A stretch of 64,000 nucleotides of DNA from an uncultured Stenotrophomonas sp. (GTDB taxonomy: Bacteria > Pseudomonadota > Gammaproteobacteria > Xanthomonadales > Xanthomonadaceae). The position numbers were made by a program, and so were the translations under genes. The notes beneath the pieces were generated by a model. The model did no database searches. It saw nothing but the letters and a program-made list of their open reading frames with translations, and had not been told where the DNA came from. The stretch spans positions 41,570-105,569 of the forward strand of contig NZ_CAMFIA010000014.1 in NCBI RefSeq assembly GCF_945952405.1, read 5' to 3'. Shown here piece by piece: positions 1 to 64,000 of the stretch. Position 1 is the stretch's first letter; every line of letters begins with the position of its first letter.

Positions 1-1
1 C

Positions 2-70
2 GATGCGCTGCGCCGCGTGGCCGGCCTGTTCCTGGTCGGTTTCGGCATCCGGCTCGGGCTCAACGGCTGA
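2..70 (+). CDS. LysE/RhtB-family exporter, C-terminal end only
   Basis: Only the last 22 codons and the stop are present; the gene begins before the window. The frame reads DALRRVAGLFLVGFGIRLGL then NG. An Arg-rich stretch running into a Gly-rich final membrane helix (aGlfLvgfGirLgl) is typical of the C-terminus of LysE/RhtB amino-acid exporters. The family call rests on this short tail and is tentative. Confidence 0.5.
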   Translation, partial: DALRRVAGLFLVGFGIRLGLNG

Positions 71-78
71 TACCGCAA

Positions 79-198
79 CCGAGCAGGCTCGACGCTACGT
101 CTGCCACCCCAGGTTGGCCTCTACCAGAGCGCGGGATCCGGTAGTCGCCGACCTGGGTCGGCGCTGGCGCCCTCGGCGTTGATGAGGTTGGCCTCTAC
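79..198. repeat. Cluster of degenerate GTAG-headed palindromes (SMAG-like REPs)
   Basis: Four short elements carry a GTAG (or CTAC on the other strand) next to a GC-rich inverted repeat: about 79-98, 104-124, 141-163 and 180-198. They diverge from the common SMAG form found elsewhere in the window. The last one supplies the TAG stop codon of the LysR gene on the minus strand. They fill the gap between the two convergent genes and may help terminate both. Confidence 0.5.
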
Positions 199-1115
199 CC
201 GCCGTGCATTTCCGCGCGCAGGTGATCGATGAACACCCGCAGCTTCGGCGCCATGTGTTCGCGCGCCGGGTAATACAGGTGGAAGCCGGGGAACGGCGGT
301 TGCCAGTCCTGCAGCACGGCCTGCAGGCGCCCGTCGGCGAGATCATCGGCCACCAGTGAGGCGAACCCCTGGGCCATGCCGAGACCGGCCAGGACCGCGG
401 CATAGGCCAGCTCGGCATCGTTGAACACCAGGCGGCCGGTCACTTCCACCTCCAGGTCGTGGCCGTCACGGCTGAACTCCCACGGCATCAGCCGGCCATT
501 GGCCCGGCGATGGACGATGCACGGATGGCCCTGCAGATCGTGTGGACTGGCCGGAATGCCGTGCTGCGCGAAGTAGCCGGGCGTGGCCACCACCACCTGC
601 CGCTCCGGCGGCCCGATCGGCACCGCGATCATGCCGCGTGCCAGCGACTCGCCCAGGCGGATGCCGGCGTCGAAGCCCTCGGCGACCAGGTCGGTCAGCG
701 CCGGTTCCACGCACAGTTCCACTTCCACCTGCGGGTAGCGTGCCAGGAACGACGGCAGGGCCGGCAGCACGCGACGGTCGGCAACGATGCGTGGCAGGGT
801 GATGCGCAGCTTGCCGGCGGGCACCGCACGCGCGCTGTCGAGATCGGCGAACGCCGATTCGATCTGTGCCAGTCCGCCGCGCACGCGCTCAAGGAAGCGC
901 GCGCCGTGCTCGGTCAGCCCGACCCGGCGGGTGGTCCGCTGCAGCAGCCGCACGCCCATCCGCGCTTCCAGCGCGCGCACGCTCTGCGACAGCGCCGAAG
1001 TGGACACGCCCAGCGCATCGGCGGCGCGGGTAAAGCTGGCATGGTCGGCAACGTGGACGAAGGCGACCACCGCCGAGAGGGGAGCGGAGGGATCCATTGT
1101 GAAGCCATTCTTCAT
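195..1115 (-). CDS. LysR-family transcriptional regulator
   Basis: A 306-residue protein with an N-terminal winged helix-turn-helix (FVHVADHASFTRAADALGVS at about 17-36, then TSALSQSVRALEARMG) and a C-terminal LysR substrate-binding domain (from about KLRITLPR onward). The start MKNGFTMDPSAP is chosen because ggact precedes it and the upstream frame has no LysR homology; the Met six codons later is an alternative. It is divergent from the aldo/keto reductase at 1211 with about 95 bp between them, the classic layout of a LysR regulator and its target. Resembles the CrgA/DsdC-like branch that often controls oxidoreductases; the ligand is unknown. Confidence 0.85.
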   Translation of the reverse strand: MKNGFTMDPSAPLSAVVAFVHVADHASFTRAADALGVSTSALSQSVRALEARMGVRLLQRTTRRVGLTEHGARFLERVRGGLAQIESAFADLDSARAVPAGKLRITLPRIVADRRVLPALPSFLARYPQVEVELCVEPALTDLVAEGFDAGIRLGESLARGMIAVPIGPPERQVVVATPGYFAQHGIPASPHDLQGHPCIVHRRANGRLMPWEFSRDGHDLEVEVTGRLVFNDAELAYAAVLAGLGMAQGFASLVADDLADGRLQAVLQDWQPPFPGFHLYYPAREHMAPKLRVFIDHLRAEMHGG

Positions 1116-1210
1116 GGTGAGTCCGGTTCCATCCAGTTTATCCACAGGATCGGGCGGCGGATGCTGTGCCTCCCGGCGGCTCGCCCGCCTCCCTGTGATG
1201 GACACCTGCC

Positions 1211-2281
1211 ATGTCGCTGGACCACTACCGCCTGCTGGGCCGCTCCGGCCTGCGAATCAGCCCGATGGCCCTGGGCACGATGACCTTCGGTGCCGACTGG
1301 GGCTGGGGCGCGGACGAAGCCGAGGCCCGCCGCATCTTCGACAGCTACGTCGAACGTGGCGGCAACTTCATCGATACCGCGAACAACTACACCAACGGCA
1401 GCGCCGAGACCCTGCTCGGCCGCTTCGCCCAGGGGCAGCGCGACCGGCTGGTGATCGCCAGCAAGTACACCCTGGCCACCGTCCCCGGCGACCCCAACAA
1501 CGCCGGCAACCATCGCAAGAGCATGCTGCGCTCGGTGGAAGACAGCCTGCGTCGGCTGGGGACCGATTACCTGGACCTGCTGTACCTGCACGCCTGGGAT
1601 GACACCACCGGCGTGGACGAGGTGATGCGCGGTTTCGACGACCTGGTCCGCAGCGGCAAGGTGCTGTACGCCGGCATCTCCGATACGCCGGCCTGGCAGA
1701 TCGCGCGCATGCAGACCCTGGCCGACCTGCGCGGCTGGTCGCCGCTGGTGGCGCTGCAGATCGAGTACAGCCTGATCCAGCGCAGCGTCGAACAGGAGCT
1801 GTTGCCGATGGCCGATGCGCTTGGCCTGGGCGTGGTGGCGTGGTCGCCGCTGGGCAGCGGCGTGCTGACCGGCAAATACAGCGTGGCCGACCTGGCCAGC
1901 GCCGATGAACTGCAGGCCACGCCCGGGGGATCACGCCGCAGCGTGGCCCTGATCAACGGCGCGTTGACGCCGCGTTCGCTGCAGATTGCCGATGAAGTAC
2001 GGAAGATCGCGGCTGACCTATCGCATTCTCCGGCACAGGTGGCGCTCGCCTGGCTGTTGCAGCGACCGGCGGCGGGTGCGCTGCCGATCGTCGGCGCCCG
2101 CACCCTGGAGCAGTTCGAGCACAACCTGGCCGCACTGGAGCTGGTGCTGCCGGCCGAGGCATTGGCCCGCCTCGATGCGATCAGCGCAGTGGCGCCGGCC
2201 TTCCCGCACGATTTCCTGCAGATGCCGTTGCCGCGGATGCTGATGAGCGGCGGCACCTGTCTGCGGCCGCGCGGAAGCTGA
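1211..2281 (+). CDS. Aldo/keto reductase
   Basis: A 356-residue NAD(P)H-dependent oxidoreductase of the aldo/keto reductase superfamily (TIM barrel). The catalytic tetrad is visible as Asp55 (NFIDTA), Tyr60 (NNYTNG), Lys85 (IASKYT) and His127 (LYLHAWD). The cofactor end shows GISDTPAWQ, an EYSLIQRSVE strand and AWSPLGSGVLTGKY, as in the Tas/YajO-like branch. Physiological substrate unknown. Transcribed away from the LysR gene, probably its target. Length is normal for the branch. Confidence 0.9.
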   Translation: MSLDHYRLLGRSGLRISPMALGTMTFGADWGWGADEAEARRIFDSYVERGGNFIDTANNYTNGSAETLLGRFAQGQRDRLVIASKYTLATVPGDPNNAGNHRKSMLRSVEDSLRRLGTDYLDLLYLHAWDDTTGVDEVMRGFDDLVRSGKVLYAGISDTPAWQIARMQTLADLRGWSPLVALQIEYSLIQRSVEQELLPMADALGLGVVAWSPLGSGVLTGKYSVADLASADELQATPGGSRRSVALINGALTPRSLQIADEVRKIAADLSHSPAQVALAWLLQRPAAGALPIVGARTLEQFEHNLAALELVLPAEALARLDAISAVAPAFPHDFLQMPLPRMLMSGGTCLRPRGS

Positions 2282-2334
2282 GGCCGTGGCGGGCGGGCTA
2301 TGCTGGCCCTCCCTTCTCGAATGGATGCGCGTGG

Positions 2335-2754
2335 ATGGTCCGGTTGGCTCGCTGCACCCTGCTCTTGCTGCTGCTGGCCGGCACTGCGTCTGCCAGCACC
2401 GCGCAGGACCATCGCTGCCTGAGCGGCGGTCACAATGACAGCATCCATCTGGAATGGCGCTGGCTGGAGGACGGCCAGGCCGACGTGCACTACGCCGGCC
2501 ATCGCGAGCGCCTGCCATTGCGCCGGGTTTCGCTGGAAACCACGGTGCTGGCCGAGGATCGCCCCTACCAGTTCGACAGCGTCTGGGAAGAACGCATCGA
2601 CGGCCGCCTCAACGGGCGCTACCGGCTGAGCACGCAGGGCGCGCTGGTACTGGATCTGAGCTACGAACGTGCCCGCGATGGCCGCCGCACCACGTTCCAC
2701 GATGACAGCGACGCCTGGCAGGAAGACGGCTGCCACTGGCCCAGCGTTCCCTGA
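2335..2754 (+). CDS. Small secreted protein of unknown function
   Basis: A 139-residue protein with a clear Sec signal peptide (MVRLAR, then a Leu-rich core ending in AGTASAS, cleavage predicted after TASA near residue 21). The mature part of about 118 residues is rich in charged and aromatic residues and has two cysteines (CLSGGH near the N-terminus and DGCHW near the C-terminus) that could form a disulfide in the periplasm. No domain recognised. Codon use matches the neighbouring genes, so it is likely real. Starts 53 bp after the aldo/keto reductase and could be co-transcribed. Confidence 0.7.
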   Translation: MVRLARCTLLLLLLAGTASASTAQDHRCLSGGHNDSIHLEWRWLEDGQADVHYAGHRERLPLRRVSLETTVLAEDRPYQFDSVWEERIDGRLNGRYRLSTQGALVLDLSYERARDGRRTTFHDDSDAWQEDGCHWPSVP

Positions 2755-2920
2755 AGCGGGCCCGGCACCGCCGGCCAGTCTCACTTTATGCCGATTCCGG
2801 CAGCCTGGTCGCGGTGCAGCGCGCGCCGCGCCAGGCATGACCCCCGTCAGTGGTAATGCTGCGCTGCGTTCGGTCACACTCGGGAACTTGTCGTTCTTAG
2901 TCACCCCTTCCGAGGCCTGC

Positions 2921-4348
2921 ATGTCCCTGTTACGGCGCAAGTCCCTAGATTCCGTCACCGTCCACGAAGCCGGCAGGCGCCTGATCCCGACGCTCAGCTG
3001 GCCGCACCTGATCGCACTGGGTATCGGTGCCATCGTCGGTACCGGCATCTACACCCTGATCGGCGTCGGCGCCAACCTGGCCGGCCCGGCCGTGCTGATC
3101 TCGTTCGCCATCGCCGGCGCGGTCTGCGCCTGCGCGGCACTGTCCTACGCCGAACTGTCGACGATGATGCCGGCCGCCGGCAGCGCCTATACCTACAGCT
3201 ACAGTGCGCTGGGCGAGGTGTTCGCCTGGGTGGTGGGCTGGAGCCTGATCCTGGAGTACTCGCTGGTGGTGAGTACGGTGGCGGTCGGCTGGTCCGGCTA
3301 CTTCGTCGGCTTCCTCGAATGGGTCCACACCCAGTTCGGCTGGAACGTGCACCTGCCCGCATGGCTTGCCGCCGGCCCGCACGTGGAAGGCGGCATGATC
3401 AACCTGCCGGCGATCGTCATCACCTGGCTGGTGGCCGGCATGCTGATGGCCGGCACCAAGGAAAGCGCCACCCTCAACGCCATCCTGGTGGTGTTCAAGC
3501 TGATTGCGCTGGCCATCTTCGTGGCGGTGGCGCTGCCGGCCTTCGACAGCGCCAACCTGCAGCCGTTCATGCCCTATGGCTTCGCCAAGTCGATCGGCCC
3601 CGATGGGGTCGAACACGGCGTGATGGCAGCCGCGGCGATCATCTTCTTCGCCTTCTACGGTTTCGATGCGATCTCCACCGCTGCCGAGGAAACCAAGAAT
3701 CCGGGCCGTGACCTGTCGATCGGCATCATCGGTTCGATGATCGGCTGCACCATCGTCTACGTGCTGGTGGCGCTGGCCGCGGTCGGTGCGATGAGCTACG
3801 CGGTGTTCGGCCACAGCGCCGAGCCGCTGGCGCTGATCATGCGCCAGCTCGGCCACCCGACCGCCGCCATGGTGATCGGCGTGATCGCCATCATCGCGCT
3901 GCCGACCGTGCTGCTGGCCTTCCTGTACGGCCAGAGCCGCATCTTCTTCGTGATGAGCCGCGATGGCCTGCTGCCGCGTGGACTGTCGAAGGTCAACGCC
4001 CGAACCGGCACGCCGGTGGCGACCACCCTGTTCACTGCGGTGGTGGTATCGGCACTGGCCGGCGTGGCGCGCCTGGACGAGATTGCAGCGCTGGCCAATG
4101 CCGGCACCCTGGCGGCGTTCACCGCCGTCGGCATCTGCCTGGTGGTACTGCGCCTGCGCGAGCCGGACCGCGCGCGCACCTTCCGCACGCCGCTGGCCTT
4201 CGTGGTCGGCCCGCTGGCCGCACTGGGCTGCATCTACCTGTTCATCAGCCTGCCGCACACCACCCAGCTGTACTTCCTGGTGTGGAACGTGGTCGGTCTG
4301 GTGCTGTACTTCCTGTACAGCCGCCAGCACGCGCTGATCGCGAAATAA
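2921..4348 (+). CDS. APC-family amino-acid permease (CAT/YfnA-like)
   Basis: A 475-residue integral membrane protein with about 12 hydrophobic helices. The N-terminal APC signature IGAIVGTGIYTLIG (helix 1, with the unwound GTG substrate-binding turn) and ALSYAELSTMMPAAGSAYTY (helices 2-3) are intact, and FAFYGFDAISTAAEETKNP is the helix 6 to loop region typical of cationic amino-acid transporters. The start MSLLRRKSLDS is preferred over an in-frame Met 84 codons upstream because the upstream part is unconserved and lies in the intergenic gap. Probably a proton-coupled amino-acid importer; substrate not predictable. Confidence 0.9.
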   Translation: MSLLRRKSLDSVTVHEAGRRLIPTLSWPHLIALGIGAIVGTGIYTLIGVGANLAGPAVLISFAIAGAVCACAALSYAELSTMMPAAGSAYTYSYSALGEVFAWVVGWSLILEYSLVVSTVAVGWSGYFVGFLEWVHTQFGWNVHLPAWLAAGPHVEGGMINLPAIVITWLVAGMLMAGTKESATLNAILVVFKLIALAIFVAVALPAFDSANLQPFMPYGFAKSIGPDGVEHGVMAAAAIIFFAFYGFDAISTAAEETKNPGRDLSIGIIGSMIGCTIVYVLVALAAVGAMSYAVFGHSAEPLALIMRQLGHPTAAMVIGVIAIIALPTVLLAFLYGQSRIFFVMSRDGLLPRGLSKVNARTGTPVATTLFTAVVVSALAGVARLDEIAALANAGTLAAFTAVGICLVVLRLREPDRARTFRTPLAFVVGPLAALGCIYLFISLPHTTQLYFLVWNVVGLVLYFLYSRQHALIAK

Positions 4349-4359
4349 ACGGATAACCG

Positions 4360-4472
4360 GTAGTGCCGGCCGCTGGCCGGCAACCCGCATCCTCCTGGAT
4401 CGCGCAATGCCGGCCAGCGGCCGGCACTACCGTATCAATCGGAGGCGTCAGGTAGCCGGCCGCTGGCCGGCA
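4360..4472. repeat. Three SMAG (GTAG REP) elements, two as an inverted pair
   Basis: GTAG followed by TGCCGGCCGCTGGCCGGCA lies at 4360-4382; the reverse-oriented copy is at 4408-4430 and a variant lacking TG at 4452-4472. The first two can fold into one long hairpin. They sit between two convergent genes, where such elements commonly act as transcript 3' ends or mRNA stabilisers. Confidence 0.85.
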
Positions 4473-4487
4473 CCACCGCAGGGTGGT

Positions 4488-5729
4488 TCAACCGCCCTGC
4501 TTTGCCGCGTAGTCCTGCGCCTGGCGCATCACCCGCAGCAGGTTGCCGCCCCAGATGCCCGCGATCTGCTGCTCGGTGTAGCCCTTGCGCAGCAGCCAGG
4601 CGGTGATCTTCGGCAGCTGGCTGACGTCAGGCAGGTCGCTCAGGCCGCCACCGCCGTCCCAGTCCAGGCCGATGCCCACGTGTTCGGGGCCGACCACCTT
4701 GAGGATGTGCTCGAAGTGGGCGAAGAAATCGTCCAGGCTGGCATGCCGCACCGGGTGCTCGTGATCCAGCGCCTGCTCGGCCTTCAGCAGCGCCACGCCC
4801 TGCTCGATGCCCATTGCTTCCCAGCCGCCCAGCTGCTTGCTCAGCGCCTCTTCGGCCTGCTTGCGCTCGGGCGTCTTCGCGGTGTCGATCAGGTAGCCGC
4901 CATAGGCGTTGACCTGGATCACGCCACCGGCCTTGGCCAGCCTGCGCAGGCGCGCATCATCGAGGTTGCGCGGGTGGTCGTAGACCGCCTTGGCCGAGCT
5001 GTGCGAGAGCACGAACGGCACCGGCATCATCGCCAGCAGGTCGTCGAACACCGCGTCCGACGCATGCGACTGGTCGATCACGATGCCCAGCTTCACGGCC
5101 TGCCGCACCAGCGCCTTGCCGGCCGGGCTCAGCCCCTGCCATTCGGCGCCCTTGGGATCGGTGGCCGAATCGGCGAACTCGTTGTTGGCGAAATGCACGG
5201 TGCTGAGCAGGCGCAGGCCGGCACGGTGGTAGAACGAGAGCAGGCTGGGATCGGCGACCAGCGGGCTGGCGTTTTCCATGCTGATGTAGACCACGCGCTT
5301 GCCGGCCGCCTTGATCCGCGCCGCGTCGTCGGCGGTCAGCGCCAAGCCGAAGCGCTCGGGATTGGCCGCCAGCATCTCGCGGATTTCCAGCAGCCGCTGC
5401 AGGCCGTGATCACGCTCGGCCAGGTGCGCGGCCGCGCTGCGGTCGCCCTGGTCGGTGTAGATCGCCCAGAAGCCGCCGTCCAGCGCGCCTTCGACCATGC
5501 GCGGGTAATCCACCTGCGAGAGCGCGTTGCGGTCGTGCCGCTGCTCGATATCGAAGCCACTGCGGCCGAAGTTGGCCGGCGTATCCAGGTGGCTGTCGAG
5601 CGTGACCAGGCGCTGCTGCAGCGCCTTGGCACGGGCCAGTTCCTGCGCGCTGAACTCGATGGCATGGGCAGACAACGGCGCACACAGCGCCAGGGCAAGC
5701 ACGACGGACAGGCGACGCAACGAAGGCAT
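4488..5729 (-). CDS. Exported membrane-dipeptidase-family (M19) peptidase
   Basis: A 413-residue zinc peptidase of the renal dipeptidase family, cleaving dipeptides. A signal peptide (MPSLRRLSVVLALALCAPLSAHA) places it in the periplasm. Metal-site motifs are visible: TLDSHLD (HxD, residues about 44-49), the bridging Glu in SMENAS (about 152), VIDQSHAS and FVLSHSSAKA (two His ligands) and GIGLDWDGGG near the C-terminus. Length is normal for secreted M19 enzymes. Encoded alone, flanked by SMAG elements on both sides. Confidence 0.9.
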   Translation of the reverse strand: MPSLRRLSVVLALALCAPLSAHAIEFSAQELARAKALQQRLVTLDSHLDTPANFGRSGFDIEQRHDRNALSQVDYPRMVEGALDGGFWAIYTDQGDRSAAAHLAERDHGLQRLLEIREMLAANPERFGLALTADDAARIKAAGKRVVYISMENASPLVADPSLLSFYHRAGLRLLSTVHFANNEFADSATDPKGAEWQGLSPAGKALVRQAVKLGIVIDQSHASDAVFDDLLAMMPVPFVLSHSSAKAVYDHPRNLDDARLRRLAKAGGVIQVNAYGGYLIDTAKTPERKQAEEALSKQLGGWEAMGIEQGVALLKAEQALDHEHPVRHASLDDFFAHFEHILKVVGPEHVGIGLDWDGGGGLSDLPDVSQLPKITAWLLRKGYTEQQIAGIWGGNLLRVMRQAQDYAAKQGG

Positions 5730-5772
5730 GGGCTCTCACCGGCAGTGGGAAGAGCCCGACCATAGCGCTTTT

Positions 5773-5832
5773 GTAGAGCCGAGCCCATGCTCGGCTTTCG
5801 CACACATCAGCCGAGCGTGGGCTCGGCTCTAC
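5773..5832. repeat. Inverted pair of SMAG elements, GAGCCGAGC subtype
   Basis: GTAGAGCCGAGCCCATGC followed by TCGGCT (5773-5796) and its inverted partner (5809-5832) can form a hairpin of two nested stems. The same subtype recurs at 39876 and 43066. It lies between two genes on the minus strand and probably forms the 5' boundary of the dipeptidase transcript or the 3' end of nearby mRNA. Confidence 0.8.
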
Positions 5833-5845
5833 AGCGATCGGCAGG

Positions 5846-7015
5846 TCAGTCGACCACGCGGCAGAACACGGCCTTCAGGTAACGCGATTCCTGCACGTGG
5901 GCCATGAACGGATGATCCGGGCCGGCACCGGCGACCTTCAGGATCTGGATCGTGCGGCCAGAGAAATACGCCGCGCGGCGCAGCATGTCGAGGAACTGGT
6001 CCTCGGCCACCAGACCGGTGCAGGAGAAGGTGGCGAACAGGCCACCGGGCTTCACCACGCCCAGCGCCAGCTTGTTCATGTCCAGGTACTTCTTCAGCGC
6101 GGTGATGACCTGGTCGCGGTCACGGGTCATCTTGGCCGGGTCCAGGATCACCACGTCATACTGCTCGCCGCGGTTGGCGGCATCGCGCAGCCACGGGAAG
6201 ATGTCGGACTGGACGAACTTCGGACGCACGTTGTTCAGGCGCGAATTGCCCTTGGCGATCTGGATGACGTCTTCATCGATGTCGATGCCGACCACTTCCG
6301 AAGCGCCGCGTGCCGCTGCATACACAGCGAAGCCACCGGTATTGCAGCACAGGTCGAGCACGCTCTTGCCTTCCACCTGCTGGCTCAGCCACTCGCGGTT
6401 CTCGCGCTGGTCCGCGAAGAAACCGGTCTTGTGGGCACCGGCCGGGTCGGCGCGGAACTTGATGCCGTATTCGGTGATCACCGCCGCTTCGGTGGTGGTG
6501 TTGCCGTGGAAGTCGAAGCTCTCCTGCTTCTGCACGTGCTCGTCGGCGAAGCTGTGGAAACGGCAGCCCGGGAACTGTTCGCGCAGTGCGTCGTAGATCC
6601 ATTCGCGGTGGCGGAACATGCCGGCGGCGAAGAACTCGACCACCACCAGGTCACCGTAGCGGTCGACCACCAGGCCGGACAGGCCGTCGCCCTCGCTGTG
6701 CACCACGCGCCAGGCGTCGGACACCGCATCGAGCTTCAGCACCTCACGGCGCAGCGACACCGCCTGGGCGATCTTGCGCGAGAACCAGCCGGCATCCACC
6801 GGCACGTTCTGATCGGTTTCAAGGATGCGCACGGCAATGCGCGAGTGCCCGTTGTAGAACCCGCGGCCGATGAACTCCCCGTCCACGCCGACCACATCGA
6901 CGATGGAGCCGGGCTTGGGCCGGACGGTCGGCTTCTCGACCAGTTTCTGGAAGATCCACGGGTGGCTGGAACGCCACGCATTCTTGAGGCGGACAACGGG
7001 AAGGGGGGTATTCAT
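5846..7015 (-). CDS. rlmI: RlmI-type 23S rRNA (cytosine-5) methyltransferase
   Basis: A 389-residue SAM-dependent methyltransferase with an N-terminal PUA-like RNA-binding domain (about 1-85; KNAWRSSHPWIF, GRGFYNG), a central EEHEE-like domain (GDGLSGLVVDRYGD) and a C-terminal Rossmann methyltransferase domain (KTGFFADQRENR, then DLCCNTGGFAVYAA as motif I, GIDIDEDVI as motif II, ILDPAK as motif IV, FSCTGL). E. coli RlmI makes m5C1962. The motif IV reads DPAK rather than the usual DPPxF, a local oddity. Length matches the family. Monocistronic by position. Confidence 0.85.
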   Translation of the reverse strand: MNTPLPVVRLKNAWRSSHPWIFQKLVEKPTVRPKPGSIVDVVGVDGEFIGRGFYNGHSRIAVRILETDQNVPVDAGWFSRKIAQAVSLRREVLKLDAVSDAWRVVHSEGDGLSGLVVDRYGDLVVVEFFAAGMFRHREWIYDALREQFPGCRFHSFADEHVQKQESFDFHGNTTTEAAVITEYGIKFRADPAGAHKTGFFADQRENREWLSQQVEGKSVLDLCCNTGGFAVYAAARGASEVVGIDIDEDVIQIAKGNSRLNNVRPKFVQSDIFPWLRDAANRGEQYDVVILDPAKMTRDRDQVITALKKYLDMNKLALGVVKPGGLFATFSCTGLVAEDQFLDMLRRAAYFSGRTIQILKVAGAGPDHPFMAHVQESRYLKAVFCRVVD

Positions 7016-7038
7016 CCACCTATTGTAAACCGGGCGCC

Positions 7039-7104
7039 GGGGTCAGATCCCCGCAACGGCTCTGAGCGGCACCGGGGTCAGATCCCCGCAGGGGCTCTGA
7101 CCCC
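7039..7104. repeat. GGGGTCAGATCCCC direct and inverted repeats
   Basis: GGGGTCAGATCCCCGC occurs at 7039-7054 and again at 7074-7089, the second followed by an inverted echo (AGGGGCTCTGACCCC) near 7090-7104. A relative lies at 37236-37308. This family is distinct from the SMAG palindromes. It sits just upstream of rlmI on that gene's strand. Confidence 0.7.
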
Positions 7105-7168
7105 TTAGCCCGGCCCTGGCCACCGGTCATTTGACGGCAGCCCGGCGAGGCCGCAGAATCGGCGGCAG

Positions 7169-7292
7169 AAGGGGAGTAGCTCCCAGACGTTGTCGCCGTC
7201 ATTTCGAGCCCGCAGGCTCCGGTGCAACGGCAGTTCCAGCCGACTGGAACTGCGAGCGAGACCTTCGCCGTACTGGCGAAGCTCTGTCCCTG
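7169..7292 (+). promoter_or_regulatory. yybP-ykoY (manganese) riboswitch
   Basis: The leader of the TerC gene carries the conserved parts of the yybP-ykoY aptamer in order: GGGGAGTAG (7171-7179), GCCGTCAT (7195-7202), a variable stem, and GAGCGAGACCTTCGCC (7254-7269) pairing with GGCGAAGCTCTGTCC. This class binds Mn2+ and controls manganese export or homeostasis genes (mntP, alx in E. coli). About 75 nt separate it from the start codon, enough for an expression platform. Recognised from consensus sequence, not from a covariance search. Confidence 0.85.
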
Positions 7293-7367
7293 GATCCCCC
7301 TCCCGATCCTCCGTTGCAGATCCTCGCCCGTCCGGCCTGGCATTCATCTTTCCAACGGACATTCCCA

Positions 7368-8330
7368 ATGCAGACGATCGGTAACGTGTGGTTGTGGGGC
7401 GGCTTCGCAGCGGTGGTGGTCATCGCCCTGCTGGTCGACCTCGTGTTGATGCGCCATGGTGGACCGCACAAGGTCACCTTCAAGGAGGCCCTGTGGTGGT
7501 CCATCGGCTGGGTCGCGCTGGCCCTGCTGTTCAACGCGGGCCTCTGGTACTACCTGAATGAGACCGCCGGCCAGGTCGTGGCCAACAAGGTCGGCCTCGA
7601 ATTCCTGACCGGCTACCTGGTCGAGAAGGCACTGGCGGTCGACAACATCTTCGTCTTCCTGATGATCATGAGCTACTTCGCGGTGCCGGAGGAGCAGCGC
7701 CAGAAGGTGCTGATCATCGGCATCCTGGGTGCGATCGTGCTGCGTACGATCATGATCTTCGCCGGTAGCGTGCTGATCAGCCAGTTCCATTGGCTGCTCT
7801 ATGTGTTCGGCGCCTTCCTGCTGTTCACCGGCTGGAAGATGTGGTTCGCCGCCGGCCAGGAGCCGGATCTGGAAACCAACCCGGCCCTGCGCTGGATGCG
7901 CAAGCACCTGCGCCTGCTGCCGGACTACGCCGGCAATGCGCTGAGCGTGAAGCGCGATGGCGTGCGCTGGTTCACCCCGCTGTTCGCGGTGCTGATCCTG
8001 ATTGCGGTCACCGACGTGATCTTCGCCGTGGACAGCATCCCGGCGATCTTCGCGATCACCACCGACCCGTTCATCGTGCTCACCTCCAACGTGTTCGCGG
8101 TGCTGGGCCTGCGCGCGATGTTCTTCCTGCTGGCCGGCATGGCCGACCGCTTCCACCTGCTGCCGTACGGGCTGGCGCTGGTGCTGGGCTTCATCGGCAT
8201 CAAGATGATGATCATCGACCTGTTCAAGATCCCGACCCCGGTCTCGCTGGGCGTGGTCGCGGTGATCATTGCCGCCACCGTGGTGCTGAGCCTGAAGTAC
8301 CCGCCGAAGGAAGGCGAAGGCCAGGCCTGA
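7368..8330 (+). CDS. TerC/Alx-family integral membrane protein
   Basis: A 320-residue membrane protein with about nine hydrophobic helices. The TerC signature is visible in the acidic intramembrane motifs EKALAVDNIFVFLMI (about 83-97) and TDVIFAVDSIPAIFAI (about 212-227), thought to bind divalent metal. Starts at ATG 7368; the longer upstream frame runs through the riboswitch and is not coding. The family includes Alx, a Mn2+ exporter, and the Mn2+ riboswitch in the leader supports a role in manganese homeostasis. Tellurite resistance, the source of the name, is less likely since no other ter genes are nearby. Confidence 0.9.
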   Translation: MQTIGNVWLWGGFAAVVVIALLVDLVLMRHGGPHKVTFKEALWWSIGWVALALLFNAGLWYYLNETAGQVVANKVGLEFLTGYLVEKALAVDNIFVFLMIMSYFAVPEEQRQKVLIIGILGAIVLRTIMIFAGSVLISQFHWLLYVFGAFLLFTGWKMWFAAGQEPDLETNPALRWMRKHLRLLPDYAGNALSVKRDGVRWFTPLFAVLILIAVTDVIFAVDSIPAIFAITTDPFIVLTSNVFAVLGLRAMFFLLAGMADRFHLLPYGLALVLGFIGIKMMIIDLFKIPTPVSLGVVAVIIAATVVLSLKYPPKEGEGQA

Positions 8331-8350
8331 GCCTGACCGCTGGATGGCGC

Positions 8351-8375
8351 GGCCGGCGGGATTGTCCCGCCGGCC
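8351..8375 (+). terminator. Strong GC hairpin downstream of the TerC gene
   Basis: A perfect GGCCGGCGGG / CCCGCCGGCC stem with a five-base loop begins 20 bp after the TerC stop. It lacks a T-tract, so it could stabilise or terminate the transcript only weakly. Confidence 0.4.
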
Positions 8376-8436
8376 GTACCCCACTCTCCCGCAGCGGTGG
8401 CCTTGGTTTCGCGCCAGTCACCGCCATTGCTGAGGT

Positions 8437-9207
8437 ATGAACAACAACGCGCCCCTGCCCGCCGGCGATGCGCCGGCCCCCCGCAACGACCGCTCGCGCA
8501 TCGTGCGGGCGTTCAATGCCAGCCTGGCCGCCGTGCTGGTGCTGGTGGCCGTGTTCGCGCTGCAGGGCACGTTCGACTGGCGGCCCTGGGCCGTCGCGCC
8601 ACTGGAAGCCAAGGGGCTGCTCGGGCTGATCGGCGGCCCATTGCTGCATGCGTCGGTCGAGCACATCGCCGCCAACAGCATCGCGATCCTGATCCTCGGC
8701 ACCCTGGCCGGCAGCGTCTACCCGAAAGCGACCGTGCGCGCCCTGCCGCTGCTGTGGCTGGGTTCGGGCCTGGGTGCGTGGATGCTCGGCAATCCCGGCA
8801 GCGTGCACCTCGGCGCCAGTGGCGTCACCCACGGCCTGATGTTCCTGCTGGCCAGCCTTGGCCTGCTGCGCCGCGACCGTGCGGCGATCGCCACCGGCCT
8901 GATCGGCATGCTGTTCTACGGCGGCATGCTGATGACCATCCTGCCGCACGCCGACGGCGTGTCCTGGCAGTCGCACATGGGCGGCGCGTTCGCCGGCATC
9001 ATCGCCGCGCTGCTGTTCCGCAACGCCGACCCGCTGCCGCCGCGCCAGCGCTACAGCTGGGAAGACGAAGAAGACGAGGCCGAGGCATTGGCCGACGACG
9101 AGCTGGAGCCGCCGCCGCCGCAACGCGTGCCGGTGCTGTGGCAGCCGCGCGAAGGCCAGGACTACGTGGTGATCCCGTTCCGGCGACCGGACGAGCCGCG
9201 CGGCTGA
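8437..9207 (+). CDS. Rhomboid-family intramembrane serine protease
   Basis: A 256-residue protein with about six membrane helices followed by an acidic, Pro-rich cytosolic tail. The catalytic dyad motifs are present: LGASGVTHG (nucleophile Ser in GASG, about 127-130) and WQSHMGGAFAG (His in the last helix, about 178). HASVEHIAAN in the second helix supplies the conserved HxxxN oxyanion-hole motif. Cleaves substrates inside the membrane; targets unknown. The 3' end and following SMAG element have a decayed duplicate at 16076-16170, on the far side of the effector-immunity insertion. Confidence 0.9.
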   Translation: MNNNAPLPAGDAPAPRNDRSRIVRAFNASLAAVLVLVAVFALQGTFDWRPWAVAPLEAKGLLGLIGGPLLHASVEHIAANSIAILILGTLAGSVYPKATVRALPLLWLGSGLGAWMLGNPGSVHLGASGVTHGLMFLLASLGLLRRDRAAIATGLIGMLFYGGMLMTILPHADGVSWQSHMGGAFAGIIAALLFRNADPLPPRQRYSWEDEEDEAEALADDELEPPPPQRVPVLWQPREGQDYVVIPFRRPDEPRG

Positions 9208-9219
9208 GGATGCCGCGGG

Positions 9220-9332
9220 TGCCGGCCAGCGGCCGGCACTACCGGGTCGGTTGGTCCCATCCACCGCCGCGGGCGGGCGACCCTCTCTCAGCTGCGTGGC
9301 TGATAGAGGGTAGTGCCGGCCGCTGGCCGGCA
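9220..9332. repeat. Inverted pair of SMAG elements
   Basis: A reverse-oriented SMAG at 9220-9242 and a forward one at 9310-9332 flank about 67 bp. They mark the left edge of the accessory insertion. The first element also has a counterpart at the right edge (16145-16167) within duplicated rhomboid-end sequence. Confidence 0.85.
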
Positions 9333-9415
9333 ACCTCATGAACCTTCGGTGGAACGTTGATAGAACCGCTTGCGCGGCCCTATCCCGTGCCCCCTGTTTC
9401 AGACGCATGCGACTG

Positions 9416-12400
9416 CTACATGCCCCTGCTGGCCACGCGAATCTGGACATCGTGCTGCACCCGCTGATCGTCCAGTTGCTGCTCAAGCTGGTTGGCCAGG
9501 GCGCGCTGATTCGCTTGCTGGCTCACCACATCGAACTGCTGCATTGATGCTTCAACCAAGGTTTGTGCGGCTTGCTCGGTGGGCATCGCCGCACGCCGGT
9601 GCGCGGGGTTGCTCGGTTCGCCTTGAACAACGAACAGGGTATGCCCGGCCGGTCTGTTAGCCGTGGCATTGCTCAACAGTACGTGGTCCACCCGATCCAG
9701 ATCATTGTCCTTGGCCAGCACCAGCAGGCTGGCGGTCATCCGCTCGCTGACCGCATCGAAGCTACGGCCATGTTTGGCGTCCAGCGCGGCCACCCCAACC
9801 CGCACCTGCTGATAGAGGGCGTGATCGGGATGACCGGGCTGCGTTGGCGATGACGGAGGGGCCTGTTCAAGCAGTTCCTCCACACGCTGATGCACCTGTC
9901 GATGCACGGCTTGGTCTGGATGCGTAGGAACGGCAGCGGGTATCGATGGTGCTGTCTCCAGCAGGGCAGGAATATCGCTGGAAGGCTGGGGTGTCTGCAC
10001 CCATCCCGACTGGAGCGGTTCTGGACGCTCAACTTGAGCCCCAGCCACGCCCATCGGCTGTGTTTGGCTGGGTGCTGACGGGGTGTGGATCGCAGAGACA
10101 GTTGCTGCTGCGCGCGCCTCCCGCTCGGCCGACGCATCGACCGATGGAGGCGATGACGATGCGACAGGCTCCGGTCTCGGCTCCTCGCCGTGCACCGGCT
10201 TCCGAGGCGGCTCCGCAGGCTCAGGTACCATCGGCGCGGCTGTCACGGCTGTGCGGTGTTCCTGGACCTGCACCGTCACGTTGGGCGTGCGTGATCCCTG
10301 ATCTTCGCCATGTGCATCGATCATCACTTGCGGCGTAAGACGCTCTTCAACAGGTTCGTCCGGTACCTGAGCCACCGTCGATGCCGCCACTTGCTGCGTC
10401 TGCGGTCCCGAAACGCCCAGGCGATTGGCTTCCTGCAAGGATTGTTGATAGGCATCACGCTCCCGTGGCGAGAGCGCAGCAATGCGCAGCTCCGGCGAGT
10501 CGGGAATCGGAGCTGGGTCCTGTCGCTGTGCCCGGATCTCATTCCACGCCTGCCGCAGCTCATCGGTCGTGGTGGTCGCCACCGGCTGCGCTATGCCATC
10601 CGGACCCACCTGATAATGGATGATCGGGCTGTCCGCACCCAGCGTACCGGTTGCCCCCGGGCGAAGCTCCTGCAGGGTTGCTCCGGTAATGCCATGCGCT
10701 TCCCGGGTGCGCGCGGTGGCCAGCACGATGGCCTGCTGCCATTCGGGGTTCAGCTGGGTCCCCACCGTCTGATAGCGATGGAGCAGTTCGTTCCGTTCAG
10801 CCTGCGACTGCGTCGGCGCCGGTCGGGCTTCGATTTCGGCCAAGGCTTGTGCGGAACGCTGCAGAGACGGCTGTCGGATCTGCTGCGTCAACTCCAGTTC
10901 CAGCGCCAGGTTGCCACTGGCTGTCCGGCCTGCGTGAGTCCACTGGCCCGCGTCATCACGCAGGTAGAGCTGATTGTCCGAGCCGCGCACAGCGTTGGGC
11001 TTGGCCCTGGCCGACTCGACAGCAGCGGGCACCGCGATGAAATCCTGTGAACGCTGGGCCGCGTAGCTCTCCAGATAGGCCGCTGCAAGGGCTTCCTGAC
11101 CCTGTGCAATGTTGCGCTCAATCCGCGACAGCGCCTCCTGGTTGAGTTCGCGGGCGCGCTCCGGGGTGGCTACCTGGGTGGCATAAATGCCTTGGTCATT
11201 GACACCGGCCAGTCCTGCTTTGACCTGTCGTTGCCATTGCTCTGTCTGCGGATCACGACGCCAGTTCTGGTTATCCAGCCCGTGCTGGTCGCTTGGCCGT
11301 GCCGGGATACTGAACGGGTCCAACGGTGCGGGCGCCTTGCCCAGTGCCTGTTCAACCGCCGCGCGGCTGGCATAGGCACCCAGCTCGCGGGCCTTCTCGT
11401 AGCCGGCCCCAACAGGGCTCGTAGTGGGGTTATCCACGCCATCGGGTGTGCGGTCGATGGGCGCTTGGCGCTGCCAGTTGCGCCCGCTGAACTGCCATTC
11501 CACCCCTGACGTGTCGATCTGGTGATAGATCGCGCGGTTGTCCAACAGGTCTGCGCCCTTCTCGAACGCCTTGCTCATCAACAGCGCATCGGCCACCACC
11601 AGCGCCGCTGGCGCAAAGCTGGAGGTGCCCACCAGGTAGGCGCTGGTCGTTCCACCCAGCCAGCCGCCTGCATTGCGGGCCAGTGCATGGTTGACCTCCG
11701 ATTGTGCAGCGGCGGCATTGCCCTGCTCCAACAATTCGGCGGCGCGGCGCGTGGTGATGACAGCATCGGCGCCAGAGGCCAACAGACCGCCCGAACGCAC
11801 CAGTGTACTGGCCGAGGCATCGCCCAACAGGATGCCCATCGTGGCAAATCCCTGCTGCTCTCGGGGTACGCGGATACGGTACGCCGCTTCCTCGCCCAGG
11901 GAGCGCTCTACAACCACAATGGCCGCTGGCGACATGGTCACGCGGCCCTCGTGGTGAGCATTGGCGATGGCCAAGGACAACCCGCTGCGCTGCAACTCAA
12001 TGTTCCCGCCCCGCGTCAGCGGCCGGGCGTCGATGTGGATCTGGTGGAGCGCGGTGACAATGCGTGCTTCGGAATGCACCGTGGCGCCCCAGCCGTGGTC
12101 CACGCCGGTGAAGCCCTTCAGGCGCTCAATCTGTTGAGTGTGAGCTTGGTAATAGGCCGGGGCGTTGCGGAAGAAGTCCTGAACTTTCTGGCTGGTCAAC
12201 GCGGGGGAGCTGCCGACTGGCGTGTTGGTGTTCAAGTCGCCGTTGATGAGCCCGACTTTGACGGTGTCGCGTAACCGTTCGATACGCTGAGCCATTCGAT
12301 CCAATGCATCAGGATCGCCCAGCAATGCCGCCTTGCCGTCCCGGGTTACTTGAAGGTCATTTAAGTGGCCGAGTATCCCCTTCTGGTACTCGGCCAGTGG

Positions 12401-12589
12401 GCCGCCACTGTGTGGCGTGATCCCCATCGCCTGCGCAAACTGTGGACTTGCCGGCAGGAATAGCCTGTTTTCGGGAGCATGGATATCGAGCTTTCCGACC
12501 CGTTGAAGTTCGTATAGCAGTTCACTTCTTTTCAGCGTCTGCTGCTCGATGCTGTGGTGCTCCTGGAAATGCGTCCGGTAACTGGACAT
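9416..12589 (-). CDS. Large T4SS antibacterial effector with C-terminal XVIPCD domain
   Basis: A 1057-residue protein. The last 138 residues (about 920-1057) match the XVIPCD secretion domain: HPDHALYQQV, then RVDHVLL at +47 and FVVQGEPSNPAH at +67, followed by a Gln-rich tail. In Xanthomonadales this domain binds VirD4 and marks T4SS effectors. Residues 1-400 form a soluble region plus a Gly/Ala-rich, partly hydrophobic stretch (about 255-370); 400-690 is a region with WRRDPQTEQW and YLRDDAGQW motifs; 690-920 is a Pro-rich linker. No toxin fold was recognised. A strong AAGGAG lies about 8 nt before the ATG. Three immunity-gene copies precede it; since these lack signal peptides, a cytosolic target is likely. 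Confidence 0.85.
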   Translation of the reverse strand: MSSYRTHFQEHHSIEQQTLKRSELLYELQRVGKLDIHAPENRLFLPASPQFAQAMGITPHSGGPLAEYQKGILGHLNDLQVTRDGKAALLGDPDALDRMAQRIERLRDTVKVGLINGDLNTNTPVGSSPALTSQKVQDFFRNAPAYYQAHTQQIERLKGFTGVDHGWGATVHSEARIVTALHQIHIDARPLTRGGNIELQRSGLSLAIANAHHEGRVTMSPAAIVVVERSLGEEAAYRIRVPREQQGFATMGILLGDASASTLVRSGGLLASGADAVITTRRAAELLEQGNAAAAQSEVNHALARNAGGWLGGTTSAYLVGTSSFAPAALVVADALLMSKAFEKGADLLDNRAIYHQIDTSGVEWQFSGRNWQRQAPIDRTPDGVDNPTTSPVGAGYEKARELGAYASRAAVEQALGKAPAPLDPFSIPARPSDQHGLDNQNWRRDPQTEQWQRQVKAGLAGVNDQGIYATQVATPERARELNQEALSRIERNIAQGQEALAAAYLESYAAQRSQDFIAVPAAVESARAKPNAVRGSDNQLYLRDDAGQWTHAGRTASGNLALELELTQQIRQPSLQRSAQALAEIEARPAPTQSQAERNELLHRYQTVGTQLNPEWQQAIVLATARTREAHGITGATLQELRPGATGTLGADSPIIHYQVGPDGIAQPVATTTTDELRQAWNEIRAQRQDPAPIPDSPELRIAALSPRERDAYQQSLQEANRLGVSGPQTQQVAASTVAQVPDEPVEERLTPQVMIDAHGEDQGSRTPNVTVQVQEHRTAVTAAPMVPEPAEPPRKPVHGEEPRPEPVASSSPPSVDASAEREARAAATVSAIHTPSAPSQTQPMGVAGAQVERPEPLQSGWVQTPQPSSDIPALLETAPSIPAAVPTHPDQAVHRQVHQRVEELLEQAPPSSPTQPGHPDHALYQQVRVGVAALDAKHGRSFDAVSERMTASLLVLAKDNDLDRVDHVLLSNATANRPAGHTLFVVQGEPSNPAHRRAAMPTEQAAQTLVEASMQQFDVVSQQANQRALANQLEQQLDDQRVQHDVQIRVASRGM

Positions 12590-12626
12590 GGATCAAACTC
12601 CTTCCTTGTCGCTCCCTGATCTGCCG

Positions 12627-13268
12627 TCAGCGATTCACAACGTCGTAGAACCAGACGCCGTTGGTGCGCTTGGCGGTGACGATACCTGCTGCGGCCACGG
12701 CATCCTTGAACACACGGTCACAGAACACCTCGCCGCTAAATGCCAGCCTGAAGACATGCGCCGAGCCTAGTACGTCACGCTTGAAGGCCAAACGCGTCCC
12801 ACCTGCCAGGCTGTAGTGTTTGCCTGCCTCGTAGTCGTCACTGATGATGATGTTGAGAGTTGAAGCTTCTTCATCCAATGCATCCAGTGTCCTAGTTACA
12901 TCGCAGAGGAAATAGGTTGGTCCTCTGGAGCCATCAGCCAGACGGTAGTCGGTATCGACAAAAACAAAGGCGTCCGGGTCCACTGCCTCCATCACCTGGC
13001 GGAGCCGTTCCGACACCAGCCAGTAGCCACTCATCCCCCCTTCCAGGTCTTCCGGCAGTACGCCTTCGCGCGGGTAGTAGACCAGGCGCGGAACTTCCCG
13101 CAGTGGAGGGAAGCCGCCTTCCTCCGGCTTCAAGATCAGCCGAGGAGGAGTAAGGAGTGCTTGTCGGTTCTCAAAGACGACGCCGTGACCCTTTCCACCC
13201 CGGCCAACGTCGGGCCTGAGCTGAAAGAACTCTCCCGCCTTGGGTTGATTGGTCATTGCTGGTTCCAT
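12627..13268 (-). CDS. Imm11-like (DUF1629) immunity protein, copy A next to the effector
   Basis: A 213-residue soluble protein without a signal peptide. Features resembling the Imm11/DUF1629 family are GYWLVSERLRQVMEAV (about 81-96), YFLCDVTRTLDALDEEAS (about 118-135), a VFRL strand and a C-terminal VFCDRVFKDAVAAAGIVTAKRTNG. Imm11 proteins neutralise polymorphic toxins. Start codon uncertain: MTNQPKAG, four codons later, has a slightly better ribosome-binding site. It ends 37 bp before the effector ATG, so effector and immunity are probably co-transcribed. Visibly lower GC than the flanking core genes. Confidence 0.75.
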   Translation of the reverse strand: MEPAMTNQPKAGEFFQLRPDVGRGGKGHGVVFENRQALLTPPRLILKPEEGGFPPLREVPRLVYYPREGVLPEDLEGGMSGYWLVSERLRQVMEAVDPDAFVFVDTDYRLADGSRGPTYFLCDVTRTLDALDEEASTLNIIISDDYEAGKHYSLAGGTRLAFKRDVLGSAHVFRLAFSGEVFCDRVFKDAVAAAGIVTAKRTNGVWFYDVVNR

Positions 13269-13804
13269 CGTGTCCTGACCTGTCCATATGCCTGCGGCTT
13301 TTCCGCACGCGAACAGTAACCCGTGATCATGGGTGGCCCGTCAAGCCGGGCCGGCGCCGACAGGGAGCCGGGTGCTTCAGTTGCGCCAAGCACCTGTCCG
13401 CGCCCGCAGAAGTCAGGACGCTCTGAAGTGCCGCAATCCCTTGTTACCAGCAACGATGGCATGTTGGAAAAGCAGCCCAGGCAACTGGAGACCCGTTGTC
13501 CTCTTGGGCATGCCGAGTGCATTGAGCGGCAAGGGATTTCATCGGCAGCGCTACCTGCCAGGCAGAAGCAGGGGGCATTGCCAGATCCGTGTCGCCGCCC
13601 CTCAATCCATCGCCTTCCTGAAACACTGCAAGCAGGGAAGGATTTATTCCTGGACGCTCTTGGAGGACCTTTTCATCCCTACCGGGTTGCCGCCGAACGG
13701 GTGTCCTTTTGCCAGCTCGATGAGGTCGGTCGCGACATCCTTGCCGCAGGGAGCCTCAGGCAAATCCGCGGCCTTCTCCTTCCTTGTCGCCCCCTGATCT
13801 GCCG
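13269..13804. other. Spacer between immunity copies A and B
   Basis: No convincing full gene. The half next to gene A (13269-13575) looks identical to the equivalent stretch before genes B and C and may hold the promoter of each copy. An 89-residue frame through it on the minus strand is preserved only because the DNA is identical. The other half differs between units and carries a short frame described at 13644. Confidence 0.6.
13644..13763 (-). pseudogene. Short TTG-start frame in spacer, possible effector or gene remnant
   Basis: A 39-codon frame (LPEAPCGKDVATDLIELAKG, HPFGGNPVGM, KRSSKSVQE) follows immunity copy B where the effector gene follows copy A, downstream of the same AAGGAAGGAG sequence. 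The frame recurs in the next two spacers with a few substitutions. It could be the stub of a gene lost when the array formed, or non-coding. No domain recognised. Confidence 0.3.
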
Positions 13805-14446
13805 TCAGCGATTCACAACGTCGTAGAACCAAACGCCGTTGGTGCGGTTTGCGGTGACAATGCCTGCTGCGACCACGGCATCCTTGAACACACGGTCACA
13901 GAACACACCGCCGTGGAAGGGCAATCTGAAGACGTGTGCCGAGCCCAGCACATCACGCCTGAACGCCAAGCGCAGCTCACCCGTCATGTCGTAGTACTTG
14001 CCTGCCTCGTAGTCGTCACTGATGATGATGTTGAGAGTTGAAGCTTCTTCATCCAATGCATCCAGTGTCCTAGTTACATCGCAGAGGAAATAGGTTGGTC
14101 CTCTGGAGCCATCAGCCAGACGGTAGTCGGTATCGACAAAAACAAAGGCGTCCGGGTCCACTGCCTCCATCACCTGGCGGAGCCGTTCCGACACCAGCCA
14201 GTAGCCACTCATCCCCCCTTCCAGGTCTTCCGGCAGTACGCCTTCGCGCGGGTAGTAGACCAGGCGCGGAACTTCCCGCAGTGGAGGGAAGCCGCCTTCC
14301 TCCGGCTTCAAGATCAGCCGAGGAGGAGTAAGGAGTGCTTGTCGGTTCTCAAAGACGACGCCGTGACCCTTTCCACCCCGGCCAACGTCGGGCCTGAGCT
14401 GAAAGAACTCTCCCGCCTTGGGTTGATTGGTCATTGCTGGTTCCAT
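13805..14446 (-). CDS. Imm11-like (DUF1629) immunity protein, copy B (middle)
   Basis: 213 residues. Identical to copy A up to about residue 155, then different at YYDMTGELRLAFRRD, RLPFHGG and VAAGIVTANRT. The differences cluster in the C-terminal third, the part most likely to decide which toxin is bound if specificity resides there. No signal peptide. It is followed not by an effector but by the short remnant at 13644, so it is an orphan immunity copy. Confidence 0.75.
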   Translation of the reverse strand: MEPAMTNQPKAGEFFQLRPDVGRGGKGHGVVFENRQALLTPPRLILKPEEGGFPPLREVPRLVYYPREGVLPEDLEGGMSGYWLVSERLRQVMEAVDPDAFVFVDTDYRLADGSRGPTYFLCDVTRTLDALDEEASTLNIIISDDYEAGKYYDMTGELRLAFRRDVLGSAHVFRLPFHGGVFCDRVFKDAVVAAGIVTANRTNGVWFYDVVNR

Positions 14447-14981
14447 CGTGTCCTGACCTGTCCATATGCCTGCGGCTTTTCCGCACGCGAACAGTAACCC
14501 GTGATCATGGGTGGCCCGTCAAGCCGGGCCGGCGCCGACAGGGAGCCGGGTGCTTCAGTTGCGCCAAGCACCTGTCCGCGCCCGCAGAAGTCAGGACGCT
14601 CTGAAGTGCCGCAATCCCTTGTTACCAGCAACGATGGCATGTTGGAAAAGCAGCCCAGGCAACTGGAGACCCGTTGTCCTCTTGGGCATGCCGAGTGCAT
14701 TGAGCGGCAAGGGATTTCATCGGCAGCGCTACCTGCCAGGCAGAAGCAGGCGCGTTACCAGATCAGTGTTGCTGCCCCGCAATCCATCGCCTTCCTGAAA
14801 CACTGCAAGCAGGGAAGGATTTCTTCCTGGGCGCTCTTGGACGACCTTTTCACCCCTACCAGGTTGCCGCCGAACGGGTGTCCATTTGCCAGCTCAATGA
14901 GGTCGGTCGCGACATCCTTGCCGCAGGGAGCCTCAGGCAAATCCGCGGCCTTCTCCTTCCTTGTCGCTCCCTGATCTGCCG
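14447..14981. other. Spacer between immunity copies B and C
   Basis: Same organisation as the A-B spacer: about 310 bp apparently identical to it next to gene B, then a divergent part with a short frame at 14755. No other gene seen. Confidence 0.6.
14755..14940 (-). pseudogene. Second copy of the short TTG-start spacer frame
   Basis: A 61-codon frame beginning with TTG (LPEAPCGKDVATDLIELANG, then HPFGGNLVGVKRSSKSAQEE and a further 20 codons). Compared with the copy at 13644, several codons differ and the stop lies further on. A third, truncated version (DVATDLIPLARGHPFG) is at about 15965-16075. Function unknown. Confidence 0.3.
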
Positions 14982-15623
14982 TCAGCGATTCACAACGTCG
15001 TAGAACCAGACGCCGTTGGTGCGCTTGGCGGTGACGATACCTGCTGCTGCAACGGCATCCTTGAACACTCGGTCACAGAACACGCCGCCGTGAAATGCCA
15101 GCCTGAAGACATGTGATGAGCCCAGTACGCTTGACTTGAATGCCAAACGTGTCCCGCCCGCCAAGCTGTAGTGTTTTCCTCCCTCGTAATCGTCACTGAT
15201 TACTATGTTCAGCATGGAAGCCTCCTCATCCAATGCATCCAACGTTCGGATCACGTCGCAGAGGACGTAGGTTGGTCCTCTGGAGCCATCAGCCAGACGG
15301 TAGTCGGTATCGACAAAAACAAAGGCGTCCGGGTCCACTGCCTCCATCACCTGGCGGAGCCGTTCCGACACCAGCCAGTAGCCACTCATCCCCCCTTCCA
15401 GGTCTTCCGGCAGTACGCCTTCGCGCGGGTAGTAGACCAGGCGCGGAACTTCCCGCAGTGGAGGGAAGCCGCCTTCCTCCGGCTTCAAGATCAGCCGAGG
15501 AGGAGTAAGGAGTGCTTGTCGGTTCTCAAAGACGACGCCGTGACCCTTTCCACCCCGGCCAACGTCGGGCCTGAGCTGAAAGAACTCTCCCGCCTTGGGT
15601 TGATTGGTCATTGCTGGTTCCAT
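14982..15623 (-). CDS. Imm11-like (DUF1629) immunity protein, copy C (promoter-distal from effector)
   Basis: 213 residues. The first 118 residues match copies A and B, but the region from YVLCDVIRTLDALDEEASML onward carries its own changes (NIVISDDYEGG, FKSSVLGSSH) while the end (HGGVFCDRVF, VTAKRTNG) mixes features of A and B. This is the first immunity gene in transcription order. As with B, no effector follows it directly. Confidence 0.75.
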   Translation of the reverse strand: MEPAMTNQPKAGEFFQLRPDVGRGGKGHGVVFENRQALLTPPRLILKPEEGGFPPLREVPRLVYYPREGVLPEDLEGGMSGYWLVSERLRQVMEAVDPDAFVFVDTDYRLADGSRGPTYVLCDVIRTLDALDEEASMLNIVISDDYEGGKHYSLAGGTRLAFKSSVLGSSHVFRLAFHGGVFCDRVFKDAVAAAGIVTAKRTNGVWFYDVVNR

Positions 15624-16075
15624 CGTGTCCTGACCTGTCCATATGCCTGCGGCTTTTCCGCACGCGAACAGTAACCCGTGATCATGGGTGGCCCGTCAAG
15701 CCGGGCCGGCGCCGACAGGGAGCCGGGTGCTTCAGTTGCGCCAAGCACCTGTCCGCGCCCGCAGAAGTCAGGACGCTCTGAAGTGCCGCAATCCCTTGTT
15801 ACCAGCAACGATGGCATGTTGGAAAAGCAGCCCAGGCAACTGGAGACCCGTTGTCCTCTTGGGCATGCCGAGTGCATTGAGCGGCAAGGGATTTCATCGG
15901 CAGCGCTACCTGCCAGGCAGAAGCAGGCGCGTTACCAGATCAGTGTTGCTGCCCCGCAATCCATCGGGGAAGGATTTCTTCCTGGACGCTCTTGGACGAC
16001 CTTTTCACCCCCACCTGGCTGCTGCCGAATGGGTGTCCTCTTGCCAGCGGGATGAGGTCGGTCGCGACATCCTCG
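15624..16075. other. Spacer upstream of immunity copy C, likely array promoter
   Basis: Carries the same about 310-bp block found before copies A and B, then a shortened divergent part with the frame DVATDLIPLARGHPFG on the minus strand. No promoter elements could be assigned with confidence. Ends where duplicated rhomboid-end DNA begins. Confidence 0.5.
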
Positions 16076-16170
16076 GCGCACTGCTGTTCCTCAACGCCGA
16101 CCCGCTGCCGCAGCAGCGCGTGCCGGTGCTGAGAATGCCGCGGGTGCCGGCCAGCGGCCGGCACTACCGG
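16076..16170 (+). pseudogene. Decayed duplicate of the rhomboid gene 3' end
   Basis: The stretch reads GCACTGCTGTTCCTCAACGC then CGACCCGCTGCCGC, then CGCGTGCCGGTGCTG, then ATGCCGCGGGTGCCGG. These match rhomboid positions about 9006-9042, 9123-9138 and 9210-9242 with the intervening parts deleted. It includes a SMAG copy. This is a scar of the target site at the right border of the insertion. Confidence 0.75.
16145..16167 (-). repeat. SMAG element at right border of the insertion
   Basis: A reverse-oriented TGCCGGCCAGCGGCCGGC plus ACTAC element, with the same neighbouring bases (CCGCGGG before, CGG after) as the element at 9220-9242 after the rhomboid gene. Confidence 0.85.
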
Positions 16171-16175
16171 GAGAG

Positions 16176-17282
16176 TCAGTTCCCCGCCGCGCCCATGCCG
16201 TCCACCGCCTGCCGGCCCAGTGCCGGGTCATCGGTGAAGAAGGCATCGATGCCGGTGGCCAGGTAGGCGCGCATCTCGGCGATCGAACCCTCGGCATTGC
16301 GCGCGGTGTCGGCGCCCTTGCGCAGGTTGCTGGCCTGGAAGTGGTTCTCCGGGCGGAACGTGTACGGGATCACCATCAGGCCTGCGGCATGCGCATCGCG
16401 CACCAGCGCGGTCGGCGTGCCCAGTGCGCCGTTGGCGTCCAGCGGAATGATCGAGCGCAGCTCCGGACCGATGCTGTCCGCATACACGGCAATGTCCTTC
16501 AATCCGGCCGGGGTCATCATCTGCGCATAGGTCAGCTTGCCGCCGGCCTTGGCGATGTCGGCCGGCTGGGTGTCGCCCTTCCACAGCAGCTGCAGCAGGC
16601 GGATGTTGCTGCTGCGCCCGATCTTGCCGCGCAGGTAGCGCAGGTTGGCGGTCTCGAACGACTGGATGGTGACCGGGCCGACGTTGGTATAGGCGTTGCC
16701 GCGCAGCGCAGCCAGCAGTCTGTCTTCCATCGGCAGGCCGATCGACTGGAAGTAGGTCGGGTGCTTGATCTCCGGCACCAGGCCGATGCCACGGTTGGCA
16801 CGGCCGGCCTGCTGGACCAGGAAGGCCAGGATCTCGTCGAGGCTGGCGATGCGGAACTGGCCGTCGTAGGCGGTGCTACGCAGCTCCGGCAGGCGCTCAC
16901 GCGCATACAGGGTCTTCAGCTCGGCCAGGGTGAAGTCTTCGGTGAACCAGCCGTCGACCTTCTGCCCGTCGATGACCTTGCGGGTCCTGCGGCTGGCGAA
17001 CTCCGGATGCGAGGCGACATCGGTGGTGCCGCTGATCTCGTTCTCGTGGCGGGCCACCATCACCCCGTCCTTGGTCATCACCAGATCCGGTTCGATGTAA
17101 TCGGCGCCATCGGCGATGGCCTGCGCGTAGGCGGCCAGGGTGTGTTCCGGCAGCAGCGCGCTGGCGCCGCGATGGCCATAGACCGACACCTTGTGCGCGG
17201 CCGGGGTGGAGGATTCGGCACTCATGGCCACCGATGGTGCCACGGCCAGCGACAACAGCAACGCACAACCCCACGACTTCAC
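16176..17282 (-). CDS. glpQ: Periplasmic glycerophosphodiester phosphodiesterase
   Basis: A 368-residue enzyme that hydrolyses glycerophosphodiesters to glycerol 3-phosphate and an alcohol. The GTG start is chosen because GGGGAAG sits 6 nt upstream and it opens a signal peptide (KSWGCALLLSLAVAPSVAMSA). GDPD motifs: YGHRGASALLPEHT (catalytic His plus Arg), IEPDLVMTKDGVMVARHEN (Glu and Asp metal ligands, second His) and VPEIKHP (Glu, Lys). C-terminal GIDAFFTDDP closes the TIM barrel. Length matches GlpQ. In the ancestral order it probably followed the rhomboid gene directly. Confidence 0.9.
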   Translation of the reverse strand: MKSWGCALLLSLAVAPSVAMSAESSTPAAHKVSVYGHRGASALLPEHTLAAYAQAIADGADYIEPDLVMTKDGVMVARHENEISGTTDVASHPEFASRRTRKVIDGQKVDGWFTEDFTLAELKTLYARERLPELRSTAYDGQFRIASLDEILAFLVQQAGRANRGIGLVPEIKHPTYFQSIGLPMEDRLLAALRGNAYTNVGPVTIQSFETANLRYLRGKIGRSSNIRLLQLLWKGDTQPADIAKAGGKLTYAQMMTPAGLKDIAVYADSIGPELRSIIPLDANGALGTPTALVRDAHAAGLMVIPYTFRPENHFQASNLRKGADTARNAEGSIAEMRAYLATGIDAFFTDDPALGRQAVDGMGAAGN

Positions 17283-17361
17283 TGCGACTTCCCCAAGCGG
17301 TATGTGATGGGCGTCAGTATGCGGCGGCAATGTGACAGGTGGGGGACCCGGGGTCGCGGTG

Positions 17362-18711
17362 TTATTTGCCGATGCAGAAACTGGAGAAGATCCTTCCCAG
17401 CAGGTCATCGGCGCTCATCTGCCCGGTGATCTCGCCCAGCGCGTCATGCGCCAGCCGCAGTTCCTCGGCGGCCAGCTCCAGATGCTCATGCGCCAGCTCA
17501 CCGTCGGCGCGCTGCGCATGCTCCTGCGCACGCTCGATCGCATCCACATGGCGCGTGCGCGCGGAGAATTCGCCGTCCACCTGCTCGCCTGCCCCGGCCG
17601 AGGCAATCGAACGCAGGCGCGCATGCAGGTCTTCCAGGCCGGCGCCGGTGGCGGCCGAGACGAACACCCGGTCCGGGTCGTCCAGCGTCGGCAGCGCGTC
17701 CAGCAGGTCCGACTTGTTGTGGATGTAGACCTTGTGCGGCACCGCCGCCACGGCATCGCCCAGCGCCACTTCACCGGCTGCCGGATCACGCGCATCCAGC
17801 ACGATCAGCGCCAGGTCGGTGCGCTCGATTTCCACGTGCGCGCGGCGCATGCCTTCGCGTTCGATGGCATCGCCACCGTCACGCAGGCCGGCAGTATCGA
17901 CCAGGGTCAGTTCCAGGCCATCCAGGCGGATGGTCTCGCGCAGGGTGTCGCGGGTGGTGCCGGCGATGTCGGTGACGATGGCACGCTCGCTGCCGGCCAG
18001 CGCATTGAGCAATGAACTCTTGCCGGCGTTGGGCGGGCCGATCAGCACCGCGTGCAGGCCATCGCGCAGGCGGCGGCCGCGTTCGGCATCGCGTCGCAGC
18101 AGGGCCAGGTCGCCGCGCGCCTGCTCCAGCCCACGCCGCACCTGTGCGCCACCCAACGTATCCAGCGGTTCGTCGGCGAAATCGATGGCCGCTTCCACAT
18201 GGATGCGCAGCAGTACCAGCTGCTCGACCACGGCGTCGATGCGGCGCGAGAACACACCCTCCAGCGAACGACGCGCCGCACGTGCGGCGCGGTTGTCACC
18301 GGCTGCGATCAGGTCGGCGATGGCCTCGGCCTGGGCCAGGTCGAGCTTGCCGTTGAGGAAGGCCCGTTCGCTGAACTCACCCGGCCGCGCCTGGCGCGCC
18401 CCCAGCGCGATGCAGCGCGCGACCAGTTGCTGCAGCAGCACCGGACTGCCATGGCCCTGCAGCTCCACCACCTCTTCGCCGGTGAAGCTGTTCGGCGCCG
18501 GGAACCACAGCACGATGCCGTCGTCGATCACGTCGCCATCGGCGTCGCGCAGGCGCGCATAGTGCGCGTGGCGCGGGCGCAATGCAGGCGCTCCCAGCGC
18601 AGTGGCGATGGCCGCGGCACGCGGCCCGGACAGGCGCAGCAGGCCGACCCCGCCAGCGCCGGGCGCGCTGGCAATGGCGACGATGGTGTCGGTGCGGTAC
18701 GCGTCGTCCAT
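17362..18711 (-). CDS. mnmE: tRNA modification GTPase MnmE (TrmE)
   Basis: A 449-residue GTPase that with MnmG installs the 5-carboxymethylaminomethyl group on wobble uridine of certain tRNAs. N-terminal folate-binding domain ([21 protein letters not shown]), helical domain, and an inserted G domain: [12 protein letters not shown] (G1, about 226-237), [12 protein letters not shown] (G2), DTAG (G3), NKSD (G4). The invariant C-terminal FCIGK carries the catalytic Cys. Standard position downstream of yidC in the rpmH-rnpA-yidC-mnmE order, here separated by the caspase-deacetylase gene whose stop is 3 bp away. Confidence 0.97.
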
Positions 18712-18714
18712 GGC

Positions 18715-21387
18715 TCAGAGCTTCTCCAGCTGCGCGCGCGCCTGCGCTGCACCACTGCCCTGCGGCTGCAGCGCCAGGTAAGTGCTGTAGGCCTGCTTCG
18801 CCTTGGCCTTGTCACCCGCGTTGAAGTAGGCATCGCCCAGGTTGAGGTAGGCCACCGCACGCGAGGGATCGATCTTCAGGGTGTTCTCCAGCCAGCGCGC
18901 GGCTTCGGCATAGCGTTGCTGGCGGTAGTAGACGAAACCGAGGTTGTTCGCCGCCTGGGCGAAGTCCGGGCGCAGCTTCAGCGCCTCGGTGAACTGCGCC
19001 ACCGCTTCGTCGTACTGCTTCTCGCGGTACAGCTGCAGACCACGGTCATTGGCCTGCTGCGCGCGCTGGCGGTCCGAGGCCGGGCCTGCGCTCGGTACCA
19101 CCAGCCTGGCCTTGCCGCCCTGCAGGTCGGCCACGGTCACCGGTGCCTGGCTGCCCTTGGCTTCGCTGGCGGCATCGACCTTGTTGTTCAGGGCGATCGC
19201 ATCGGCGGTCAGCTGGCGCGTATCGGCATTGAGGAATTCCTGGCTGTCCGGTACCTGGAACACGAACTCGCCCCCCTGCGAACCGGGCAGGCTGCCGAAC
19301 GCCGGGGTCTGGTGCGAGACCGCCGACACCGCCGGCGCCACATAGGCCGCCAGTTCGGTGCCGGTGATCAGGCCATCGCCATTGAGATCGCCCTTGCCGG
19401 CCAGCGCCTGCAGCAGCACCCAGGTGAACACCGAATGGCCATTCGGGCCGGCGTCGGCCACCTGCTGGTCGGCGCCGCCGGCGGTGAGCATCTGGCGCGC
19501 GCTGCGGCGCGCGTTCTCGCGCAGGAACGACGACGACGACGGGCCGCCACGGGTCAGCCCGAGGCCGCTGTAGCAGGCATCCATCACGAACATCACGTGC
19601 TTGGCCTGCATGCTTTCGGCGATGTTCTGGATGTCGGTCATCGCGATGGCGTCGGTGGCGAACTCCTTCGGGTCCGAATCGACCGGAATGATGTAGCCGA
19701 GGTCGCGCCCGGAGGCGAGCTGGCGGGTGGCACCGTGGCCGGCGAAGAACACGAACACGCGGTCGTTCTTGCCGGTGCGGTCGTCGGCCAGGCGGTCGTG
19801 GAAGGCGGCCAGGATGTTGTTGCGGGTGGCCTGCTCGTTCTTCAGCACGATCACCTGCGAGGACGGGAAGCCGAACTGACCGGTAAGCGTATCGGCCATC
19901 GCCTGGGCGTCATGGCTGGCGTATTCCAGCTTCGGCCATTTGGCGTAGTTGTCGATGCCGACCACGATCGCCCACGACTTCTCGTAGCCGGTGGTGACGG
20001 TGGCCGCACTGGCCTCGCCCTTGCGCGCACGCGCGACGGTGAACTCGCGGCCGTTCCAGCCGGCGAACTGGTAGCCATCGGCGATCAGGCGGTCGAGGAT
20101 CTGCGGCAGCGCCTTCACCGCGCGGTCGTGGATGTCGTGGAACAGGATGATGCCGCGCTGCTCCTTGTTCACCTGGTCGAGCACGCGCTGCACGATCGAT
20201 TCCGGCACCGGGTCGGCCCAGTCCATCGAGTCGATGTTCCACATGATCGACTTCAGCCCGGCCTCGTTGAGCAGCTGCAGGCCTTCGGCGTTGCGTGCGC
20301 CGTACGGGAAGCGGAACAGCGGCGCGCGCTTGCTGTCGACGTCCTTCAGCAGCGTGTCGGTGTCCAGTACCTGCTGGCGCAGCGCATCGCCGGTGGTGCG
20401 TGACAGCTGGGCATGGGTCAGGCTGTGGTTGCCGACCGCATAGCCCTGTTCCATCAGGCTGCGGCTGATCTTCGCCATCGGGCCCAGGCTGACCTTGCCA
20501 TCGCTCTCGACCTTGCCGAGGTTGCGCCCGACCTCGAAGAACACGCCGGGCACGTCGTAGCGCTTGAGGATGGCCACCACTTCATCGGTGTAGGCCTTGT
20601 GCGGGCCATCATCGAAGGTCAGCACCACGGTCTTGGCCGGCAGGTCGCGGCCGAAGATCTCGCGGTCGCTGTCCTTCATCGACATCGGGTACGGCTCGAT
20701 CACGCCGTAGTCGCGCAGGATCGCCTCGCGGCTGTAGTCCTTGTGCAGGTGGGCAATGTAGTCGTCCCACTTTTCGCGCTTCAGCTCGATGGCGCGGGTG
20801 CGCTCGAAGCGGCTGAAGATGCGGGTCAGTTCCTGGTTGTAGTTGCGTTCGATCTCATCGAGCGCCTCCAGGTCCTCGCCAATGCGCTGGTGCAGCTTCA
20901 CTGCCGGCAACGACGAGTCGGCGCCCACCCGCTCATGCAGGTCGCGCAATACTTCGCGGAACGCCAGCCGATCCGCGTCGAACAGTTCCGGCGCCGATTC
21001 GATGTAGTCCAGCACGGTGCCAAGGGTGGCGAAGCGCTGTGGGCTGGAGCCGCGCAGCAGGCTGTCGAACTGCGCGGCGATGGCCGTGCGCTGCTCCAGG
21101 CCATCGTGGAACAGCTGCTGGCCCACCCGGGTGGAGGTACCGCGGTCGGCGGCCGACTGCTGGTCCTCGTCGGCCAGCAGCACGATGATCCGGCGGTAGC
21201 CGTCGAGCTGCTTCTGCAGCGCGGCCAGCAGGGGCGCGGCGGCCGGATCGGCGGCGGCGGCGGCCTGCGCGCTGGGCTGGGTGACGGTGCTCGCCGGCGC
21301 CTTCGCCTCCTTGTCGCCACAGCCGGCAACGGCCAGGGTCAACAGCAGCGAGGGCAGGAACAGGCGGAACGACGACGCACGCGGCAT
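18715..21387 (-). CDS. Polysaccharide deacetylase - caspase-like - TPR lipoprotein
   Basis: An 890-residue multidomain lipoprotein (lipobox LAVAGC). Domains in order: a helical region (about 50-230); a NodB-type deacetylase (about 250-450) with TFDDGP, NHSLTH and RFPYGARN motifs; a C14 caspase-like domain (about 470-720) with FFAGHG (catalytic His) and MDACYSG (catalytic Cys), including an EF-hand-like loop GDLNGDGLITGTEL; and three C-terminal TPRs (about 780-880). Catalytic residues of both enzymes look intact. It should act in the envelope. Substrates unknown; coupling of cell-wall or exopolysaccharide deacetylation to a Ca2+-responsive protease is inference. Next to mnmE, possibly co-transcribed. 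Confidence 0.85.
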   Translation of the reverse strand: MPRASSFRLFLPSLLLTLAVAGCGDKEAKAPASTVTQPSAQAAAAADPAAAPLLAALQKQLDGYRRIIVLLADEDQQSAADRGTSTRVGQQLFHDGLEQRTAIAAQFDSLLRGSSPQRFATLGTVLDYIESAPELFDADRLAFREVLRDLHERVGADSSLPAVKLHQRIGEDLEALDEIERNYNQELTRIFSRFERTRAIELKREKWDDYIAHLHKDYSREAILRDYGVIEPYPMSMKDSDREIFGRDLPAKTVVLTFDDGPHKAYTDEVVAILKRYDVPGVFFEVGRNLGKVESDGKVSLGPMAKISRSLMEQGYAVGNHSLTHAQLSRTTGDALRQQVLDTDTLLKDVDSKRAPLFRFPYGARNAEGLQLLNEAGLKSIMWNIDSMDWADPVPESIVQRVLDQVNKEQRGIILFHDIHDRAVKALPQILDRLIADGYQFAGWNGREFTVARARKGEASAATVTTGYEKSWAIVVGIDNYAKWPKLEYASHDAQAMADTLTGQFGFPSSQVIVLKNEQATRNNILAAFHDRLADDRTGKNDRVFVFFAGHGATRQLASGRDLGYIIPVDSDPKEFATDAIAMTDIQNIAESMQAKHVMFVMDACYSGLGLTRGGPSSSSFLRENARRSARQMLTAGGADQQVADAGPNGHSVFTWVLLQALAGKGDLNGDGLITGTELAAYVAPAVSAVSHQTPAFGSLPGSQGGEFVFQVPDSQEFLNADTRQLTADAIALNNKVDAASEAKGSQAPVTVADLQGGKARLVVPSAGPASDRQRAQQANDRGLQLYREKQYDEAVAQFTEALKLRPDFAQAANNLGFVYYRQQRYAEAARWLENTLKIDPSRAVAYLNLGDAYFNAGDKAKAKQAYSTYLALQPQGSGAAQARAQLEKL

Positions 21388-21441
21388 GGCGGACTCGGAA
21401 GTGGGAGGAACGGTGTGCGGGCAATTCTAACGCCGCATGCG

Positions 21442-21467
21442 AAAAGCCCGCCTTGCGGCGGGCTTTT
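21442..21467 (-). terminator. Rho-independent terminator after yidC
   Basis: AAAAGCCCGCC TTGC GGCGGGCTTTT is a symmetric stem with A and T tails. It lies between the yidC stop and the next minus-strand gene and would end the rpmH-rnpA-yidC transcript. Confidence 0.85.
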
Positions 21468-21476
21468 GCTGGAGCC

Positions 21477-21499
21477 AGCCGGCCAACGGCCGGCTCTAC
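21477..21499 (-). repeat. SMAG variant element
   Basis: AGCCGGCCAACGGCCGGC then TCTAC, the reverse orientation of a GTAGAGCCGGCC subtype, directly between the terminator and the yidC stop codon. Confidence 0.75.
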
Positions 21500-21502
21500 C
21501 CC

Positions 21503-23218
21503 TTACTTCTTCTTGACCGGTGCCGGCGCGGTGGTCGCCGCCACCGGCTCGCCGCCGTGGCGCTTGGTCATCCACCACTGCTGCAGCAGGCCCAGGCCAC
21601 CGTTGACCACCCAGTACAGGACCAGGCCGGACGGCATGAAGGCCATCATGACGCCGAACACCAGCGGCATGAACTGCATCATCTTCTGCTGCATCGGGTC
21701 CATGCCCGGTGCCGGGGTCAGCTTCTGGGTGAACCACATCACCGCTACGTTGATCACCGGCAGGATGAAGTACGGGTCGCGCGCGGTCAGGTCCTGGATC
21801 CAGCCGAACCAGGGCGCCTGGCGCAGTTCGACCGATTCCACCAGCACCCAGTACAGGGCGAAGAAGATCGGCATCTGGATGAGGATCGGCAGGCAGCCGC
21901 CCATCGGATTGATCTTTTCCTTCTTGTACAGCTCCATCATCGCGGTCTGGAACTTCTGGCGGTCATCGCCATAGCGTTCCTTCAGCTGCGCGATGCGCGG
22001 CTGGAAGCGGCGCATCTTGGCACCGCTCTTGTACTGGGTGGCCGACAGCGGGTACAGCACCAGCTTCAGCAGCACCACCAGGCCGACAATCGCCCAGCCC
22101 CAGTTGCCGACCAGCTTGTGCACCTGGTTCAGCACCCAGAACAGGCCCTGGCCGATCACCGCCATCATCGAGAAGCGGCTGTAGTCGACCACGCGGTCCA
22201 GGCCCGGCACGTCTTCCTTGGCAATCAGGTTGACCAGCTTCGGGCCGACCCACAGGCGGGCTTCGGTGCTGGTGGACTGGCCCGGGGCCACGGTGAAGGC
22301 CGGGCCACGGGCTTCGATCAGGTCACGACCGGCCACCTGCGACAGCACGTAGTGTGCGGTCTGGTCCTTCTGCGGGATCCAGGCGGTGAAGAAGTGGTGC
22401 TGCAGCATCGCCAGCCAGCCGCCGGTGATGTTCTGGTTCAGCGTGCCGTCTTCCAGGTAGTCCTTGAACGCACGACGCTGGTACTTCTTGTCGTTGTCGT
22501 ACCAGGTGGCACCGTTGAAGCTGAACGAATCCGGGTTGGTCATGCTCCGCGACAGGATGGTCGGGGTGCGGTCCAGGGTGCGGTAGACGTAGCCGTTCCA
22601 CGGCGCGGTGCCGGTGTTGCTGACTTCATCCTTGAAGCGCACGGCGTACTCGTTGCGCGAGACGGTCAGGGTGCGCTTGATGGTCACGCCGTTGTCGGCG
22701 GTCCACACGAACGGGATCTGCAGCTCGTTCTGGCCCTTGGCCAGCACGAAGTCCTGGGTGTCACCGACCAGCTTGAAGCCGTCAGCGCCCGGAACCGGGG
22801 TGTTCTTGTCTTCGCTGGCCCAGCCACTGATCGCGCTGTACGGATGCGCGGGGTCTTCGGTCAGCAGGCGGACTGGCGGGCTGCCTTCGTCCTTGGTCTG
22901 CGGGAACTGCAGCAGCTCGGCGTCGAGCACGCGGCCTCCGTCCAGCACCAGGCGCAGCACGTCGGTGGTGACGGTCACGCGCTGGCTGGCCGGGGTGGCG
23001 CTGGCCTGGGCCTGCACGGCGGCCTGGCCGGGCGCACCCGGAACCTGGGCACTGGGAATGGCGCCCGGGGTCGCGCCCGGAACACTCTGTGCGGCAGCCG
23101 GGGCCGACGTGGTCGTCGGTGCCGGGGTCGGAGCAGCCTTTTCACGGCTCCACTCCATCCACAGCAGCACGGCCACCATCAGCCAGGCAAAAATGAGGAA
23201 TACGCGGGTCTGGTTCAT
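21503..23218 (-). CDS. yidC: Membrane protein insertase YidC
   Basis: A 571-residue inner-membrane insertase. N-terminal anchor helix ([20 protein letters not shown]), a long Ala/Pro-rich linker, the large periplasmic beta-supersandwich domain (about 75-340), then the conserved C-terminal core of five helices ([20 protein letters not shown], the [13 protein letters not shown] coiled-coil hairpin, [20 protein letters not shown], and the helix before a Lys-rich tail PVKKK). It inserts membrane proteins alone or with SecYEG. Its start overlaps the rnpA stop by one base (TGATG), indicating translational coupling. No yidD gene lies between them. Confidence 0.98.
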
Positions 23219-23676
23219 CAGCGGACAGGCTCGGCGGGGCCGGGACGCGATGCCGGCTCGGTCAAAGAAGGAGTTGCGATGCCATCAGGCGGCGGCATTG
23301 TGCCGTCCACGCCCGGCGCGGGCAATGCACGCAGGCGACGCAGCAGGCGCAGGAAGGCCTGGCGGATCTCGTCGTTGCTGGCGGAACGCGCAGCACTACG
23401 AGCCACGACGACGAAGTCGCCTGGCTGGATATCGGTACGTGTCTGACGCAGGATGTCGCGCAGGACGCGCTTGATCCGGTTACGCCCAACGGCGTTCGGA
23501 TCAACCTTGCGGGAAACCGCCAGACCCAGCCTGGCCGGCCGGTCAGCCGGCAGCCAGTGCAGGGTCATCAGCGGATCGGACACACGGCGGGCGCCGTTGA
23601 AGACCGTTGAGTATTCGGCACGCGTGCGAACCCGCGCAGAGCGAGGGAATCGCTTGCGCGGGTCTGCAGTATTCAC
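23218..23676 (-). CDS. rnpA: Ribonuclease P protein component
   Basis: A 152-residue basic protein that assists RNase P RNA in maturing tRNA 5' ends. The signature [11 protein letters not shown] (RNR motif) and LGLAVSRKV strand are intact. The GTG start ([20 protein letters not shown]) is preferred because the family normally begins near this point; an ATG at 23712 would add 12 residues. The C-terminal tail of about 40 residues is Pro-rich and longer than in enterics. Co-transcribed with rpmH (gap of about 40 bp) and yidC. Confidence 0.95.
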
Positions 23677-23717
23677 TGTCGAAGGGATTGCGTCTGCCGC
23701 GATGTGCGGCATGGCAA

Positions 23718-23858
23718 TCAGGCGCTCAGGACTTTGCGGCCCTTGGCGCGGCGACGCGACAGGATCTTGCGGCCGTCAGCGGTCTTCATACGGGCACGGA
23801 AGCCGTGGTCGCGCTTACGCTTGAGGTTGCTGGGCTGGTAGGTGCGCTTCGTGGCCAT
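23718..23858 (-). CDS. rpmH: 50S ribosomal protein L34
   Basis: 46 residues, beginning [20 protein letters not shown] and ending in [12 protein letters not shown]: an essentially canonical L34. GAGAGG lies upstream of the ATG. First gene of the rpmH-rnpA-yidC operon, divergent from dnaA, the conserved arrangement at bacterial origins. Confidence 0.98.
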
Positions 23859-23897
23859 TGGGGGCCTCTCGTATGAATGGGACGGAAAGAACCGGAA

Positions 23898-23927
23898 ATT
23901 CTAGAGAGGTACCCCGGCACAAGTCAA
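23898..23927 (-). promoter_or_regulatory. Sigma-70 promoter of rpmH
   Basis: On the minus strand TTGACT (23922-23927), an 18-bp spacer, then TAGAAT (23898-23903), about 40 bp before the rpmH ATG. Close to the sigma-70 consensus. Confidence 0.7.
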
Positions 23928-23967
23928 GCCCTGGGAGCTACGCGAATTCACCGGGCTGTGCAATAGC

Positions 23968-23988
23968 TGTGGATGTTTTTGTGAATAA
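23968..23988. promoter_or_regulatory. DnaA boxes in the dnaA promoter region
   Basis: TGTGGATGT (23968-23976, one mismatch) and TGTGAATAA (23980-23988, fits TGTGNATAA) lie about 125 bp before dnaA. They suggest DnaA autoregulation of the divergent dnaA/rpmH region. Confidence 0.6.
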
Positions 23989-24113
23989 GTAGGGGACAAG
24001 CATTCCGAAGGCGGGCGCTCGGTGGTAGTCTGAGCCATCCATTTCCCCCCTTTCCGGCCTGTGTTTGGGCGCCTTGTCGCGTCCATGCCCCGGCCACCGG
24101 ACGATTATTGCTG

Positions 24114-25445
24114 ATGGATGCCTGGTCCCGTAGTCTCGAGCGCCTCGAAGCGGAGTTCCCGCCGGAAGACGTTCACACCTGGTTGAAGCCGCTGCAGGCC
24201 GATCTGCGCGTGGACAGCCTGGTGCTGTATGCACCGAATGCCTTCATCGTCGACCAGGTCCGCGAGCTGTACCTGGCCCGGATCCGCGAACTGCTGGCCC
24301 ACTTCGCCGGTTTCAGCGACGTTTTTCTTGAAATCGGCTCGCGCCCGCGGCCGGTGGAGGCGCAGAACGCGCCGGTTTCCACGCCTTCGGCGCACGTTTC
24401 CAGCGAACCGCAGGTGCCGTTTGCCGGCAACCTGGACAACCACTACACCTTCGCCAACTTCGTCGAGGGCCGCAGCAACCAGCTGGGCCTGGCCGCGGCC
24501 TTCCAGGCAGCACAGAAGCCGGGCGATCGTGCGCACAATCCGCTGCTGCTGTACGGAGGCACCGGCCTCGGCAAGACCCACCTGATGTTTGCCGCCGGCA
24601 ATGCCATGCGCCAGGCCAACCCGGGTGCCAAGGTGCTGTACCTGCGCTCGGAACAGTTCTTCAGCGCGATGATCCGGGCCCTGCAGGAAAAGACCATGGA
24701 TCAGTTCAAGCGCCAGTTCCAGCAGGTGGACGCGCTGCTGATCGATGACATCCAGTTCTTCGCCGGCAAGGACCGCACCCAGGAAGAGTTCTTCCACACC
24801 TTCAACGCACTGTTCGATGGCAAGCAGCAGATCATCCTGACCTGCGACCGCTATCCGCGCGAAGTCGAAGGCCTGGAAGCGCGCCTGAAGTCGCGGCTTG
24901 CCTGGGGCCTGTCAGTCGCAATCGAACCGCCGGACTTCGAGACCCGCGCCGCGATCGTGCTGGCCAAGGCACGCGAACGCGGTGCCGAGATTCCCGATGA
25001 TGTTGCGTTCCTGATTGCCAAGAAGATGCGCTCCAACGTGCGCGACCTCGAAGGTGCGCTCAATACCCTGACCGCCCGCGCCAACTTCACCGGCCGTGCG
25101 ATCACCACCGAGTTCGCCCAGGAAACCCTGCGCGACCTGCTTCGCGCCCAGCAGCAGGCGATCAGCATTCCCAACATCCAGAAGACCGTTGCCGACTACT
25201 ACGGCCTGCAGATCAAGGATCTGCTGTCCAAGCGCCGGACCCGCTCGCTGGCCCGCCCACGCCAGGTCGCGATGGCCCTGACCAAGGAACTGACCGAGCA
25301 CAGCCTGCCCGAGATCGGCGATGCCTTTGCCGGTCGCGATCACACCACGGTGCTGCACGCCTGCCGCCAGATCCGGACCCTGATGGAAACCGACGGCAAG
25401 CTCCGCGAGGACTGGGACAAGCTGATCCGGAAGCTGAGCGAATGA
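24114..25445 (+). CDS. dnaA: Chromosomal replication initiator DnaA
   Basis: A 443-residue AAA+ initiator. Domain I (about 1-90; [20 protein letters not shown]), a linker, domain III with Walker [11 protein letters not shown] (about 148), Walker B LLIDDIQF and sensor motifs, and domain IV with the DNA-binding signature [15 protein letters not shown] (about 405-419). ATG 24114 is chosen over the TTG two codons upstream. It opens oriC and recruits the helicase; first gene of the dnaA-dnaN-recF-gyrB block. Confidence 0.98.
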
Positions 25446-25720
25446 TGCACGGATGCCGATGAGGCGTCATCGCACAAAACGGTGCAGAATCCGGTAGCAA
25501 GCGCGGGACACGTTGTGGATAAAAACAGCTTCTGAAATCGCGGCAGATTTATCCACAGCTTTCCCCACCCCCTGGGGGTCGGTAATACAGAGGGTTTCGA
25601 GGCTTGAAACTCTTTTATTTACAAAGACTTAGCGTTGTTTTCCAGCGATTCTGTCTCTACCAGCACCACCAAGCTTTTGATTTATTCCACATTTTTTAAA
25701 GCATAGGGGCACGGAACCAC
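25446..25720. other. oriC: dnaA-dnaN intergenic region, candidate oriC
   Basis: 275 bp without a gene. Two consensus DnaA boxes in opposite orientation, TGTGGATAA (25514-25522) and TTATCCACA (25549-25557), are followed by an AT-rich stretch (about 25600-25705: CTCTTTTATTTACAAAG, TTTTGATTTATTCC, ATTTTTTAAAGC) that could be a DNA-unwinding element. Position next to dnaA is the usual place for oriC. The dnaN promoter must also lie here. Confidence 0.65.
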
Positions 25721-26821
25721 ATGCGTTTCACACTGCAGCGCGAAGCCTTTCTCAAGCCGTTGGCACAGGTCGTCAACGTGGTCGAACGCCGCCAGACCCT
25801 TCCGGTTCTGGCCAATTTCCTGGTCCAGGTGCAGAACGGCCAGCTGTCGCTGACCGGTACCGACCTGGAAGTGGAGATGGTGTCGCGGATCGCGGTTGAA
25901 GATGCCCAGGACGGCGAAACCACCATTCCGGCCCGCAAGCTGTTCGAGATCATCCGCGCCCTGCCCGACGGCAGCCGGATCACCGTCTCGCAGACCGGTG
26001 ACAAGATCACCGTGCAGGCTGGCCGCAGCCGCTTCACCCTGGCGACCCTGCCCTCCAACGACTTCCCGTCGGTGGACGAAGTGGAAGCTACCGAGCGCGT
26101 GGCCATCGGCGAAGCGACCCTGAAGGAGCTGATCGAACGCACCGCGTTCGCGATGGCCCAGCAGGACGTGCGCTACTACCTCAACGGCCTGCTGTTCGAT
26201 CTGCGCGGTGATGCCCTGCGTACCGTCGCCACCGACGGCCATCGCCTGGCACTGTGCGAAACCGATCTGGCCAAGCCGAGCGGTTCCAAGCGCCAGATCA
26301 TCGTGCCGCGCAAGGGTGTGACCGAACTGCAGCGCCTGCTCGAGAGCGGCGATCGCGAGATCGAGCTGGAAGTCGGCCGCAGCCACGTTCGCGTCAAGCG
26401 CGACGATGTCACCTTCACCTCGAAGCTGATCGATGGCCGCTTCCCGGATTACGAGGCCGTGATTCCGATCGGCGCCGACCGCGAAGTGAAGGTTGATCGC
26501 GAAGCCCTGCGTGCGTCGCTGCAGCGTGCCGCGATCCTGTCGAACGAGAAGTACCGCGGCATCCGCGTGGAAGTCTCGCCGGGCAACCTGAAGATCAGCG
26601 CCCACAACCCGGAGCAGGAAGAAGCCCAGGAAGAGATCGAAGCCGATACCACGGTCAGCGATCTGGCCATTGGCTTCAACGTGAACTACCTGCTGGATGC
26701 CCTGTCTGCCCTGCGCGATGAGGAAGTGATCATCCAGCTGCGCGATTCCAATTCTTCGGCGCTGGTGCGTGAATCCAGCAGCGAGAAGTCGCGCCATGTG
26801 GTGATGCCGCTGCGTCTCTGA
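25721..26821 (+). CDS. dnaN: DNA polymerase III beta sliding clamp
   Basis: A 366-residue clamp of three repeated domains (starts near 1, 125 and 245), the usual length. MRFTLQREAFLKPLAQVVNV at the N-terminus and SSEKSRHVVMPLRL at the C-terminus (the conserved PMRL-like end lining the clamp-binding pocket) are intact. It tethers polymerase to DNA. Followed by a terminator, so recF probably has its own promoter, unlike the compact dnaA-dnaN-recF order in many bacteria. Confidence 0.98.
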   Translation: MRFTLQREAFLKPLAQVVNVVERRQTLPVLANFLVQVQNGQLSLTGTDLEVEMVSRIAVEDAQDGETTIPARKLFEIIRALPDGSRITVSQTGDKITVQAGRSRFTLATLPSNDFPSVDEVEATERVAIGEATLKELIERTAFAMAQQDVRYYLNGLLFDLRGDALRTVATDGHRLALCETDLAKPSGSKRQIIVPRKGVTELQRLLESGDREIELEVGRSHVRVKRDDVTFTSKLIDGRFPDYEAVIPIGADREVKVDREALRASLQRAAILSNEKYRGIRVEVSPGNLKISAHNPEQEEAQEEIEADTTVSDLAIGFNVNYLLDALSALRDEEVIIQLRDSNSSALVRESSSEKSRHVVMPLRL

Positions 26822-26830
26822 CAGCAGCGC

Positions 26831-26846
26831 TGTTCCACGTGGAACC
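26831..26846. promoter_or_regulatory. parS-like site 1
   Basis: TGTTCCACGTGGAACC, a 16-bp near-perfect palindrome matching the bacterial parS form TGTTnCACGTGnAACA. Ten bases after the dnaN stop. Probable ParB binding site for origin segregation. Confidence 0.75.
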
Positions 26847-26851
26847 GAACG

Positions 26852-26881
26852 ACGCCCGGAATCTTCCGGGCGTTTTTTTTT
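26852..26881 (+). terminator. Rho-independent terminator after dnaN
   Basis: ACGCCCGGAA TCT TCCGGGCGT stem followed by nine T residues, 30 bp after the dnaN stop. Confidence 0.93.
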
Positions 26882-26884
26882 GCT

Positions 26885-26900
26885 GGTTCCACGTGGAGCA
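26885..26900. promoter_or_regulatory. parS-like site 2
   Basis: GGTTCCACGTGGAGCA: intact CCACGTGG core with one mismatch in the right arm. Only 54 bp from site 1. Confidence 0.6.
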
Positions 26901-27809
26901 TTAGCCCATCTGCGTTCGGATCGACACAGGCCCGACGCCTTCGTGGCCGTGGTCTGCGGTTCCACGGTCTCCGCGTAGCGAGGCGTGATCGTCGAATCGA
27001 TCTCGAGTGCCAACGCTGCGCGCCTGGAGCGATTGGCACTCACTGGCTTGCACCGGATCACCGTTGCAGCGATTCACGACCTGGATCCTCCCCAGCTGCC
27101 GATGCCCCCGACCCTCCAACTGAGCTGGTCTTCGGTTCCTGCAAACGCCACTGTCCACAGGCCGGGTTTGGGGCAGATCGGGTCAAGCCTGGCTTCTAAA
27201 TCTGGGTATAAATCTAAAGCATGGTGGTGATGGTAGGGCCAGATCTCGTGGAAAAATCACTTATCTATTTGATTTTAAATGTATTTATGCACCTGAAACC
27301 CCCTGTATAGGGGGCCTTGGGGCTGGGGGGGAACCTGTGGATAGTTTCTCGGGCCAGGCAAAAGGGCTTTTTTATCCACAGATTGCCCATACCTTGTGTA
27401 TAAGTCATACAGGCCCCCTGTGGACAGCGTGGAACGGTCACTCCGAATTTCTTGAAATCTGTGGAACCGCCCAGAGCATGGCCTCGCAGATTTCAAGGAA
27501 TCTGCGGGTTTGAACGGGCGGGCTGCGCTGCAGAGGGGCCGGGAGGCGCTTGGCGCCGCCGTGGAATCGGTGAAATCTGCCGGTATTGCCCCTGCCAGCC
27601 TGCCCAGAATTGAAGGATTCCGCCGCCTGGCCGTGGGCCAACGCGGTCACACCGGAAAGATTGCGCCACGTGGAACCGGCCGTTGCTGCCGACTCGACCG
27701 GGCTGCCTCCGGCGTGGCAGCGTGTGGGCCTCGTCGGGCTTGACCGATGCAGTAAGCTGATGGATCCCCTGCCCTTCAACCGCCCCGAGCGGATGGTCTT
27801 TCGCGCCCC
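26901..27809. other. Long dnaN-recF intergenic region, second oriC candidate
   Basis: About 0.9 kb with no convincing gene. The segment 27250-27290 is the most AT-rich run in the area (AAAAATCACTTATCTATTTG, then ATTTTAAATGTATTTATG). It is followed by DnaA-box-like sequences TGTGGATAG (27336-27344), TTATCCACA (27372-27380) and TGTGTATAA (27395-27403), the last two fitting the consensus. An 11-bp inverted repeat CTTGAAATCTG / CAGATTTCAAG lies at 27451-27461 and 27487-27497. A parS-like site follows at 27662. The rest (26901-27230) holds nothing recognised. Confidence 0.55.
27662..27677. promoter_or_regulatory. parS-like site 3 (half degenerate)
   Basis: TGCGCCACGTGGAACC: core and right arm intact, left arm with mismatches. 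Lies in the dnaN-recF gap. Confidence 0.5.
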
Positions 27810-28904
27810 ATGCAGATCCGCCGCCTCGCCTTGCATCAACTGCGTCGCTTCAGTACGGTGGAGCTGTCACCCCAGCCGGGCTTGAACCTGCTGACCGGAG
27901 ACAATGGCGCCGGCAAGACCAGCGTGCTCGAAGCCCTGCACCTGATGGCGTACGGGCGCAGCTTCCGTGGCCGGGTGCGCGATGGCCTGGTGCGCCAGGG
28001 CCAGGAAGCGTTGGAAATCTTCGTGGAATGGGACGAACAGCGTGCCAATCACCCGCCGCATCGCCGCAAGGCGGGCCTGCGCCATAGCGGCCAGGACTGG
28101 AAGGGCCGGTTGGACGGCGAAGACGTGGCCCAGCTTGGCAATCTCTGCGCTGCCTTGGCGGTGGTGACGTTCGAGCCCGGCAGCCATGCCCTGGTCAGTG
28201 GCGGCGGTGAACCGCGCCGGCGCTTCCTCGATTGGGGCTTGTTCCACGTGGAACCGGATTTCCTGTCGCTGTGGCGGCGCTACTCGCGGGCCCTGAAGCA
28301 GCGCAATGCCCTGCTCAAGCAAGGCGGGCCGTCGCGGATGCTCGATACCTGGGATCATGAACTGGCCGAAGCCGGCGAACCCCTGACCAGTCGTCGCCAG
28401 CATTACCTGGAACGGTTGCAGCAGCGCACCGGGGCGTTGGCGGCCAGCCTGGCCCCGCAATTGGGGATACAGGGTCTGGAACTGAGCCCAGGCTGGCGCC
28501 GGCACGAACTTCCGCTGGCCGATGCCCTGCTGCTGGCCCGGGAGCGCGACCGCCAGGCGGGTTACACCTCGGTCGGCCCGCATCGGGCGGACTGGAGTGT
28601 GGATTTCCACAGCATTCCCGGACGTGACGCGTTGTCGCGGGGCCAGGCCAAGCTGACGGCCCTGGCCTGCCTGCTGGCTCAGGCTGAAGACTATGCGGAA
28701 CAGCGCGGCGAGTGGCCGGTGATCGCGCTGGATGATCTGGCTTCGGAGCTGGATCGCACCCACCAGGCACGGGTGCTGGAGCGCCTGCTCAATGGACCGG
28801 CTCAGATCTTCATTACCGCCACCGAATCCCCGGCGGCACTGCAGGATCTGACCCACATCACCCGGTTCCACGTGGAACATGCACAGATCGTGGCTGTGCC
28901 ATAG
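27810..28904 (+). CDS. recF: DNA replication and repair protein RecF
   Basis: A 364-residue SMC-like ATPase that helps load RecA at gaps. Walker [16 protein letters not shown] (about 31-45), the ABC signature LSRGQAKL and Walker [13 protein letters not shown] are intact. Length typical. The gene contains two parS-like palindromes (28240 and 28864), both encoding FHVE, showing that the coding sequence accommodates the sites. Confidence 0.97.
28240..28255. promoter_or_regulatory. parS-like site 4, inside recF
   Basis: TGTTCCACGTGGAACC, identical to site 1, within the recF codons for LFHVEP. Confidence 0.75.
28864..28879. promoter_or_regulatory. parS-like site 5, at the end of recF
   Basis: GGTTCCACGTGGAACA, a 14-bp perfect palindrome core (GTTCCACGTGGAAC), 25 bp before the recF stop. 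Confidence 0.75.
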
Positions 28905-28933
28905 TGGGCACACCAGGGCCGCTCGACCCCGGC

Positions 28934-31476
<2,543 letters not shown>

Positions 31477-31490
31477 CACAATCCGGTGAC

Positions 31491-31520
31491 GGCCGGCGCA
31501 CGGGGAGGTGCGCCGGCCTT
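31491..31520 (+). terminator. Hairpin terminator after gyrB
   Basis: GGCCGGCGCAC / GTGCGCCGGCC stem with a GGGGAG loop, 14 bp after the gyrB stop, with only a short T run. Confidence 0.55.
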
Positions 31521-31543
31521 CGACTCCCGAACGCAGGTACCTG

Positions 31544-32389
31544 ATGTCCGCATCCGCCCCGGTTTCCGCTCCGCCCCCGATTCCGCCGGCCTCGGCCGCG
31601 CCGCGCGCCGGTTCCGCACTGGCGGGCTTCTTCATCGACCTGGGCATCGGTGCCGTCACCCTGTTCGGCCTGAGCCTGATCAGCGGGCTGTTCTGGGGTT
31701 TCTACCGCGCGATCGTGGTCAGCCATGCCAACGCGGCGGCCAATGGCGGAGCGCTGTCGACGGACACGGTCGGTGCGGCGGTCGGCCAGCCCGGTGCGCT
31801 GGCGCAGATCCTGATGGCCTTGATCGCCACCGGCGGTGCGGCCCTGCTGCTGTATTTCTGGCGACGCCCGGCCAATGCCGCAGAGCGTCTCGCCTCCCGC
31901 CAGGCGTTGCAGCGGCCCTCGACCTGGGGCTGGACCCTGCTGGTGGCCACCCTGATCGTGCTTGGCAGCAACGGCATCGCCTTCCTGGCCAAGCAGTTCG
32001 GCATCGAGCCGGTGCCCACCAACGTGGAACTCATGCAGAACGCGATCGCGCGTTTCCCGCTGTTCCTGGTGCTGTTTGCGGTGGTGCTGGCGCCGGCCTA
32101 TGAGGAACTGCTGTTCCGCCGCGTGCTGTTCGGACGCCTGTGGCAGGCCGGCCGGCCCTGGCTGGGCATCGTTCTCAGCAGCCTGGCCTTCGCGCTGGTG
32201 CATGAAGTCCCCGGCCTGAGCAAGAACTCACTGCTCGGCATGGCCCAGCTGTGGCTGGTCTATGGCGGCATGGGCGCCGCGTTCTGCTGGCTGTACCAGC
32301 GCACCGGCACGTTGTGGGCGGCGATCACCGCGCATGCGTTGAACAACGCCGTGGCACTTGCCGCGATGGTGTTCCTGGGGTCAACGTAA
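31544..32389 (+). CDS. CPBP-family intramembrane metalloprotease
   Basis: A 281-residue protein with a Pro-rich N-terminus and about seven membrane helices. Abi/CPBP motifs: YEELLFRRVLFGRL (EExxxR, motif 1, about 186-199), FALVHEVPG (motif 2) and AHALNNAV (HxxxN, motif 3). The family includes prenyl-protein processing enzymes and bacteriocin self-immunity proteins; no bacteriocin genes are near, so a house-keeping membrane protease is more likely. Start at ATG 31544, after the gyrB terminator. Confidence 0.85.
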   Translation: MSASAPVSAPPPIPPASAAPRAGSALAGFFIDLGIGAVTLFGLSLISGLFWGFYRAIVVSHANAAANGGALSTDTVGAAVGQPGALAQILMALIATGGAALLLYFWRRPANAAERLASRQALQRPSTWGWTLLVATLIVLGSNGIAFLAKQFGIEPVPTNVELMQNAIARFPLFLVLFAVVLAPAYEELLFRRVLFGRLWQAGRPWLGIVLSSLAFALVHEVPGLSKNSLLGMAQLWLVYGGMGAAFCWLYQRTGTLWAAITAHALNNAVALAAMVFLGST

Positions 32390-32460
32390 CGCCGTGTCCG
32401 CTTGACGAAAGATTAAGCCGTTACGCTACACACTGCGCACATGAACACGGGGGAGCTTCC

Positions 32461-33267
32461 ATGAAACACCTGCTGCTGGCCCTTGTCATCACCGCCCTGG
32501 TCAGTGCGTGTGCCACCACCACCTCGCCCACCGGGCGCCGGCAGATGGTGGGTGGCGTGTCGCAGGCGCAGCTCGATCAGCTGGGTGCGCAGGCCTTCGC
32601 CGAAACCAAGCAGAAGGAAAAGATCAGCACCGACGGCCGCCAGAACGGCTACGTGCAGTGCGTGGTCAATGCCCTGGTCGCGCAGCTGCCGCCTCAATAC
32701 CGTGGCGTACGGTGGGAGACCGCGGTGTTCGTCGACAAGGAGCCCAACGCGTTCGCCCTGCCCGGCGGCAAGGTCGGCGTGAATACGGGCATTTTCAGCG
32801 TCGCCAAGAACCAGGACCAGCTGGCTGCCGTGATCGGCCATGAGATCGGCCACGTCATTGCCCGCCACCACGAGGAACGCATCACCCGCCAGATGGGCGC
32901 ACAGACCGGCCTGGCCGTGCTCGGCGCGCTGGCCGGAGCCGCCTACGGCGAAGGTGCCGCCAGTACGGTCAACCAGCTCGGCGGCATGGGCGCGCAGACC
33001 GCCTTCCTGCTGCCCGGCTCGCGTACCCAGGAAAGCGAGGCCGACGTGATCGGCCAGCGGTTGATGGCCCAGGCCGGTTTCAACCCGGCGCAGGCAGTCG
33101 ATCTGTGGCAGAACATGATGGCCGCCAGTGGCGGTCGCAGCCCGCAATGGCTGTCCACCCACCCCGATCCGGCCAACCGGATCCAGGAACTGCGACGCGA
33201 TGCACCGGGCCTGACCCCGGTCTATCAGCAGGCGCAGGCGGCCGGACTGCGGCCAAAGTGCGGATGA
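32461..33267 (+). CDS. M48-family metallopeptidase lipoprotein
   Basis: A 268-residue lipoprotein (MKHLLLALVITALVSAC lipobox) with a zinc site HEIGHVIARHHEE (HExxH, about 127-131) and a downstream third ligand in ESEADVIGQRLM. Related to LoiP/YcaL/BepA periplasmic proteases that degrade misassembled outer-membrane proteins. GGGGGAG lies just before the ATG. The +2 residue is Ala, so Lol sorting to the outer membrane is expected. C-terminal WLSTHPDPANRIQEL is conserved in the group. Confidence 0.9.
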   Translation: MKHLLLALVITALVSACATTTSPTGRRQMVGGVSQAQLDQLGAQAFAETKQKEKISTDGRQNGYVQCVVNALVAQLPPQYRGVRWETAVFVDKEPNAFALPGGKVGVNTGIFSVAKNQDQLAAVIGHEIGHVIARHHEERITRQMGAQTGLAVLGALAGAAYGEGAASTVNQLGGMGAQTAFLLPGSRTQESEADVIGQRLMAQAGFNPAQAVDLWQNMMAASGGRSPQWLSTHPDPANRIQELRRDAPGLTPVYQQAQAAGLRPKCG

Positions 33268-33399
33268 GTGCGCAGTTCTATGCTGTATTGCAGCACATAA
33301 AACGATTTCTCACGCCATCTGTTTCTGATACGTTTGGCGGCTCAGATTTTTCTGACAGTCCGACTTTGCCGCTAACCGGCGGTTCGATCGAGGTGAACG

Positions 33400-34587
33400 A
33401 TGATTTTCCGTAACCACAAAGCTGTGCTTTCCGTCCTCGTCGCGACCGCCCTGACCGGCGCCGTGGTCACCGATGCCTTCGCGCAGTCCTCGCGCTCCTC
33501 CGAGCGCGGGAACCGCGGCGGCAAGCAGGCCAAGGCCGAGGTGCTGTACCCGAACGCGACCCGCCAGGAGCCGACGGTCAAGGCCTCGGCCAAGATGGGC
33601 AGCAAGCTGCAGAAAATGATCGACAGCTACAACAAGGAAAAGTTCCCGGAGACCCGCACCCAGGCCGACGCCATCCTGGCTGACAGCGCCGCGAACGAGT
33701 ACGACAAGTCGCTGGCCGCGCAGCTGGCCTCGCAGGCCGCCTACCAGACCGACGACACCCCGGGCGCCATCGCGTACCTGAAGCAGGTCCTGCAGTTCAA
33801 CGGCCTGGACAACAACGGCCACTTCCAGTCGATGCTGATGCTGGGCCAGCTGCAGCTGCAGGAAGACAAGACCGCTGAAGGCCTGGCCACGCTCGACAAG
33901 TACTTCGCCGAGAGCAAGTCGACCAAGCCGGAAGAACTGATCGCCAAGGGCCAGGCGCTGTACCAGCTGGAGCGCTACCAGGAAGCGATCCCGGTGCTGA
34001 AGCAGGCCATCGCCGGCGCCGCCGAACCGAAGGACAACTGGAACCAGCTGCTGATGGCAGCCCTGTCCGAAGCCGGCCAGTCCGGTGAAGCGGTCAAGGA
34101 AGCCGAAGCGCTGGCCGCCAAGAACCCGAACGACAAGAAGGCCCAGCTGAACCTGGCCAGCATGTACATGCAGGCCGAGCAGATGGACAAGGCGGCCGCG
34201 GTGATGGACAAGCTGCGCAGCAGCGGCCAGCTCACCGAAGAGCGCGAGTACAAGCAGCTGTACTCGATCTATGCCAACACCGAACACAAGGAAAAGGACG
34301 TCATCGCGGTCATCAACGAAGGGTTGCAGAAGGGCATCCTGAAGCCGGATTACCAGGTCTACCTGGCTCTGGCCCAGTCCTACTACTACTCCGACCAGGT
34401 GCCGCAGGCGATCGATGCGTGGCAGAAGGCTGCCCCGCTGTCCAAGGACGGTGAGACCTACCTGAACCTGGCACGCGTCCTGCATGCCGAAGGGCGCATC
34501 CCGGAGGCCAAGCAGGCCGCCCAGCAGGCGCTGGCGAAGGGTGTGAAGAACCAGGCTGATGCCAAAAAAATCATCAACCTGAAGTAA
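33400..34587 (+). CDS. Periplasmic TPR protein upstream of tonB
   Basis: A 395-residue protein with a signal peptide (cleavage after VTDAFA, about residue 28) and a series of TPR-like helical pairs between about 60 and 395 (for example AIAYLKQVLQFNG, AIPVLKQAIAG, EAIDAWQKAAPL). Rich in Lys, Gln and Ala. A TPR protein encoded with TonB genes (TtpA type) assists TonB-dependent uptake in some proteobacteria; the placement 143 bp before tonB points the same way, but this is inference. Confidence 0.8.
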   Translation: MIFRNHKAVLSVLVATALTGAVVTDAFAQSSRSSERGNRGGKQAKAEVLYPNATRQEPTVKASAKMGSKLQKMIDSYNKEKFPETRTQADAILADSAANEYDKSLAAQLASQAAYQTDDTPGAIAYLKQVLQFNGLDNNGHFQSMLMLGQLQLQEDKTAEGLATLDKYFAESKSTKPEELIAKGQALYQLERYQEAIPVLKQAIAGAAEPKDNWNQLLMAALSEAGQSGEAVKEAEALAAKNPNDKKAQLNLASMYMQAEQMDKAAAVMDKLRSSGQLTEEREYKQLYSIYANTEHKEKDVIAVINEGLQKGILKPDYQVYLALAQSYYYSDQVPQAIDAWQKAAPLSKDGETYLNLARVLHAEGRIPEAKQAAQQALAKGVKNQADAKKIINLK

Positions 34588-34730
34588 GTAGGAATAACGC
34601 CTGAATGCCTGCTCAGTTGATGCGCAGGCGCTCAGGATTGGTATAAGCTTGGAGGTTCCTGCGGTGTCATGCACCGCTGATCAGGGATTCCGCCCCCGGC
34701 ATCCCGGCCCCACTATTGAGCTCTTGGCGC

Positions 34731-35399
34731 ATGACGGAACAACTAGTCGTTCACCGGTACGAACAACCCGATGACAAGGGGCTGAGCTGGCCTCGCATCG
34801 TCGGCATCGCGTTTGTAATTGCCCTGCATCTGGCCGCCTTCATGATGCTCCTCATTCCCGCCGTGGCTCCCAAGGCCGTCGCGGAGAAGGAGCGCAACGT
34901 CATGGTGACCATCGTCGATGCGCCGCCGCCGCCGCCCCCGCCGCCGCCGCCGCCGCCGCCGACCGATACTCCGCCGCCGCCGGTGAAGAATCTGTCGCCG
35001 CCGAAGCCGTCGCCGGTCCCGCCGCCGCCGCAGGCGCCGGTCGTGGACGTGCCGGAACCGCGCCCGAGCGATATCGTCACCCCGCCGTCGCCTCCGTCGC
35101 CGCCGGCTGCGCCGACCTCGATCGAGGCCAGCGTGGACATCTCGTCGAAGGCCATGAATCCGCCGCGCTACCCGCCGGCAGCCTTCCGCGCTGGTATCCA
35201 GGGCGAAGTGATCCTGATCATTGATGTCGATGCCAGCGGCAACGTCACCAATGTCACGGTGGAAAAGTCCAGCCGTAACCGCGACCTGGACCGTGCTGCG
35301 ATGGAAGCAGCTCGCAAGTGGCGCTTCAACGCCGCTGAATCTGGCGGTAAGAAGGCGGCAGGTCGCGTTCGCGTCCCGGTCAACTTTGCGCTGAACTGA
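34731..35399 (+). CDS. tonB: Energy transducer TonB
   Basis: A 222-residue inner-membrane protein linking the ExbBD proton motor to outer-membrane receptors. One N-terminal helix (VGIAFVIALHLAAFMMLLI, about 25-43), then a Pro-rich periplasmic spacer containing an uninterrupted run of 13 prolines, and the C-terminal TonB domain (PRYPPAAFRAGIQGEVILII, then RAAMEAARKWRF). ATG 34731 is preferred over one five codons upstream. The Pro run is coded by near-pure CCG repeats (about 34921-34962), prone to in-frame length change. Heads tonB-exbB-exbD1-exbD2. Confidence 0.95.
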   Translation: MTEQLVVHRYEQPDDKGLSWPRIVGIAFVIALHLAAFMMLLIPAVAPKAVAEKERNVMVTIVDAPPPPPPPPPPPPPTDTPPPPVKNLSPPKPSPVPPPPQAPVVDVPEPRPSDIVTPPSPPSPPAAPTSIEASVDISSKAMNPPRYPPAAFRAGIQGEVILIIDVDASGNVTNVTVEKSSRNRDLDRAAMEAARKWRFNAAESGGKKAAGRVRVPVNFALN

Positions 35400-35492
35400 T
35401 GCGCCCGGGTGGCCGCCTGGCCACCCCCGCCCCAGTTCGATTGTTTAGCTTAGCTACACCCTTTATCACCACACACAACAAAGGTAAGCGTC

Positions 35493-36254
35493 ATGCTGCA
35501 GGAAATTTTCATCGCCGCTGCTGCCGGGGGCAATCCGTCCAACGCCCTGTCGCAGATGGGCTTCGAGCACCTGATCCACGAAATGACCACCAAGCCGGGT
35601 GATTTCGCGGTTTCCTGGGTCGTGCTGCTGACCCTGATCGCCATGTCGGCCATGTCCTGGTACTGGACCGTCATCAACATCTTCCGTGCTACCCGCCTGA
35701 AGAGCGCCGCTGATCGCGTCGTCAGCCTGTTCTGGGACACCCCGAACGCGCAGGACGCCATCCGTGCGATGGAAGAACAGCCGGCTTCCGAGCCGTTCTC
35801 GAAGATCGCCCTGGACGCTGCGCAGGCTGCTGCCCACCACCAGCGCGCTGAAGGCGGCGCCACCGGTGGCGTGGGTGAGAACCTGAGCCGTTCGGAGTTC
35901 GTCGACCGCGCCCTGCGTCAGGCCGTGACCCGCGAAAGCAACAAGCTGCAGTCGGGCATGACCCTGCTGGCCACCGTCGGCGCGACCGCTCCGTTCGTCG
36001 GTCTGCTGGGTACCGTGTGGGGCATCTACGGCGCGCTGATCAAGATCGGTGCCACCGGCTCCGCTTCGATCGACGCCGTTGCCGGCCCGGTGGGTGAAGC
36101 GCTGATCATGACCGCGATCGGTCTGTTCGTCGCGATCCCGGCCGTGTTCGCCTTCAACTTCTTCAGCAAGATCAACAGCGCGACCATCAGCAAGTTCGAT
36201 ACCTTCGCGCACGACCTGCACGACTTCTTCGCCACCGGCTCGCGCGTCCGCTAA
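35493..36254 (+). CDS. exbB: Biopolymer transport protein ExbB
   Basis: A 253-residue MotA/TolQ/ExbB-family proton channel subunit with three membrane helices (VVLLTLIAMSAMSWYWTVI at about 44-62; LLATVGATAPFVGLLGTVWG, about 151-170; ALIMTAIGLFVAIPAVFAFN, about 198-217). The conserved LLATVGATAPFVGLLGTVWGI signature is intact. Partner of ExbD and TonB. 93 bp after tonB. Confidence 0.96.
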   Translation: MLQEIFIAAAAGGNPSNALSQMGFEHLIHEMTTKPGDFAVSWVVLLTLIAMSAMSWYWTVINIFRATRLKSAADRVVSLFWDTPNAQDAIRAMEEQPASEPFSKIALDAAQAAAHHQRAEGGATGGVGENLSRSEFVDRALRQAVTRESNKLQSGMTLLATVGATAPFVGLLGTVWGIYGALIKIGATGSASIDAVAGPVGEALIMTAIGLFVAIPAVFAFNFFSKINSATISKFDTFAHDLHDFFATGSRVR

Positions 36255-36315
36255 TTGCGGCGCGCGTCACCCAGCGACGAAGTAAGTAGTCACCAAGATC
36301 TAGACGGAGCCCGTT

Positions 36316-36741
36316 ATGGCTTTCAGTAGTGGTAACAGCGGCGGCCCCATGGCCGACATCAACGTTACGCCCCTCGTGGACGTGATGCTGGTGCTGCTGA
36401 TCATCTTCATCATCACGGCGCCCCTGATGTCCCACAAGGTCAAGGTGGATCTGCCGGAAGCCAACCTGATCCAGAAGCCGGAAGACGCTGAAAAGCGTTC
36501 CGGACCGATCACCCTGGCAGTCAAGGAAGACGGCTCGATCTACTGGAACGACGAAGAAATCAACAAGCAGACTCTCGAGTCGCGCTTGGCGACCGCCGCC
36601 CAGCAGACCCCGCAGCCGCCGCTGAACCTGCGTGGTGACCGCACCACCAAGATGCGCGTCATCAACGACCTGACCAAGGTCGCGCAGGAGCAGGGCATGC
36701 TGGACGTCGGCTTCGTCGCGACCAAAGAGAAGGGGCAATAA
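36316..36741 (+). CDS. exbD1: Biopolymer transport protein ExbD1
   Basis: A 141-residue protein with one membrane helix ([17 protein letters not shown]) preceded by [11 protein letters not shown], whose Asp in the helix is the proton-carrying residue. The periplasmic domain follows (KVKVDLPEANL). Paired with ExbD2 immediately downstream; the two share nearly the same first 40 residues, evidence of a tandem duplication. Confidence 0.95.
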   Translation: MAFSSGNSGGPMADINVTPLVDVMLVLLIIFIITAPLMSHKVKVDLPEANLIQKPEDAEKRSGPITLAVKEDGSIYWNDEEINKQTLESRLATAAQQTPQPPLNLRGDRTTKMRVINDLTKVAQEQGMLDVGFVATKEKGQ

Positions 36742-36744
36742 GCC

Positions 36745-37158
36745 ATGGCATTCAGTAGTGGTGGTGGCAAGGGCCCCATGGCCGACATCAACGTCACGCC
36801 CCTCGTGGACGTGATGCTGGTTCTGCTGATCATCTTCATCGTGACCGCGCCGATCATGACGTACCCGATCGCCGTGGACCTGCCGCAGCGCGTGCTCAAC
36901 CCACCGCCGCAGCTGGTCGAACCGCCGCCGCCGATCGAACTGAAGATCGACGCCAGCAACCAGGTCTCGTGGAACAACAGCCCGATCAATACCAGCGAGC
37001 TGCAGCAGCGGATGGAGCAGGAGGTCCAGCGTGACCCGACCAACCAGCCGGAACTGCGCATCGACGCCAGCCCGGATTCCGAGTACGACGTGATGGCCAA
37101 GGTTCTGGCTGCCGCGAAGAACGCTCAGATGAAGAAGATCGGTTTTGTGCAGCAGTAA
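36745..37158 (+). CDS. exbD2: Biopolymer transport protein ExbD2
   Basis: A 137-residue second ExbD. Same [20 protein letters not shown] start as ExbD1 but a divergent periplasmic part with [20 protein letters not shown]. Three bases after exbD1. In Xanthomonas campestris exbD2 is needed for the plant hypersensitive response rather than for iron uptake as such; whether that applies here is unknown. Followed by a strong terminator. Confidence 0.94.
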
Positions 37159-37197
37159 TCGCAACACCGCAATACAACAGTCATGACGCGACTGCAG

Positions 37198-37229
37198 ACG
37201 CCCCTGGAAACAGGGGCGTCTTTTTTTTG
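37198..37229 (+). terminator. Rho-independent terminator of the tonB-exb operon
   Basis: GACGCCCCTG GAAA CAGGGGCGTC followed by eight T residues, 40 bp after exbD2. Confidence 0.95.
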
Positions 37230-37235
37230 TTTTCC

Positions 37236-37308
37236 GGGGTCAGATCCCTTTTCCGCAGGAAAAGGGATCTGACCCCCATCAGGCGCGCAGGAAACGGGAT
37301 CTGACCCC
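37236..37308. repeat. GGGGTCAGATCCC inverted repeat cluster
   Basis: A perfect long dyad (GGGGTCAGATCCCTTTTCC, GCAGG, and its complement) spans 37236-37276, followed by a third half-copy ending in GGGATCTGACCCC at about 37296-37308. Same family as 7039-7104. It sits directly after the exb terminator. Confidence 0.8.
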
Positions 37309-37340
37309 ATCAGGCGGCACTCGCCCGCTATGATCGGCGG

Positions 37341-38801
37341 ATGCTCGCCCTCTTCGACTCCCTGCGTCACTGGCTCGATGGCATCGCCCACCTCGGCACG
37401 ATCCTGGCGGTGGCGTATCTGCTGTACCTGTTCGCGCTGGCGGGCTGGATCATGCTGCAGAAGCGCGAGCCGGTGGCCACGCTCAGCTGGATCCTGTCGC
37501 TGGCGTTGCTGCCCTACCTGGGGTTGTTCATCTACTACCTGCTCGGCCCGCAGAAGGTGAAGCGGCAGCGCCTGCGCCGCGGCCGCGCGCGCTCGGGCAT
37601 GGAGCATTACAGCGATGTCTGCCCGCCCGATGCCGATTGCACCGAGCTGGCCAAGATCGCCCAGGCCACCACCGGGCTGGCGCCAAGCAGCGCGACCGAG
37701 GTCACCTGGCTGGTGGACGGTGCCGCAACCTATGCGGCCCTGCTGGAGGCGGTCGCGCAGGCCCGCGACCACATCCATCTGGAGTACTACATCTTCAACC
37801 CGGACCATGCCGGCAGCGCGTTGCGCGATGCCCTGGTCGAGCGCGCACGCGCCGGCGTGCAGGTGCGCCTGCTGCTCGACGCGGTGGGCTCGTCTGCCCT
37901 GCCCCGGCGCTTCCTGCAGCCCCTGCTCGACGCGGGCGGCGAAGCGGTCTGGTTCCATCCGCGGCAACTGCTGAAGCCGTTCAAGCGGCCGTGGTTGAAC
38001 CTGCGCACGCACCGCAAGCTGGTGATCGTGGATGGCCGCCTGGCCTTCACCGGTGGCATCAACATCACCGACGACGAGGACGAAAGCCGCAACCCCGACG
38101 CTTACCGCGACCTGCACATGCGCATCCGTGGCCATGTGGTGCGCAGCCTGCAGCTGGTGTTCGCCGAAGACTGGCTGTATGCCAGCGGCCAGGACCACTC
38201 GCACTTCGACATCGCGCGGCTGTGGCCGGCCGACATGCCGCTGCGCGCCGATGGCCCGATCAATGCCCAGGTGCTGGTGTCCGGGCCGGATTCGGGCTGG
38301 GAAACCATCCATCGCCTGCACGTGGCGGCGATCCAGGAAGCGCATGAGCGGGTCTGGCTGGTCACGCCCTACTTCGTGCCGGGTGAAGCGGCGCGGATGG
38401 CGCTGACCTCGGCCGCACTGGGCGGGCTGGACGTGCGCCTGCTGGTGCCGAAGATGAGCGACTCCTGGTTCGTCACCCAGGCCGCGCGCTCCTACTTCGA
38501 CGAGCTGCTGCACGCCGGCGTGAAGATCTACGAGTACGGGCCGCGGATGCTGCACACCAAGGCGTTCATCGCCGACGATGATGTCTGCATCGTCGGCAGT
38601 GCCAACTTCGATCACCGCAGTTTCCGGCTGAACTTCGAGCTGTCGATGATGATCAGCGACCGCGACCGCGTCGCCGCCCTGGCCGAGCTGCTGCAGGGCG
38701 AGTTCGACCGGGCCAGCCGCGTGCACGACCAGGCGGGCCGCCCGCTGTGGCTGCACCGCCTGCCCGAGGCCTTCGCGCGGCTGGCCTCGCCGCTGCTCTG
38801 A
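37341..38801 (+). CDS. cls: Cardiolipin synthase (phospholipase D family)
   Basis: A 486-residue ClsA-type enzyme that joins two phosphatidylglycerols. Two N-terminal membrane helices (TILAVAYLLYLFALAGWIML and TLSWILSLALLPYLGLFIYY) and two HKD catalytic motifs (THRKLVIVDGRLAFTGG at about 224-240 and LHTKAFIADDDVCIVGSANF at about 404-423). Length matches ClsA. Single gene followed by a small membrane protein. Confidence 0.95.
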   Translation: MLALFDSLRHWLDGIAHLGTILAVAYLLYLFALAGWIMLQKREPVATLSWILSLALLPYLGLFIYYLLGPQKVKRQRLRRGRARSGMEHYSDVCPPDADCTELAKIAQATTGLAPSSATEVTWLVDGAATYAALLEAVAQARDHIHLEYYIFNPDHAGSALRDALVERARAGVQVRLLLDAVGSSALPRRFLQPLLDAGGEAVWFHPRQLLKPFKRPWLNLRTHRKLVIVDGRLAFTGGINITDDEDESRNPDAYRDLHMRIRGHVVRSLQLVFAEDWLYASGQDHSHFDIARLWPADMPLRADGPINAQVLVSGPDSGWETIHRLHVAAIQEAHERVWLVTPYFVPGEAARMALTSAALGGLDVRLLVPKMSDSWFVTQAARSYFDELLHAGVKIYEYGPRMLHTKAFIADDDVCIVGSANFDHRSFRLNFELSMMISDRDRVAALAELLQGEFDRASRVHDQAGRPLWLHRLPEAFARLASPLL

Positions 38802-38841
38802 CGCAGCGCTACACTGCGGCGATCGTCCGGGGAGCCCGACT

Positions 38842-39111
38842 ATGTACTGGTTGTACCTGCTGCTGGCGCTGGGCTGTTTCGCCTTCGCCCTGAAGACCCC
38901 CAGCGCCGGGTTGATGGCCCTGTGCCTGCTGGCGGCCCTCGCCTTCCTGCTGGCCTGGGTGCGCGGTCGCTACGTGGCACGCTTCGGCGACCTGCAGCGC
39001 GACCCGGCCACCCTGGTCGATGCCGAGGAACTGCGCTGCCTGCGCGAACAGGCCCAGGCCCGCCGTACAGACGACGGCCACGACCACGATCCGTCCCCTC
39101 TTTCCAAGTAG
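38842..39111 (+). CDS. Small two-helix inner-membrane protein
   Basis: 89 residues: two hydrophobic segments (YWLYLLLALGCFAFAL and GLMALCLLAALAFLLAWV) then a soluble tail with RFGDLQRDPATLVDAEELRC and a His/Asp-rich end. Nine bases before pdxJ, so likely co-transcribed. Function unknown; codon use matches real genes. Confidence 0.75.
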   Translation: MYWLYLLLALGCFAFALKTPSAGLMALCLLAALAFLLAWVRGRYVARFGDLQRDPATLVDAEELRCLREQAQARRTDDGHDHDPSPLSK

Positions 39112-39120
39112 TACCGTTCC

Positions 39121-39864
39121 ATGACCCAGCTCAGCGTCAACGTCAACAAGATCGCCGTCCTGCGCAACTCGCGCGGCGGTGCCGAACCGGACGTGGTGCG
39201 TGCCGCCCAGGCCTGCCTGGATGCCGGTGCGCATGGCATTACCGTGCACCCGCGGCCGGACCGCCGCCACATCACCGCCGAGGACGTGCTGGCGCTGTCC
39301 ACGCTGACGCGCGCGCGTGGCGTTGAATTCAACATCGAAGGCAACCCGTTCGCCCCGCCCCGCGAGGGTTACCCGGGCCTGTTGCCGCTGTGCGCACAGA
39401 CGCGGCCGGCCCAGGCCACGCTGGTGCCCGATGGGGATGGCCAGATCACTTCCGACCACGGTTTCGATTTCGAACGGGACGCCGAGCGGCTACGCCCGCT
39501 GATCGCCGAACTGAAGGCGATGGGCTGCCGTGTCAGCCTGTTCGTCGATGCCGGCAATCCCCTGCTGGAGCAGGCGGCCGAGGTCGGTGCCGACCGCATC
39601 GAGCTGTACACCGGTCCGTACGCCGAGGCGCACGCGGCGGGCGATGCGGAGCCAATGCTGGCACTGTTCGCCGCCGCCGCGCGGCGCGCGCAGGCGGTCG
39701 GTCTCGGGGTCAACGCCGGGCACGATCTGTCGCAGGACAACCTGGGTGATTTCCTGGCCCAGGTGCCGGACGTGCTGGAAGTCTCGATCGGCCATGCGCT
39801 GATCGGTGAAGCACTGTATGACGGGTTGGACGCCACCGTGCGCGGGTACCTGGCGCTGCTGTGA
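39121..39864 (+). CDS. pdxJ: Pyridoxine 5'-phosphate synthase
   Basis: A 247-residue TIM-barrel enzyme that condenses 1-deoxyxylulose 5-phosphate with 3-amino-2-oxopropyl phosphate in vitamin B6 synthesis. Recognisable by [31 protein letters not shown] (catalytic His and phosphate contacts), NIEGNP and GVNAGHDL near the C-terminus. Normal length. Confidence 0.97.
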
Positions 39865-39875
39865 CTGTCGCGGGC

Positions 39876-39899
39876 AGCCGAGCATGGGCTCGGCTCTAC
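39876..39899 (-). repeat. Single SMAG element, GAGCCGAGC subtype
   Basis: AGCCGAGCATGGGCTCGGCT then CTAC, just after the pdxJ stop; likely a transcript 3' end. Confidence 0.8.
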
Positions 39900-39996
39900 A
39901 CGACCTGACGCCGGGACCAGGGTCGGCTCGGCACCGCCCTGAACCCTTCAGGCGCCCGTCGCAGCCACTGAGACGGTGCCGGCGTACCCTGCCGCC

Positions 39997-41088
39997 ATGG
40001 GTATTGCGATCAAGGGCCGAGGTTCCACGTCCCACCTTGCCGGGCGCTTCGAAAGCACCGTCAGCGAGGCGGTGGATGACGGCTGGGCGGTGGATGAGAG
40101 CGAGGAGTTCCTCGCCCCGCGCCTGCGCACCGAAGTGCGCGCCGAAACCGCACGCAGCATCATCAGCCGCAACAATTCTCCGGACGTCGGCTTCAGCCAG
40201 TCGGTGAATCCGTACCGCGGCTGCGAGCACGGCTGCTCGTACTGTTTCGCGCGCCCCTCGCACGCCTATCTCAACCTGTCGCCGGGCCTGGACTTCGAGA
40301 CCAAGCTGTTCGCCAAGACCAATGCGCCGCAACTGCTGCGCAAGGAGCTGTCGAAGCCGGGTTACGTGCCGCAGCCGATCGCGCTGGGTATCAACACCGA
40401 CGCCTACCAGCCGATCGAACGCAAGTTCAAGCTGACCCGGCAGCTGATCGAAGTGATGCTGGAGACAAAGCATCCGTTCTCGCTGATCACCAAGAACGCA
40501 CTGGTCGAGCGCGACATCGACCTGCTGGCGCCGCTGGCCGCGGAGAACCTGGTCAGCGTGCACTTCTCGGTGACCTCGCTGGATCCACATCTTTCGGCGA
40601 AGCTGGAACCGCGCGCATCGGCACCGCATGCACGGCTGCGCGCGATGAAGCGCCTGCACGAGGCCGGTATTCCGGTCGGGGTGATGGTGGCGCCGGTGAT
40701 TCCGTGGATCAACGACAGCGAACTGGAAGCGGTCCTGGAGGCGGCGCATGATGCCGGCGCCAGCACCGCCGGCTACGTCCTGCTGCGCCTGCCGCTGGAA
40801 GTGGCCCCGCTGTTCCGCGACTGGCTCGATACCCATCATCCGGATCGTGCCGCGCACGTGATGAGCACCATCCAGCAGCTGCGCGGCGGCAAGGACTACG
40901 ACAGCCAGTTCGGCAGTCGCATGCGCGGCCAGGGTGTCTATGCCGACCTGTTGAACAACCGCTTCAAGCTGGCGCGCAAGCGCCTCGGCTTCAACGCGCA
41001 GAACAGCCACTGGCCGAAGCTGGATTGCAGCCGCTTCCTGAAGCCACTGCCACCGAAGAAGGATTCGCCGCAGGGCTCGTTGTTCTAG
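39997..41088 (+). CDS. PA0069-family radical SAM protein
   Basis: A 363-residue radical SAM enzyme with the cluster motif CEHGCSYC (CxxxCxxC, about 70-77) after NPYRG, as in spore photoproduct lyase-like proteins. GINTDAYQPIE and VSVHFSVTSLDPHLSAKLEP are typical of the group. ATG 39997 (MGIAIKGRGSTS) is chosen over one seven codons upstream. The reaction is not known for this family; DNA repair or a peptide or RNA modification are possibilities. Confidence 0.85.
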   Translation: MGIAIKGRGSTSHLAGRFESTVSEAVDDGWAVDESEEFLAPRLRTEVRAETARSIISRNNSPDVGFSQSVNPYRGCEHGCSYCFARPSHAYLNLSPGLDFETKLFAKTNAPQLLRKELSKPGYVPQPIALGINTDAYQPIERKFKLTRQLIEVMLETKHPFSLITKNALVERDIDLLAPLAAENLVSVHFSVTSLDPHLSAKLEPRASAPHARLRAMKRLHEAGIPVGVMVAPVIPWINDSELEAVLEAAHDAGASTAGYVLLRLPLEVAPLFRDWLDTHHPDRAAHVMSTIQQLRGGKDYDSQFGSRMRGQGVYADLLNNRFKLARKRLGFNAQNSHWPKLDCSRFLKPLPPKKDSPQGSLF

Positions 41089-41106
41089 CGCCTGTGGACG
41101 GCGCCC

Positions 41107-41817
41107 TCAGCCGCCGCCAAACAGCTTCTGCGCACTCTGGAACAGGATCCAGCTGGTGGCGATGAACTTGTCGCCCCCCTGCGGCCGGTTGCCGCGATGG
41201 GTGTGGGTGAACGCCGTCGGGGCGATCAGCAGGCTGCCGGTACGCGGCGCGATCTTGCGGCCCTGGAACAGGAACTCGGTCTCGCCTTCTTCGAATCCGT
41301 CGTTGAGGTACAGCGTCCACAGCACGTGCCGGTGCAGGGTCTCGGCCTGCGCATCACGTGGGTACAGTTCGCAGTGCCAGTAGGGATAACCGCCCTGCCC
41401 CGCCGCATACCATTGCAGGTTGATCGCGCCCGGGCGCAGGCAGGTGCGCGCCAGATCGGCCAACTGCTGTTCCGGCATGTCGGGGAAATCCTCGGCGGAC
41501 AGGCGTCGCGGTTGGCCATTGCTGTCCTGGATCTGCAACATCAGCGGTGCGATCAGCGCCTGTGGATAACGGCGTAGATAACTCAGCAGCCCGTTGAACA
41601 CCGCATGCTGCAGCTGATGGTCGACATCCTGCCAGCCGTCCAGGCCACTGATGCGCAGATCCTTGCTGTGCTTGAGTTCCGGGAACACGCCACTGCCCAC
41701 CGCACCCGGCAGCAGGCCCCGTGTGGCGCGCATGCGCTCAACGATCGCGGCACAGACCTCGCTGGGGACCGCGTTGTGGATGACTTCGATGAAATCGACC
41801 GGGCCGTGCTCGTGCAT
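41107..41817 (-). CDS. Probable 2-oxoglutarate/Fe(II)-dependent oxygenase
   Basis: A 236-residue protein with a jelly-roll oxygenase pattern: YPYWHCELYPRD (proposed His and acidic Fe ligands as HxE, about 151-162), a DGFEEGETEFLFQG strand, and AFTHTHRGNRPQGGDKFIAT with the distal His and a basic residue for 2-oxoglutarate. Related to prolyl-hydroxylase-like proteins. ATG 41817 has AAGGA upstream. Substrate unknown; the HxE instead of HxD is worth noting. Confidence 0.65.
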   Translation of the reverse strand: MHEHGPVDFIEVIHNAVPSEVCAAIVERMRATRGLLPGAVGSGVFPELKHSKDLRISGLDGWQDVDHQLQHAVFNGLLSYLRRYPQALIAPLMLQIQDSNGQPRRLSAEDFPDMPEQQLADLARTCLRPGAINLQWYAAGQGGYPYWHCELYPRDAQAETLHRHVLWTLYLNDGFEEGETEFLFQGRKIAPRTGSLLIAPTAFTHTHRGNRPQGGDKFIATSWILFQSAQKLFGGG

Positions 41818-41924
41818 CGTGCATTCCTTGGGCGGCAACGGCTTGATGGTGCCGCTTGCCGCCCTCGGTGTCACCCCACGGTCATGTCATCGATCTGCCA
41901 TGACCGCTGTAGGGTGATCGCTGC

Positions 41925-42941
41925 TCAGCCCTGCGCCTGGTCGTGCGCGTGGTGGTAGCGCACGGCCTCGGCCACTTCCTCGCGCGAGCCGAGGAACACC
42001 GGCACGCGCTGGTGCAGCTGGTCGGGCTGGATGTCGAGGATGCGCTCGCGGCCAGTCCAGGCGGCACCGCCGGCCTGTTCGACCAGCAGGCCCATCGGGT
42101 TGGCTTCGTACATCAGGCGCAGTTTGCCGGCCTTGGATGGATCCTTCTTGTCCCACGGGTAGATGAAGATGCCGCCGCGGGTGAGGATGCGATGCACGTC
42201 GGCCACCATGCTGGCGATCCAGCGCATGTTGAAGTTCTTGCCGCGCGCGCCTTCCTTGCCGGCCAGCAGGTCGCCGACGTACGCCTGCATCGGCGCTTCC
42301 CAGTGACGCTGGTTGGACATGTTGATGGCGAACTCCTGGGTGGCCGCCGGAATCTGCATGTTCTCGGTGGTCAGCACGAACTCGCCCTTCTCGCGGTCCA
42401 GGGTGAAGGCATGGGTACCGTGGCCGACGGTCAGCACCAGCTGCGTGCTCGGCCCATAGATGCAGTAGCCGGCGGCGATCTGCTTGCTGCCCGGCTGCAG
42501 GAACGCGTCATCGCCCGGCAGTTCGACATTGGTTGGGCAGCGCAGCACCGAGAAGATGGTGCCGACCGAGACGTTGACGTCGATGTTGGAGCTGCCGTCG
42601 AGGGGATCGAACAGCAGCAGGAAATCGCCGCGCGGGTAGATGTCCGGCACCGGCTGGCTGTGGTCCATTTCCTCCGAGGCGCAGGCCGCGAGGTGGCCGC
42701 CCCAGGCATTGGCTTCAAGCAGGATCTCGTTGCTGATGACGTCCAGCTTCTTCTGTGCTTCGCCCTGCACGTTGCCGGTGCCGGCATCGCCGAGCACGCC
42801 ACCGAGGGCGCCCTTGCTGACGGCAATGGAGATGCTGGTGCAGGCGCGGGCGACGACCGCGATCAGCTGGCGCAGGTCGGCATTGATGCGGCCGGCGTGC
42901 TGTTCCTGGATCAGGAAGCGGGTCAACGAAGTACGGGACAT
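41925..42941 (-). CDS. fbp: Class 1 fructose-1,6-bisphosphatase
   Basis: A 338-residue gluconeogenic phosphatase. Metal-site motifs: [12 protein letters not shown] (about 110-121) and the upstream ASEEMDH (Glu ligand); substrate site [20 protein letters not shown] and the C-terminal [18 protein letters not shown] 42941 ([10 protein letters not shown]) is chosen since the 32-codon extension upstream is unconserved. Length normal. Confidence 0.97.
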
Positions 42942-43065
42942 GGGCGGGCAGGTCTCGGCAGCGGGAAAACGCCTATTGTCGCCGGTCCGGCGCGGGCGTG
43001 CGTGAGCGCAGGGAGGCGTAATCGTTTCCAGATGCATCGCGCTGGTGGCGCTTCGCCAGGCAACG

Positions 43066-43134
43066 GTAGAGCCGAGCCCATGCTCGGCTGTCTTCCGCGC
43101 TGCGCAGGTGAGCCGAGCGTGGGCTCGGCTCTAC
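43066..43134. repeat. Inverted pair of SMAG elements, GAGCCGAGC subtype
   Basis: Forward copy 43066-43089 and reverse copy 43111-43134, the same subtype and near-identical to the pair at 5773-5832. Lies between two minus-strand genes. Confidence 0.85.
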
Positions 43135-43145
43135 AGTGATCCGGC

Positions 43146-43174
43146 AAAAACAAAGGCGCCTTTCGGCGCCCTTG
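43146..43174 (-). terminator. Rho-independent terminator of the aminotransferase gene
   Basis: On the minus strand GGGCGCCGAAAGGCGCC followed by TTTGTTTTTG, 25 bp after the stop. Confidence 0.85.
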
Positions 43175-43198
43175 TTCTCACACCACTGGAGCGTTGCT

Positions 43199-44401
43199 TC
43201 AGCCCTTGGCGACGGTGGCCACGGCCTTGGCGACGTATTCCAGGTTGTTCTGGTTCAGCGCCGCAACGCAGATGCGGCCGGTGCCGACGGCGTAGATGCC
43301 GAACTCGTCACGCAGGCGTTCGACCTGTTCGCGGCTCAGGCCGGAATAGGAGAACATGCCGGCCTGCTCATTGATGAAGCCGAACTGCGGAGCGCCGGCG
43401 GCGGCCAGCTTCTCGACCAGGCCCTGACGCAGGGCATGGATGCGCTCGCGCATCTCGGTCAGCTCCTGCTCCCACATCGCGCGCAGTTCCGGGTTGTTCA
43501 GCACGCCAGCCACCAGCGCGGCACCGTGGGTGGACGGGCTGGAGTAGATCGTGCGGATCACGCGCTTGACCTGCGACTGCACGGCCTTGGCATCGGCCGC
43601 AGTCGGCGCGACCATCGACAGTGCACCGACGCGCTCGCCGTACAGCGAGAACGACTTGGAGTACGAGTTGGCGACGATGAAGCTGTCGATGCCGGCCTCG
43701 GCAATGATGCGCACCGCGGCACCGTCCTGCTCGATGCCCTTGTCGAAGCCCTGGTAGGCCATGTCGATGAAGGGGAACAGCTGGCGGTCCTTCAGCAGCT
43801 GCGCGACCTGCTTCCACTGGGTGACCGTGAGGTCGGCACCGGTCGGGTTGTGGCAGCAGGCGTGCAGCAGCACCACGGTGCCCGGCTGCAGCTTCTGCAG
43901 GTCGGCCAGCAGGCCGTCGAAATTGACGCCATGGGTGGTCGGGTCGAAGTAGGTGTAATCCAGCACTTCGAAGCCGGCGGCGCTGAACACCGCGCGGTGG
44001 TTTTCCCAGCTCGGGTTGCTGAGCGCAACGGTGGCGTGCGGCAGCAGCTTCTTCAGCACGTCGGCGCCGACGCGCAGCGCACCGCTGCCACCGACGGTCT
44101 GTGCGGTGGTGACGCGGCCGGCGGCCAGCAGCGGCGAGTCCTTGCCGAACACCAGTTCACGCGTGGCCTGCGTGTACGCCGGCAGGCCATCGATCGGCAG
44201 GTAGCCGCGCGGTTTGGCTTCAGCGGCGAGCTGCTGCTCGATCTGCTTGACGGCGCGCAGCAGCGGAATGCGGCCGCTCTCGTCGTAGTAGATGCCCACA
44301 CCCAGGTTGACCTTGGTCGGGCGGCTGTCGGCGTTGTACGCCTCGGTCAGGCCCAGGATCGGGTCGCCTGGGACCAGTTCCACGTTTGCAAAGAAGGACA
44401 C
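43199..44401 (-). CDS. tyrB: Aromatic/aspartate aminotransferase
   Basis: A 400-residue PLP enzyme of class I, transferring amino groups between aromatic amino acids or aspartate and 2-oxoglutarate. NSYSKSFSLYGERVG contains the PLP-binding Lys (about 249); ACCHNPTGADL and SNPSWENH are standard. The GTG start (SFFANVELVPGDPILGLTEA) is chosen as the family begins here. TyrB versus AspC is hard to separate; the xanthomonad protein is usually annotated as aromatic aminotransferase. Confidence 0.92.
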   Translation of the reverse strand: MSFFANVELVPGDPILGLTEAYNADSRPTKVNLGVGIYYDESGRIPLLRAVKQIEQQLAAEAKPRGYLPIDGLPAYTQATRELVFGKDSPLLAAGRVTTAQTVGGSGALRVGADVLKKLLPHATVALSNPSWENHRAVFSAAGFEVLDYTYFDPTTHGVNFDGLLADLQKLQPGTVVLLHACCHNPTGADLTVTQWKQVAQLLKDRQLFPFIDMAYQGFDKGIEQDGAAVRIIAEAGIDSFIVANSYSKSFSLYGERVGALSMVAPTAADAKAVQSQVKRVIRTIYSSPSTHGAALVAGVLNNPELRAMWEQELTEMRERIHALRQGLVEKLAAAGAPQFGFINEQAGMFSYSGLSREQVERLRDEFGIYAVGTGRICVAALNQNNLEYVAKAVATVAKG

Positions 44402-44572
44402 GGCGGTACTCGTTCGGTAGACGGAAAGGGGGAGGAATTGCGCCACGCGGCTTGCGGCTTTTCGGCCGGAAACAGCCCATCGTAACAAAGCCTGCCGGGG
44501 CTGGCCGCCGCCATCGTCATCCGCCGCCCCGTACCATGGCGTGCGTTGCCGCCCGATCCATCAACCTGAATC

Positions 44573-46663
44573 ATGAATCCCGCCGCACGACGCCATTGCC
44601 TGCCGCTGTCCGCGCTGTTGCTGTCGCCCCTGGCGGCGGTGGCCGAGCCCACCCCTACCGCCCTTCCCGCCGTGCAGGTGCAGGCCGCACGGGTGCCGGG
44701 CATCGACCCGTTCGCGCTGCCGGCCAGCCAGGACACGGTCTGGATCGACGCCGGCCGCGCCGGTACCGGCGTGCAGCTGTCCGAGGCGCTGGCCGGGGTA
44801 CCGGGGCTGCTGGCGCGCGACCGGCAGAATTTCGCCCAGGACACCCAGCTGTCGATCCGCGGCTTCGGCGCGCGTTCGACCTTCGGTGTGCGCGGGGTGC
44901 GGGTGCTGATCGACGGAGTACCGGCGACCATGCCCGATGGCCAGGGCCAGCTGTCGCATGCCAGCCTGCTCGGTGCCGAACGCATCGAGGTGTTGCGCGG
45001 GCCGTTCTCGGCGCTGTACGGCAATTCCTCCGGCGGCGTGCTGCAGGTGTGGAGCGCGCAGGGCCAGGCCGGCGACCCGTGGCGGCTGCGCCTCAACGCT
45101 GGTGCCGACACTACGCTCAGCGTCGGTGCCCAGCTGAAGGGCGCCGGCCGCGGGCTGGACTACAACATCGCGGCCACCCACTTCCGCACCGATGGCTGGC
45201 GCGATCACAGCCGTGCGCGCCGCGAATCGCTCAATGCCCGCCTGGGCGGCGAGCTGGGCGGCGGGCGGCTGGAACTGCTGCTCAATGCGCTGGAGGCACC
45301 GGACGCGCAGGACCCGCTGGGGCTGACCCGTGCGCAGGTGGCTGCGGACCCGCGCCAGGCGACAGCGGTCGCGCACCAGTACAACACCCGCAAATCGGTG
45401 CGCCAGCAACAGGCGGGCCTGCGCTGGACGCGGGAAACCGAGGCGCAGCGCTGGCAGTTGATGGGCTATGCCGGTCAGCGCGCGGTGAGCCAGTACCTGC
45501 CGATACCCGCCGCCGCCCAGGCCAATCCCCTGCATGCCGGCGGGGTGATCGATCTCGATGGCGGCTATGGCGGGCTGGACGCGCGCTGGGGCTGGCACGG
45601 CACGCTGGCCGATCGTCCGCTGGACCTGGTGGCCGGGATCAGCGCCGACCGGCAACGCCAGCACCGCACCGGCTACGAGAACTTCGTCGCCGGCCAGCTG
45701 GGGGGGCGCGGCCGCCTGCGCCGCGACCAGATCGACATCGTGCAGAACGTGGATCAGTTCGCGCAGGCCTGGTGGCAATGGAGTCCGCGCTGGTCGCTGC
45801 TGGCCGGGCTGCGCCACAGCCAGGTACGCTTCGAGTCCGATGACCGCTACGTCACCGGCAGCAACCCGGACGACAGCGGCCACCGTCGTTACCAGGCCAC
45901 CACGCCGGTGGCCGGCATCAGCTTCGCGGCCAGCCCGCAGTGGCGCCTGCACGCGGCCGTCGGTCGCGGCTTCGAGACGCCCACCTTCAATGAGCTGGGC
46001 TATCGCGCCGATGGCCAGGCCGGGCTGGCGCTGGATCTGGCCGCGGCCCGCAGCCGCAACCTGGAGGTCGGCAGCAAGTGGCAGGCGCAGGATGGAACCC
46101 GGCTCGATATCAGCCTGTTCCGCGCAGATACCGACAATGAGTTGGCCGTTGCCAGCAATATCGGTGGGCGCAGCACCTACCGCAACATCGGCCGTACCCG
46201 CCGCCAGGGCGTGGAACTTGAGTACCACCAACCGCTGGCCGCGCAGCTGGAACTGCAGCTGGCCTGGACCTGGCTGCAGGCGCAGGTGCGCTCGCCCTAC
46301 CTCACCTCCAACAGCCCGGTCGCTGCTGGCAGCCGGCTGCCCGGCGTGCCGCGGCAACAGGCCTTCGCCCGCCTGCAGTGGACGCCTGCCGACTGGCAGT
46401 GGGCGCTGGAGGCCTCGGCCAGCAGCGATACCGTGGCCAACGACCTGGCCACCGCGCGAGCGCCGGGCTTCGCCCTGCTGCATCTGGAAGGGGGACGCCG
46501 CTGGACCCTGCCGGGCGGCGAACTGCGTGCGTTCGCGCGGCTGGAGAACGTACTGGACCAGGGCTATATCGGCTCGGTGATCGTCAACGATGGCAACGGC
46601 CGCTTCTACGAGCCGGGGCCGGGCCGCCGCGCCAGCGCCGGGTTGCAGTGGTCGTGGCGCTAG
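44573..46663 (+). CDS. TonB-dependent outer-membrane receptor
   Basis: A 696-residue receptor with a signal peptide (ends AAVAEP, about residue 25), a plug domain (about 50-160: LSIRGFGARSTFGVRGVRVL, IDGVPATMPDGQG, ERIEVLRGPFSALYGNSSGG) and a beta-barrel ending in an aromatic C-terminal strand (ASAGLQWSWR, although the last residue is Arg rather than Phe/Trp). The TonB box may be in the segment TALPAVQVQA. Ligand unknown; FecA/PhuR-like siderophore receptors have this plug. It depends on the tonB-exbBD genes at 34.7-37.2 kb. Confidence 0.9.
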   Translation: MNPAARRHCLPLSALLLSPLAAVAEPTPTALPAVQVQAARVPGIDPFALPASQDTVWIDAGRAGTGVQLSEALAGVPGLLARDRQNFAQDTQLSIRGFGARSTFGVRGVRVLIDGVPATMPDGQGQLSHASLLGAERIEVLRGPFSALYGNSSGGVLQVWSAQGQAGDPWRLRLNAGADTTLSVGAQLKGAGRGLDYNIAATHFRTDGWRDHSRARRESLNARLGGELGGGRLELLLNALEAPDAQDPLGLTRAQVAADPRQATAVAHQYNTRKSVRQQQAGLRWTRETEAQRWQLMGYAGQRAVSQYLPIPAAAQANPLHAGGVIDLDGGYGGLDARWGWHGTLADRPLDLVAGISADRQRQHRTGYENFVAGQLGGRGRLRRDQIDIVQNVDQFAQAWWQWSPRWSLLAGLRHSQVRFESDDRYVTGSNPDDSGHRRYQATTPVAGISFAASPQWRLHAAVGRGFETPTFNELGYRADGQAGLALDLAAARSRNLEVGSKWQAQDGTRLDISLFRADTDNELAVASNIGGRSTYRNIGRTRRQGVELEYHQPLAAQLELQLAWTWLQAQVRSPYLTSNSPVAAGSRLPGVPRQQAFARLQWTPADWQWALEASASSDTVANDLATARAPGFALLHLEGGRRWTLPGGELRAFARLENVLDQGYIGSVIVNDGNGRFYEPGPGRRASAGLQWSWR

Positions 46664-46694
46664 GACGGTGGTGCCGGCTGCTGGGATTTCGGGT

Positions 46695-46776
46695 TGCCGG
46701 CCAGCGGCCGGCACTACCGGACCCGGGCGATATCCGCTGCGGGGGTTTCAGATTGCCGGCCAGCGGCCGGCACTAC
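46695..46776 (-). repeat. Two SMAG elements in direct orientation
   Basis: Copies at 46695-46717 and 46754-46776, 59 bp apart, both in the reverse orientation, after the receptor gene. A more degenerate GTGGTGCCGGC sits just before them. Confidence 0.85.
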
Positions 46777-46779
46777 CGG

Positions 46780-47208
<429 letters not shown>

Positions 47209-47271
47209 TCACCCCCCGATAACGGCACCGCGCGTATTCCTGCCCACCCGCCCCCGCTGCAGGAGCCGGCC

Positions 47272-47670
47272 ATGCCCCGTCTTGAACGACCCGCACCGTC
47301 CGTGTTCAACGCCCTGCTCGATCCGCTCGGCCAGCGCACCGCGCAGCGCCGCACCCGCCGCCATGAAGATCCGCAGGCGGTGGCCCAGGACTACCTGCAG
47401 TACATGCTCAGCGACTATGAGGAGCGTCGTGGCCAGAGCCACCGCAACTGGCGCGACCTGTGCCCGGTGTATGCGTTCGCGCTGACCACCCATGCGGCCG
47501 ACTGGCCGCGCGGTGACGCCGCCGATACCTGCGAGGAACTGGCCGAGCACTGGGAGCAGATGCGCGGGCAGTCACGCCTGGCGTGGTCGCAGGCGCGGCC
47601 CGTGGTGGAAGACGCCTGGCGCGCGCTGGATCACATTCCGGCAGCGGCGGTACGACCGTTGCTGCAGTAA
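47272..47670 (+). CDS. Hypothetical cytosolic protein
   Basis: 132 residues, soluble, largely helical in appearance, with several Trp and Tyr (RNWRDLCPVYAFALTTHAAD, CEELAEHWEQMRG). No known domain. No signal peptide. Codon pattern fits the genome and the frame is open with a start preceded by AGGAG (CAGGAGCCGGCC). It stands between the FPASDP gene and the Ku operon without an obvious link. Confidence 0.65.
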   Translation: MPRLERPAPSVFNALLDPLGQRTAQRRTRRHEDPQAVAQDYLQYMLSDYEERRGQSHRNWRDLCPVYAFALTTHAADWPRGDAADTCEELAEHWEQMRGQSRLAWSQARPVVEDAWRALDHIPAAAVRPLLQ

Positions 47671-47691
47671 CCGAGCGCAGGCATTGAACCT

Positions 47692-47758
47692 GTAGCGCCG
47701 AGCCATGCTCGGCTGCTTCTGTGCCGGAAGCCGCGGCCGAGCCCAGGCTCGGTGCTAC
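47692..47758. repeat. Inverted pair of divergent SMAG elements
   Basis: GTAGCGCCGAGCCATGCTCG then GC (47692-47713) and an opposite copy ending in GTGCTAC (47736-47758). Intergenic, before ku. Confidence 0.7.
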
Positions 47759-47872
47759 CGGCGGCGGTCGCCGTGGCTCGTGCGCCTCTAGAGCCTGCCT
47801 GCACGGCACCGACACGATCGATTTACACCGGCCGCCCCAAGCTGGGCACCCTGCCCCACTACAGGTGCGCTC

Positions 47873-48817
47873 ATGGCCCGCCCGATCTGGACCGGCACGC
47901 TTTCCTTCGGCCTGCTCAATGTTCCGGTGTCGCTCATGTCCGGCGAACGCAAGGTCGACCTGCAGTTCCGCATGCTCGATTCGCGTGACCGCAAGCCGAT
48001 CCGCTTCGAGCGCGTCAACGCGGAAACCGGTGAGGAGGTGCCGTGGAAGGACATCGTCAAAGCCTACGAGTACGACAAGGGCAGCTATGTCGTGCTGGAG
48101 GAAGGCGATATCCGCTCGGCGGCACCGGAAAGCCATGAAGCGGTGGAAGTGGAATCGTTTGTGGACGCGGCGCAGATCGATCCACGCTACTACGAGAAGC
48201 CGTACCTGCTGGTGCCGGGCAAGAAGGCTGAAAAGGGCTATGTGCTGTTGCGCGAGACATTGCGCAGTACCGGCAAGGTGGGCATCGCGCGGGTGGTGGT
48301 CCGCACGCGCGAGTATCTGTGTGCGGTGATGCCGCACCAGGATGCGCTGGTGCTGATGATCCTGCGCTACCCGCAGGAGCTGGTTGATCCGGAGGACTAC
48401 ACGCTGCCTGCCGGCAAGCTGTCGGACTACCGCATCACCAGCAGGGAAACGGCGATGGCCGGGCAGTTGATCGAATCGATGTCGGTTGACTGGGATCCAT
48501 CGCAGTACCACGACGTGTTCCGCGAACGGCTGCAGCAGGTCTTGAACAAGCGCATCAAGTCCAAGGGCGGCACCACCCGGGTGGAAGAGGAACCGGCACC
48601 GCGCGAGGACGCCACCACCAATGTGGTCGACTTCATGGCGCTGCTGCAGAAGAGCCTGGACGCGAACAAGCGCACGCCGGCAAAGAAGGCCGCGACGCGC
48701 AGCACCCCGGCCAAGCCCGCGGTGAAGAAGACGGCCACGAAGGCCGCCAAGAAGGCGACCCGCAAGGTGGCCAAGAAAGTGGCGGCGAAACCCGCGGCGC
48801 GGCGCAAGGCAGGGTGA
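47873..48817 (+). CDS. ku: Non-homologous end-joining protein Ku
   Basis: A 314-residue bacterial Ku. The core (about 1-250) shows ARPIWTGTLSFGLLNVPVSL at the N-terminus, CAVMPHQDALVLMILRYPQE and ITSRETAMAGQLIESM. The C-terminal 45 residues are a Lys/Ala-rich tail, seen in many bacterial Ku proteins and linked to DNA bridging and ligase stimulation. It forms a homodimeric ring on DNA ends and recruits LigD, encoded 3 bp downstream. Confidence 0.95.
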   Translation: MARPIWTGTLSFGLLNVPVSLMSGERKVDLQFRMLDSRDRKPIRFERVNAETGEEVPWKDIVKAYEYDKGSYVVLEEGDIRSAAPESHEAVEVESFVDAAQIDPRYYEKPYLLVPGKKAEKGYVLLRETLRSTGKVGIARVVVRTREYLCAVMPHQDALVLMILRYPQELVDPEDYTLPAGKLSDYRITSRETAMAGQLIESMSVDWDPSQYHDVFRERLQQVLNKRIKSKGGTTRVEEEPAPREDATTNVVDFMALLQKSLDANKRTPAKKAATRSTPAKPAVKKTATKAAKKATRKVAKKVAAKPAARRKAG

Positions 48818-48820
48818 GCC

Positions 48821-51289
48821 ATGTCGCTGCACCAGTATCGGCGCAAGCGGCGTCTTGGCGGCGGCAGCGGGCAGACCCCGGAACCTGACGACACGCCGCG
48901 ACAGGGGGATCCGAAACGGCGACCGGTCTTCGTCATCCAGCTGCACCACGCAAGCTCGCGCCACTACGATTTCCGCCTGGAAATGGACGGTGTGCTGAAG
49001 AGCTGGGCGGTGCCGAAAGGCCCTTCGCTGCGCGCCGGTGAAAAACGGCTGGCAGTGGAAGTGGAAGACCATCCGCTGTCCTACGCGGGTTTCGAAGGTG
49101 ATATTCCCGAAGGTCACTACGGTGCCGGCCATGTGCGGGTGTTCGACCACGGCAGTTGGGCCTGCGAGGGCGATCCACTGCAGGCGCTGGCGGCAGGCAA
49201 GATCGACTTCGTGCTGCACGGGCAGCGCTTGGCCGGTGGCTGGAAGCTGGTGCGCACCACGTTGAAGGGGCGCCAGGTGCAGTGGCTGCTGATCAAGCGC
49301 GACGATGCCGAAGCGCGTGATGCCGAAGCCGACGATCTGCTGGCGGAAGACGCGCCGCTGCCGAAGCAGCACGCAAAGGCGGTCACGCGCAGTACGCCCG
49401 CCGCGCGTACGCGACGCAAGGCCGATGTGCGCTGGCATGCGCGCGCGCTGCGACTGGACAACGCACGCGACACGCCCTACCCGCAGGCCTTCAAGCCGCA
49501 GCTGACCGATCATCGCGACAACGCGCCGGAGGGCGCCGGTTGGTTGCATGAGATCAAATGGGATGGCTACCGCCTGCTGGCCGATCTGCACGACGGAGAA
49601 GTGAAGCTGCGCTCGCGCAACGGCCTGGACTGGACCGCCGACTTTCCCGAGGTGGTCCAGGCGATCCAGGCGCTGCCGGTACGCGACGCCCGCCTGGATG
49701 GCGAGCTGGTGGTGCTCGACCCACAGGGCCGCAGCGACTTCGCCGCATTGCAGCGGGTGATCGATGGCAGCTCGAAGCAAGCGCTGCGCTATGTGGTATT
49801 CGATCTACCGGGTGTCGCCGGTGCCGACATCAGCCGATCGCCGCTGCTGCAACGCAAGGCATTGCTGAAGGAGCTGCTGGGCAGCACGCCCGGCACGCTG
49901 GCCTTCAGTGAACACGTGATCGACCATGGCCCGCAGGTATTCGATGCCAGCGGCAAGGCGGGATTCGAAGGCATCGTCAGCAAGCAGGTGGACGCCCCCT
50001 ACGTGAACACCCGTGCCCGCAGCTGGGTGAAGGTGAAGCACGAGGACACCGACGAGTTCGTGATCATCGGCCACACGGCGCCGAAAGGTTCCCGGGTCGG
50101 CTTCGGATCATTGTTGCTGGCAACACCGGACAGCGATGGGCTGCGCTATGTCGGCCGGGTCGGCACCGGCTTCGACGGACAGGGTCTGCGCGCGCTGAGC
50201 AAAGCGCTGCGACCGCTGGCGGTGACGGCACCGGTGCTGGAGCTGCCGGCCCATGTTCCCTTCCGTGCCGCAAGCGTGCGCTGGGTGAAGCCGCAGGCCG
50301 TCGCCGAGGTGGCGTTCCGCGGCTTGGGCAAGGAAGGCCTGCTGCGCCAGGCCAGCTTCAAGCGGCTGCGCACCGACACGTTGAAGGAGGATCTGCCCGT
50401 GGCGCCGTCGAAGGCTGATGCACCGTACGAGGTTGAGATTACCCATCCTGAGCGGGTGGTGTTTCCCAGGCAGAAGCTCAGCAAGGGCGATGTGGCGGCC
50501 TACTACCGGCAGATGTCGCGCTGGATTCTTCCCGAGATCGCCGGCCGCCCACTGTCGCTGCTGCGTTGTCCCGACGGTGTGGGCAAGACCTGCTTCTTCC
50601 AGAAGCATCATGGCCCGGGCCTGGGCGACGCCGTGTATGCGGTTGAGCTCCAGCAGAAGAGCAGTCGCGAGGACTACGTGTATATCGAGGATGCGCAGGG
50701 CCTGCTGCAGCTGGTTCAGATGAACACGCTCGAGCTGCACCCTTGGGGTGCGACCGTGGCCGATCCTGAGCACCCGGACCGGCTGGTGTTCGATCTGGAT
50801 CCCGGCGAAGGGGTGGGCTGGGCACGGGTCAAGGCCGGCGCGCGCGAGGTGCGTGAGCGCCTGCTGGAGATCGGCCTGCAGAGCTTTGTGCGCCTGTCTG
50901 GCGGCAAGGGCGTGCACGTGGTGGTGCCGTTGCAGCCCAAGGCGGATTGGGACCAGGCCAAGGCGTTCTGCCAGGCGTTCGCGCAGGCGATGGCGGAGCA
51001 GGCGCCGGAGCGCTATGTGGCGACGATGAGCAAGGCCAAGCGCGACGGCGTGATCTTCATCGACTGGCTGCGCAATACGCGTGGCGCCACCAGCGTCTGC
51101 TCCTGGTCACTGCGCGCGCGCGACAGTGCCGGTGTGGCAGTGCCACTGCGCTGGGAAGAACTGGCACGTGTCACCGCCGCCGACGCGTTTCCGATGGCCA
51201 AGGCGCTGGCGCGGGCGAAGCGCTTGAAGGGCAACCCGTGGCACGGCATCGAACGGCTGAAGCAGACGTTGCCGTCGCTGAAGCGGTAG
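48821..51289 (+). CDS. ligD: Multifunctional DNA ligase LigD
   Basis: An 822-residue NHEJ enzyme. Domain order is phosphoesterase (about 35-165: FVIQLHHASSRHYDFRLEMD, WAVPKGPS), ATP ligase (about 215-510: nucleotidyl-Lys motif HEIKWDGYRLLA, LDGELVV, EGIVSK) and primase-polymerase (about 535-820: HPERVVFP, FDLDPGEG with metal-binding Asp residues, RLSGGKGVHVVVPL). All three domains look complete, so it could process, fill and seal breaks with Ku. Its stop codon TAG is part of the GTAG of a SMAG element. Confidence 0.96.
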   Translation: MSLHQYRRKRRLGGGSGQTPEPDDTPRQGDPKRRPVFVIQLHHASSRHYDFRLEMDGVLKSWAVPKGPSLRAGEKRLAVEVEDHPLSYAGFEGDIPEGHYGAGHVRVFDHGSWACEGDPLQALAAGKIDFVLHGQRLAGGWKLVRTTLKGRQVQWLLIKRDDAEARDAEADDLLAEDAPLPKQHAKAVTRSTPAARTRRKADVRWHARALRLDNARDTPYPQAFKPQLTDHRDNAPEGAGWLHEIKWDGYRLLADLHDGEVKLRSRNGLDWTADFPEVVQAIQALPVRDARLDGELVVLDPQGRSDFAALQRVIDGSSKQALRYVVFDLPGVAGADISRSPLLQRKALLKELLGSTPGTLAFSEHVIDHGPQVFDASGKAGFEGIVSKQVDAPYVNTRARSWVKVKHEDTDEFVIIGHTAPKGSRVGFGSLLLATPDSDGLRYVGRVGTGFDGQGLRALSKALRPLAVTAPVLELPAHVPFRAASVRWVKPQAVAEVAFRGLGKEGLLRQASFKRLRTDTLKEDLPVAPSKADAPYEVEITHPERVVFPRQKLSKGDVAAYYRQMSRWILPEIAGRPLSLLRCPDGVGKTCFFQKHHGPGLGDAVYAVELQQKSSREDYVYIEDAQGLLQLVQMNTLELHPWGATVADPEHPDRLVFDLDPGEGVGWARVKAGAREVRERLLEIGLQSFVRLSGGKGVHVVVPLQPKADWDQAKAFCQAFAQAMAEQAPERYVATMSKAKRDGVIFIDWLRNTRGATSVCSWSLRARDSAGVAVPLRWEELARVTAADAFPMAKALARAKRLKGNPWHGIERLKQTLPSLKR

Positions 51290-51350
51290 TGCCGGCCGCT
51301 GGCCGGCAACAGCAGGATGGCCGAGGTTGCCGGCCAGCGGCCGGCACTAC
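51286..51350. repeat. Inverted pair of SMAG elements overlapping the ligD stop
   Basis: Forward copy 51286-51308 and reverse copy 51328-51350. The first begins inside the ligD stop codon, so transcription ends close to translation termination. Confidence 0.85.
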
Positions 51351-51360
51351 CTGTATGCGC

Positions 51361-51750
51361 TCAGCGCAGATCGCGCGACGCGCGGCGCCCGAACCACCAG
51401 CCGGCCAGCAGCTGCAACGGCAGCGATACCAGCAGCGACACCACGAACCAGAGCGGGAAATCCGCACCCACGCTCCACACCGCATAGCCACAGCCCAGTG
51501 CGATCAGCGACCAGATCGAGAAGCCATGCGATCGCGGCCAGCACGGTGCGTAGTAGGTCGCGAAGGAAATGCCGGCGACGCCACCAAGCACGCTGAAGGC
51601 CAGGTCCCACCCCAGCTGCACGCTGTTGGACGGTGACAGGCCCAGCAGGGGGGGCAGCCAGCTGGCGACGCTGCTGACCAGCGCAAGCGACAGCACGCCG
51701 CCGATCAGGGCGACGATGGACAGGAACAGGATCTTGAGCATGCCAGGCAT
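51361..51750 (-). CDS. Four-helix membrane protein of unknown function
   Basis: 129 residues with four hydrophobic segments: LKILFLSIVALIGGVLSLAL (about 4-23), LAFSVLGGVAGISFATYYAP, FSIWSLIALGCGYAVW and FPLWFVVSLLVSLPLQLLAG, then a basic end (GRRASRDLR). ATG 51750 chosen, with a second Met three codons on. No family recognised. Confidence 0.7.
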   Translation of the reverse strand: MPGMLKILFLSIVALIGGVLSLALVSSVASWLPPLLGLSPSNSVQLGWDLAFSVLGGVAGISFATYYAPCWPRSHGFSIWSLIALGCGYAVWSVGADFPLWFVVSLLVSLPLQLLAGWWFGRRASRDLR

Positions 51751-51877
51751 GCGCGCATTGTACGGCCGCGCGCCGTGCCTGCGGTGGCCGGCCGGCAGCC
51801 GGCAGCAGCGGTGAATCGGCATGGCCGCCGCGTCCGTGGGAGAGGGGGACGGAGCGACGGCGGCCATGCACAGGTGG

Positions 51878-52906
51878 TCAGGCGGCGAAGTCGAGCACCA
51901 CGCGGCCTTCGATGCTGCCCGCATGCATGCGCGCGAACACGTCGTTGATGTTTTCCAGGCGTTCGGTGCTGACCGTGGCGGCGACCTTGCCCTCGGCGGC
52001 GAACTGCAGCGATTCCTGCAGGTCCAGCCGGGTACCCACGATCGAGCCGCGCACGGTGATGCCATTGAGCACCATGCCGAAGATATCCAGCGGGAAGTTG
52101 CCGGGTGGCAGGCCGTTGAGCGACACGGTGCCGCCGCGGCGGACCATGCCCAGTGCCTGCTCGAAGGCCTTTGGCGAAACCGCGGTGACCAGGGCGCCAT
52201 GCGCGCCGCCAATCTCCTTCTTCAGATAGGCCGCCGGGTCGGTGGTGCGGGCGTTGACCGTCACCTGTGCGCCCAGCTGCCGGGCCAGCGCCAGCTTGTT
52301 GTCGTCCACGTCCACTGCGGCCACGTTCAGGCCCATCGCCCGCGCATACTGCACGGCCATGTGGCCAAGGCCACCGATGCCGGAGATCGCCACCCAGTCG
52401 CCTGGCCGGGTGTCGGTGACCTTCAGGCCCTTGTAGACGGTCACCCCGGCGCACAGCACCGGCGCGATCTCGACGAAGCCCACTTCCTTCGGAAGCAGGC
52501 CGACATAGTTGGCATCGGCCAGCGCGTACTCGGCGAAGCCGCCGTTGACCGAATAGCCGGTGTTGCGCTGCGTCTCGCACAGCGTTTCCCAGCCACCCAG
52601 GCAGTGTTCGCAATGGCCACACGCCGAGTACAACCAGGGGATGCCGACCCTGTCGCCTTCCTTGACGTGCCCGACCCCGCCACCCACGGCCACGACGTGC
52701 CCCACGCCCTCGTGACCGGGGATGAACGGCGGGTTCGGTTTCACCGGCCAGTCGCCCTCGGCGGCGTGCAGGTCGGTGTGGCAGACACCACAGGCCTCGA
52801 TCTTGACCAGGACCTCGCCCGCCCCCGGGCGCGGTACCAGGACTTCCTCGATCACCAGTGGCTTGCCGAACTCACGCACGACAGCGGCCTTCATGGTTGG
52901 ATTCAT
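51878..52906 (-). CDS. adhP: Zinc-dependent alcohol dehydrogenase (AdhP)
   Basis: A 342-residue medium-chain dehydrogenase. The catalytic zinc site is seen in [14 protein letters not shown] (Cys, His) and GHEGVGHVV; the structural zinc loop has four Cys in [15 protein letters not shown] (about 96-110); NAD binding is [13 protein letters not shown]. Length and sequence fit the AdhP group that oxidises ethanol and similar primary alcohols. Confidence 0.95.
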
Positions 52907-53002
52907 GTTCGGATCTCCGTAGTGCGCTTGCCCACAGAATGACGCCGGCGCGAGGCCGGCGCTTTGATCACGATCAAACCTTTGAAGATCCGTGCAGCGG
53001 GT

Positions 53003-53641
53003 TCAGCTGGCCAGCACCGAGGCCTCGCGCGCCAGGCGCTCGATCGCATCCCAGTCACGCGTCTGCAGCAGCGCCGGGGTGGTCAGCCACGAACCGCCCA
53101 CGCACAGCACGTTGGGCAGATGCAGGAACTGCGGCGCAGTCTGCGCGCTGATGCCACCGGTCGGGCAGAAGCGCACATCGGCGAACGGGCCGTGCCAGGC
53201 GGCCAGCAACGCGGCGCCACCGGCCTGCACCGCCGGGAAGAACTTGAAGGTGTCGCTGCCGTGTTCCAGGCCCATGATCAGGTCCGAAGCCGTAGCGGCA
53301 CCGGGCAGGTACGGCAGGTCGGCATCGCGCGCGGCCGCGTACAGCGCCGGCGTTGCACCCGGAGACACCGCGAAGCGCGCACCTGCCTGCCTGGCTGCCT
53401 GCATCTGGGCAGCATTGAGCACGGTGCCGGCGCCGATCACCGCATCCGGCACGGCTTCGACCATCGCCTTGATCGCGTCCAGCGCCTGTGGCGTACGCAG
53501 GGTCACTTCGATCACCGGCAGGCCACCGCGGAACAGCGCCTGGGCCACTTCGACCGCTTCATTCACATCTTCGGGGGTGTACACCGGAATCACCGGTGCC
53601 AGCTTCAACAGCGCGCGCAGGCGCGGATCAGCGCTGGACAT
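53003..53641 (-). CDS. eda: 2-dehydro-3-deoxy-phosphogluconate (KDPG) aldolase
   Basis: A 212-residue TIM-barrel aldolase splitting KDPG to pyruvate and glyceraldehyde 3-phosphate in the Entner-Doudoroff pathway. The Schiff-base Lys is in DTFKFFPAVQAGG, the catalytic Glu in VIEVTLRT, with GAGTVL and CPTGG phosphate loop. ATG 53641 has AAGGAG upstream. An open frame of another apparent gene overlaps its start (see 53628). Confidence 0.95.
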   Translation of the reverse strand: MSSADPRLRALLKLAPVIPVYTPEDVNEAVEVAQALFRGGLPVIEVTLRTPQALDAIKAMVEAVPDAVIGAGTVLNAAQMQAARQAGARFAVSPGATPALYAAARDADLPYLPGAATASDLIMGLEHGSDTFKFFPAVQAGGAALLAAWHGPFADVRFCPTGGISAQTAPQFLHLPNVLCVGGSWLTTPALLQTRDWDAIERLAREASVLAS

Positions 53642-53757
53642 CGTCTTGCTCCTTGCCCGACAGGGCATCGCGGATCGCCGCCGGGCCTGGCAGCGCAGCG
53701 GCGCATGATGCCACGCGGACCGCGAAGGTGCTGGCGAAGGCGTGGCTCGTGCCCTGC
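53628..53757 (-). pseudogene. Possible 3' remnant of a gene upstream of eda (sugar kinase-like?)
   Basis: The frame SHAFASTFAVRVASCAAALP then GPAAIRDALSGKEQDDVQR ends 13 bp inside eda, an overlap typical of operon neighbours. The alternation of Ala-rich helix and LPGPAAIRDAL resembles the end of a PfkB-type sugar kinase such as KDG kinase, often encoded next to eda. No N-terminal part is present; the next gene ends at 53780. Could be chance. Confidence 0.35.
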
Positions 53758-53779
53758 TCTGCCCTGCCCCGTACCGGGT

Positions 53780-54370
53780 TCAGGCCGGGTCGGCCTGCAG
53801 GGCCTGGATGCGGCGCTGGTACCAGTCGCCACCGAGCGGATCGAACACCGCCGAGCGCTCCATCGGTGCCTCGTAGACGTGCACCGAGATCGCCAGTGAC
53901 TGGTCGCTGGCATTGCGCAGGGTGTGGTACTCGTGCGGCGGAATCAGGCTGCCGGCACTGCCGCAGCCCCCACGCAGCACGGCGTGGCGGCGGAAACGCC
54001 AGCGCTCCCCGGCGCACTCCAGCAGTTCATAGCGGGTGATCTCCAGCTCGCCCGACCACACTCCCTCCACACACCACATGGCATCGTGGTCGTGCAGCGG
54101 CGTGCCCTGCCCTGGGCCCCAGCTCATGGCAATCACGCTGTAGCCGTGTTCGCGGCTGTGGTACAGCGGGCGTCGCGCGTAATGATCACTGACCGGACGG
54201 TGCACGCACTCGGGCAATTCGATGCGGCTGTCCGCGATGGCTTCCTGCAGCGCCAGCTGCAGGTCGGCGGTGATGCGCTCGGCATCACCGGAGGTCATCG
54301 CCGCGTCGACTGCGGCGATCAACCGGTCGCGGCCACGGAACGCCGGAAACGGAGAGGTCTGCAGGTCCAT
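53780..54370 (-). CDS. Cysteine dioxygenase-like cupin protein
   Basis: A 196-residue cupin. MSWGPGQGTPLHDHDAMWCV gives the HxH iron ligands (about 92-94), and SLIPPHEYHTLRNAS the third His. The pattern matches bacterial cysteine or 3-mercaptopropionate dioxygenases, which oxidise a thiol to a sulfinate with Fe(II) and O2. ATG 54370 (MDLQTSPFPAF) is chosen. Substrate preference cannot be told here. Confidence 0.85.
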   Translation of the reverse strand: MDLQTSPFPAFRGRDRLIAAVDAAMTSGDAERITADLQLALQEAIADSRIELPECVHRPVSDHYARRPLYHSREHGYSVIAMSWGPGQGTPLHDHDAMWCVEGVWSGELEITRYELLECAGERWRFRRHAVLRGGCGSAGSLIPPHEYHTLRNASDQSLAISVHVYEAPMERSAVFDPLGGDWYQRRIQALQADPA

Positions 54371-54615
54371 GCCCCGACTGTAGCGGAGCATGGTTAAGGG
54401 AATGTTGGCGATTCGCGCGCGTCGCGTCCGCATTCAGGGTGAACACGCGCGAAAGAGAAGACGGGTTCAGATGCATTTCGGCTAGAGCGGTCACAATGGA
54501 ACCTTGCGCAGTAGAACTGGTCGAACACGACACGGTTCACATTCACTGCGACATTCCGCAACTTCGCGCCCGACGGGCGCAAGGCTAGAATTCTCCGACT
54601 TACCTGGTTCTATAC

Positions 54616-55671
54616 ATGTCAGTGCGAATTATTAGCGATGCTGCATTGCCGGCATCGAAGGGCAAGGCTGCCACGATCAACGACATCGCACGACTGTCGG
54701 GAGTTTCCAAGAAAACGGTTTCAAGAATCATCAACAACTCGCCGCTGGTACGCAAGGACACCCGCGACAAGGTCGAAGCGTTGATGCGCGAGGTCGGTTA
54801 CGTGCCCGACCCACTGGCGCGCGGACTCGCGTTCCGCCGCTCCTTCCTGATCGGCCTGGTGTATGACGACCCGGGCGCCCAATGCATCGTTGACCTGCAG
54901 CATGGTGCGCTGGAAGCACTGCGCGGCACCGGCTACGAGCTGGTGGTGCACCCGTGCGACAGCGCGGCACCGGAGGGCGCGCAGGGCGTGCGGCGCTTCG
55001 TGCAGCAGCAGAAGCTGCATGGCGTGATCCTTGGCCCGCGCGCCTCCGAGTCGGTGGCGCTGGCACAGATGCTCGATGAGATCGACTGCCGCTATGTCCG
55101 CATCAACGCGCACGCGTCGGAGGACGAAACGCAGGCGGTGGTCACCCATGATCGCGATGGCGCTGCCGCGGCAGCGGGCTACCTGCTCTCGCTCGGCCAC
55201 CGCGACATCGCGGTGATCACCGGACCGGGTGACCGCCGGTCCGCCCGCGAACGGACCCATGGCTTCCTCGACCGGCTGGCCCAGGTGGGCCTGACCCTGC
55301 CGGGAGAGCGCGTGCTGGAGGCCGGCGATACGTTCGAGTCGGGCGTGCATGCCGCCGAACGCCTGCTGCTCGGCGAGGGCCGGCCCAGCGCGATCTTCGC
55401 CGGCAACGACGAGATGGCGGCCGGTGTGTACCAGGTGGCGCTGCGCGCCGGCATCGCGGTGCCACAGCAGTTGTCGATCGTCAGCTACGACGACAGTCCG
55501 CTGGCATCGCGGCTGTGGCCGCCGCTGACCTCGGTGCGCCGCCATGTCTCCGATATCGGCCGCATGGCAGCCGCGATGCTGGTGCAGACCGACGTTCCGG
55601 AGGTGCCGGTCGCGGCCAGCGTGCACCCGCAGCTGATGGTGCGCGGTTCCTGCCGGGCCGTGGAGGGCTGA
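54616..55671 (+). CDS. LacI-family transcriptional regulator
   Basis: 351 residues. The DNA-binding helix-turn-helix and hinge (TINDIARLSGVSKKTVSRII, NNSPLVRKDTRDKVEALM) start about 19 residues in, after a short extension; the ligand domain (about 78-351) is of the periplasmic-binding type with AIFAGNDEMAAGV and SIVSYDDSPLASRLWPPLT. Probably responds to a sugar. Its target is not obvious; it diverges from the cysteine dioxygenase-like gene about 245 bp away. Confidence 0.9.
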   Translation: MSVRIISDAALPASKGKAATINDIARLSGVSKKTVSRIINNSPLVRKDTRDKVEALMREVGYVPDPLARGLAFRRSFLIGLVYDDPGAQCIVDLQHGALEALRGTGYELVVHPCDSAAPEGAQGVRRFVQQQKLHGVILGPRASESVALAQMLDEIDCRYVRINAHASEDETQAVVTHDRDGAAAAAGYLLSLGHRDIAVITGPGDRRSARERTHGFLDRLAQVGLTLPGERVLEAGDTFESGVHAAERLLLGEGRPSAIFAGNDEMAAGVYQVALRAGIAVPQQLSIVSYDDSPLASRLWPPLTSVRRHVSDIGRMAAAMLVQTDVPEVPVAASVHPQLMVRGSCRAVEG

Positions 55672-55720
55672 ATGCCCTGCCCTCGCCTGCACGGCGGCTG
55701 CAGTGCGGGCGGGCAGCAAC

Positions 55721-55750
55721 GAAAACGGCGCACCCCGGTGCGCCGTTTTC
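55721..55750. terminator. Bidirectional rho-independent terminator
   Basis: GAAAACGGCGCACC / GGTGCGCCGTTTTC stem with a CC loop, between the convergent LacI-type gene and phhA, with A and T tails that serve both directions. Confidence 0.9.
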
Positions 55751-55776
55751 CGTACCCAGCCAGCCGCGCGGCGTGA

Positions 55777-56670
55777 CTACACGTCGCCGCCGTCGGCCCA
55801 GCCTTCGCCCGTGCCCTTCTGGAACACGCGGTCCTGGTCCTGCACATCACCGGCCGGCAGATGCGCCTGGTCGGCCAGCGCCGCGTAGATCGGAGTGAAG
55901 TCCGGCGACGTCGCCTGCATCAGTTGCTCGAAGCTGTCGATGACGAAGTAGGTCTTCTGGAAGGTGTCGATGCGGTAGCGCGTGCGCATGATCCGCTGCA
56001 GGTCGAAGCCGATGCGGTTGGGTGCGGCCGATTCCAGCGAGTACAGCGACTCACCCTTGGACGACACGATGCCGGCACCGTAGATGCGCAGGCCCTCGGG
56101 CGTATCGATCAGGCCGAACTCCACCGTGTACCAGTACAGCCGGGTCAGGTTCTGCAGCGCCTCCGGGCCGATCGCATGGGCTTTGACACCGCCGCGGCCG
56201 TACGCCTCCATGTAGTCGGCGAACACCGGGTTCATCAGCAGCGGCACGTGGCCGAACAGATCGTGGAACAGGTCCGGCTCGGCGATGTAGTCGATCTGGT
56301 CCGGGCGACGGATCCACCAGGTCACCGGGAACCGGCGGTTGGCCAGGTGGTCGAAGAAATCCAGTTCCGGCAGCAGGCCCTCAACGCCGACCAGGGTCCA
56401 GCCGGTGGCGGCGCCGAGCACTTCGTTGAGCTGGTCGAAGCGCGGAATCATGTGCGCGCTCATGCCCATTTCATCCTGCGCATCCAGGAATTCCTGGCAG
56501 GCACGGCCGACCAGCAGCTCGCGCTGGCGCTGGTACAGCGTGCTCCAGGTGGCGTGGTCGTCGGCGCTGTAGGTCTCCCACGGCTGCTCGACGAGCGCGG
56601 TGGTGTACACCGGCACGTAGCCCTTGTCGGTCTGCTGGTGTTCGACGCGGCGGGGCTGGGCGAGGTCCAT
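55777..56670 (-). CDS. phhA: Phenylalanine 4-monooxygenase
   Basis: A 297-residue non-haem iron, tetrahydropterin-dependent hydroxylase turning Phe into Tyr. Iron ligands lie in LFHDLFGHVPLL (two His, about 140-151) and WYTVEFGLI (Glu). ATG 56670 (MDLAQPRRVEHQ) is chosen; the long upstream extension overlaps the divergent regulator. Divergent from an Lrp-type gene, typical for phhA. Confidence 0.96.
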   Translation of the reverse strand: MDLAQPRRVEHQQTDKGYVPVYTTALVEQPWETYSADDHATWSTLYQRQRELLVGRACQEFLDAQDEMGMSAHMIPRFDQLNEVLGAATGWTLVGVEGLLPELDFFDHLANRRFPVTWWIRRPDQIDYIAEPDLFHDLFGHVPLLMNPVFADYMEAYGRGGVKAHAIGPEALQNLTRLYWYTVEFGLIDTPEGLRIYGAGIVSSKGESLYSLESAAPNRIGFDLQRIMRTRYRIDTFQKTYFVIDSFEQLMQATSPDFTPIYAALADQAHLPAGDVQDQDRVFQKGTGEGWADGGDV

Positions 56671-56794
56671 GGGGCACTCCTTGACGGGATACCACGATGC
56701 TAGGCCAGGGGCCGCGCAACAGGGTTGCAAAAGTTGCGTCGATTGGCCTTGTTGGCGCAATATCCTTGCGTACTCACCATGTTGCGGGGCAACA

Positions 56795-57280
56795 ATGGCC
56801 GGAGAAGTCCAGTTCGATCGCACGGATATACGCCTGCTGGCCGAGATCCAGCGGGATGGGCGCGCCACCAATGCCGAACTGGCGGCGCGGGTGAATCTCT
56901 CGCCCTCGGCCTGCCTGCGCCGCCTGCAGCGGCTGGAAAGCGAGGGCGTCATCATCGGCTATGGCGCGCGCCTGGAGCCACGTCAGCTCCGCCTGGGCCT
57001 GCAGGCCTTCGTGCGCGTGCAGCTGGAAAAGCACGACCAGGCCGCCATCGGCCACTTCGTGGACAGCGTGCAAGGCTGGGATGAAGTGGTGGCCTGCCAT
57101 GCGCTGACCGGCGACATGGACTACCTGCTGCACGTCTACGTGCGTGACCTGGAACACTTCTCGCGTTTCCTGCTCGACCGGCTGCTCAATGCCGGCGGCG
57201 TGGCCGATGCCAACTCCAGTTTCGTGCTGCGCACAGTGAAGGGCTTCCAGGCGTTGCCGCTGTCGCAATTGGAGCCCTGA
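56795..57280 (+). CDS. Lrp/AsnC-family transcriptional regulator
   Basis: A 161-residue regulator with N-terminal helix-turn-helix (LLAEIQRDGRATNAELAARV, then NLSPSACLRRLQRLE) and a C-terminal RAM ligand domain (ACHALTGDMDYLLHVYVRDL). Divergent from phhA with 124 bp between the starts; a likely activator or sensor of Phe/Tyr catabolism, by analogy with other phh loci. Confidence 0.9.
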   Translation: MAGEVQFDRTDIRLLAEIQRDGRATNAELAARVNLSPSACLRRLQRLESEGVIIGYGARLEPRQLRLGLQAFVRVQLEKHDQAAIGHFVDSVQGWDEVVACHALTGDMDYLLHVYVRDLEHFSRFLLDRLLNAGGVADANSSFVLRTVKGFQALPLSQLEP

Positions 57281-57496
57281 GGCGCAGGGTGACCGGGCGG
57301 GTGCGCGTGGCCTGCGGAGCCAGGGCGAATCCGCGCGTGCCATGTGCGGCCTTGTTCAATGCGGTTGTGGCCGGGCCTCAGGGGGCCGGCAAGTCCGCGG
57401 GGTGCCGCTGTTCGCCTTGATCGGTGGCAGCCCGCTGGATCAGGCTGATGGACCGGTGGCCCACTTCGCGGCCCAAGCCCGACGACAAGGACGGTC

Positions 57497-58408
57497 ATGC
57501 CCCTGTTGCGTTCCATGCCTGTGTTCGCGTTCGCGTTTGCGCTTCCGCTTCCGCTGGGGGCGTGCGCGCAGCGTGATGTGCCGCGCAACATGTCTCCCAC
57601 GCAGACCAACGAGCAGGGGTGCACACGCAAACGCAGCATTGGCCCGCAGGACGCCTATGCCGTGCCAGTACCGCTGAAGCAGGCCTGTGTTGGCCCGTAC
57701 CTGCTGGAGCTGCCGCAGAACTACTACTACAACCAGATGGGGCCGTGGCACGACGATAGTTTTTCCTTGGCATTAGAGTACCCGTCATTGCAGCCCTTCA
57801 AGCCGGGTGAGCGGATCAACCCCAGTGTGGATGTGGGCATACGCACGGTGACTGTCAGTTATTCGTACATCAGCCGTCTTGATGTACGACAAGCGCTTCG
57901 GAACCAGTACACGCCCATGGAGTATGAGAAGGACGATCCCGCTGCATCGCTGGCAACACGCATAAAGGGAGATTCCCGGTATGGCCTGATTCCCTACTAT
58001 GCCGACCTTGAGCGCATTCGCGCGTTCGACCGGAAAAGAATGGGCAGGGAACGTGCCCCGGGTGTCGGATCCTGGTACCAGGATTGGTTCGTGGCGAGCG
58101 ATGACGACGGTCAAGTGCAGACATTCATCTGGTGCACCTCACGCGAAGCGGTCGATCCAGGCGTTGAGTTCCGCGATGGCAAGCTGGTAAAGAACGCAAA
58201 TCGCGGTGTTCCAGAGTGCGTGCACTGGTCCATCCTTCCAGGGCATCGAACCCTTGTGAAAATCCGCTATCCCCGGGTGGCATTGGAAAGCTGGCTTCGC
58301 ACGCAGGAGCGCGCGCATCAGCTATTCGTGGAAAACACCGATCAGCAGGACGGCGGCGAGGAGTCCACCACTTTGGATAAACAGGACGTTGTCGGTATCA
58401 GCTCTTGA
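57497..58408 (+). CDS. Putative immunity lipoprotein, paralogue 1
   Basis: 303 residues with a lipoprotein signal (MPLLRSMPVFAFAFALPLPL, then GAC). Mature protein begins CAQRD; no Asp at +2, so outer-membrane sorting is likely. First of four paralogues ending at an XVIPCD effector. Landmarks: ELPQNYYYNQMG (about 76), PFKPGERINP and the C-terminal EFRDGKLVKN region. Shares its N-terminal block with paralogue 4 and its central block with paralogue 3. The C-terminal half is the most divergent of the set. AAGGA precedes the ATG. The periplasmic-facing anchor fits immunity against a cell-wall or membrane toxin; no known fold recognised. Confidence 0.75.
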   Translation: MPLLRSMPVFAFAFALPLPLGACAQRDVPRNMSPTQTNEQGCTRKRSIGPQDAYAVPVPLKQACVGPYLLELPQNYYYNQMGPWHDDSFSLALEYPSLQPFKPGERINPSVDVGIRTVTVSYSYISRLDVRQALRNQYTPMEYEKDDPAASLATRIKGDSRYGLIPYYADLERIRAFDRKRMGRERAPGVGSWYQDWFVASDDDGQVQTFIWCTSREAVDPGVEFRDGKLVKNANRGVPECVHWSILPGHRTLVKIRYPRVALESWLRTQERAHQLFVENTDQQDGGEESTTLDKQDVVGISS

Positions 58409-58485
58409 TTCGACAGGTGACTCCACTGCAGGCTGATAAACCGATGAGCCGACATCGCGGCCAGAACTCGATTACAAGGACTGTC

Positions 58486-59466
58486 ATGCCCCTGTTCCGT
58501 TCCCTGCTGGTGTTCGCATTGGCGCTTCCGCTGGGGGCGTGTGCGCAGAGTGATGTGCCGCGCAAGCCTCCACGATTGCTGACCAATGAGCAGGGCTGCT
58601 CGATCACGATCGACAATCAGCCGACCAATCCCTACCAGGATCCATCGCCGATGGATCGCGCCTGCATCGGACCCTATCAGCTGGAGCTACCGCAGAACTA
58701 CTACTACAACCAGAAGGGGCCGGAGCACGATGGCAGCTTCGCGTTGGCGTTGGAGTATCCATCGCTGGAGCCCTTCAAGCCAGGCGAGCGGATCAACCTC
58801 ACGGTCGATGTTTCGGTGCGCTCGGTCACGATCAGGTACAGCTACGTTGATCGAGTTACCCCACAGGAGGTTCTACGGAGGGCCTATACGGCGCGGGAAG
58901 GGCGTGAAGATGATCCTTCTGCATCCTTGCGGGGGCGGATCGTCGGAGAGCCTCTGCATGGGCTTGTGCCGTACTACGTGGACATGGATAAGGTTCGAAG
59001 CTACTACCAAGGCAAAGGGTATCGCGAAGACGCGCCGGTGATGAGAGCGGATCTGTGGCACACCGACTGGTTTGTTGCGCGCGACGCATCTGGTGAGATC
59101 AGCCAGATCATCAAGTGCACGCCTCGCGAGATCACCGAATCGGGCGTCGAATACCGCGATGGAAAGATGGTGAAGAAGAAGGTCTACGGATTCGCGGAAT
59201 GCGGTCAGACATTCATCATCGAGGAATTGAGCACGGTGGTCGATGTGAACTACCCCCGTGAGGGGCTGGCGAACTGGCAAAGGATGGAAGCACGTGCGCG
59301 CGCGCTGCTGATTGACAACATCAGCAGGAAAAGAGCTTCTTCGCCCTCGATGCAGACTGAACCTGCAGGCCGTGAGAACAACACGTCCAGGCAGCCTGTC
59401 CGATGGGATAAACAGGCACTGCCGGTATCAGCCCTTGATTCGACAGGTGTCTCCGCTGCAGGCTGA
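58486..59466 (+). CDS. Putative immunity lipoprotein, paralogue 2
   Basis: 326 residues. Lipobox LPLGAC, mature start CAQSD. N-terminal block KPPRLLTNEQGCSITIDNQP matches paralogue 3, while the central EHDGSFALALEYPSLEPF and VDRVTPQEVLRRAYT block matches paralogue 4. The tail continues about 40 residues past the end of paralogue 3 because the repeated 3' segment is read in another frame. ATG 58486, not the in-frame ATT/ATG further up, since the lipobox and the AAGGA ribosome-binding site follow this choice. Confidence 0.75.
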   Translation: MPLFRSLLVFALALPLGACAQSDVPRKPPRLLTNEQGCSITIDNQPTNPYQDPSPMDRACIGPYQLELPQNYYYNQKGPEHDGSFALALEYPSLEPFKPGERINLTVDVSVRSVTIRYSYVDRVTPQEVLRRAYTAREGREDDPSASLRGRIVGEPLHGLVPYYVDMDKVRSYYQGKGYREDAPVMRADLWHTDWFVARDASGEISQIIKCTPREITESGVEYRDGKMVKKKVYGFAECGQTFIIEELSTVVDVNYPREGLANWQRMEARARALLIDNISRKRASSPSMQTEPAGRENNTSRQPVRWDKQALPVSALDSTGVSAAG

Positions 59467-59515
59467 TAAACCGATGAGCCGACATCGCGGCCAGAACTCA
59501 ATTACAAGGACTGTC
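59409..59515 (+). repeat. Direct repeat: leader shared by lipoprotein genes 2, 3 and 4
   Basis: About 105 bp upstream of paralogue 3 (from AAACAGGCACTG to AAGGACTGTC) recurs at 60437-60543 before paralogue 4 and, for the last 78 bp, at 58408-58485 before paralogue 2. A shorter related leader precedes paralogue 1. It is the junction of the tandem gene duplication. Confidence 0.85.
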
Positions 59516-60388
59516 ATGCCCCTGATCCGTTCCCTGCTTGTGTTCGCGTTGGCGCTTCCGCTGGCGGCGTGTGCGCAGAGTGATGTGCCGCGCAAGCCTC
59601 CACGATTGCTGACCAATGAGCAGGGCTGCTCGATCACGATCGACAATCAGCCGACCAATCCCTACCAGGATCCATCGCCGATGGATCGCGCCTGCATCGG
59701 ACCCTATCAGCTGGAGCTGCCGCAGAACTACTACTACAACCAGATGGGGCCATGGCACGACGGTAGCTTCTCCTTGGCATTAGAGTACCCATCATTGCAG
59801 CCCTTCAAGCCGGGTGAGCGGATCAACCCCAGTGTGGATGTGGGAGTGCGCACAATCCGTATTCGCTATACGTACGTCGGCAGGATTGATGTACGGCAGG
59901 CGCTTCGAAATGCCTATACGCCACGCTCGTATGCACCGGATGATCCGGCGGCATCACTGGAGGGACGCATCCAGGGAAAGCCTGTGCATGGGCTTGTTCC
60001 GTACTTCATCGATATGCAGAAGATCCGCAACTACCAGCGTGCACGGGGCATTAGAGAAACCGCGTCAGTGATGAAGCCTGACTCTCACTACGATTGGTAC
60101 GTTTCACGTGACGCATCGGGCACGATCGATCAGTTGATCGAATGCACGCCACGCGAAATTTCTGAATCGGGGGTCGAGTACCGCGACGGGAAGATGGTGA
60201 AGAAGCGCATTATTGGCTTTGCCGGCTGCAGGCAGCAGTTCATCATCGAGGAGCTCAGCACCATTGTTGATGTGAACTATCCCCGTGAGGGGTTGGCGAA
60301 CTGGCGAAAGATGGAAGCACGTGCGCGCGCGTTGCTGATTGACAACATCAGCAGGAAAGGAGCCTCTGCGCCCCTCGATACAGACTGA
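59516..60388 (+). CDS. Putative immunity lipoprotein, paralogue 3
   Basis: 290 residues, lipobox LPLAAC. N-terminal block as in paralogue 2, central WHDGSFSLALEYPSLQPF and DVRQALRNAYTPRSYAP as in paralogue 1, C-terminal SRDASGTIDQLIECTPREIS as in paralogue 4. The gene stops at LDTD where an extra base relative to paralogue 2 shifts the frame. Clearly assembled from parts of its neighbours. Confidence 0.75.
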   Translation: MPLIRSLLVFALALPLAACAQSDVPRKPPRLLTNEQGCSITIDNQPTNPYQDPSPMDRACIGPYQLELPQNYYYNQMGPWHDGSFSLALEYPSLQPFKPGERINPSVDVGVRTIRIRYTYVGRIDVRQALRNAYTPRSYAPDDPAASLEGRIQGKPVHGLVPYFIDMQKIRNYQRARGIRETASVMKPDSHYDWYVSRDASGTIDQLIECTPREISESGVEYRDGKMVKKRIIGFAGCRQQFIIEELSTIVDVNYPREGLANWRKMEARARALLIDNISRKGASAPLDTD

Positions 60389-60543
60389 ACCTGCAGGCCG
60401 TGAGAACAACACGTCCAGGCAGCCTGTCCGAAGGGATAAACAGGCACTGTCGGTATCAGCTCTTGATTCGATAGGCGTCTCCGCTGCAGGCTGATAAACC
60501 GATGAGCCGACATCGCGGCCAGAACTCGATTACAAGGACTGTC

Positions 60544-61398
60544 ATGCCCCTGTTCCGTTCCCTGCTGGTGTTCGCGTTGGCGCTTCCGCTGGGGGCGTGT
60601 GGGCAGAGTGATGTGCCGCGCAACATGTCTCCCACGCAGACCAACGAGCAGGGGTGCACACGCAAACGCAGCATTGGCCCGCAGGACGCCTATGCCGTGC
60701 CAGTACCGCTGAAGCAGGCCTGTGTTGGCCCGTACCTGCTGGAGCTGCCGCAGAACTACTACTACAACCAGATGGGGCCGGAGCACGACGGCAGCTTTGC
60801 ACTCGTGTTGGAGTATCCATCACTGGAACCCTTCAAGCCAGGCGAACGGATCAATCTCTCGGTTGATGTTTCGGTGCGCTCGGTCACGATCAGGTACAGC
60901 TACGTTGATCGAGTTACCCCGCAGGAGGTCCTGCGGAGGGCCTACACGCCTTGGGAGGGGCGTGAGGATGATCCGTCCGCATCCTTGCAGGGGCGAATCA
61001 TTGGCGAGACTGTGCATGGGCTTGTGCCGTACTACGTGGACATGGACAAAGTCCGGAGCTATTTCCGGACGCAGGGGTACCGCGAGAATGCCCCCGTGAT
61101 GAAGGCTGGGGCGCACTTTGACTGGTATGTCTCTCGTGATGCATCGGGCGCAGTCAACCAGCTGATCGAGTGCACACCACGGGAAATCTCCGAGTCGGGC
61201 GTTGAGTACCGCGACGGGAAGATGGTGAAGAAGAACGTGCACGGGTTCGCGTACTGCAATCAGACGTTCATCATCGATGATTTGGATACGGTTGTTCGAG
61301 TGCGCTATAGCCGCGAAGGCCTGGCAGACTGGAAGCGGATTGAAGCTCGTTCACGTGCACTGCTGGTTGAGAACATCAGGAAGGAGCGCAACAAGTGA
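60544..61398 (+). CDS. Putative immunity lipoprotein, paralogue 4 (next to effector)
   Basis: 284 residues, lipobox LPLGAC with mature start CGQSD. N-terminal block NMSPTQTNEQGCTRKRSIGP as in paralogue 1, central block as in paralogue 2. Its stop overlaps the effector GTG start by four bases (GTGA), so the two are translationally coupled; this makes it the best candidate for the cognate immunity protein. Confidence 0.8.
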   Translation: MPLFRSLLVFALALPLGACGQSDVPRNMSPTQTNEQGCTRKRSIGPQDAYAVPVPLKQACVGPYLLELPQNYYYNQMGPEHDGSFALVLEYPSLEPFKPGERINLSVDVSVRSVTIRYSYVDRVTPQEVLRRAYTPWEGREDDPSASLQGRIIGETVHGLVPYYVDMDKVRSYFRTQGYRENAPVMKAGAHFDWYVSRDASGAVNQLIECTPREISESGVEYRDGKMVKKNVHGFAYCNQTFIIDDLDTVVRVRYSREGLADWKRIEARSRALLVENIRKERNK

Positions 61399-62762
61399 GT
61401 GGCCTGACCCGAAATGATCTCGACATCCTCACGGCGTATGCGGAGGCGGGTAACCGCGAACTCTACTTCAACTACCTGGCACACAAGGAAGGCAGCGACG
61501 GCTATGCGTTGCTAGCGTTGGGTGTCGTACGCAACGACAACATTCCTGGCGCCACTGCCAACACCTTTGCCAATCGTCAGGCGCTCGCCGACGGTGTAAA
61601 TATGAGCGAGAGCCAGTGGCAAGAGTTCGGGGTTACGCTGATGCGACACGATCTTGCCCTGCGCAAGCAGTGGTTCACGGAGGGACGCCCTGATTTAGCG
61701 CTTAATCTTCCAGTCTTGGATGTCCGGGATTCCCATGATCTAACTTTCGACGAATGGAGAGTCGATCGCTCCGGCTGGACGCCCTACAAGCTCCTCGAGG
61801 CAGCGCGTGCATACGGTGGTGAACCGGAAGCCGAAGCCGCCTGGAAGATGCTGCTGGACAACCGCAATCTGGGGCTGGATCGCGGCGCGCAGACTTCGAT
61901 GCTGGTGCTCCGCAAGTACCGCGACCACTTGCAGGATCCGGATGGCTATCTGCGTGAGATGGCGGATGCGCGCGCGCCGCATGGCCTGATCAAGCCGGTG
62001 ACCAATCTGGATCCTGATCGGGTGCGTTACGATGGAAACGACTACGTTCACGGTGTTGACGGTTGGCGGCAGAAGTCCGCTGAGCTTGAGGTGGGGTCGT
62101 TGGGGCCGACGGCGGTGCATGTGCGGTCGCCGCCGGCGAGCGACCTGAAGGTCACCAACCCGGAGACCCTGCGCTATCTGGACGATGCGCGCGCCACCCG
62201 GCAACTGCGCGAAGAGCTGCGACAGCAGTTCCATCCGGAGGATCCCAACCGGGATCGGCCGATCATGCGGAGCCCGGAGGTGCTGAGCGACGCTGCGCCA
62301 CTGGACCCGCAGCCGGAGCGTCCGCTGGCAGCGGCAGTGGATCCAACCTCACCACAGCATCCGCGGCATGCGCTGTACGCGCAGTGCGTGGCCGGTGTGC
62401 AGGGGCTGGATGCGCAGGTCGGCAAAACCTGGGACCGGCACAGCGAATGCATGGCGGCCAGCCTGACCACGCTGGCCGCAGGGCAGGGGCTGCAGCGGGT
62501 GGACCATGTGCTGCTGAATGGCCCGGCGCCCGGCCTGCAGCCGGGGCAGAACGTCTTCGTGGTGCAGGGCGAGCCGTCCGACCCGGCCCATCTGCGTACG
62601 CAGATGCCCACCGCACAGGCGCTGGCCACGCCACCCGAGCAGTCGTTCCAGCAGCTGGCGGTGAACGATCAGCGCCAGGCGCAGGAACAGGAGCAGGCGT
62701 TGCAGCGCAGCCAGGAGGAACAGCTGCAGCCGGCCCGCGCCGCGCCGGTCATGCAGGCCTGA
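61395..62762 (+). CDS. T4SS antibacterial effector with C-terminal XVIPCD domain
   Basis: A 455-residue protein. The last 134 residues are an XVIPCD (HPRHALYAQCVAGVQGLDAQ, RVDHVLL at +47, FVVQGEPSDPAH at +67, then a Gln-rich tail), with the same motif spacing as the effector at 9416. The N-terminal 320 residues (LDILTAYAEAGNRELYFNYL, DNIPGATANTFANRQALADG) contain no toxin motif I can name; the start resembles that of known Stenotrophomonas effectors paired with lipoprotein immunity, but I cannot confirm it. GTG start with GGAAGGAG upstream. Lipoprotein partners suggest a periplasmic target such as peptidoglycan or lipid. Confidence 0.85.
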   Translation: MSGLTRNDLDILTAYAEAGNRELYFNYLAHKEGSDGYALLALGVVRNDNIPGATANTFANRQALADGVNMSESQWQEFGVTLMRHDLALRKQWFTEGRPDLALNLPVLDVRDSHDLTFDEWRVDRSGWTPYKLLEAARAYGGEPEAEAAWKMLLDNRNLGLDRGAQTSMLVLRKYRDHLQDPDGYLREMADARAPHGLIKPVTNLDPDRVRYDGNDYVHGVDGWRQKSAELEVGSLGPTAVHVRSPPASDLKVTNPETLRYLDDARATRQLREELRQQFHPEDPNRDRPIMRSPEVLSDAAPLDPQPERPLAAAVDPTSPQHPRHALYAQCVAGVQGLDAQVGKTWDRHSECMAASLTTLAAGQGLQRVDHVLLNGPAPGLQPGQNVFVVQGEPSDPAHLRTQMPTAQALATPPEQSFQQLAVNDQRQAQEQEQALQRSQEEQLQPARAAPVMQA

Positions 62763-62786
62763 GCGGAAGCGCTGGGCGGGTGCCGG

Positions 62787-63779
62787 TCAGCACTTGTCCT
62801 TGCGGCCCATCAACTTGCCCAGGCGCGAGGCTTCCTCGCACTTGGGCGCCGCTACCGGCGCCGGGGCGGCAGCAGCGGCGCGGGCTTTCTGCAGCTGCTG
62901 GATCTTGGCGCGGATCTGCGGCATCGCCGCCATCGCGGCCTTCTCACCTTCCAGGATCGCGGTGCCGCGCTGGCTGAAATCGGCAGCGCCGATGTCCAGC
63001 ACCTTCGGCCGGATCACGATGTCGGCACGTGCCAGTTCCTGCTCGCCCAGGCGCTGGCCCATGATCGAGATCGACTGGTTGACGATGCCGAGCATGCCGG
63101 TCGGTGCCTTGCCGCTGGCCTTGCTGGAGATATCCACCGCGATCACGAAGTCGGCGCCGAGCTGGCGCGCGGCATCCACCGGCACCGGGCTGACCACGCC
63201 GCCATCGATGTAGTTGCGGCCGCCGATCTTCACCGGTTCGAACACGCCCGGAATGCTGCTCGAGGCACGCACGGCCTGGCCGACATTGCCGCGCACGAAG
63301 ATCGCGCGCTCGCCGGTTTCCAACTGCGTGGCCACGGCGGCGAACGGCTTCTTCAGGCGCTCGGCCGGCCGGTTGGCCACCTGTTCGTTGACGTAGTCCT
63401 GCAGCTTCTGGCCCTGCACCAGTCCGCCGGAGAACAGGCGCACGTCGCGGATGCTGGCTTCGTCCAGCGCCACTGCCTTGCTCTGCATCTGGAACGCGTC
63501 CATGCCGCTGGCATACAACGCGCCGACCACGCTGCCGGCACTGGTGCCGGACACCACCACCGGTTCAAAGCCATTGGCCTCGAGCATCTTGATCACGCCG
63601 ATGTGGGCAAAGCCCTTGGCTGCGCCGCCGCCGAGGGCGATGCCGATCTTCACCGGCTTGGCCTGCGGCACCACGGTCGGTGCCGGCGGTGGCGTGGGGC
63701 GGACCGGATCGCCACCGCAGCCGGCGAGCAGGCCGATCAGGGCGACGGACAGCAGCATGCGGGGGCGGAACAGGCTCAT
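62787..63779 (-). CDS. Patatin-like phospholipase lipoprotein
   Basis: 330 residues, lipobox LIGLLAGC. The patatin domain (about 45-250) has the oxyanion hole GGGAAKGFAHIG, the Ser nucleophile in GTSAG (about 81) and the catalytic Asp in YIDGGVV. Related to RssA/NTE-like serine esterases. C-terminal part is Ala-rich with two Cys (CEEASRLG, KDKC). Convergent with the effector, 24 bp between the stops; conserved in the genus rather than part of the effector locus is my inference. ATG 63779 chosen as it opens the signal peptide. Confidence 0.88.
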   Translation of the reverse strand: MSLFRPRMLLSVALIGLLAGCGGDPVRPTPPPAPTVVPQAKPVKIGIALGGGAAKGFAHIGVIKMLEANGFEPVVVSGTSAGSVVGALYASGMDAFQMQSKAVALDEASIRDVRLFSGGLVQGQKLQDYVNEQVANRPAERLKKPFAAVATQLETGERAIFVRGNVGQAVRASSSIPGVFEPVKIGGRNYIDGGVVSPVPVDAARQLGADFVIAVDISSKASGKAPTGMLGIVNQSISIMGQRLGEQELARADIVIRPKVLDIGAADFSQRGTAILEGEKAAMAAMPQIRAKIQQLQKARAAAAAPAPVAAPKCEEASRLGKLMGRKDKC

Positions 63780-63875
63780 CGGCAGTGCGCTCGCGGCGCC
63801 GGATTCAGGAAAGGGCGCCAGCATACCGAAGCCACGGCGGGCCGGGCAGGGTGGGGCGGCTGCCTATTCATGAAG

Positions 63876-64000
63876 GTAGTGCCGGCCGTTGGCCGGCAAC
63901 CGCTGCCGGCCAGCGGCCGGCACTACCGGGTGCAAGGTGCATGAGGCTGCCGGCCAGCGGCCGGCACTACCGGGTGCAAGGTGCATGAGGCTGCCGGCCA
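63876..64000. repeat. SMAG cluster with 44-bp tandem units, running off the window
   Basis: A forward SMAG (63876-63898, with GTT instead of GCT in the loop) is followed by reverse copies at 63904-63926, 63948-63970 and a cut one from 63992. The last three are spaced exactly 44 bp apart, and the linker CGGGTGCAAGGTGCATGAGG is identical: a tandem array rather than independent insertions. It is at the 5' side of the patatin gene. Confidence 0.9.

Follow-up and report, generated by a model that had tools for sequence, protein, structure and literature searches.

In the stretch of 64,000 nucleotides analysed here, hereafter the window, which comes from an uncultured Stenotrophomonas sp., four tandem lipoprotein genes (lp1 to lp4) precede a single XVIPCD effector gene. 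On balance, and with some reserve, we read these four genes as a recombining immunity repertoire directed against effector variants of kin, a T4SS counterpart of the arrays known from T6SS and T7SS. The toxin and immunity families themselves are already known, and the new part is the patchwork immunity array. What was observed and underlies this reading is the family, the fold, the T4SS genes, the mosaicism of the copies, their low dN/dS, the recurrence in the genus, and truncated effectors at loci elsewhere.

The gene order proposed in the initial annotation holds: the four paralogues (57497-61398) lie 5' of the 455-residue effector, with all five frames open on the forward strand, and the four-base overlap between lp4 and the effector is formed by the lp4 TGA (61396-61398) lying over the effector GTG at 61395 (Table 1). 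The starts of lp1-lp4 were chosen by eye from the lipobox and a common AAGGAC-GTCATG context; longer N-termini can be read for lp2-lp4 (MSRHRGQ... or further upstream), probably from leader that is not translated. Also read by eye, the signal peptides of all four are alike in kind and include a lipobox, LPLGAC or LPLAAC. Compared as sequences, their paralogy is far beyond chance, with identities to lp4 of 60% (lp1), 76% (lp2) and 68% (lp3), and with the C-terminal part of lp1 0.39-0.42 identical to those of lp2-lp4. Comparison of the spacers indicates that the C-terminal extension of lp2 reads into sequence that is spacer after lp3. The true overlap apart, the spacers and the effector gene have only 9-10-base words in common, and promoter and terminator scans returned no more than in shuffled sequence. 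The G+C content is 0.58-0.60 in both immunity arrays of the window (58-62 kb, and 12-16 kb for the one described below), against 0.62-0.71 in its other 2-kb steps.

Table 1. Features of the immunity and effector locus, in positions of the window (~, approximate).
Feature	Position	Strand	Basis
lp1, lipoprotein immunity paralogue of the Smlt3025 family; type I hairpins, C-terminal part the most diverged	57497..58408	+	NF050129, E 3.2e-35
Leader common to lp2-lp4, before lp2	58394..58485	+	Spacer alignment, ends hand-counted
lp2, paralogue; hairpin type II, C-terminal extension	58486..59466	+	NF050129, E 1.2e-33
Leader copy	~59424-59515	+	Spacer alignment, ends hand-counted
lp3, paralogue; hairpin type II	59516..60388	+	NF050129, E 2.7e-36
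Leader copy	~60452-60543	+	Spacer alignment, ends hand-counted
lp4, paralogue; hairpin type I, overlaps effector start, presumed cognate	60544..61398	+	NF050129, E 2.4e-33
173-base run in lp4 identical to lp1, most of two N-terminal hairpins	~60570..60743	+	Position by hand
Overlap of lp4 stop and effector GTG, 4 bases	61395..61398	+	Sequence
X-T4SS effector, Smlt3024 family, 455 aa	61395..62762	+	NF050128, E 2.2e-91; PF20410
N-terminal toxin domain; mostly helices, plus a small region of strands	61395..62291	+	AlphaFold2, mean pLDDT 89.1 (residues 1-300)
XVIPCD secretion signal domain, in 3' stretch near-identical to contig C3 copy	62349..62660	+	PF20410

The effector contains an XVIPCD in residues 319-422 (PF20410, E 5.9e-31, 107.5 bits for a cut-off of 24.9) and matches NF050128 over residues 1-443 of 455 with 306.8 bits, below the 800-bit equivalog cut-off; by this match it is a homologue of Smlt3024, not the equivalog. 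The N-terminal part, to which no known activity had been assigned before, thereby has a family; a structure search with the AlphaFold2 model of the toxin domain gave no fold match. A solved relative is 9P3H. The lipoproteins match NF050129 with 115.6-125.3 bits, under its 500-bit equivalog cut-off, and possess the fold of Smlt3025 (6PDK) and also an FrpD-like topology. FrpD is not known to have an immunity role. Its partner in Neisseria meningitidis, FrpC, differs from an X-T4SS effector in being one of the RTX proteins, with export through a T1SS (PMC6759196). Smlt3024 is secreted by the X-T4SS and slows the growth of E. coli from the periplasm, not from the cytoplasm; it forms a stable complex with Smlt3025, of which only the lipoprotein form neutralises it (PMC6759196). 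That the lipoproteins are immunity partners of the effector is partly supported by this known pair of immunity lipoprotein and T4SS effector; binding and neutralisation of the effector by lp1-lp4 are presumed from family membership, with lp4 as the putative cognate.

The genome of the window encodes VirB4, VirB6, VirB8, VirD4 and VirB10 on contig C2. Across the genus, VirD4 is present in 41 of the 42 genomes with the toxin domain versus 15 of the 49 without it (Fisher p 5e-12), which bears out the expected link of the locus to T4SS-bearing strains; the sole genome with the toxin domain and without this VirD4 (G071) is 76% complete. The host probably delivers a toxin that slows growth into rival bacteria.

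The immunity copies are mosaics of one another. Compared in 50-base steps, lp1, lp4 and an immunity gene on contig C3 of the same genome are identical over ~150 bases; in this stretch lp2 and lp3 agree with each other at 98-100% and with the other copies at 48-86%. Further along the genes the pairing changes, lp1 now matching lp3, lp2 matching lp4, and the C3 copy matching lp3. The longest run of common polymorphic sites, taken singly, was unreached in 2000 permutations for nine of the ten pairs; judged by the largest run found in any pair, eight of the ten exceeded the 95% level (19) and six every permutation (32). In the hairpin segment lp1/lp4 have a dS of 0 and lp2/lp3 one of 0.04, and in the C-terminal part dS is 1.09-2.58 or saturated among all lp1-lp4 pairs, with lp3 and the C3 copy closer than these at 0.47. 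Such switching of partners along the genes, together with near-zero hairpin dS despite C-terminal divergence, points to gene conversion. Where defined, dN/dS is 0.10-0.44, rough values with dS near saturation, at which positive selection on the immunity copies was not seen. Taken together, low dS in the hairpins, high dS in the C-terminal parts and these ratios mark the copies as ancient and under constraint, with recent conversion of some segments. The exchanged segment covers the first four strands of the predicted structure (residues 14-16, 22-24, 39-44 and 47-52, by hand count); in FrpD, the N-terminal strands belong to the probable partner-binding site (PMC6759196).

This pattern extends beyond the window. 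Hairpin types I and II occur together in another genome (G065), and type II also in G021:C23, so the types are common to several species, by age or by transfer. In the C-terminal part, lp2-lp4 fall in one supported clade alongside genes of other genomes, and lp1 groups with other genomes with weak support (86/62). Among 27 genes of the window type, hairpin identity is 0.81 within arrays versus 0.69 between them (label permutation p 0.0008), and C-terminal identity 0.49 versus 0.45 (p 0.086). DNA identity by successive thirds, at 13 of the 17 multi-copy loci described below, is 0.786, 0.611 and 0.601 within arrays (32 pairs) and 0.658, 0.568 and 0.566 between them (253 pairs). Three of 38 pairs contradict the pattern of closer 5' parts.

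At a threshold of E 1e-10, the toxin domain was detected in 42 and the immunity protein in 46 of the 91 genus genomes. Among the 68 loci found, 35 are simple pairs, 17 (in 16 of the 91 genomes, neighbouring pairs counted in) contain two or more immunity genes, and 11 are lone immunity genes, some of them weak or at contig ends. The fourfold amplification had been called unusual; the window has the longest unbroken run of immunity genes before an effector. Multiplicity as such is recurrent, at 17 of 68 loci, and one genome (G027) has five immunity genes in total. Five of the 91 genomes carry immunity without effector, two of which (G066, G067) are also without this VirD4. The reverse case, an effector match with no immunity gene, is a single genome (G083). 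Outside the genus, at least 29 genomes of a family-level sample of 297 match, 24 of these once, among the best eight candidates per genome. Counted over 78 loci (75 named and three own, from partly overlapping genomes), simple pairs make up 55. In the genome of the window, a diverged pair, with effector 45% and immunity protein 32% identical, lies on contig C11; an immunity gene of this C11 type is found near other effector-like genes at two loci (L177 in G017, L184 in G062), where its own effector was not found.

The locus is flanked on one side by a gene for an Lrp-type regulator, which neighbours a biopterin-dependent hydroxylase gene, and on the other by a patatin-like gene. Where both flanks are on one contig, as in 85 genomes, the interval is under 600 bases in 43. 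Eight other genomes carry the locus at this same site with 1 to 5 immunity genes, split in one of them (G030) over two contigs, and in G046 a close relative of the locus lies elsewhere, with 112 bases between the flanks. In 23 genomes these are 2.2-2.5 kb apart; the one such insert examined (L186, in G025) contains an ORF of 666 aa, whose AAA_30 match is weak and under the cut-off; a 683-aa ORF adjoining the effector in G070 looks similar. A search for signs of mobility gave only partial matches to the toxin domain, in 2 of 72,556 plasmid and 1 of 50,697 phage records, none over more than 80% of its length, and this origin was set aside.

A second copy of the locus on contig C3 (L015, G000:C3:100300-105300) consists of a truncated remnant resembling lp1, a single complete immunity gene and an effector gene that loses its reading frame after ~90 codons. 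The two effector genes are identical at 594 of 600 bases from position 62147 of the window, and at 400 of 400 from 62247, against 75% in the toxin part, a contrast that suggests an exchange anchored in the XVIPCD. Four of 14 within-genome effector pairs combine a 3' part at 0.94 identity or more with a toxin part at 0.87 or less (the window and C3, L. pythonis 120/123, X. nasturtii and D457), and two (Luteibacter and BIGb0135) show the reversed contrast. For the XVIPCD as a homology arm these comparisons are suggestive only.

At two loci an immunity gene is separated from the present pair by a truncated effector, which spans 89 profile positions in Stenotrophomonas sp. BIGb0135 (L099) and 31 in Pseudoxanthomonas dokdonensis (L124). 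By analogy, these are what the displacement model outlined for Vibrio cholerae (PMC5361080) would leave. The stretch from lp1 to lp4 showed no remnant of an effector, and tandem duplication with conversion could therefore suffice at the window locus. Elsewhere, 3 of 19 extra copies (I1 and I2 of L164, I2 of L139) find their best paired relative in the immunity gene of an effector clearly unlike the local one (identity 0.49-0.54), and the copy adjacent to the effector follows the local effector. For the other 16, lp1-lp3 included, the best paired relative points to no clear foreign target, and several of them, at L124, L165 and L167, where sibling identity is 0.81-0.92, may have arisen by simple duplication. 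We also compared immunity and effector distances, using 96 of the 101 profile matches to the immunity protein and 71 of the 87 to the toxin, with pieces and rows with stops left out. The overall correlation is 0.93 (71 pairs), mostly clade structure, and as a means to single out the cognate copy in the window the approach failed, with lp1-lp4 all at r 0.79-0.81 with the effector. As one gene (L098, 0.60-0.68 identical) is moreover the best paired relative outside the genome for all four, sequence alone identifies neither the cognate copy nor any separate targets.

In the repertoire that we favour, the effector would pass through the T4SS into a rival's periplasm and slow that cell's growth. 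lp4, which overlaps the effector gene, would protect the producer, in keeping with its presumed cognate role, and lp1-lp3 would be retained variants that protect against the related Smlt3024-type effectors of kin. The array would have grown by tandem duplication, and incoming immunity-effector modules, putatively at the window locus as well, would probably have displaced older effectors and left their immunity genes behind. Gene conversion would exchange the 5' block, made up of the leader, the signal peptide and the two N-terminal hairpins, while the C-terminal parts remain diverged.

The four tandem copies, with all frames open and a leader common to lp2-lp4, might instead have been amplified to supply more inhibitor of the one local effector, and the shared C-terminal clade of lp2-lp4 would fit this, though it includes genes of other genomes. 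A recent amplification would however give near-identical copies, and every window copy has a C-terminal dS of at least 1.09 or saturated, which makes such a dosage effect unlikely in our view. The extensive recombination, along with the lp1-like remnant on contig C3, could also suggest functionless leftovers whose similarity is kept by recombination alone. Against this, lp1-lp4 have retained open frames, a lipobox and constrained dN/dS, and at three sister loci (contig C3, G021:C23 and G065) the effector frame is broken and the immunity frames are open; we judge it quite improbable that the copies are debris.

It has also been considered that the copies might protect different compartments against the same effector, and not against different effectors. 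Alternative cytosolic forms have been proposed for several X. citri immunity proteins in a review (PMC6536674), and lp2-lp4 do have other in-frame starts. All four window genes nevertheless have the same kind of signal peptide with a lipobox, and Smlt3024 is reportedly toxic only in the periplasm, where Smlt3025 protects only as a lipoprotein (PMC6759196), so that we give a division by place very little credence.

The repertoire reading gains context from known systems. The closest is Smlt3024/Smlt3025 of S. maltophilia K279a, with the same effector family, an XVIPCD, an upstream lipoprotein immunity gene and the 6PDK fold; in that strain a single immunity gene stands before the effector, behind an HTH gene and near T4SS genes (PMC6759196), whereas the window has four mosaic immunity genes at a different site. 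K279a has a second homologous pair, Smlt0500/Smlt0501 (PMC6759196). The T7SS esaG and tipC arrays of firmicutes likewise comprise tandem, non-identical immunity genes with recombination between paralogues through conserved blocks, and TipC has a probable lipoprotein signal (PMC9484751). They differ from the window in secretion system, protein families and phylum (PMC9484751), and the block exchanged in the window takes in the N-terminal hairpins, unlike theirs. The T6SS orphan immunity arrays of Vibrio cholerae also have several immunity genes per effector, old immunity genes having been retained when effectors were displaced; those orphans lie 3' of the module and their authors argue against duplication (PMC5361080), while the extra copies in the window lie 5' of the effector and show heavy conversion among themselves. 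Two traits of such arrays, several non-identical immunity genes beside one effector and recombination between paralogues, are present in the window. No earlier description of X-T4SS immunity arrays was found in the literature searched, which covered few subscription papers and no preprints, and a word search gave no mention of them in PMC6759196, PMC11253643, PMC10933484, PMC8262851 and PMC6536674.

The window contains a second array, of an unrelated family. Three tandem Imm11 genes (12627-15623, reverse strand) precede a 1057-residue XVIPCD effector (9416-12589, reverse strand), and they are identical in runs of 660-753 bases that span the upstream region and the 5' part, followed by an abrupt fall to 79-85%. 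Judged by sequence, this is the same 5'-uniform, 3'-variable design as in lp1-lp4. Multiple genes, from 2 to 8, occur at 13 of the 32 Imm11 loci of the genus, counting Imm11 genes alone, whatever their neighbours, and with 14 of 82 matches left out as fragments. Loci with 5 to 8 tandem Imm11 genes are found in five genomes (G053:C1:68995-75104, G062:C101, G065:C1, G025:C1 and G044:C1).

A more tentative proposal, which we regard as possible and no better than that, is a combinatorial immunity of the X-T4SS, in which toxin-binding hairpins and C-terminal cores would be cassettes recombined among tandem lipoprotein genes, with the 5' immunity block and the 3' XVIPCD serving as homology arms for module swaps. 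If true, it would let one locus yield new antidote specificities, and the design common to the Smlt3025-like and Imm11 families would then point to a general immunity diversification by this secretion system.

In the literature searched, every antibacterial T4SS effector comes with a single antidote. Arrays in which antidote genes recombine could account for the mutual tolerance of effectors among related strains, and for immunity genes that persist longer than their effectors. With lp1-lp4 and the C3 copy, one genome offers five natural mosaics in which to locate the part of the immunity fold that decides toxin specificity.
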